This document shows positions 1-25,904 of a DNA stretch of 25,904 nucleotides, piece after piece. A model generated the notes under the pieces. It was not told where the DNA came from. It saw nothing but the letters and a program-made list of their open reading frames with translations, and did not search any database. The stretch comes from a virus: positions 1 through 25,904 of the IMG/VR virus record IMGVR_UViG_3300047548_000793. The stretch is one strand, 5' to 3'. Numbering within the stretch: position 1 is the first letter of the stretch; each line of letters begins with the position of its first letter. The position numbers and the translations under genes were made by a program.

Positions 1-48
1 GTCCTGCGTATCCTCGATTTGAAGGGACTTTTTGACGAGAAAAAGATA

Positions 49-525
49 CTAATCGTCTCTGAGTTTAGAATCGCGATTTTTCGGGAAGGACGCTAAGATT
101 TCGCGATCGAGCGCGGATTCCGCCGCTTTTCTTTCCGCCGCCGTTAATTTATCCTCCGCCTCTTTGTGCTTCGCTTTCCACGCCTCGATCTTACTTTCGA
201 GATCCCTCTCGCGATCGCTTGCGCTTCCGCCGGCTTCCTTCTTCGCTTTACTGACCAACGCCTCTACGACCTTATCCGGATCGTCGCCCTCTACCTCGAT
301 GTTATGCTTTCGCTTGACCTCTTTAATGAGCATTTCTTCTCCCGCCTTCTTACCCTCGTTATACTTCGATCGATCCCTCGCCGTTAGCGTCGTATCGTCG
401 AATACTTGAAGTTTATCGTCGATCTCTACGTCCTTCTCCTCCTTGTGCGAAATCGCCTCTTTTAGTTTCGCGCTATCGATTTTAAGGAGTTGCGCGATTT
501 TAGTTATCGTTGCTTCTTTCAGCAT
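49..525 (-). CDS. Scaffold-like phage head protein, possibly cut short by an amber codon
   Basis: Product of 158 residues, highly charged and rich in Lys, Glu and Ala. Residues about 90-145 look like a long coiled coil, as in phage scaffolding proteins that guide capsid assembly. It lies downstream of terminase, portal and a ferritin-like gene, where a scaffold gene is expected before the major capsid gene. The frame ends in TAG at 49-51, but the same frame stays open from base 48 to the window edge and encodes charged, protein-like sequence (YLFLVKKSLQIEDTQD). Scaffold proteins of this type usually continue past this point. The TAG may therefore be a mutation, a readthrough site or a sequencing error. 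Role inferred from context and composition. Confidence 0.6.
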   Translation of the reverse strand: MLKEATITKIAQLLKIDSAKLKEAISHKEEKDVEIDDKLQVFDDTTLTARDRSKYNEGKKAGEEMLIKEVKRKHNIEVEGDDPDKVVEALVSKAKKEAGGSASDRERDLESKIEAWKAKHKEAEDKLTAAERKAAESALDREILASFPKNRDSKLRDD

Positions 526-552
526 TTTTTCTGTTTTTGGATGGGTGATGAA

Positions 553-966
553 TTATTCGGCGGGGAAAAGCATTTCGCCGGTATTCGCGCTCTGCTCGTT
601 AAAGATCTCAGCGCGATATTCCGGGATTTTGACGTTCACCTTCAAAGGCTTTCCGACCTTCAAAAGTTTACCGGTATAAACGACCTTCCCGCCTTTTTCG
701 TCGTATTCCTTCTGTACTTTGTAGAGATCGTACAGTTTATATCCCTCCCGGACTTTTTCGGGTCTTTTGATCGCTGGACCGGAAGGCGTCTCGATCGGCT
801 TCTCGAAGGATTTAAGCAGGGACTTTTTGATATCCGCGAGGATCTTCTTTTGATCCGCTTCGCTTATTTCGTCGATTTCGAACAGCTGTAGAATTTCCTC
901 CTCGCCGCGTTCGACGTAAACGGGCCCGTATTTTTTGACGGCCTCCGCTAATTGATTTTTGTTCAT
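553..966 (-). CDS. Unknown protein of the head module
   Basis: Product of 137 residues, not recognised. The start chosen is the ATG at 966 (MNKNQLAEAVKKYG), because the longer frame to 1068 would run back into the upstream ferritin-like gene, whose stop is at 992. The N-terminal half is helical and acidic (GEEEILQLFEIDEISEADQKK). The C-terminal half has alternating Lys/Val patterns (KVVYTGKLLKVGKPLKVNVK) that suggest beta strands. It lies between the ferritin-like gene and the scaffold-like gene, 27 bases before the latter, and is probably co-transcribed from the promoter at 1521-1554. A structural or assembly role is likely from position only. Confidence 0.75.
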   Translation of the reverse strand: MNKNQLAEAVKKYGPVYVERGEEEILQLFEIDEISEADQKKILADIKKSLLKSFEKPIETPSGPAIKRPEKVREGYKLYDLYKVQKEYDEKGGKVVYTGKLLKVGKPLKVNVKIPEYRAEIFNEQSANTGEMLFPAE

Positions 967-991
967 AGATATGATGAATTGTTGATGACGC

Positions 992-1489
992 TTACTTACC
1001 CATTTCCTGATCGAATAAAAGGATCTCGCCCGTTCCCTTCGCGATCTCATAGCGTTGTAAGAGATCACCGGCTTCGCCGACGCTTGAAGTCTGGATTTTG
1101 ATAAACTCGAGCAATAACGGTTCGCTTACGCAATCCTCGCTTCCGTCCGTATCCATTTCCTTATAGGCCTTTACGTACGTTTGAAGGAGTTTCAGTTCCG
1201 TATCGTAATACAGATTTAAAGCGTCCTCGAGATTGATAACGGTATCCGTAATTTGATAGGACGGAACACTATTTAAGACGCTACCCATATCGTTTACGAA
1301 GTCGCGAATCTTTTTATAGTGTCCGAATTCGGAATCGCTTTCGCTCTCAAAAAACTTCTGTGAACCGAAAAATCCCGTCGCTTGTAACTGATTTGCGATG
1401 TGGATATAGAGATAATGGGCGTAGATTTCTTCCCCGGATAACATCTGCCATAAAGCCAGGGAGGAAGCGGGCAAAACAGGTTTTTTCAT
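992..1489 (-). CDS. Ferritin-like protein in the phage head module
   Basis: Product of 165 residues, about the length of bacterial ferritin. Visible ferritin features, in order: GEEIYAHYLYIHI (E20/E21, helix A), SEFGHYKKI (E54 and H57, the ExxH of helix B), LYYDTELKLLQTY (E98, helix C), FIKIQTSSVGEAGDLL (helix D) and a tail, GTGEILLFDQEM, resembling the GEGLYFIDKEL tail of E. coli FtnA as remembered. Most ferroxidase-type ligands are thus present, while the Glu-Gln pair of helix D appears to be Ser-Ser, with E139 nearby. Ferritins oxidise and store iron as 24-subunit shells. It is the first gene after the promoter at 1521-1554 and sits between portal and scaffold-like genes, which suggests a structural or virion-associated role. 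Iron binding is not proven. Confidence 0.72.
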   Translation of the reverse strand: MKKPVLPASSLALWQMLSGEEIYAHYLYIHIANQLQATGFFGSQKFFESESDSEFGHYKKIRDFVNDMGSVLNSVPSYQITDTVINLEDALNLYYDTELKLLQTYVKAYKEMDTDGSEDCVSEPLLLEFIKIQTSSVGEAGDLLQRYEIAKGTGEILLFDQEMGK

Positions 1490-1520
1490 GGTATTGATAA
1501 ATTGATCGGGAATAGAGACC

Positions 1521-1554
1521 TAAATATAGTAACTTTTAATCTCCTGCAAACAAA
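1521..1554 (-). promoter_or_regulatory. Bacteroidota-type promoter of the ferritin/scaffold unit
   Basis: On the minus strand, TTTG (1551-1554) is followed after 22 bases by TATATTTA (1521-1528), close to the -7 consensus TAnnTTTG. AGTTAC lies directly upstream of the -7 box as a half-site of the palindrome found in the promoters at 13202, 17627 and 22818. The ATG at 1489 follows after about 30 bases. The stretch AAGTTCGC just upstream of the -33 box recurs near 22860 and 18220. Confidence 0.65.
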
Positions 1555-1566
1555 GTAAGCGAACTT

Positions 1567-3324
1567 TTACGCGTCGACGGTTTTTGGTTTTGGTTTACCT
1601 TCCGGATTATTCTTTTCGTCTGCGTTCCCTTCGTCTCCCTCGTCTCCCTCGTCTCCTTCGTCCGGATTATTCGGATCGGCGCCCTTCATCGCGTCTTGAG
1701 CCTTTTGAAGGTTTTCCTGCAGCTTCTCTCCCTGCTCCTCGCAGTACTCCTCGAATTCGGTTCTCAGTTTATCGACGGGAGCGAGTAGGATTTCGGGATC
1801 GGCCTTTGTTTGCACCCAGTCGGCGTACCAGATTTTTTTCATTTTTACGTCTGCCGGCGCGTTACTGAGATCGTTTAAATGGATATGTTTATACGGTTCA
1901 ACCCGCGCGAGTTTACTATACTTCTCGAGTTCGAGGGCGTTCGCGGAATATCTCGCCTGCAAATAATCGTTATAAAGATCGTCCAGGGCGGACGTAGGCG
2001 CACCATTTTTACGGGCGTCCTCGTATTTTTTCCAAAGTTCGTCCGGCGTTTCGATAAGGTACCTTTTCCCGTACGTGATCGACGCTCCTTTAAAGCCACT
2101 ACCGAAAAGGATAGATCCGATCATATTAACGACGAAGGTTTCCATGACCTCGGCGGAATCGGAGAAGCAGTTCAGTTTGTCGTTCACCGGTTGTACGTCA
2201 ATGAATTTCCCCGTCGCCGTTTCGTTCTTCTGGTCCTCGAGTTGATGCGTACCCCAGATCGTTTGATACATACCGTTTTCGAGGAGGCGAAGTTCCGCGT
2301 CCATCTTATCCCATCCTTGAATGTCGGGCGTAATAAAACCGCCAACGTTCGGCGCGAGTAACGGCTGATCCTTATCCTGCGGAACGGGCAAATAAACCGT
2401 TTCGCTCGGATCGGTGCGCTGCTTTAGACCCGTTCCCTTACAGAACGTGCAATCGGAACCCATCAGGATTTTCGTTCCCTTACACTCAGGGCAAGCGGAT
2501 TGGTACGTCCAAAATTGAGGGAACCCGAAGTAGTTCTTAAAGATATTTTTTACGGATCCCTGCAGTAGGAATTGATCGGCCTTCTCGATCACTTCGTCGA
2601 TATTGGATACGTAAAAGCCTTTTACGGGATCGTAAATATCGGAAATGATCATCGCCGGAACTTGCAGGAAATAGTTCAGATAGGTCTCTCCCGGAATCTC
2701 CCGTACTTCGTTTTCCATTAACTCGACGATCCGATCGCTTACGTCGTCGACGACGCGATAAAGGCGATCTTTCGTCCCTTTCCCCTGAGCGACGAGACGA
2801 TCGATCCGCGCGTCCCGATTAAAGATCACGTATTCGAGTTTCCTTCCTTCCGGCAAATAATCGAACACGTCGGAGACGGCTTTATACGTCGGATATACTT
2901 TCCCCTGGGCGTTTATTTCGATAAAAATAAGGCCCATAGGATCGTACGCCATAGCGGGCATCCAAAAGACTTGTAGCCATTTACGGACGGAATAACCGAA
3001 CGAAACGTTGGCGCAATAGTCCTTCATTACCTCCGCCTGGCGATCCGGAAGGTTGTAATACGTCGATCCTCCTTTCGCGGCGAATACCTTATCGATAGGC
3101 CGGAGGAGGCGGGAAAATAGATCCTTATTGGAAACGGCGTATTTCTTACGGGTGGCGACGAGATCCTGAGGTTCGAACTGATTGATCCGTCCGATATGCT
3201 CCTCGAGTTTAACGCCCTTCACGTGCATGAGCGCCTTATCGGTGTAATCCTTAATTTTTTTGAGTTTTTTTTCGTTCGGCGGATTCGAAATGATTTCAAA
3301 GATTCTGCGATTGTCGAGGATCAT
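1567..3324 (-). CDS. Portal protein with an inserted zinc-knuckle motif
   Basis: Product of 585 residues, in the size range of portal proteins, which form the dodecameric DNA gate of the head. It starts 11 bases after the end of the large terminase gene, the usual position. Residues 278-298 hold two Cys pairs, CPEC and CTFC, each followed by KGT, like a DnaJ-type zinc knuckle. The C-terminal 40 residues are acidic, with DEG repeated four times, coded by a 9-base tandem repeat near 1631-1665. No portal motif is decisive by eye, so the call rests on size, neighbours and resemblance to Bacteroidota phage portals. There is no recognisable head-maturation protease in the window. Confidence 0.75.
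   Translation of the reverse strand: MILDNRRIFEIISNPPNEKKLKKIKDYTDKALMHVKGVKLEEHIGRINQFEPQDLVATRKKYAVSNKDLFSRLLRPIDKVFAAKGGSTYYNLPDRQAEVMKDYCANVSFGYSVRKWLQVFWMPAMAYDPMGLIFIEINAQGKVYPTYKAVSDVFDYLPEGRKLEYVIFNRDARIDRLVAQGKGTKDRLYRVVDDVSDRIVELMENEVREIPGETYLNYFLQVPAMIISDIYDPVKGFYVSNIDEVIEKADQFLLQGSVKNIFKNYFGFPQFWTYQSACPECKGTKILMGSDCTFCKGTGLKQRTDPSETVYLPVPQDKDQPLLAPNVGGFITPDIQGWDKMDAELRLLENGMYQTIWGTHQLEDQKNETATGKFIDVQPVNDKLNCFSDSAEVMETFVVNMIGSILFGSGFKGASITYGKRYLIETPDELWKKYEDARKNGAPTSALDDLYNDYLQARYSANALELEKYSKLARVEPYKHIHLNDLSNAPADVKMKKIWYADWVQTKADPEILLAPVDKLRTEFEEYCEEQGEKLQENLQKAQDAMKGADPNNPDEGDEGDEGDEGNADEKNNPEGKPKPKTVDA
1631..1665. repeat. 9-base tandem repeat in the portal gene
   Basis: About three and a half copies of a unit close to TCGTCTCCC in tandem. 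In the portal frame they encode Asp-Glu-Gly repeats in the acidic tail. Such short in-frame repeats change copy number easily, so tail length may vary among relatives. Confidence 0.8.
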
Positions 3325-3335
3325 TAGAGTACGGT

Positions 3336-4886
3336 TTATTGAGTTATTACGATGTATTTAGCTTGCTTCGATTTATATTGCTGGAATTCATTCGCGAGTA
3401 GCGTCATTATAAAGTAACGTTTCGCGTCGGAAAAATGGCCATACTGCTCATAACTTACGCCGGTGCTCGAATCCTTCACTTTCGTTTTTTGCATTTTCCC
3501 CTCCTTGTCGTGCTTCACAGAATAATAGTCCTCAATACTCACAACGCAGGACGGGTCAATCCGAATGCTGAACCCCAGTAACTCACTCTCGTAAATTTCG
3601 TTTATAAAGTTAGCACTCAGGGCGATCTCGGGCATAGATTTTTTAACTCGTGTGATAACTTTATATCCGGACTGCTTTAAAACTTCGATAAACTTATCGA
3701 AAAACGAGGCGGAATTCGCGTCTACGGTAGATCTCGCGGAAGCGGAGGGATCGCCGTAAATATAAACGATGTTTGCGTACTTCAACCGATCGAGATACTT
3801 CGCGAGGAGGATCGACGCCTTCACCGCATTGTTATTCGGGGACTTCGCCGGGATTTCGTGAATCTGTCGGATTTCCTTTCCGCTGACCTGCCAGACGGAA
3901 CAAGTAACGTACGGGGAGACGTTATTATCGAGGGAAACGTGAATCGTCGTCGACGAATCGTAAGGCGTAGGCGTTACGTGTTTCAGCGTGCTGAATCCGC
4001 TCCAAAACTCGCCTCCGGCCTGAACGGGTTTCGGATTTTGCTGATAAAGGGCCTCGTACGTCCGGACGGATTTTTTCCGGACGTTGAGTAATTTTTCTTT
4101 CGAGTGTCGTTCGGGCCATAACGCTTCGCCCTCCTTCCGGGGATCGTCTGGGTGGCCTATACCGGTTTTAATCGCCGGGAGGAGGAGAACTTCCCAATCT
4201 TCGCCGCCCTCCTCCATTTGCTTTATAATTCGTCCGGAAAGGTCGTTAACGTCCCATCTCGTTTGCGTTATCAGGACCCGGGAGTTATTATGAAGTCGGG
4301 TAGAGAGGACGTCGGTATACCAATTCCAGTTCCTTTCCTGATACGTCGGGGACATGGCCTCGATCGCGTCCTTTACCGGATCGTCGATGATCGCGACGTC
4401 TGCGGGTGTACCGGTGAGCGATCCACCCACGCCTACGGTTTTCAAAAATCCGCCGTATCGAACGACTTCGAATAATTCGTTAGTCCGTACCCACTTCCCG
4501 GAATCGTCTTTATCCGCGCCGATTTTCGTATCGGGGAAAATATCCCGATATACGGGCTCGTCGATAATACGCTGACAATCCCGATTAAAGGAATTCGCGA
4601 GATGGGCGGAATAGGACGCGAGGACGATCTTCGTTTTCGGATTACGGCCCAAAATAAATGCGGGAAGGCAACGGGATACGAGTTCCGACTTCCCATGCTG
4701 AGGGGGCATGAACACCATAAGGCGCTGGATCTCTCCCCGGACGAACCGATCGAGATAGTCGCATAATAGTCGATGGTGCCAATTCGCTTCGTAAGACGGA
4801 CGGACGTACTCGACGAAATCGAGGAGGTTACGCCTTCCGAGTTCGGCTCTTACGTTGCAATCGAGCAAGTGTTCTAAGTTCTGCAT
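3336..4886 (-). CDS. terL: Terminase large subunit
   Basis: Product of 516 residues, normal for the DNA-packaging motor that cuts concatemers and pumps DNA into the prohead. The N-terminal ATPase half has a Walker A-like PPQHGKSE at 61-68 and a Walker B DVAIIDD ending at 169, followed by a TQTRWDVNDLSGR segment typical of this terminase family. The C-terminal half looks like the RNase H-fold nuclease, with acidic residues in SLDNN and YGDPSAS. The start overlaps the small-subunit gene by 59 bases. It is probably transcribed from the promoter at 7484-7517 with the modification genes upstream, which places DNA modification and packaging in one unit. Confidence 0.93.
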   Translation of the reverse strand: MQNLEHLLDCNVRAELGRRNLLDFVEYVRPSYEANWHHRLLCDYLDRFVRGEIQRLMVFMPPQHGKSELVSRCLPAFILGRNPKTKIVLASYSAHLANSFNRDCQRIIDEPVYRDIFPDTKIGADKDDSGKWVRTNELFEVVRYGGFLKTVGVGGSLTGTPADVAIIDDPVKDAIEAMSPTYQERNWNWYTDVLSTRLHNNSRVLITQTRWDVNDLSGRIIKQMEEGGEDWEVLLLPAIKTGIGHPDDPRKEGEALWPERHSKEKLLNVRKKSVRTYEALYQQNPKPVQAGGEFWSGFSTLKHVTPTPYDSSTTIHVSLDNNVSPYVTCSVWQVSGKEIRQIHEIPAKSPNNNAVKASILLAKYLDRLKYANIVYIYGDPSASARSTVDANSASFFDKFIEVLKQSGYKVITRVKKSMPEIALSANFINEIYESELLGFSIRIDPSCVVSIEDYYSVKHDKEGKMQKTKVKDSSTGVSYEQYGHFSDAKRYFIMTLLANEFQQYKSKQAKYIVITQ

Positions 4887-5232
4887 CCGTTAGTTTACTT
4901 AGGTCCGGGGTATTCGTTGCGTTAAGACTTTCGCCGTCCGTCGTATGATCTATGTCGAGAGGTTGCTTCGGCTTCCCGTATACGCGATCGAGAAGGGCGT
5001 TAAATGCGGACGTGTCTCCCTTCCGCGCCTTCTGAATTTGGGAAAGCGTTATAATGTCCATTTGCGTAAGTACTTCGACTTTACCGGATGCGGGATTCTT
5101 TATTTTTTCGGAAGCCTCGAGCCATTTCCGGATGATCGTCGACGCGTTAAGCGTCCCTTTCGGCCTACCGTTTGGGTTCCCGGATTGGCCTTTTTTAAAG
5201 CCTTTTCCTATCAGGTTTTCTGGGTTTGGCAT
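4828..5232 (-). CDS. terS: Terminase small subunit-like protein (DUF5681-type N-terminus)
   Basis: Product of 134 residues. The N-terminus carries KGQSGNPNGRPKGT (residues 14-27), the signature of the DUF5681 domain, commonly found in genes just before phage large terminase genes. The middle (STIIRKWLEASEKIKN ... LSQIQKARKGDTSAFNALLDRVYGK) is helical, as expected for a DNA-recognition subunit. The basic C-terminus overlaps the large-subunit gene. The cos or pac site it would recognise was not identified. The role is inferred mainly from position and the DUF5681 motif. Confidence 0.8.
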   Translation of the reverse strand: MPNPENLIGKGFKKGQSGNPNGRPKGTLNASTIIRKWLEASEKIKNPASGKVEVLTQMDIITLSQIQKARKGDTSAFNALLDRVYGKPKQPLDIDHTTDGESLNATNTPDLSKLTDAELRTLARLQRKSRTRKA

Positions 5233-5257
5233 TTCGCTGCTTTTTCGTTGTTTAACC

Positions 5258-6283
5258 TTAGATCTTTGATAACCATTGTAAATAGATCTGACGGCTTATA
5301 TTGGCCATCATCACCGGGAGGACGCTACGTCCCATAACGGATATGCCGTTTATGTCTAAAAAGTCGTAATCGTTCGGGAACGAACAAAGTAGACGAACCT
5401 CCGAAAGATTCAATTTTCGCTTTTGTAGAGGATGGCATACTCCCGCCGTTGCTACGTTGGAATCGCTCTCGAGAATCGTATAACAAGGTTTCTCTAAATA
5501 GGGTTTTTTAAGACTGAAACGTACCGGATGCGAGCCGAAACTGAATTCATCCCATAGAGGGCCTATCGAGAATTTTTCGATACTCTCTCCTCCCTCATCC
5601 CAAAACTTTTTTGTAGCGTCGAATCCTACTTGCGGACAATCAAAGTCCAGGACCAGGCGCGGAAGGCTGAACTCCTTACGATGCCCGATTATGAAAACCC
5701 GATTTCTGATCTGAGGGATTCCCATACTCGCGGCGTAAAGTAAAAACGCTTGTACGTTATACTCCGCCGATAATCGGGTGACGATATTTTTCAGATAGCT
5801 TCTCGCGTTTCCCTTCATAAGGCCCGAGACGTTCTCGAGGAGAAAAACCTTCGGTTTGAGTTTTTCTATCGTATCGCAGTAGACGTAAACGAGATCGTCC
5901 TTTACTTGCTGCTTCCCTTCGTATTCGGAGACTTTACCCCATAGCTTTTCACGTGCGCCGACGGTAGAAAAGGCCGCGCAGGGAGGAGAACCATCCAAAA
6001 GGTCCAGTTTATAAAGTTCCTCCGGGAGATCAGTCCGCTTATTGAACTCGCGTATATCCTCGAGGTAAAAGTATTTCGGATTGTGGTTCGCTTTGTAAAC
6101 CTTCGAGTAATGATCCGTAAACTCGACGCCTCCGAGGTGATCGTATCCCGCCAACTTATATCCCATCGTCGAACCTCCTCCGCAAACGAATGTCCCGAAC
6201 ACCTTTTTTCCATGGTACGGGACTTTTAAGGGATCGGAAAGGTTCCATTCGAGAGGGAAAATATTTTCTGTTACTTTTTGCAT
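5258..6283 (-). CDS. DNA cytosine-5 methyltransferase with unusual motif X (GRSV)
   Basis: Product of 341 residues. Motifs of C5 methyltransferases in order: motif I GTFVCGGGSTMGYKLAG (30-46, cofactor binding), motif IV GSPPCAAFS with catalytic C102, motif VI ENV (150-152), motif VIII QIRNR (191-195), target-recognition region about 205-290, and motif X GRSVLPVMM (318-326). Motif X is normally GNSV, so Asn is replaced by Arg319 next to the cofactor pocket. The start overlaps the CmoA-like gene by 13 bases, so the two are very likely co-translated. Usual role: methylation of cytosine in phage DNA, to evade host restriction or mark DNA for packaging. With the neighbour, transfer of a carboxymethyl group is possible. 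Target sequence unknown; no partner nuclease is visible. Confidence 0.92.
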   Translation of the reverse strand: MQKVTENIFPLEWNLSDPLKVPYHGKKVFGTFVCGGGSTMGYKLAGYDHLGGVEFTDHYSKVYKANHNPKYFYLEDIREFNKRTDLPEELYKLDLLDGSPPCAAFSTVGAREKLWGKVSEYEGKQQVKDDLVYVYCDTIEKLKPKVFLLENVSGLMKGNARSYLKNIVTRLSAEYNVQAFLLYAASMGIPQIRNRVFIIGHRKEFSLPRLVLDFDCPQVGFDATKKFWDEGGESIEKFSIGPLWDEFSFGSHPVRFSLKKPYLEKPCYTILESDSNVATAGVCHPLQKRKLNLSEVRLLCSFPNDYDFLDINGISVMGRSVLPVMMANISRQIYLQWLSKI

Positions 6284-6909
6284 AAATAGCCTTTAAAGTT
6301 TAGGTATTTAAAAAACGGCTCTATCGTCGTAAAGCCAGCCTCTTTGAGGAGATCGATATTATCTTTCGATTCAAGGCTATTCATCATAGCACGGAGATCG
6401 TATTCCTTCGCGAGAATCTCCTCCGGCGTAAAAACGTTCCGCTTATACTGATAATTCGAGAAGGTGAACACCTCTTGTATGATCCCGTTTGCGCATATTT
6501 CCTTTTCGCAGAAGATAAAGGCCCCGTTTTTATAGAGAGATCGATAGACTTTTCGGAGGACTTCAATACGTTTGGCGTAGTCTATGAACTGCAGGGTGAA
6601 TACTGAATAAATAAGATTCGTCTCCGGAATAACGAAATCCGGGTCTGTTATATCCTGTACGCGAAGATCCAGACCGTCGATAAACTGAGCCGGAGTAATA
6701 TCGTATCCGATAACGGGACAGTTATACGCTTCGTGAACAGCTTTGAGTAGTTTCCCGGAAGTACAACCCAGATCGATAGGCGTAACGCCGCTTTTAATGA
6801 AAAAACTGCTTATGTTGATAATCAGGGAATGAAGTACGGAATAACCGTATATGCTTCCGCTGATATGGTGATCAAAATCCTTTACCGTATCGAAGGAAAA
6901 TTTACTCAT
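6271..6909 (-). CDS. CmoA-like enzyme (possible carboxy-SAM synthase)
   Basis: Product of 212 residues, a class I SAM-binding fold. It matches E. coli CmoA (from memory) along its length: FDHHISGSIYGYSVLHSLI near the N-terminus, DLGC at 46-49, VFTLQFID (103-110) against NFTLQFLE, NGAFIFCEKE (128-137) against GGALVLSEKF, YKR at 155-157, and a C-terminus LLKEAGF ... FFKYLNFKG against RLHNAGF ... WFQCFNFGS. CmoA converts SAM and prephenate to carboxy-SAM, used in bacteria for wobble-uridine modification of tRNA. In an ungapped alignment the Arg that holds the carboxylate (R199 in CmoA, from memory) falls on E169, and Arg appears one helix turn later (R173). The cofactor made is therefore uncertain. 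It overlaps both neighbouring genes. Confidence 0.75.
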   Translation of the reverse strand: MSKFSFDTVKDFDHHISGSIYGYSVLHSLIINISSFFIKSGVTPIDLGCTSGKLLKAVHEAYNCPVIGYDITPAQFIDGLDLRVQDITDPDFVIPETNLIYSVFTLQFIDYAKRIEVLRKVYRSLYKNGAFIFCEKEICANGIIQEVFTFSNYQYKRNVFTPEEILAKEYDLRAMMNSLESKDNIDLLKEAGFTTIEPFFKYLNFKGYLCKK

Positions 6910-7453
6910 TGAAAAGTAGCTTTAATACGGCTTCCTCGTTTGTTTTCGCGATCGATTGAAGTCTATCTTTTACGCGCCAATAATCTTCCTCCGAAAACTT
7001 CAACTTTATTTCCATATCCGTATCGAGATCCTCGAAATCGATCTCCTGGTTCTTCGCGGAGTAGTTTATTTCGGAAACTTTCGGAACGTCAAGGCCCCAG
7101 TTCGAGAGAGGGCCCATTTCCCATTCATTGGCGAGGGATTCCCAGTCCCACTCGCCGAAGCCGATATTATCCCGGATCAGAAACTCGTTCCGCTTTTCCT
7201 CCGTCCAATCGTCCGCGAGGGTTACGGGAATTTCTTTAAGTCCTACCTCCTTCGCAGCTTTAAGACGCATATTCCCGCCGAGGACGACGAACTTCCCGTC
7301 CGTATCCGTATAACAAACGAGAGGACGCTTTTCGAGCATCTCCGGGAAGTCCCGTATCGAATCGACGAGTTTTCGGAATTTCTCGTCCTTAATCAGGCGC
7401 GGATTTTTCGGGTTCGGTTTGATTTTTTTTAAGGGGACAGACTGTATAACCAT
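6902..7453 (-). CDS. ParB/sulfiredoxin-fold domain protein
   Basis: Product of 183 residues from the ATG at 7453. The longer frame begins at a TTG at 7465 and is less likely. The N-terminus (VIQSVPLKKIKPNPKNPRLI ... KLVDSIRDFPEM) and VVLGGNMRLKAAKEVGLKEIPV (about 60-81) are the ParB-like nuclease fold, with GGNMRLKA as the signature. DNWTEEK-type and NEFLIRDNIGFGEWD segments are common in phage versions. Such genes often sit before phage methyltransferase and terminase genes; their exact role is unclear (DNA binding or nicking). It is first in the unit from the promoter at 7484-7517 and overlaps the CmoA-like gene by 8 bases. Confidence 0.87.
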   Translation of the reverse strand: MVIQSVPLKKIKPNPKNPRLIKDEKFRKLVDSIRDFPEMLEKRPLVCYTDTDGKFVVLGGNMRLKAAKEVGLKEIPVTLADDWTEEKRNEFLIRDNIGFGEWDWESLANEWEMGPLSNWGLDVPKVSEINYSAKNQEIDFEDLDTDMEIKLKFSEEDYWRVKDRLQSIAKTNEEAVLKLLFNE

Positions 7454-7483
7454 AAGGGATATCAAAAGTTATTATTTGTTCCG

Positions 7484-7517
7484 TAAAGATATTAAACGGC
7501 GCAAACAGATAAACAAA
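7484..7517 (-). promoter_or_regulatory. Bacteroidota-type promoter of the modification/packaging unit
   Basis: On the minus strand, TTTG (7514-7517) and TATCTTTA (7484-7491) are separated by 22 bases, the same spacing as at 1521-1554. The upstream flank TTACTTACTTTGTTT resembles the other phage promoters, but the GTAACT palindrome is absent here. This suggests a different control class, possibly late expression. Confidence 0.65.
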
Positions 7518-7528
7518 GTAAGTAAACT

Positions 7529-7816
7529 TTATCCGGTGGTTCCGTTCATATTCCCTTTGAGTTGATTCGTCAAGGCGTCGCAAGCGTCGGAAAGCGTTTG
7601 AAGATCGACGATGTAGATCCATTTTTCCCGGAACGTTACGATAGCCTTCATGCCTTCGTATCGGCTGCATTTTCCCAATTTCGAGGAAATCTCGTAATAA
7701 TCGTCGTCGAACTCCTCCCGGATCAGGTTTTTTCTGAACGTCTGAGATTGCGTAATGTAAACGATCAGGAACGTAACGATCGCAGGAAGTATGATCAAAA
7801 TAAAGGCGTAAAACAT
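7529..7816 (-). CDS. Small membrane-anchored protein of unknown function
   Basis: Product of 95 residues. Residues 2-21 (FYAFILIILPAIVTFLIVYI) form one clear transmembrane segment, followed by a charged soluble part (REEFDDDYYEISSKLG) ending in NGTTG. No family recognised. It is the last gene of the replication unit, 27 bases after the resolvase gene and just before the promoter of the modification unit. It could act at the inner membrane, but nothing in the sequence shows how. Confidence 0.65.
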   Translation of the reverse strand: MFYAFILIILPAIVTFLIVYITQSQTFRKNLIREEFDDDYYEISSKLGKCSRYEGMKAIVTFREKWIYIVDLQTLSDACDALTNQLKGNMNGTTG

Positions 7817-7843
7817 GATTAGTCTTTTTTAAAGTTTAGGTAT

Positions 7844-8257
7844 TTAAAAGCCGAAGCAAAGCATCGCGGCGTCTCGGGCGTGGTTACTCGTACGCTTATC
7901 CCATCCCGTTACGCGACGGAAATAGTCCGCGTTCATTTTCGTTTTATTGTTTTTGGGAGGGACCATCTCAAAGGGGATTTTATGATCCGTAAGAAAATCC
8001 TCCCAGATTACGGCGTCGCGTTTGATCGATCCGGCTCCCTGCAGCTGCTCGCGGCCGGACTTCCCGAACCATTTCCGCTTTCGGGCGTCCTCCACCCGGA
8101 CGAGGATCGTCGGATCCGAGCGGAAGTAATCGAGGACGGCGGTCATAGCGTTATGGATCTTATAAGTCCCGACTTCGATAAGGACCTTTTTTTCGCGGTC
8201 CCATACGGCGAATCCGGTATCGGTTCCCGAATCAATTCCGATTACTATTTTTTTCAT
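7844..8257 (-). CDS. RuvC-like Holliday junction resolvase
   Basis: Product of 137 residues with an RNase H fold. IGIDSGTDTGFAVWD (6-20) supplies catalytic D9, VRVEDARKRKWFG (53-65) supplies E56, and NHARDAAMLC (125-134) supplies D129 with H126. These are the acidic residues that bind two metal ions in RuvC-type nucleases. Phage versions resolve branched replication intermediates before packaging, which fits a gene between the replication and packaging units. It overlaps the upstream gene at an ATGA junction. Confidence 0.82.
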   Translation of the reverse strand: MKKIVIGIDSGTDTGFAVWDREKKVLIEVGTYKIHNAMTAVLDYFRSDPTILVRVEDARKRKWFGKSGREQLQGAGSIKRDAVIWEDFLTDHKIPFEMVPPKNNKTKMNADYFRRVTGWDKRTSNHARDAAMLCFGF

Positions 8258-8589
8258 TTGTCCAGTTTTATGGTTTCTCCTTTCAGTAGTGCGTCTATGA
8301 TCGTTTCGATCAGATCCCTTTGTTCCGGATTAAGGAGAGGGATTTTCTCGTTTATAGCCGGAACGGAAAAAACGTCGCTTTTCCATTCCCGTCGTATCCC
8401 CTCGCGGACGGGTTCCGTTAGGTGCGGATTCGTCAAAAGGTCTTTATAAACCCACTCGATTTTTTTCCGGTAATTCGCGAATAACTGAGCGCCCTTAGAT
8501 CCCGGATGATCCTTTTCGAACGATTCGAAGTGATCGAATCCCTGCCGGAGCGCGTGAATTGCGCTAACGATGTTTGAACCTCCTTTCAT
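8254..8589 (-). CDS. Unknown helical protein beside the resolvase
   Basis: Product of 111 residues, almost entirely predicted helical (IVSAIHALRQGFDHFESFEKD ... NPEQRDLIETIIDALLKGE). No family recognised. It shares ATGA overlaps with the genes on both sides (zinc-ribbon gene upstream, resolvase downstream), so translation is probably coupled. It may assist the resolvase or the replication machinery; this is from position only. Confidence 0.75.
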   Translation of the reverse strand: MKGGSNIVSAIHALRQGFDHFESFEKDHPGSKGAQLFANYRKKIEWVYKDLLTNPHLTEPVREGIRREWKSDVFSVPAINEKIPLLNPEQRDLIETIIDALLKGETIKLDK

Positions 8590-8756
8590 ATAATTTCGAA
8601 TTCTTTACGTTTACGAATCTCGCGGGCCCGTTCCTGAACGAATTCGTTAATACAATCCCGGCATCGGGAGGAACGTTTGTTATTCTGCCATACGTGTTTT
8701 ACGAAGTGATCGAGCGGTTTCTCCTGCTTGCACTTCGTACATTTTTTGGTTTGCAT
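8586..8756 (-). CDS. Small zinc-ribbon protein
   Basis: A 56-residue gene. ATG is at 8756 and TGA at 8586-8588. The product begins MQTKKCTKCKQEKPLDHF and later has SRCRDC, giving two Cys pairs (C6/C9 and C32/C35) spaced as in a zinc ribbon, and ends in a basic helix (RAREIRKRKEFEII). The stop overlaps the next ATG (ATGA). Zinc ribbons of this kind in phages are probably DNA- or RNA-binding. Coding character is strong because both Cys pairs and both gene junctions fit. Confidence 0.75.
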   Translation of the reverse strand: MQTKKCTKCKQEKPLDHFVKHVWQNNKRSSRCRDCINEFVQERAREIRKRKEFEII

Positions 8757-8767
8757 ACGGTCGTTTT

Positions 8768-9379
8768 TTAGTTATGTAAAATTTCAAATTCAATCACCCA
8801 TACCCACGGGTTTTTATTCCACGATTCTTGGCCGTTGATGGATTCCCACAAAGACTTGAATGACTGAATAGGATTTTCATCCCACCAATTATTTGCTTCG
8901 TATATTTTATATGAATTAAGCGATACAGATGTTTCGTCTATCTTAAACTCAATGCCTTCGGAAATGGCATCTTCCTGGCTTATTTCTTGCAACCTTTCTA
9001 CGCGTACATCGATGATTTTTAAAAAAATTCGTGCAGCTTCTTTCGGCATGTGGATGGATGGTTTCCATTTTGCAACAGGAGAAAAATCATCGGGATAATC
9101 ATCTGCTTTGTATAAGTATGTATCGCTGTGCGCATAATTGCTTTGTGCTTTACCCCACGTTTCCCGAACCCAAAGAATGTCTCCGCGCTTTCCGTATTGG
9201 CATCCCAATAATTTGCCATTTAAACTTGGTGGTTGCTCTAACGGTCTCCAAAGATTACCCGCAACGTGTGTCATCCCTGTAAGGGGCTGCGGATTTACAA
9301 TTCGCCTCGTCTGTGTTTTCCTCCCTTGCAAAATGGCCTGAACCATCGGTGTGCTGAATAAAATCGGACGTTCTTTCAT
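8768..9379 (-). CDS. ASCH/PUA-like domain protein, probably recently acquired
   Basis: Product of 203 residues. The N-terminus (RPILFSTPMVQAILQGRKTQTRR) has the GxKxxTxR-type motif of ASCH domains, and GDILWVRETWGK plus the C-terminal WVWVIEFEIL fit the phage-associated subgroup. ASCH domains are PUA-like beta barrels thought to bind RNA or modified nucleotides; function in phages is not settled. The gene is visibly more AT-rich than its neighbours and uses different codons (many AAT, AAA, TTT, ATT), and it interrupts a run of small replication genes. This points to acquisition as an extra gene (moron). Confidence 0.82.
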   Translation of the reverse strand: MKERPILFSTPMVQAILQGRKTQTRRIVNPQPLTGMTHVAGNLWRPLEQPPSLNGKLLGCQYGKRGDILWVRETWGKAQSNYAHSDTYLYKADDYPDDFSPVAKWKPSIHMPKEAARIFLKIIDVRVERLQEISQEDAISEGIEFKIDETSVSLNSYKIYEANNWWDENPIQSFKSLWESINGQESWNKNPWVWVIEFEILHN

Positions 9380-9386
9380 GTGAGTT

Positions 9387-9569
9387 TTATTTGGTAAAAA
9401 TTTTTACTTTATCGATCCTGACCGGGAAGCGTATAGCCTTAATCTCCACGATCAGGACGTTATCGAATCTTTTTATAATCGTCGCGCGTTCCCCTCTCCG
9501 GGCGTATACGCGGCCCTTCGAGTTACTGAGTATATCCTCCGTTATCTCGACGATCGTTCCCGGTTCCAT
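9387..9569 (-). CDS. Small KOW/SH3-like protein
   Basis: Product of 60 residues, rich in beta-strand patterns: GTIVEITEDIL, RGERATIIKRFDNVLIVEI, FPVRIDKVKIF. The shape (turn, RGxxATI, alternating hydrophobics) resembles small SH3/KOW barrels common in phages. It starts 3 bases after the gene upstream. Function unknown. Confidence 0.7.
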   Translation of the reverse strand: MEPGTIVEITEDILSNSKGRVYARRGERATIIKRFDNVLIVEIKAIRFPVRIDKVKIFTK

Positions 9570-9572
9570 CCC

Positions 9573-10415
9573 TTATAGGCTTCTTAGCGAGGTGATCCCT
9601 TTCGCCTTCTGAGCGGCGAAAAACGTTTCCAGGGCGTATAACTTCGCCAACCGGTTTACGGAGGGTACGTTACAACTATCGAGAGGGTCCGTCCGGCGCA
9701 ATAGGTCAAATTCCTGTTTTAAGGCGGTATATTCCCCTAATCGCTTGTTTGAATCCGTTTCCCTTATCTGATCGGTCAAAGAGGCGAGAACAGTATCCCT
9801 CGCACGTAATACGAAGGCTTTTAGTTCCCCCTCGGAGTATTCGATCTTAAAAAGACTTTTCGCGCGATCGTACGCCACTTCCGGGAAGATCTCTAATCCT
9901 AACGTGCCGGAGAGATACGAATCGAAAAAATAATCGACGAAATCGATAGGGGAGGACTGCTTCGTTTCGATCGCTTTTACGTCCGTCTGGGTTTCCGTTT
10001 CCTGCCGGATCCGGTATTGAGCCGACGCCCAGGAGCGATAGGCTCGCATAATCCGGGATACGTATTCGCAGGAAAAATTCTCGTACGGCTTTACGTCGTC
10101 CGTCGTTAGATCCAGTTCTCCGGCGACGGCCTTATCGAAGGCGAGACGAATTTCCGCCGGCGTATGTCCCTGATACGTTCTCCGAATGAAAGCGAGGAGG
10201 ACGGCCTTTTCCTCGTCCGTCGGCATATTTTGGGAGCGGATACCGACGAGGAGCATCGCGTAACGAAGAACCTGCTTTATATCCTCGTCCGTCGCCTTCG
10301 CGATTTTCGTATCCGAGATCGCGCGGACGAAATCGGGGTTACCAATTTCTGAGCGCCTCAACTCTGGCGGCTGATGTCCCGAGTTTAGCAGCTGGTGCGG
10401 GGGTAATACTTGCAT
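9573..10415 (-). CDS. Unknown protein of the replication unit
   Basis: Product of 280 residues, mostly helical. The segments DEDIKQVLRYAMLLVG, GHTPAEIRLAFDKAVAGEL and PYENFSCEYVSRIMRAYRSWAS resemble proteins encoded beside phage replication initiators in Bacteroidota, but no named family is certain. It overlaps the DUF1376-type gene by 77 bases, so its true start may be inside, at a non-ATG codon (next ATG is far downstream at about residue 52). Position between the replication protein and the KOW-like gene suggests a role in replication, perhaps helicase loading (inference). Confidence 0.7.
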   Translation of the reverse strand: MQVLPPHQLLNSGHQPPELRRSEIGNPDFVRAISDTKIAKATDEDIKQVLRYAMLLVGIRSQNMPTDEEKAVLLAFIRRTYQGHTPAEIRLAFDKAVAGELDLTTDDVKPYENFSCEYVSRIMRAYRSWASAQYRIRQETETQTDVKAIETKQSSPIDFVDYFFDSYLSGTLGLEIFPEVAYDRAKSLFKIEYSEGELKAFVLRARDTVLASLTDQIRETDSNKRLGEYTALKQEFDLLRRTDPLDSCNVPSVNRLAKLYALETFFAAQKAKGITSLRSL

Positions 10416-11142
10416 TGGATTTCGGTTTTTCTGTAACGGCCTTGATCACCCATCGGCGGATGGTGAGATAGTCCGATTTCGTTTTGTAATTTTTTTCGAT
10501 TTTATAGTCGCTCAGGAACGCGTAAGCCGTATCGCGGATCTCCTCCCCGAACTCCTTCGCGAGTTTTGCGTGTTGATCGTCCGTCGTCTTTACGTTGCTC
10601 CTCCGGAAATGCTCGACTTCCTTTCCTCCTTCCGTACCTTCCTCCTTTTCTTCATTTATATTTCCATTTCCATTTCCATTTCCAAGAGAGGGCAACCGAT
10701 CGGTGAACCAATCGGTTAACCGTTCGGTTATCCGGTCGGTAGGTATGTCGATAAAATCGTCGATTTTGAACGCTTTTTTAATGTTTTCCTTCTCGATTTG
10801 CGAAAGTTTGGACGTTCGGACGAGGCCGGCGAAGATTCCGGAGATACGATTTTTCTTAGCGACGGTTAACCGTTCGGTTACCACTTCGGTAAGCTTTCGG
10901 TTAACCAAACGGTTACCGTCCGGTTCGAATTTTTTCGAAAGGCCGTTGTTCCAGATCCGTAAAAACTCCTCGTGCGATAGTCGCGCGATCAGGGCGAGAC
11001 GCTTCGTATCGACGGGTAAACTTCCCGACTGATGATGATGGGCGAGAAGATCGATAAATACGCCTTTCTCGTCGTGCATCATTTCTGCCGTTCCCTCGAT
11101 CCAGTCCTTCGAGTAGAATAAAAATGCGGGGTCCTTAGCCAT
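10339..11142 (-). CDS. DUF1376-type replication protein
   Basis: Product of 267 residues. The N-terminus, PAFLFYSKDWIEGTAEMMHDEKGVFIDLLAHH, followed by RLALIARLSHEEFLRIW, is the DUF1376 (YdaU) winged-helix type, found in phage replication-initiation genes. Two low-complexity stretches (NRLVNRKLTEVVTERLT and TDRITERLTDWFTDRL) are coded by 12-base repeats that may be the origin, and LGNGNGNGNIN is coded by a 6-base repeat. The C-terminal part (IEKNYKTKSDYLTIRRWV) resembles the end of other replication proteins. ATG overlaps the upstream stop (TAATG). Embedding origin repeats in the initiator gene is the plan of lambda O. Confidence 0.78.
   Translation of the reverse strand: MAKDPAFLFYSKDWIEGTAEMMHDEKGVFIDLLAHHHQSGSLPVDTKRLALIARLSHEEFLRIWNNGLSKKFEPDGNRLVNRKLTEVVTERLTVAKKNRISGIFAGLVRTSKLSQIEKENIKKAFKIDDFIDIPTDRITERLTDWFTDRLPSLGNGNGNGNINEEKEEGTEGGKEVEHFRRSNVKTTDDQHAKLAKEFGEEIRDTAYAFLSDYKIEKNYKTKSDYLTIRRWVIKAVTEKPKSNASITPAPAAKLGTSAARVEALRNW
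10661..10684. repeat. 6-base tandem repeat (CCATTT) in the replication gene
   Basis: About four copies of CCATTT in tandem within a longer pyrimidine-rich, AT-richer tract (about 10618-10684). In frame they encode Gly-Asn repeats. The tract borders the iteron cluster at 10694, as an unwinding region would. Confidence 0.8.
10694..10741. repeat. Four tandem 12-base iteron-like repeats
   Basis: Four contiguous 12-base units: AACCGATCGGTG (10694), AACCAATCGGTT (10706), AACCGTTCGGTT (10718) and ATCCGGTCGGTA (10730). The consensus AACCGnTCGGTT is a dyad. They encode a tetrapeptide repeat in the replication protein (TDRI-TERL-TDWF-TDRL). Confidence 0.85.
10859..10926. repeat. Second cluster of the same 12-base repeats
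   Basis: Further units of the same family: a half unit GCGACGGTT (10859), then AACCGTTCGGTT (10868), ACCACTTCGGTA (10880), AGCTTTCGGTT (10892, one base short), AACCAAACGGTT (10903) and ACCGTCCGGTTC (10915). The unit at 10868 is identical to the one at 10718. The cluster lies 118 bases from the first. Confidence 0.8.
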
Positions 11143-11507
11143 TATGATGCTTTTTGTAGTGAACGTTCTAAGGCGGCGCGTATAGATCGGATCGCCTCCT
11201 CTCTGCTTTTGAGACTTTCGATTTGCTCCTTTACGATCCGGGGATCGTCGGTGTAGAAAAATCCGGATCCGGTGGCGACTACCCAGTTAAGGAGTTCGTT
11301 ACGTTGGATATGTTTTACGCATTTCCGGAGGATTACGTCGCTGATCCTATATCCCTTTTTTCGGAGGGATTCACAGATAGCTGCGGAAGTAATCGCGTTC
11401 TTAGATCCTTCTCGCTTTTTCAGGCCCGCGATTAAAACGGGGACGAGTACGCGCAATTCGTATTCGTTCAGAGAACGTGTATAGTCCTCAAAGGTTTTTA
11501 TAGGCAT
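11142..11507 (-). CDS. Winged-helix-like protein of the replication unit
   Basis: Product of 121 residues. Residues about 13-85 (LNEYELRVLVPVLIAGLKKREGSKNAITSAAICESLRKKGYRISDVILRKCVKHI, then LLNWVVATGSGFFYTDD) look like a winged helix-turn-helix with a beta wing; the C-terminus is a helix (EQIESLKSREEAIRSIRAALERSL). It probably binds DNA. It lies 4 bases after the helicase gene and its stop overlaps the start of the replication protein gene. A regulator or replication accessory is likely. Confidence 0.68.
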   Translation of the reverse strand: MPIKTFEDYTRSLNEYELRVLVPVLIAGLKKREGSKNAITSAAICESLRKKGYRISDVILRKCVKHIQRNELLNWVVATGSGFFYTDDPRIVKEQIESLKSREEAIRSIRAALERSLQKAS

Positions 11508-11511
11508 ATTC

Positions 11512-13176
11512 TTATCGTTTACGAAATAGTGAAATAAGTTCGTCGATCATGGATACCTCTACGGTGTCCTCCGTACCGGTAACGGCGTTCGCCATTTCCC
11601 TTTTTTTCTGAATGATCTCATAGATATCCTCGTCGATCGTTTCGTCACCCAGGAAGTAAGTACACTGTACGGAATCCTTTTGTCCGATCCGGTGGCAACG
11701 ATCCTCGCACTGATCGCAATCGGCGGGATGCCAAGGGAGTTCTACGAACGCGACGCGAGAGGAAGCGGTAAGGGTGATCCCCACTCCGGCGGCCTTGATC
11801 GAACAGATAATAACGTGCCTTCGCGGGTTGTTCTGAAACTCGTCGATCGCCCTTTGTCTATTCTCTCCGACGTTTTCTCCGGTGATAAGGAGGGATTCCG
11901 GGAAGCGTTCGAGAAGGGCCTTCGCGATTTCCTTATGGTGAACAAAAACGACGATCTTTTCGTCCGCGTCTACGATTTCCTCTATAAATTCGGCTACGGA
12001 ATCGATCTTACCCCTCGCGCTGATCTGCTTAAGTATCCCCATACGGACCATAACCTCTCCCCGCATACTCGTATCGATTTCACCCTCCGTTTTTTTCAGA
12101 TTTTCCCTCATATACGTTTCGAGATCGGCGAGGGCTTTATCGTATTCGTTCCGCGTCGCTATATCGCATTTAACGATCTGTCTCATTTTATCCGGGAGAT
12201 CCTTCAATACGTCTTTTTTTTCCCGGCGATAAAAGCAGGAACGTTTAAGGAGAACGTTCAACTCCCGGAGATTGGAGGATCCGTTCGGTCCGGCGCAATA
12301 TCGATCTACGAACCTTCGATATCCGCCGAAAACGCTGTTTAATTGATTGATAATGTAAAGCTGCGATATGAGATCCGTCGGCTTATTTACGACGGGCGTA
12401 CCGGTGAGATTCAACACCCACTCCTTATCCTTCGCGATGCCCATCACGAATTTCGTCTGCTGGCCCCGTCCGTCCTTACACCGGTGAGCCTCGTCTATGA
12501 TAACGAAATCGAAAAGATTGATTTTCTCGCTGAATCGGATATGATTAAGACGAAGCGGCTTTTTCTTCCCCGTATCCGTATCGATTGGCTGAACGATCTC
12601 GTCGACGAAGTACTTTTTAAGACTTTCGTAATTCGTAATAAACGTGTCGACCATCCCGACGTGGTAGTACTGCGGAAAGGATTTTTTCACCTTGTCGTGA
12701 AGGATCATCGGCTTCCGATCGGACCACGCGATAAACTCGCGACGCCAGTTTTCTTTCAACGTGGCGGGACAGATCACTAAAACGCATTTCGCTTTCGCGG
12801 CGACGGATAGCGCGATCGCCTGGGCGGTCTTTCCCAGTCCCGGCTCGTCGGCTATGATAAACCGCTTTTTCTGCAGGCCGTACGCGACGCCCTTCCGCTG
12901 ATAGGGGAATAAGTTACGCTTAAGGGGAACCTCGATCTCGAGTTCCGGCATTTCCTCTGATTCGAATTGAATTTCCGGCTTTTGAATATTGAACGGGTTC
13001 GACGTATATCGATACGCCCACTTAAGGAGCGCCTCTTTCGAGGATGCCGGAACGCTCCAACATTTCCGCTCAAAAACGAAGCGTCTCCCCGGGATAGCCT
13101 TTATCTCCTCTACGAGATTCGGCTTATACGGGAAGGTGACTTCGTACGTCGATTGTTTGTCTACGATACTGATCAT
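11512..13176 (-). CDS. SNF2-family DNA helicase/translocase
   Basis: Product of 554 residues. The N-terminal 60 residues (RRFVFERKCWSVPASSKEALLKW) resemble a HARP-like annealing domain. Then come FPYQRKGVAYG (Q motif region), Walker A DEPGLGKT at 110-117, CPATLKENW (motif Ia), DEAH at 228-231, NLTGTPVVNKP (motif III), ICSIKAAGVGITLTASS (motif V) and DRCHRIGQKDSV (motif VI). This order is that of SMARCAL1-like SNF2 ATPases, which remodel or anneal forked DNA. It is the first gene after the operator-promoter at 13202-13235 and probably works in phage DNA replication or fork repair. Confidence 0.92.
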   Translation of the reverse strand: MISIVDKQSTYEVTFPYKPNLVEEIKAIPGRRFVFERKCWSVPASSKEALLKWAYRYTSNPFNIQKPEIQFESEEMPELEIEVPLKRNLFPYQRKGVAYGLQKKRFIIADEPGLGKTAQAIALSVAAKAKCVLVICPATLKENWRREFIAWSDRKPMILHDKVKKSFPQYYHVGMVDTFITNYESLKKYFVDEIVQPIDTDTGKKKPLRLNHIRFSEKINLFDFVIIDEAHRCKDGRGQQTKFVMGIAKDKEWVLNLTGTPVVNKPTDLISQLYIINQLNSVFGGYRRFVDRYCAGPNGSSNLRELNVLLKRSCFYRREKKDVLKDLPDKMRQIVKCDIATRNEYDKALADLETYMRENLKKTEGEIDTSMRGEVMVRMGILKQISARGKIDSVAEFIEEIVDADEKIVVFVHHKEIAKALLERFPESLLITGENVGENRQRAIDEFQNNPRRHVIICSIKAAGVGITLTASSRVAFVELPWHPADCDQCEDRCHRIGQKDSVQCTYFLGDETIDEDIYEIIQKKREMANAVTGTEDTVEVSMIDELISLFRKR

Positions 13177-13201
13177 ACGTTAAAAGGATAGGTTCGTCGG
13201 T

Positions 13202-13235
13202 CTAATTTAGTAACTTATTAGTTACAATAAACAAA
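13202..13235 (-). promoter_or_regulatory. Promoter with palindromic operator, helicase/replication unit
   Basis: On the minus strand, TTTG (13232-13235) and TAAATTAG (13202-13209) are 22 bases apart. Between them, abutting the -7 box, lies GTAACTTATTAGTTAC (13210-13225; arms GTAACT and AGTTAC). A protein bound there would block RNA polymerase. The helicase ATG at 13176 follows after about 25 bases. Confidence 0.7.
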
Positions 13236-13255
13236 GTACGCTAACTATTTTTTGC

Positions 13256-13615
13256 TCAAAAAATTTCCTCCTCCGCGATTTCGACTTTTAAAACTTTCCC
13301 GTCGGCGATCCAACCGATCACATTTGCGGCGAATTCCTGCTCATTCGGCGTCATACGGGAAAAAACCCTCTGAATCCGGTTAAGCGTAACGGCTTCGTTA
13401 TAATTCTCCCGATAGGCCTTCGCGTTTACGTCTCCGATCCTCGAAGCGATCGCGCTCTTAAACCATAGTAGTTTGGATTTTATGGGCCGGAGGACGTTAT
13501 ACTTTACGTCCTCCGGGCAATCCGTACGATAGCTTAATCGATCCACTTTTTTAAGGATATGCCGCGTATCGTGATATAAATGCGATAACTCGTCCGTTAC
13601 GTTATCTCTGCTCAT
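13256..13615 (-). CDS. Unknown helical protein, last gene of the recombination unit
   Basis: Product of 119 residues from the ATG at 13615 (MSRDNVTDELSHLYHDT). The longer frame to 13657 lies largely within the upstream gene. Almost all helical, with LRPIKSKLLWFKSAIASRIGD and a C-terminal IGWIADGKVLKVEIAEEEIF. Not recognised. It overlaps the upstream gene by 14 bases and precedes the promoter at 13202-13235, so it ends the unit that begins with recT. Confidence 0.7.
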   Translation of the reverse strand: MSRDNVTDELSHLYHDTRHILKKVDRLSYRTDCPEDVKYNVLRPIKSKLLWFKSAIASRIGDVNAKAYRENYNEAVTLNRIQRVFSRMTPNEQEFAANVIGWIADGKVLKVEIAEEEIF

Positions 13616-13859
13616 TTCGATACTTTTTATAGAGTTTTTTAATCGTGTCGTTACCATGCAGTCCGAGGATCGAACGTTTACTGATCGTGCCCTTCCCGGC
13701 CTTCCAGACGATAAGCGGAAGGATCTTTTTTATAGTCCGGGGAGACACCCAGGCGACGGGATTTTGTTTACCCTCGTATAGCTTGAATCGCTCTCCGGAG
13801 GATCGCAAGTACATTCCAGCGTATAGGTTGCGGAGGAGACTTTTTTGTTCGTCGTTCAT
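13602..13859 (-). CDS. Small basic protein of unknown function
   Basis: Product of 85 residues, basic (TIKKILPLIVWKAGKGTISKRSIL ... TIKKLYKKYRNEQR), possibly nucleic-acid binding. ATG at 13859 lies 92 bases inside the end of the upstream frame, an unusually long overlap. Both products look protein-like in their non-shared parts, so both are kept. Function unknown. Confidence 0.65.
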   Translation of the reverse strand: MNDEQKSLLRNLYAGMYLRSSGERFKLYEGKQNPVAWVSPRTIKKILPLIVWKAGKGTISKRSILGLHGNDTIKKLYKKYRNEQR

Positions 13860-14091
13860 CGATTAGGTTTTGTATTGTTTTCTGAATTTCTACCGTTTCC
13901 TCGTCCTCGGGATCGAGCGGAACGAAACATTTCTGATCGTAACCCACTCCCGGCTGATGCGCGAATTCATAGTACGGAGTTCCGTTTTTAAACTTCCCCG
14001 TCCGGATTACCCGGTAGATCCCGCCGACCTCGACGGTGATAGGGACCTCCCGGGTAGATACTCCGTATACGTGTATACAGATTACTTTCAT
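13768..14091 (-). CDS. Small beta-rich protein of unknown function
   Basis: Product of 107 residues. The first 70 residues (VEVGGIYRVIRTGKFKNGTPYYEFAHQPGVGYDQKCFVPLDPEDEE) look like a compact SH3-like barrel ending in an acidic stretch, a pattern common in small phage proteins. The last 30 residues lie in the 92-base overlap with the next gene and are of different character (SPPQPIRWNVLAILRRAIQAI). ATG overlaps the upstream stop at an ATGA junction. Confidence 0.68.
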   Translation of the reverse strand: MKVICIHVYGVSTREVPITVEVGGIYRVIRTGKFKNGTPYYEFAHQPGVGYDQKCFVPLDPEDEETVEIQKTIQNLIDERRTKKSPPQPIRWNVLAILRRAIQAIRG

Positions 14092-14648
14092 AACTCCTCC
14101 TCAGCGGAAACACTCAGCGTTACGCCCGTAACGTCCTCGTCGAAATCGATCGTTAACTGCTGTTTCGGCGCCTTTTTACCTTTGAATAAATACTCCTTTA
14201 CTTCGTAGATGCAGGCCTCTATATCCGCCGCCAATTCGGTTCCGAACTGATAGAAATCGCTATCGTCGAACTTGACGAAAGGCGTAACGAGATTCACCTG
14301 CTTGTTATCCTTTAGCTTTTTATTCCCGATCAGAACCGCGCCGGCGTGTTCGTCCGTTCCGCTGACGGTAAAACCGGTAACCTCGAAGTCGGCCACCCAG
14401 TCAAAATCGGCCTTTACCTCTCCGAATTTTTCGATCTTAATCTTATTCGCTTTCAGATAATCGCAGAGGATCGGGAGGTGCTTATGAAGCGCCTTGAAGG
14501 AATTCGCGAGATCCTCATGTACGGGCGTTTCGTCCTTCTCCGTAATATCCTTACTCGTTTTTTCGACGCGGTTATGAACCTCGTAGGACGCCTCCAGGAA
14601 TAAACCCCCGGATAATTTCGCTTTTTTGATTTCGATGTTTTCTAACAT
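14088..14648 (-). CDS. Unknown protein of the recombination unit
   Basis: Product of 186 residues. It begins with strands (IEIKKAKLSGGLFLEASYEV), has a helical middle (DLANSFKALHKHLPILCDYLKANK), then strands (DWVADFEVTGFTVSGTDEHAGAVLIGNKKL) and an acidic end. Similar genes are common beside recT/exonuclease genes in Bacteroidota phages, as far as remembered, but no function is known. It follows the nuclease gene by 15 bases and joins the next gene by ATGA. Confidence 0.75.
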   Translation of the reverse strand: MLENIEIKKAKLSGGLFLEASYEVHNRVEKTSKDITEKDETPVHEDLANSFKALHKHLPILCDYLKANKIKIEKFGEVKADFDWVADFEVTGFTVSGTDEHAGAVLIGNKKLKDNKQVNLVTPFVKFDDSDFYQFGTELAADIEACIYEVKEYLFKGKKAPKQQLTIDFDEDVTGVTLSVSAEEEL

Positions 14649-14663
14649 ATCTGGTTTTGATTT

Positions 14664-15329
14664 TTACTGATTAGAGGTATCGCCGAATAGGTACCAATAG
14701 CGGAAAGCGAGTTCCCGGTATTTTTCGTATCCCGACGTAAATAGCCGATCGTTCCGCTTAATCGGAATTTTGAAAATCTTAAAATTGACTTTTGAGATGC
14801 CGATCAGAATATCGTTATTCCGCCCTGCGAGATCCATATACCACGCTCGGGAGCGATCGTAATCGAAATGATATACAGATTCCTCGAACTGCTTCTGCGT
14901 CGTCGCGGCGGTCGATTTTATGTCTCCGCCCATATCGATACGCTCGGCGAAAAGATCCCACCGGCAACGGGCCGGAAGGGAAAACGTGAATCCGCTACTC
15001 AGGGAAATATCGAATTTCGGGACGATCGTATTTTTTTGGAATACGCATTGTTTGACGAACTGCGAGCAGAACGGATCGCGATAAAAGGCCTTTTTCATTT
15101 CCGACGCCTGATCGAAATCCTCCTGCGTATATTGATCACCGGCACAGGTCAACTTGTAATAGTTGACCTTGTGCGGTTCAGTGATCATGCAATCAATCAG
15201 GGTGCCGAAGCGGAAAGCCTTCTCGAGATCGATAACGTACTGTTTGGGCTCCCAATACTTCTTAAGCCAACTCAGATCGGAATTGCTTACTTCCGGACGG
15301 GAATAGTAAGGATCTTTCGCCTCAATCAT
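14664..15329 (-). CDS. PD-(D/E)XK nuclease-like protein (RecE/exonuclease VIII type)
   Basis: Product of 221 residues. The N-terminus (YYSRPEVSNSDLSWLKK ... FRFGTLIDCMI) is the usual opening of DUF3799/RecE-type exonucleases, with the FGTLIDCMI helix. RCRWDLFA (D145 region) and GGDIKSTAATT (DIK) supply the D and D-x-K of the PD-(D/E)XK core, and FEESVYHFDYDRSRAWYMD resembles the helix that follows. Such nucleases chew one strand and pass it to RecT. The gene overlaps the coiled-coil gene upstream at ATGA and lies two genes after recT. Confidence 0.82.
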   Translation of the reverse strand: MIEAKDPYYSRPEVSNSDLSWLKKYWEPKQYVIDLEKAFRFGTLIDCMITEPHKVNYYKLTCAGDQYTQEDFDQASEMKKAFYRDPFCSQFVKQCVFQKNTIVPKFDISLSSGFTFSLPARCRWDLFAERIDMGGDIKSTAATTQKQFEESVYHFDYDRSRAWYMDLAGRNNDILIGISKVNFKIFKIPIKRNDRLFTSGYEKYRELAFRYWYLFGDTSNQ

Positions 15330-16597
15330 TCCGCTTTGATTTTCCGGTTTACGGCCTTATAACTCTCGCGATAGATCAGGAACTTACTCTCGATCTTTTC
15401 GCCGTCCTTATGGGCCTTTTTCTCGGCCCACGCCTTGATCTGACCGAACGACGTTTTTTCGATCTTATCCAGCGGCAGAGATTTACCTTCCTGCTCGAAC
15501 CATAACTGGAATAGCTGAACGTAACCCGCCTGATGCGTTACTTCGATATCGTATCCCGTACGTACTTCCGGTGCGGGAACGTCGATCGTCGACGCCGCTT
15601 CCTGCTCAAATAGAACCATCGTTTTTTCGCCTTCGGCTTTGATCGAAGCTTCGAGTTCGGCGTTCTTACGCGCCTCCTCCTGCTCCCTGGCGATACGCTT
15701 TTCCTCCGCCTCAGCGCGTAAACGCGCCTCGCGTTCCGCCATTCGCTTCGCTTCCTCTAAACGCCTTTTAATCTGCTCGTCCTTCTCAGCTGCGATCTGT
15801 CGTTCCCTTTCCGCGGCTTCTTGTAATTCCGTCATTTTAGAGGGAATACGATCGATTATTTCGCGTTTGAGGATATGCAACTCCGCGCTATAATTTGACT
15901 TGAATTCCGGATACTTCCCGTTTACTACGTTTGTAAAAATCGCGTTGAACTCGTCGGCGTTCAGATACTTCGAATAATTCGCAGATTTAAAGGAAGTCAA
16001 ATGATCGAAGGGATACTCCGGGTTCCACGATTCGAGAGAATCCTTAGCGGCGGAAATCGTCTCGAGCGTTAAGGCGTTGAAATTGTTCAGCAGTTTCGTT
16101 TTCGCGTTGGCCAAAAACTGAGAGTAATAGCTGAAAACTTTCGCTTCGAGCGACTGACGGATATCGATCTCCTCCTTCGCCTTTTCCGCAATGATTCTCG
16201 CTTCCTCCTCCCGACGGCGTTTCTCCTCAGCGATCTTACGCGCGTAATCGTTGCGCTCCTTTTGGATCAAATTCGGATAGGTCCCTTCCTGCTTAACGTC
16301 GATCTCTTTTTCGCAAGCGATGTACATTTTTTTGATTTCGTCCATTAACTGGGTGACGACGCTACGGGATTCGTTTTCCTCCTTCATCGCCTTTGAACAG
16401 TTAACGAGATACTTCATCGCCCGTTCGTCAAGTTCCGGCGTCATGCCCTGCTCCCGGATCGCTTGTAGGATTGTTTTCCCGACGGCGACGGCCTTCGCCG
16501 TCCGTTGCTGATTCGTTACGAGGATTTCCCCTCCGGAACGAAATACTTCCATCGATTTTTCGATGATCGATACCTCTTGCGTTGTGTTATTGCTCAT
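15326..16597 (-). CDS. Long coiled-coil protein between recT and the nuclease
   Basis: Product of 423 residues. There are two long Glu/Arg/Ala-rich coiled coils, at about 114-145 (RKIAEEKRRREEEARIIAEK) and 250-325 (ERERQIAAEKDEQIKRRLEE and following). A helical domain lies between them, and a C-terminal domain (TGYDIEVTHQAGYVQLFQLWF) closes the protein. Genes of this kind often lie between recT and an exonuclease gene in phage recombination units; they may scaffold the recombinase-nuclease complex. This role is inferred. 19 bases separate it from recT and it joins the nuclease gene by ATGA. Confidence 0.78.
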   Translation of the reverse strand: MSNNTTQEVSIIEKSMEVFRSGGEILVTNQQRTAKAVAVGKTILQAIREQGMTPELDERAMKYLVNCSKAMKEENESRSVVTQLMDEIKKMYIACEKEIDVKQEGTYPNLIQKERNDYARKIAEEKRRREEEARIIAEKAKEEIDIRQSLEAKVFSYYSQFLANAKTKLLNNFNALTLETISAAKDSLESWNPEYPFDHLTSFKSANYSKYLNADEFNAIFTNVVNGKYPEFKSNYSAELHILKREIIDRIPSKMTELQEAAERERQIAAEKDEQIKRRLEEAKRMAEREARLRAEAEEKRIAREQEEARKNAELEASIKAEGEKTMVLFEQEAASTIDVPAPEVRTGYDIEVTHQAGYVQLFQLWFEQEGKSLPLDKIEKTSFGQIKAWAEKKAHKDGEKIESKFLIYRESYKAVNRKIKAE

Positions 16598-16616
16598 GGT
16601 TTAAATTTTACGCGGT

Positions 16617-17570
16617 TTAGAATTCGTCGCTATCAACTACGACGGAAGATGTTGTTTTCGGATTGTCGACGAAACTATCGTCGCTCGGTATATACGTCGG
16701 CGAGGATTCCGTCGCGTGAACTTGTACGTCCTTAATGGCGCCAACGTTTGTCGCTTCGCTCAGTTGCGCGGACGTTGCGAAACTTCCGATCCCGTAATCG
16801 ATTGACGGGGCCTGTTCCTCCTCCTCGATCGTAGCGGAGGCGAGTTTCGAAAAGTCGCCGTATTGAAGTTTCGGATACGTCCGGAAAGCGTGTTTAATCA
16901 CTTTCGCCTGGATCATCCCGGGAAGGCCGTCGGTCCACGCCTTAGAGTTCGGATCCTTAGAGAATTTCCGGATCCGTTCGATCTCGTCGATCGTCATAAC
17001 CTTATAATCGCTCGTACCGTCGAGACGTTCCAGACGGATATAACAAGCAATAATATTATCGGTCTGTCTCGGGATCGCGGCGGTATGCTCGACGAAAAAT
17101 CCCTTACGATCTGTCCCGTACTTGAAATGATCGCCCTCGTAAACGAGTACGGGATTATCCGCGTAACGGACTTGTCCCTGCTTCATCCGCATCATTAACT
17201 CCCCGATTCCGGATACCATGAGGGTAGCGCGTTTCTCCCATACGGGAGACTGCTTCGATCCGACGTTTACGTTAAAGGAAACGACGTAAAGGTGTTTCGC
17301 GGCGGGATCGAAGGAAAGGCCGTTAACGGCGGCGTCGAGGAAACAACCGTAAAGGCTGAGTTTCGTACACTGCTGCAGATCCTGCTTTTCTTGAAGGAGT
17401 TTCGCGAAATGAAACTTTTCCGCTTCGTAGCGGATTTCCCCGTTACCGCGATGCATAACGGAGTAGAGGTGTTTAAAACGACTGGCGACCTCGGGAATGG
17501 TTACGATCTCCGACGGTCTGGCGGCTTCGAGCTTCTGTACGATGCTCATCGGTTTGACTTCTTGTGTCAT
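16617..17570 (-). CDS. recT: RecT-family single-strand annealing protein
   Basis: Product of 317 residues. QCTKLSLYGCFLDAAVNGLSFDPAAKHLYVVSF (about 67-99) matches the RecT core, followed by EKRATLMVSGIGELMMRMKQG, VYEGDHFKYGT, ACYIRLERLDG, SKAWTDGLPGMIQAKVIKHAFR and an acidic disordered tail. RecT pairs single strands exposed by the partner exonuclease and drives phage recombination and repair. The ATG at 17570 is used here; an ATG at 17549 is an alternative. It leads the unit from the operator-promoter at 17627-17661. Confidence 0.9.
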   Translation of the reverse strand: MTQEVKPMSIVQKLEAARPSEIVTIPEVASRFKHLYSVMHRGNGEIRYEAEKFHFAKLLQEKQDLQQCTKLSLYGCFLDAAVNGLSFDPAAKHLYVVSFNVNVGSKQSPVWEKRATLMVSGIGELMMRMKQGQVRYADNPVLVYEGDHFKYGTDRKGFFVEHTAAIPRQTDNIIACYIRLERLDGTSDYKVMTIDEIERIRKFSKDPNSKAWTDGLPGMIQAKVIKHAFRTYPKLQYGDFSKLASATIEEEEQAPSIDYGIGSFATSAQLSEATNVGAIKDVQVHATESSPTYIPSDDSFVDNPKTTSSVVVDSDEF

Positions 17571-17626
17571 TGTACTGTGATTTAAAGTTTACTATGTTTT
17601 AGCCGGCTCTGAGGCCTGCGATACTG

Positions 17627-17661
17627 CTAATGTAGTAACTAATTAGTTACGATAGAACAAA
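17627..17661 (-). promoter_or_regulatory. Promoter with perfect palindromic operator, recombination unit
   Basis: On the minus strand, TTTG (17658-17661) and TACATTAG (17627-17634) are 23 bases apart, with the perfect 16-base palindrome GTAACTAATTAGTTAC (17635-17650) between them, abutting the -7 box. Same design as at 13202-13235 and 22818-22851. The recT ATG follows after about 55 bases. Confidence 0.72.
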
Positions 17662-17705
17662 GTACGGCAACTTTTTTTATTAGTTTCCTTACGGTTTTCG
17701 GGACG

Positions 17706-17736
17706 AAAAAAAAGGTTGCCACGTAGAAACGCGGCA
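17706..17736 (-). terminator. Rho-independent terminator after the HTH gene
   Basis: Minus strand: TGCCGCG, loop TTTCTA, CGTGGCA (7-bp stem with one G-T pair, 17717-17736), then ACC and eight T (17706-17713). It ends the transcript of the gene at 17842-18210 before the recT promoter. Confidence 0.8.
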
Positions 17737-17840
17737 GACGACTAAACCGATGAGCGTATGCGCTCCTAAACAACGAGGTACGAATTACAGCGGGCGGACG
17801 TTATAAGTTCCGGGAAATCACAAAACCCGGACCGCCCCCG
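17709..17840 (-). ncRNA. Structured untranslated RNA, possible small RNA
   Basis: Between the stop of the HTH gene (17842) and the terminator lie two more stem-loops. One is nested: GGGCGG (17792-17797) with CCGCCC (17832-17837) enclosing CCGGG (17810-17814) with CCCGG (17826-17830). The other is GAGCG (17752-17756) with CGCTC (17761-17765). With the terminator they give a compact RNA of about 130 bases with no open reading frame on its own strand of note. It may be a long 3' untranslated region or a processed small RNA. No known family is recognised. Confidence 0.4.
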
Positions 17841-17841
17841 C

Positions 17842-18210
17842 TTAATCTGCTTTTACTTCTCGGTCGGCGATTCGCTCGTCGTAACGATCACCGGCCTTTT
17901 CCATGCCTTTTTTTAGGTTTTCCAAGGACGATCTTTTATAAAAAATCCGATTGGTAATTCGTTTCCAGTCAAGGCCCTTAAGGAGCATCATAGACGTGTC
18001 GCGGACTGATCCGGGATCGGTAACCGTGATCCTCTGCAGCCAGCAACGGGAACGACCGATATACTTCGTCGCGTCGACGACGGAAAGCCAGGCCTCCTCC
18101 GTTTTTACGGGAACGGAAGGCGGAGGAGCGTCTATACGAGTTCTTTTCAACCATTCAACGTTCCGGTTAAACTTCCGGATCTCAGCGATATGTTCTTCCG
18201 TTAACTGCAC
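17842..18210 (-). CDS. Small HTH DNA-binding protein (excisionase- or Cro-like position)
   Basis: Product of 122 residues. Residues 41-95 (WLSVVDATKYIGRSRCWLQRITV ... LKGLDWKRITNRIFYKRSSLENL) resemble the MerR/excisionase-like HTH_17 fold, in which a helix-turn-helix is followed by a residue pair before a strand (RIFYKRSSL). The start is GTG at 18210, since TAA lies in frame just upstream. It diverges from the repressor, so it is the first early gene on the leftward side and may act as a Cro-like regulator or excisionase (inference). The transcript ends at 17706-17736. Confidence 0.72.
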   Translation of the reverse strand: MQLTEEHIAEIRKFNRNVEWLKRTRIDAPPPSVPVKTEEAWLSVVDATKYIGRSRCWLQRITVTDPGSVRDTSMMLLKGLDWKRITNRIFYKRSSLENLKKGMEKAGDRYDERIADREVKAD

Positions 18211-18350
18211 GATTAGCGAACTTTATTTAACTTTAGATAACTTTTACGCAAGCTATTGAGAAGTTATCAAACAAGCAAAAAAAATTTACTTACAAAATTT
18301 ACCGGCGAGCGGAGGATCGCTCCTTCGATCCCGAAAAAGCGTTAAAACCG
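18211..18350. promoter_or_regulatory. Divergent control region between repressor and early HTH gene
   Basis: AT-rich gap between divergent genes. It holds an inverted pair GATAACTT (18236-18243) and AAGTTATC (18261-18268), 17 bases apart, probably operators. On the minus strand a TTTG followed after 20 bases by TAGCTTGC is a possible promoter for the HTH gene. A 5-bp stem GAGCG/CGCTC (near 18306-18321) lies in the repressor leader. The repressor promoter was not located with certainty. Confidence 0.55.
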
Positions 18351-18776
18351 ATGAGTACTAAATTAAATTACGAGTTTCGTCAGGCCGTACAATGGCTTTA
18401 CGGACAAGGAATAATCCGGAAGGATGGAGATATATCTCAGAAAACGGGATACAATAAAGCGACGATTTCCGGCTATATGACGGGCAGGACGTTGGCGAGC
18501 CAGGCGTTCCTCGAGAAATTCCAGAACGTTTTCGGATTACGATTAGAGGACTTCGGGGAGGGAGGCGAAAAGGAAACGGTACGGCACCCGGACGCCTTAC
18601 AACTCATATCCGAAAACGTTCTGCTTTTAAAGGCTGAACACCAAACGAATAGGCAACTCCTCATAGAAATATTAGCGTCGGTAACCAATCGATCGGTAAC
18701 AGAAGTAGAACTGACGGCGGATAAACTCCTCCGACATAACGTCGAAAAAATGATAGACGAATTAAAACGGGGATAG
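18351..18776 (+). CDS. Phage repressor (XRE-type HTH), the only plus-strand gene
   Basis: Product of 141 residues. The N-terminal 60 residues (FRQAVQWLYGQGIIRKDGDISQKTGYNKATISGYMTGRTLASQAFLEKFQNVFGL) form an XRE/Cro-like helix-turn-helix; DISQKTGYNKATISGYMTGR contains the two recognition helices. The C-terminal part is helical with leucine heptads (LQLISENVLLLKAEHQTNRQLLIEIL) and probably dimerises. Its opposite orientation and divergence from the early gene indicate the lysogeny repressor. There is no S24 peptidase domain, so induction is not by RecA-type self-cleavage. It stops at TAG; four more codons (ISFS) precede a TGA. Confidence 0.85.
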   Translation: MSTKLNYEFRQAVQWLYGQGIIRKDGDISQKTGYNKATISGYMTGRTLASQAFLEKFQNVFGLRLEDFGEGGEKETVRHPDALQLISENVLLLKAEHQTNRQLLIEILASVTNRSVTEVELTADKLLRHNVEKMIDELKRG

Positions 18777-19156
18777 ATTTCGTTTTCCTGATTGATTGTA
18801 CTTTTTTACCCATAGTAAACTGTAATGGTTTTTGATTAGTCGGCGAATATATGAGCCGCCGGGATACGATAAAAAGAGGTGAAAAAAATCTTGCAATAAA
18901 TTGACGAAAATCAACGCCTTAGCGTACCCGTATGTCTTTTTTCGGGATCAGGAATTGATCTCGTTTGTCTATTTACGTAGGCCCTCAGCGTTTCCAAACG
19001 AATGATTACGGGAGTTCTTTTTACGTCGTTCCCGGACGGTTTTTTCTTTTCTACTTTCATCTCGATTCACATTTAATTGAGCATGAAAATAGCCGACCGG
19101 CCCCCAATAAAATTGGTGTAAAGACGACGATTATCCCAAAAAAAACGATTGACTTT
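18777..19156. other. 380-base gap between repressor and integrase genes
   Basis: The repressor and integrase genes converge on this stretch. It holds one possible small minus-strand gene (18911-19060), a short inverted pair CCAAT/ATTGG near 19102-19114, and a weak plus-strand hairpin CGTC/GACG followed by GTTTTTT near 19024-19045 that could end the repressor transcript. No tRNA, other gene or clear attachment core was seen in it. Confidence 0.5.
18911..19060 (-). CDS. Possible 49-residue basic protein
   Basis: ATG at 19060 and TGA at 18911-18913. The product is Lys/Arg-rich (MKVEKKKPSGNDVKRTP, then VIIRLETLRAYVNRQTR). It lies about 97 bases downstream of the integrase gene on the same strand and would be co-transcribed with it. 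No family recognised and no ribosome binding site, so this is uncertain. Confidence 0.35.
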   Translation of the reverse strand: MKVEKKKPSGNDVKRTPVIIRLETLRAYVNRQTRSIPDPEKRHTGTLRR

Positions 19157-20248
19157 TTAGATCGTTTTCAGTATAGCGGCCTGCTTCTTTATGTTTTCCC
19201 CGGAGAGATGATAATAGACTTCGACGGTGCTGGAATTCACGCCGAGGAGTTCCGCCGTAACGCTTTTCGGTAATCCGTTCGACGCGCAGATATAGCCGAA
19301 GGAATGTCGCGCGACGTGTGTCGTTAACGGTTTATGGATCTTCGCAAGGCCGGTAATCGCTTTCAGCATCGTATTACATTTCTGATTCGATACGGGAGGA
19401 GGTAACGTTCGGACGACGCGTAAGATCTTCCGCAACGTCGGACCGATCGGGAGTACTACCCATTTCCCGGATGATCCGCTCGTCTTACGGGGACGAAGTT
19501 TAAGGAATTCACCCTCGACGCGTTTATCGTAATCAAATAACACCCAGTCGGAGTGTCGAAGGCCGGAGTACGCGCCCAGGAGGAAAAAGGAGAGGGTATT
19601 ATAAAGGTTTTCCGGAAGATCAGCGTCGAGGAGTTTAACCAGGCGTTTAAGTTCGGATTCGACGAGATAAATACGTTCCGATTGAATATACTTCGGCATT
19701 AGGAACCCTTTGAACGGGGATTCCTTTATCAGGCCTTCCGCGAGCGCCTGATTCGTGATCCTCCGGATATACTTGAAGGATTGGTTAATCGTATTCTGGG
19801 CCATCCCTCGCGCCCGCTCGTGCGCCTCATATCTGCGCAGGAAAGCGGTATCGACTTCCGAAAGTAAAAGACTATTCCCGCAGAACGTTTTAAGCCTATT
19901 CGCTTCCTTATTGCTTTTCCTGACTTCCTGAGCGTACGAAAAAAACGATCGATCTTTTACGTTCCCTTCCTTTATGATTTTATGCGTTACGGGAATGTTT
20001 TGAAGTTTATTCTCGACGATCTGTTTTTCGATCTTCGCCACTTCCCGACGGAGATCGACGTTTATGATCGACGCATTTTCGTGATTGACGACCAGACGTT
20101 TTTTCGCGTCCCATTGCGATTTATGGATACGGTACGTCGTAGCGTGATACGTAACGACGCGATTAATCGTTAGCGCGATCCGGATCGTGCCGTATCCTTC
20201 TTCGTTCGCCTTATGCGTTAGGAACGCTGGTCGGACGGTATACTTCAT
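19157..20248 (-). CDS. int: Tyrosine recombinase / integrase
   Basis: Product of 363 residues. N-terminal arm-binding domain (about 1-95, AKWDAKK-like SQWDAKKRLV), SAM-like core-binding domain (about 100-190) and catalytic domain with R231 in AYSGLRHSDW, K255 in LRPRKTSG, H311 and R314 in HVARHSFG, and Y345 in VEVYYHLSG. The usual second His after LLG is replaced (LLGVNSS), a known variation in some recombinases. It integrates and excises the phage genome at att sites. The candidate attP and its own promoter lie directly upstream. The domain order is that of Bacteroidota phage and transposon integrases. Confidence 0.93.
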   Translation of the reverse strand: MKYTVRPAFLTHKANEEGYGTIRIALTINRVVTYHATTYRIHKSQWDAKKRLVVNHENASIINVDLRREVAKIEKQIVENKLQNIPVTHKIIKEGNVKDRSFFSYAQEVRKSNKEANRLKTFCGNSLLLSEVDTAFLRRYEAHERARGMAQNTINQSFKYIRRITNQALAEGLIKESPFKGFLMPKYIQSERIYLVESELKRLVKLLDADLPENLYNTLSFFLLGAYSGLRHSDWVLFDYDKRVEGEFLKLRPRKTSGSSGKWVVLPIGPTLRKILRVVRTLPPPVSNQKCNTMLKAITGLAKIHKPLTTHVARHSFGYICASNGLPKSVTAELLGVNSSTVEVYYHLSGENIKKQAAILKTI

Positions 20249-20259
20249 ATTGTTTAGAC

Positions 20260-20292
20260 GTTTTACCGTTAGGGGTAAAACGACGGTAAAAC
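20260..20292. repeat. Inverted repeat in the integrase leader
   Basis: GTTTTACCGT (20260-20269) and ACGGTAAAAC (20283-20292) form a perfect 10-base inverted repeat; a third GGTAAAAC lies between (20274-20281). These overlap the predicted integrase transcript start and may be arm-type integrase sites that also repress int. Confidence 0.65.
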
Positions 20293-20326
20293 AAAAGTAC
20301 TAACGAAATGCCTAAAAGTTATCAAA
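20292..20326 (-). promoter_or_regulatory. Integrase promoter
   Basis: On the minus strand, TTTG (20323-20326) and a perfect Bacteroidota -7 box TACTTTTG (20292-20299) are 23 bases apart. The -33 box overlaps GATAACTT (as AAGTTATC at 20318-20325), the same octamer as in the repressor control region, so the repressor may also control int. Confidence 0.7.
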
Positions 20327-20386
20327 ACCTATCAAAAGGTATAAAAGGCGGAAACGCCCTACAGACGTGAGTTTCAAGCGATAAAA

Positions 20387-20420
20387 TGAAAAAAGCCGCG
20401 ATTTTTCGCGGCTTTAATTT
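20387..20420. terminator. Rho-independent terminator between accessory unit and integrase
   Basis: Stem AAAGCCGCG (20392-20400) with CGCGGCTTT (20407-20415) and a 6-base loop. On the minus strand it is followed by TTTCATTTT, and the stem end adds more T. It would stop transcription of the accessory genes before integrase. Confidence 0.85.
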
Positions 20421-20430
20421 TCCTCTTTAA

Positions 20431-20456
20431 GTGATCCCGCTGGTATCTGAACGGGA
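20431..20456. other. Candidate attP core resembling a tRNA 3' end
   Basis: GTGATCCCGCTGG followed by TATCTGAAC resembles the reverse complement of a bacterial tRNA 3' end (acceptor arm plus T arm; compare GTGATCCCGCTGGGATTCGAAC from memory). Flanking repeats at 20282-20297 (GACGGTAAAACAAAAG) and 20502-20517 (GACGGGTAAAACAAAG) could be arm sites on either side. Inferred, not proven. Confidence 0.42.
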
Positions 20457-20501
20457 ATTTATAAAGAGTTCGTTTTTAATAGGTTGTGCCTTCTTTTTGA
20501 G

Positions 20502-20517
20502 GACGGGTAAAACAAAG
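20502..20517. repeat. Arm-type repeat flanking the candidate attP core
   Basis: GACGGGTAAAACAAAG matches GACGGTAAAACAAAAG at 20282-20297 except for a one-base shift in the G and A runs. The two copies are in direct orientation 220 bases apart, one on each side of the tRNA-like core. Confidence 0.6.
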
Positions 20518-20529
20518 ATCGCAACGGCT

Positions 20530-20733
20530 TTACTTCGGGAGACTATTCTTCAGGTCGACAATCATTCGACGAACGCCGTCTCGAATTTTACTTTTTTCCT
20601 GCGGAGTAAAGTCGATCGGGTTTTTATTTCCGTCCAGACCGCGAAGTTTATGCTTCACGTTTTTAATGTCGGGACAGTAGGTCTCGAAAAATTGTTTAGC
20701 GACAACGAACTTGAATAGCGCGTACCTGGGCAT
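20530..20733 (-). CDS. Small protein of unknown function, last of the accessory unit
   Basis: Product of 67 residues from the ATG at 20733 (MPRYALFKFVVAKQFFET). A longer reading from 20754 is unlikely, because that ATG lies 2 bases after the predicted -7 box and would be outside the transcript; the ATG at 20733 also has AAGGAG 6 bases upstream. The product is basic with a hydrophobic start. No family recognised. A terminator follows at 20387-20420. Confidence 0.65.
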   Translation of the reverse strand: MPRYALFKFVVAKQFFETYCPDIKNVKHKLRGLDGNKNPIDFTPQEKSKIRDGVRRMIVDLKNSLPK

Positions 20734-20756
20734 TATCTTCTCCTTATTTTCCATTT

Positions 20757-20785
20757 CAAAGCTACTTAAAAGTTACTAATCGCAA
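20757..20785 (-). promoter_or_regulatory. Probable promoter of the small gene at 20530
   Basis: On the minus strand TAGCTTTG (20757-20764) fits TAnnTTTG exactly. A TTG lies 18 bases upstream (20783-20785), shorter spacing than in the other promoters. GTAACTTTT between them is an operator half-site like that at 1529-1537. Confidence 0.55.
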
Positions 20786-20815
20786 TAGCGTACGGTTAAT
20801 TTATTGTTTGGACGC

Positions 20816-21064
20816 TCAGTTAAGGGCCTCGGCCGTTGACAGTTTCGTATAATCGAAACTCCTCCATCCCTCGGCGTCCAGATCATATACCGGGATTACG
20901 TTCGATTCCTTCCGGACGACGGACTTTTCACTTTCCGCAAATTCCATCGGGATGCGCTCGAGGTTCCGGGTGCAACGCATCACGCGTTCGGACCCGTCTT
21001 TTTTGATAAAGCAGATTTTCATTTCGCCTTTACTCAGATACTCGAGTAAGATTTCCTTTTCCAT
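20816..21064 (-). CDS. DUF2693-like SH3-barrel protein
   Basis: Product of 82 residues. The middle, FIKKDGSERVMRCTRNLERIP, and the end, VIPVYDLDAEGWRSFDYTKL, match the small phage protein type (DUF2693, SH3-like barrel) with the pattern KDG-x-x-R-x-M-x-C-T and V-x-D-L-x-x-x-x-W-R-S-F. The molecular function of that family is not known. It lies in the accessory unit. Confidence 0.7.
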   Translation of the reverse strand: MEKEILLEYLSKGEMKICFIKKDGSERVMRCTRNLERIPMEFAESEKSVVRKESNVIPVYDLDAEGWRSFDYTKLSTAEALN

Positions 21065-21085
21065 TTTTTTAAATTTTAGGGGTTA

Positions 21086-21310
21086 TTAATCGATCGGGAT
21101 TCTACTGGTAACGCTATTAACGTGATGGATAGCCGTAATATCCTTTCCCTCGGATTCGAGTTTCTCGACGAATTGATCTACCATTTCGTGAGCGGTCGAC
21201 CAGAACCCGTCCTCGGCTCTGAAAGTTCTGAATACGCTACCGGGTTTTCCTTCGGCGTCCTTGTACTCGATGCGATACGATATTTCGCAGATTTCCTTAG
21301 TCGTTCTCAT
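21086..21310 (-). CDS. Small unknown protein
   Basis: Product of 74 residues, an alpha-beta mix: EICEISYRIEYKDAEGKPG, then FWSTAHEMVDQFVEKLESEGKD and AIHHVNSVTSRIPID. No family recognised. It overlaps the end of the upstream gene by 4 bases (ATGA) and precedes the DUF2693-like gene by 21 bases. Confidence 0.7.
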   Translation of the reverse strand: MRTTKEICEISYRIEYKDAEGKPGSVFRTFRAEDGFWSTAHEMVDQFVEKLESEGKDITAIHHVNSVTSRIPID

Positions 21311-21666
21311 TTGTTTATAAGTTTGAAAGTTCCTATGTAATTCAATTCCTGATAATCCTTAGTAATAACGGCGGCTGATTCGTACGGATAAATTTCTCCG
21401 GCGTGCAAATCGTCTCCGACTTTATAAACGTTCACCCACATTTCTTCCGGATGAAACAGATCGAGATCGTCGGCGACTAAGCGACTGGAATAACTGCCGT
21501 CGTCTAACCAGGAGTAAATTTGACCGTCGACAATTCCGAACAATCTTTTTTCGCAAGCGGCGTTTTCAAAATAAACGAGATCCGTAACCCGTCGACCCAT
21601 ACGCGTAAATACGTGATTACCTTTACGCCAGAGACTTAACTTAAATGATACCATGTCCATTTTCAT
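21307..21666 (-). CDS. Unknown accessory protein
   Basis: Product of 119 residues, rich in strands and aromatic residues (LFGIVDGQIYSWLDDGSYSSRLVADDLDLFHPEEMWVNVYKVGDD). No known domain. MKMDMVSFK has a second ATG at residue 5, so the exact start is uncertain. Part of the accessory unit from the promoter at 22818. Confidence 0.65.
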   Translation of the reverse strand: MKMDMVSFKLSLWRKGNHVFTRMGRRVTDLVYFENAACEKRLFGIVDGQIYSWLDDGSYSSRLVADDLDLFHPEEMWVNVYKVGDDLHAGEIYPYESAAVITKDYQELNYIGTFKLINK

Positions 21667-21677
21667 AAAAAGGGATT

Positions 21678-21833
21678 TTAGTGAGGTCTGAAATTGTTAG
21701 GATCGTTCCAAAAATCGTGATCGTTATCGTACTGTCGATCCTCTTTATTATCCGCGTCCGAGAGGATAATAACGGTCAATGAAAAGGCCGCGATAAAGGC
21801 GACCGTTAAAAGGCAAATGAAGGTCGTACTCAT
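21678..21833 (-). CDS. Small single-pass membrane protein with acidic tail
   Basis: A 51-residue gene. ATG at 21833, TAA at 21678-21680. Residues 3-24 (TTFICLLTVAFIAAFSLTVIIL) are one transmembrane segment; the tail is acidic and Asn-rich (SDADNKEDRQYDNDHDFW). No family recognised. It could act at the host inner membrane, for example in superinfection exclusion, but this is a guess. Confidence 0.5.
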   Translation of the reverse strand: MSTTFICLLTVAFIAAFSLTVIILSDADNKEDRQYDNDHDFWNDPNNFRPH

Positions 21834-21846
21834 GTGTGCTACGGTT

Positions 21847-21960
21847 TTATTTAGTGAAGAAAATAAAGTAGGAACTGATCAGGATCGCGACGGTCAACAT
21901 CGCGATGTGAAGCGATAAAGGGATTTCGTAGTTCTCTGAAAATTCGATTAAGCGTTTCAT
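21847..21960 (-). CDS. Small 37-residue membrane protein
   Basis: ATG at 21960, TAA at 21847-21849. MKRLIEFSENYEIPLSLHI leads into a membrane segment (AMLTVAILISSYFIFF) ending TK. It follows the RadC-like gene by 13 bases and precedes another small membrane protein by 13 bases. The tight spacing and matching character support a real gene. Function unknown. Confidence 0.48.
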   Translation of the reverse strand: MKRLIEFSENYEIPLSLHIAMLTVAILISSYFIFFTK

Positions 21961-21973
21961 AAAATAAAGGGGT

Positions 21974-22420
21974 TTAAATAAGTTCTTTTTCGAGGAGGGA
22001 GATATATCCCTCGTCGGTTATGATAATGTGATCGAGCAGCTGGATATCGAAAATTTTACCCGCCTCGCGGATCTTAATCGTTATATCGATATCCGCCTTC
22101 GAGGGGGTGAGACTACCGGACGGGTGGTTATGCGATATGATAATGCTCGTCGCGTTACTGAGGAGCGCGAACTGAAAAATCACGCGGGTATCGGCGATGG
22201 TCCCGGAGATCCCGCCGGAGGAGACTTTATAAAAGCCTATCACCTTATTCGCGCGATTGAGGGCGATAACGATAAACTCCTCGATCCAATCGATTTTCCC
22301 GTCGTCGAAACACATCCGGCATACCTGGGCGGCTTTATCGGTATCCTTAACCTCGATTAGTTGCGATTTTTTCCCCTTCGTCTTAAGACTGATCGTAAAT
22401 TCTGGTAATAGCGTCGTCAT
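21974..22420 (-). CDS. RadC-type JAB/MPN metalloprotein
   Basis: Product of 148 residues from the ATG at 22420 (MTTLLPEFTISLK); a longer frame from 22492 would run inside the upstream gene. WIEEFIVIALNRANKVIG supplies a candidate Glu (E47/E48), and SHNHPSGSLTPSKAD gives H97, H99, S107 and D110 of the JAMM zinc motif. Despite the name, RadC proteins have no proven role in DNA repair; mobile elements and phages often carry them, and an anti-restriction or nuclease role has been suggested. It belongs to the accessory unit. Confidence 0.88.
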   Translation of the reverse strand: MTTLLPEFTISLKTKGKKSQLIEVKDTDKAAQVCRMCFDDGKIDWIEEFIVIALNRANKVIGFYKVSSGGISGTIADTRVIFQFALLSNATSIIISHNHPSGSLTPSKADIDITIKIREAGKIFDIQLLDHIIITDEGYISLLEKELI

Positions 22421-22438
22421 GTTTGTCGGTTTAGAGAG

Positions 22439-22456
22439 GGGAGGCCGAAGCCTCCC
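22439..22456. other. Stable cUUCGg hairpin between two accessory genes
   Basis: GGGAGGC (22439-22445), loop CGAA, GCCTCCC (22450-22456). In the minus-strand transcript the loop is UUCG closed by C-G, the most stable tetraloop type. No T run follows, so it is not a simple terminator. It lies between the LPD29 and RadC-like genes and may stabilise or process the mRNA. Confidence 0.65.
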
Positions 22457-22464
22457 GGAAAGTT

Positions 22465-22797
22465 TTAGTTTACTTGAAACGGGCGGTTCCATTTACCGAT
22501 AGAAATATCGATGTAGAGATCCGGCTGACTGCCGTAATCCCCAGTCTCGCGATAGGTAACTCCGGAGTAGGCTATTTCCCGGATTTTGAGAAGATCTTCC
22601 TGCGTACGGCCCTCAAACGATTCCCGGATATAGTACGGATTAACCGTTTGATGCTGGGCGTCCGTCATAGGATAGGGAGCGGATAAAACCGCTATATCCA
22701 CGCCGTTATAATGGCGTTTTACGACGCTGAATTTGTAGCCTTTAAAGGCCTCTTTTAACTGCTTCCTGATTTCGGCGATACGCTCTGTCGTTGTCAT
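22465..22797 (-). CDS. LPD29-domain protein
   Basis: Product of 110 residues. ERIAEIRKQLKEAFKGYKFSV followed by VKRHYNGVDIAVLSAP matches the start of the large polyvalent protein-associated domain LPD29, and the C-terminal part (DLYIDISIGKWNRPFQV) ends with strands. LPD29 is found in mobile-element and phage polyvalent proteins; its function is not known, though roles in defence evasion have been proposed. First gene of the accessory unit from the promoter at 22818-22851. Confidence 0.72.
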   Translation of the reverse strand: MTTTERIAEIRKQLKEAFKGYKFSVVKRHYNGVDIAVLSAPYPMTDAQHQTVNPYYIRESFEGRTQEDLLKIREIAYSGVTYRETGDYGSQPDLYIDISIGKWNRPFQVN

Positions 22798-22817
22798 AAA
22801 TTATCGGTTTAGTTGTG

Positions 22818-22851
22818 CTAACTTAGTAACTTATTCGTTACTAAAAAAATA
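22818..22851 (-). promoter_or_regulatory. Promoter with palindromic operator, accessory unit
   Basis: On the minus strand the -7 box is TAAGTTAG (22818-22825). Next to it is GTAACTTATTCGTTAC (22826-22841; arms GTAAC and GTTAC). The expected -33 position holds only a T-run (ATTT), so this promoter is weaker by sequence. AGCGAACT lies at the same distance from the operator as at 1529-1565. Confidence 0.6.
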
Positions 22852-22881
22852 ATTAGCGAACTTTTTTTATTTGTTCGCAAA

Positions 22882-22911
22882 CAAAAAACCCGAAGGTCGA
22901 TACCCCCGGGT
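22882..22911 (-). terminator. Rho-independent terminator of the lysis unit
   Basis: Minus strand: ACCCG (22907-22911), CGGGT (22888-22892) with inner GG/CC pairing in the loop, followed by TTTTTG. It lies 32 bases after the endolysin stop and just upstream of the accessory promoter. Confidence 0.75.
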
Positions 22912-22943
22912 GTAGGAAAACAAGAAAATGAAGAAAGAAATAT

Positions 22944-23447
22944 TTAAACGAGGACGTACCCCTCTTTGTCTACTTTGCCCGAATTATGAAGGGCCAAAAG
23001 TTCGCGGACGGACCGATTAAAGGTTTTTTCGAAGTGCGGGGGATCCACAAATTTCCAATCCCCTCCCCAGGTCCAGCCGTACTGCTTGAAAATCGCGACA
23101 ACTTCCATCCAGTCCGACCCACCGTCTTTATCGAAGTCGGTTTTTACGTCCCATACGGCTTTGTCGAAATCGCCGTCGCCGTCGGTGTCGTGGATTAATA
23201 CAATGTCGATCGCCAGTCCGTAATTATGATAGGACAACCCCCCTCGGGCGTTGGTCACTATTTTACCGGGAGCGGTTCGCCCCTGATTGAAAAGCTTGTT
23301 TTGCTCATCGATGGTTCTGAGCGTAAAAACAAACCGGCAAATAGCACGACCGGTCAATGCCTTACAAATGTCGTCGTACAAATTGCGAACTTCATCACGA
23401 AGCTTCGGATGCAGCTTCTCGATTCTTTCTAAGGTTATTTTATCCAT
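22944..23447 (-). CDS. Endolysin, M15 peptidase (L-Ala-D-Glu type)
   Basis: Product of 167 residues, similar in size to the T5 endolysin. GGLSYHNYGLAIDIVL gives zinc ligands H74 and D81, and WKFVDPPHFE gives H138. Upstream FTLRTIDEQNKLFNQGR is the usual substrate-site segment. It cuts the peptide stems of peptidoglycan at lysis. Two acidic DxDxDG loops, DTDGDGDFD (87-95) and DFDKDGGSD (104-112), resemble calcium-binding EF-hand loops. There is no signal peptide, so release depends on the holin-like proteins encoded upstream. Last gene before the terminator. Confidence 0.9.
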   Translation of the reverse strand: MDKITLERIEKLHPKLRDEVRNLYDDICKALTGRAICRFVFTLRTIDEQNKLFNQGRTAPGKIVTNARGGLSYHNYGLAIDIVLIHDTDGDGDFDKAVWDVKTDFDKDGGSDWMEVVAIFKQYGWTWGGDWKFVDPPHFEKTFNRSVRELLALHNSGKVDKEGYVLV

Positions 23448-23449
23448 TC

Positions 23450-23980
23450 TTAGGATTTACGAGTTAACCAAAAGGTGTTTGTAATAGCGAGTAAAAGGAC
23501 GGCGAGGATCAATATCCAGTTCAGAGTGTTGATCCGCTTATCACGTTCCGCGATCGCTACGTCCTTAGGCGCAATCTGAGCGCGTAATTCGGAGATCTCC
23601 TGCGAAGCAATCTGTAAGGCTCGCCGATCTACGATCGTAATTTTTAGCGTATCCGGACGCGGCTTAGCGAACTTCCTTTTAGCGACGGTCTTCTGTCCGT
23701 CGATAAATCCCCGGGCGTAACCGGTATCCGTAAATTCGTGAACCGTCTCAATCACTTCGACCGGATAGGGAATCGAATCGATACCCCCCGGAGTTAAAAG
23801 CGTTACGGTATCGGATACGCAGGGATATAGGTCCTGGACGATAGGAAGGATCTTATCGATTAAAGGACGCTTCGCCGTTACGCGATCAAAGGCCCGTTGA
23901 TCTTGCTTCGCGACGGAACAAGCCGTCAACGATAGGCAGCCGATCAGGAGACCGGCTACCCATTTATTTGCAGTCCCCAT
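23450..23980 (-). CDS. Lipoprotein with C-terminal membrane anchor, possible one-piece spanin
   Basis: Product of 176 residues. Residues 1-21 are a lipoprotein signal (GLLIGCLSLTAC, lipobox with C21). The middle has Thr/Val-rich strands and a helix (LQIASQEISELRAQIAPKDVAIAERDK). Residues 153-172 (LNWILILAVLLLAITNTFWL) form one transmembrane segment, ending TRKS. A lipid anchor at one end and an inner-membrane anchor at the other is the layout of the u-spanin of phage T1, which bridges and fuses both membranes. It lies between holin-like genes and endolysin, 2 bases from the latter. Sorting of the lipid end in Bacteroidota is uncertain. Confidence 0.65.
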   Translation of the reverse strand: MGTANKWVAGLLIGCLSLTACSVAKQDQRAFDRVTAKRPLIDKILPIVQDLYPCVSDTVTLLTPGGIDSIPYPVEVIETVHEFTDTGYARGFIDGQKTVAKRKFAKPRPDTLKITIVDRRALQIASQEISELRAQIAPKDVAIAERDKRINTLNWILILAVLLLAITNTFWLTRKS

Positions 23981-23983
23981 AGG

Positions 23984-24157
23984 TTACTGTTTTACGTTAC
24001 CCCCGGTAACGTTAGAATCCTTCGCGGCGATCAGACCGAGACCGGTCAGCGCGGCGGTGATGGCGCCCGCCTGCTCAGCGGTGATCCATCCGAGATAAGA
24101 TGCGGCGGCAATCGCAGCTACGGCGATCCCGGCGATGGTGGTTTTCCAGTTTTTCAT
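23984..24157 (-). CDS. 57-residue holin-like membrane protein
   Basis: ATG at 24157, TAA at 23984-23986. Alanine-rich, with two hydrophobic stretches (TIAGIAVAAIAAASYLGWI and AGAITAALTGLGLIAA) and an AKDSNVTGG tail, a common small protein type in Bacteroidota phages and prophages. It shares an ATGA junction with the upstream coiled-coil gene and lies 3 bases before the spanin-like gene. Size and layout fit a holin that opens the inner membrane at lysis; this is not proven. Confidence 0.7.
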   Translation of the reverse strand: MKNWKTTIAGIAVAAIAAASYLGWITAEQAGAITAALTGLGLIAAKDSNVTGGNVKQ

Positions 24158-24414
24158 TGCTTGTCTTGTTTGTTTTGAAGTGAAATTTTTACGTCGTTAA
24201 CAGTCTCCTGCAGACGATCGAGTTTCTGATTAATTTTTTCGTCCGTCTTTTCCTTTTCTTTTTCGATAAGGTCCATACGTAATTCGAGCGCGGATAAACG
24301 TACATCGGTCGTTTTCCAAAAACCGAGCATGGCGGTAACGATAATAACCAAAGCGGTGAATAATTCTCCGGGCGTTATACCTATTCGTCTTTTCGTTTCG
24401 ATCGTCTGCTGCAT
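24154..24414 (-). CDS. Membrane protein with coiled coil, holin or lysis accessory
   Basis: Product of 86 residues. Residues 16-34 (GELFTALVIIVTAMLGFWK) are a transmembrane segment, followed by a long coiled coil (LSALELRMDLIEKEKEKTDEKINQKLDRLQETV). Layout resembles XhlA-like lysis proteins, with the coiled coil after rather than before the membrane segment. Adjacent to the 57-residue holin-like gene. Which of the two is the holin cannot be told from sequence. Confidence 0.65.
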   Translation of the reverse strand: MQQTIETKRRIGITPGELFTALVIIVTAMLGFWKTTDVRLSALELRMDLIEKEKEKTDEKINQKLDRLQETVNDVKISLQNKQDKQ

Positions 24415-24423
24415 TACATGAAA

Positions 24424-24816
24424 TTATTGAGTAACCAATCTCCTCGCTACTCGCCGAAAGCGCGGATTCTGTTCTAAAATGTAATCGAATATCGGCTTAG
24501 GACTTTTCCCCCAGAGATTCAGAACAGCCGCGGGTAATTCCTGATTGAATCCGGCTACGACGCCGCCTTTTTTATTCATAAGCGTAACGTAAGAGTTACA
24601 CCCGCTTAAGGTGTCGCTCGAAACGTTTAACGCGATGAAGTCCATCGAGTAGGCCGTATCGCCTGCGGCGTTTACGACGGATGGTTGTACGAGAATCGCG
24701 GAAATAGGCTTTACGATCGTATCCGTACCGACGACGACCGTATCGGTTCTGGACTGCGCACTAACCGTAAGGGTAGCGGCGAAAATGAACGAGAAAACAA
24801 AAAACAAGTACTTCAT
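24424..24816 (-). CDS. Exported protein of unknown function
   Basis: Product of 130 residues. A clear signal peptide (MKYLFFVFSFIFAATLTVSAQ, cleavage probably after AQ) precedes a beta-rich domain (VLVQ, DFIALNVSSDTLSGCNSYVTLMN) with a basic C-terminus (RFRRVARRLV). No family recognised. It sits between the fibre-like gene and the lysis genes. A periplasmic or virion role is possible. Confidence 0.65.
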   Translation of the reverse strand: MKYLFFVFSFIFAATLTVSAQSRTDTVVVGTDTIVKPISAILVQPSVVNAAGDTAYSMDFIALNVSSDTLSGCNSYVTLMNKKGGVVAGFNQELPAAVLNLWGKSPKPIFDYILEQNPRFRRVARRLVTQ

Positions 24817-24821
24817 GTGCT

Positions 24822-25070
24822 TTACTTTTTAGAGGTTAAGGAATCGAGTTTAGCGGTTAGCTGAATGTTCTTTTGTAGGCTATCGATACTCTGAACGATG
24901 AACACTACCTGATTGTGAGGGAGACTGCTTTGATCTACGATCTGTTTGATCTGATTGAGCGTCTGCCAATGATAGTTAATCTGTGGCTCTGTGAACTTTA
25001 CGGTTATGAACTTTTCCGTACTAAAAGCCAACAGGGCGAATACTGAAATAATTGCGATTGCTTTTTTCAT
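24822..25070 (-). CDS. Small exported or membrane-anchored protein
   Basis: Product of 82 residues. Residues 1-18 (MKKAIAIISVFALLAFST) are a signal peptide or anchor, followed by a helical part (NYHWQTLNQIKQIVDQSSL and SIDSLQKNIQLTAKLDSL). No family recognised. It starts 6 bases after the fibre-like gene and ends 5 bases before the next gene. Confidence 0.65.
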   Translation of the reverse strand: MKKAIAIISVFALLAFSTEKFITVKFTEPQINYHWQTLNQIKQIVDQSSLPHNQVVFIVQSIDSLQKNIQLTAKLDSLTSKK

Positions 25071-25076
25071 CTATGC

Positions 25077-25904
25077 TTAGTTTAACGTTACGAGTGCAAG
25101 TCTATAAAGGGCGCCGTCTATTTCTACCTCTACGTAATTTCCGGTATCGAGAGAGACGCTCCCGGTTCTTTTCGCCCCCAGTTTCCATACGCCCGGACCG
25201 ATACCACCAGTCGGAGTATCTGTACGGATTTTTCCATATAGTCGAAGATCCCCGTCGACTGAAAGCTTGTAGCTGCTATCGCCAGTACTTCCAATTATGG
25301 CAGTGGCTGTTCCGGTTGAGAATAACGTATTGCCGGTGATTCGTCCTGATCCGATAACGTGCAGCTTGTCATTAGGCGTTATTGTTCCTATACCTACATT
25401 TCCACTTGCAGGGCCGATAAAGAAAGGAGCAGAAGCACCAGTAAGTCCGCTTGTTATATCCTCAATCCCAAAACCATTTTGACCATTGATGCCAGCTGTC
25501 AAACCCCATGAATAGCCGCTTTTACTAATCGTAAGGGTATTGACGCTGCTACCGTTCGACGTTGTAACAGTTCCGGTTCGTGCCGTACCATTTACGTCCA
25601 GTTTGAGGCCAGCATCTGCCGCACTATTTATAGTAACGTTTCCGCTCCCCCAAAATCTGATTAAATTATTAACCCCGTTTAAATTTATACCTGCGGAATT
25701 TCCTGTTGATCCATCAGCTGTATGATACCAGTCAATTCCAAACCCATTAAGGTTAGTTAATGACTTACCACCGTAGATAACATTCTGTGAACTGCTGGAC
25801 GGTATATTCGGCGCATAAATTCCAATGCCTATGTTAGTCGATGTTGTACTGGTAGTATTGATAACCTCCAGCACTCCCTGACTATTCGTTTTGTTTTTTG
25901 TAAT
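25077..25904 (-). CDS. C-terminal part of a tail fibre-like structural protein (runs off the window)
   Basis: The frame is open to the window edge (the codons before the GTG at 25874 encode ITKNKTNSQG in frame), so this is the 3' part of a larger gene. The product is Gly/Ser/Thr/Asn-rich and beta-repetitive. SGNVGIGTITPNDKLHV is a repeat common in Bacteroidota phage fibres and surface proteins. The C-terminus (LGAKRTGSVSLDTGNYVEVEIDGALYRLALV) may be the receptor-facing tip or a trimer module. The part above about 25300 is more AT-rich than the rest of the window, which suggests exchange of tip modules. Confidence 0.72.
   Translation of the reverse strand: MTKNKTNSQGVLEVINTTSTTSTNIGIGIYAPNIPSSSSQNVIYGGKSLTNLNGFGIDWYHTADGSTGNSAGINLNGVNNLIRFWGSGNVTINSAADAGLKLDVNGTARTGTVTTSNGSSVNTLTISKSGYSWGLTAGINGQNGFGIEDITSGLTGASAPFFIGPASGNVGIGTITPNDKLHVIGSGRITGNTLFSTGTATAIIGSTGDSSYKLSVDGDLRLYGKIRTDTPTGGIGPGVWKLGAKRTGSVSLDTGNYVEVEIDGALYRLALVTLN

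Follow-up and report, generated by a model that had tools for sequence, protein, structure and literature searches.

A putative CmoA-CmoX-type DNA carboxymethylation cassette in a temperate phage probably infecting Bacteroidota

The stretch of viral DNA analysed here, hereafter the window, is the whole of IMG/VR record IMGVR_UViG_3300047548_000793, a linear, incomplete fragment of 25.9 kb (25,904 nucleotides), and it very probably carries a CmoA-CmoX-type DNA carboxymethylation cassette belonging to a temperate phage whose host is likely to be a member of the Bacteroidota. CmoA makes carboxy-SAM (Cx-SAM) from SAM and prephenate, normally for modification of the tRNA wobble position. In the window, a CmoA-like protein (P0002) would convert host SAM and prephenate into Cx-SAM, and the product of the overlapping gene, a DNA cytosine-5 methyltransferase (C5-MTase; P0001) carrying Arg (R319) instead of the motif-X Asn, would use this cofactor in place of SAM, transferring the carboxymethyl group to cytosine C5 within a short recognition sequence and so placing 5-carboxymethylcytosine (5cxmC) in phage DNA. 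Both reactions are assigned by homology, whereas the genes, overlaps, residues and co-occurrence patterns behind them are direct observations. A ParB-domain protein (P0003) probably helps to recruit or place P0001 on DNA, and 5cxmC, with no CmoY in the record, is probably the end product, which would shield the DNA from host restriction.

The same kind of chemistry has recently been demonstrated: CmoA and CmoX make 5cxmC in Synechococcus phage S-B43, and HhaI resistance was shown for it in vitro (PMC12783734, Nat Commun, Dec 2025). The original prediction, made from the window alone, proposed carboxymethylation and restriction resistance and knew of no characterised natural example among phages. 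The chemistry it proposed was of the right kind but is not new, as S-B43 now is such a phage. The window cassette is a further ligase-less, ParB-linked member of the known CmoA-CmoX system, and its novelty is low.

The cassette and the phage genes placed around it are as follows:

992..1489, minus strand: ferritin-like/rubrerythrin-like protein, close to phage structural genes
3336..4886, minus strand: terminase large subunit (PF03237)
4828..5232, minus strand: DUF5681 protein, probable terminase small subunit (domain search, position), next gene downstream of P0001
5258..6283, minus strand: P0001, predicted CmoX-type DNA cytosine-5 carboxymethyltransferase, 341 aa (sequence, PDB and fold match, motifs)
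6271..6909, minus strand: P0002, predicted CmoA-type carboxy-SAM synthase, 212 aa (sequence, fold, TIGR00740)
6902..7465, minus strand: P0003, ParB_N-domain protein (PF02195), third member of the cassette
8768..9379, minus strand: PHROG 874 protein, conserved in phages, a few genes upstream of the cassette
19157..20248, minus strand: tyrosine integrase (Arm-DNA-bind_5 and Phage_int_SAM_5 domains)

Read along the minus strand, the order is ParB-domain gene, cmoA, C5-MTase gene, DUF5681 gene and terminase large subunit gene. By ORF coordinates cmoA and the C5-MTase gene share 13 bases (6271-6283), and the ORFs together with the PF03237 match agree with the predicted arrangement of an overlapping pair upstream of terminase. 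The ParB-domain gene and cmoA have 8 bases in common; the listed start of the former is TTG, with an ATG four codons further in. RNA families, tRNA genes, promoters and terminators were sought near the cassette, and none rose above chance level. Elsewhere the record encodes RecT, an SNF2-type helicase, a Holliday junction resolvase and RadC, a gene content that, with the integrase, fits a temperate phage. The integrase domains are of kinds that we take to be usual in Bacteroidota elements, and prophage-like loci of Hymenobacter, Spirosoma and Larkinella encode the closest chromosomal relatives of the window CmoA; the host is probably a bacterium of this phylum.

The similarity of P0002 to CmoA does extend along its length, as had been claimed: residues 10-208 match E. 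coli CmoA 4gek (phmmer 8.5e-14), the best PDB matches are 4gek/4iwn by sequence and 4iwn by fold (E 4.6e-18, TM 0.84, from a predicted model with pLDDT 93), and TIGR00740 is matched at 7.2e-21, with a score of 74.9 bits that lies below the 193.3-bit cut-off. The validated SpCmoA likewise falls under that cut-off (115.6 vs 193.3 bits), and P0002 is ~36% identical to S-B43 CmoA. In E. coli CmoA, Arg199 forms a salt bridge to the Cx-SAM carboxylate (PMC3663124). In our alignment the equivalent position is Glu in both P0002 (Glu169) and SpCmoA, and both have an Arg (R173 in P0002) at E. coli position 203, one helical turn past 199. Nearly all phage CmoAs compared have Arg at this second position, where bacterial-type CmoAs have Glu, so that the motif mostly reads K[E/Q]xxLR in the phage types vs KRxxLE in the bacterial type (P0002 residues 168-173). 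We take the phage-type Arg as a putative shifted counterpart of E. coli Arg199. E. coli N132 is also not conserved in P0002 or in SpCmoA. The idea that P0002 is non-functional for want of Arg199 and Asn132 was considered and is not decisive, because SpCmoA, whose activity was measured (PMC12783734), lacks both.

The E. coli CmoA-CmoB pathway to tRNA cmo5U resembles the window in having a Cx-SAM synthase that uses SAM and prephenate; the window differs in its presumed DNA target, in the loss of Arg199 with an Arg one helical turn further along, and in the absence of CmoB, the tRNA-acting partner, which our search of the record likewise failed to find. The window also contains no tRNA gene. In the three prophage-bearing Cytophagales genomes (Hymenobacter, Spirosoma and Larkinella), no CmoB was found above cut-off and each genome has a single CmoA match, at the prophage-type locus; a role in tRNA modification is therefore unlikely for CmoA in those hosts.

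P0001 matches DNA_methylase PF00145 at 2e-38 in a domain search, and its best PDB match, both by sequence (1.4e-26) and by fold (a moderate TM of 0.69 for a predicted model with pLDDT 93), is 8YF3, the SpCmoX of phage S-B43, to which it is ~29% identical. The C5-MTase active-site motifs are present, namely SPPC with nucleophile C102, ENV with E150, and QxRxR with R193/R195. Motif X reads GRSV, and R319 aligns with SpCmoX R350, the position of M.HhaI N304. The SpCmoX cofactor contacts F25, E47, F48, D69, C98 and R350 (PMC12783734) align to F32, E54, F55, D76, C102 and R319 of P0001. The features tied to Cx-SAM use in the published CmoX work (SPPC, and Arg for HhaI N304) are thus present in P0001, a candidate Cx-SAM enzyme as judged from its sequence. 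The engineered M.MpeI N374K, a laboratory mutant with CG specificity, has a positively charged residue at the equivalent site, which enables Cx-SAM use (PMC12783734); the Arg of the window is natural. Comparison of two relatives (L005 vs L004) gives dN/dS values of about 0.026 (CmoX) and 0.054 (CmoA), which indicate purifying selection on both.

The S-B43 CmoA-CmoX-CmoY system and the window share cmoA beside a C5-MTase that has SPPC and, at the position of HhaI N304, Arg; they also share the same CmoX cofactor contacts, the same placement of the CmoA Arg, and an association with ParB. The window differs in having no CmoY, in the direct overlap of cmoA with cmoX and a ParB gene preceding cmoA, in belonging to a temperate phage, probably of Bacteroidota, and in a CmoX on a separate branch of the MTase tree. 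The published work lists 5,615 CmoX candidates, of which many are accompanied by CmoA, while a ligase occurs with some and a ParB-domain protein with some, and counts 1660 ParBc sequences in CmoX contigs (PMC12783734).

To gather relatives, P0001, P0002 and alignments of each were used as queries against viral contigs, and annotated phages were added; the loci examined reach 6-10 kb on each side of the match. The CmoA-CmoX pair, with order and overlap kept, recurs in many other viral contigs, so the proposed search for the same gene pair in other phages found it repeatedly. Across these relatives, the presence of cmoA in the neighbourhood tracks the motif-X Arg almost perfectly. At the position of R319, Arg occurs in 74 distinct MTases with cmoA in the locus and in one without (L012, whose contig begins inside the MTase gene), and the MTases with no cmoA in the locus have Met (85 distinct proteins) or Asn (3). 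Loci collected through CmoA are biased towards the presence of cmoA; among loci found with the MTase query alone, not chosen for cmoA, 12 Arg contigs have cmoA, L012 is the one further Arg contig, and all 82 Met contigs lack cmoA. The Flavobacterium phages, which have complete genomes and the Met type, were not among the organisms named for CmoA matches. In 13 contigs with different terminases, CmoA and CmoX are present in every one and ParB, located upstream of the pair, in 11, all of the window clade, and no further gene accompanies the pair throughout.

Homology (8YF3, R319) and this coupling together support the predicted flow of the CmoA cofactor to the neighbouring MTase to give 5cxmC. 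They also bear on the simplest alternative, in which P0001 simply makes 5-methylcytosine from SAM, as ordinary C5-MTases do, and P0002 methylates small molecules or tRNA, is functionally unconnected with P0001 and is its neighbour by chance. PHROG 4752 does label the P0002 family tRNA methyltransferase, and by fold P0002 is also similar to CysG/BelI-type methyltransferases, but the sequence similarity is specifically to CmoA, neither CmoB nor a tRNA gene accompanies it in the record, the motif-X Arg is strictly coupled to cmoA, and wild-type SpCmoX accepts Cx-SAM only (PMC12783734); we consider this alternative highly improbable. A second alternative, that P0002 serves mainly to drain host SAM or prephenate as an anti-defence measure with DNA modification secondary, takes up a question raised in the discussion of the published work about the host effects of CmoA-mediated SAM depletion (PMC12783734). 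It would leave the linked Arg of the adjacent MTase and the shared operon unexplained, and appears scarcely credible.

The Met-type enzymes constitute a sister C5-MTase family (L013-L017, L026-L028, L033 and L114-L191 except L176) with GMSV at the cofactor-gating motif-X site; their genes lack an adjacent cmoA, and many are overlapped by a ParB-like gene. Its members, found in Flavobacterium phage Fpv11, Cellulophaga phage phi18:3 and many viral contigs, are about 39-50% identical to P0001 and closer to it than SpCmoX is; they differ from it in having Met for Arg and no cmoA, and are presumably SAM-dependent. A group of divergent C5-MTases with motif X GRTI also lies beside cmoA (L058-L060, L062, L074, L075, L083, L087, L090, L091, L094, L101, L103 and L110); only weakly CmoX-like, it may represent another separate carboxymethyltransferase branch. 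L176 encodes a CmoX-like protein of 727 aa (4879-7062, plus strand), about double the usual length and possibly a fusion, with CmoA and a CmoY-like gene upstream of it.

Returning to the window cassette, the likely fate of the carboxymethyl group depends on the ligase. CmoY, an Asn-synthetase-like ligase, adjoins cmoA/CmoX in S-B43, PaBG, a Staphylococcus phage and many other loci, and in S-B43 it processes 5cxmC further, the virion DNA containing 5gcxmC and no free 5cxmC (PMC12783734). By analogy, the carboxymethyl group of the window phage could be a handle only, turned into an amide in the manner of CmoY by an enzyme that is host-encoded or lies outside this incomplete linear record. Against this, no Asn_synthase-type gene (CmoY-like ligase) was found in the window, itself a fragment, no CmoY-type ligase was found in 22 viral contigs of the window and GRAV clades, of up to 34.8 kb, or at the L231 locus, which belongs to another relative, and the 13 contigs with different terminases share only CmoA, CmoX and, in 11, ParB. 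We regard the handle as unlikely; since the ligase is absent from all of these sequences, plain 5cxmC is probably the end product in the window clade, a conclusion drawn from absence in incomplete records.

One relative adds a gene that bears on the other end of the pathway. L003 is a 4.3-kb viral contig with a CmoX 77% identical to that of the window, and it encodes the following:

L003:1247-2191, plus strand: DAHP synthase-chorismate mutase fusion, 314 aa (PF00793 1.7e-27, PF01817 2.8e-13)

The gene is flanked by cmoA, with which it shares 19 bases, and by cmoX, with which it shares 7. Chorismate mutase yields prephenate, the co-substrate of CmoA, and the fusion is plausibly a prephenate supply for CmoA. 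Among isolated phages, IMG/VR and 89 phage/virus records, only L003 had such a gene beside cmoA; the other matches came from records without annotation, possibly host DNA submitted under a phage name, and the window has no such gene. The L003 fusion is independent, single-case support for the prephenate-dependent reading of the cassette. The CmoX paper treats the availability of prephenate as an open question, and neither the word chorismate nor a phage-borne prephenate supply gene like that of L003 occurs in its text (PMC12783734).

In a maximum-likelihood tree of 43 MTases, the window Arg clade (the window, L003, L004, L009, L011 and L023) is nested inside the Met-type enzymes with support of 100/97, separately from the S-B43 branch. 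An AU test rejected a single clade of all Arg-type MTases (p-AU 0.001) but did not reject the Met types as one clade (p 0.36), and for this reason a second, separate origin of the motif-X Arg is likely, not proven; the Arg may instead have arisen once and been lost later. In many Met-type loci the ParB-like gene directly overlaps the MTase gene, most often by 8 bases, and in the window clade cmoA is placed between the two. The nesting suggests an origin in a Met-type, ParB-linked operon that received cmoA between its ParB and MTase genes, together with a change from Met to Arg. The CmoX of L003 is close to that of the window and its CmoA is not; from this conflict between the two trees it follows that parts of the cassette have been exchanged. 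We tentatively propose, with confidence a little short of even, a fuller history: the window branch gained Cx-SAM use separately from S-B43, when cmoA entered a GMSV ParB operon and Met gave way to Arg; it never had a ligase and stops at 5cxmC; and at least one relative gained a prephenate gene.

These observations extend the recently described 5cxmC system to temperate phages, probably of Bacteroidota, whose 5cxmC probably keeps a free carboxylate. The phages of the window clade offer a natural setting for testing whether 5cxmC is by itself enough to protect DNA, and their Met-type sister enzymes provide a clean natural comparison for Cx-SAM use by C5-MTases. The L003 gene suggests that the supply of prephenate, left open by published work, can be limiting.
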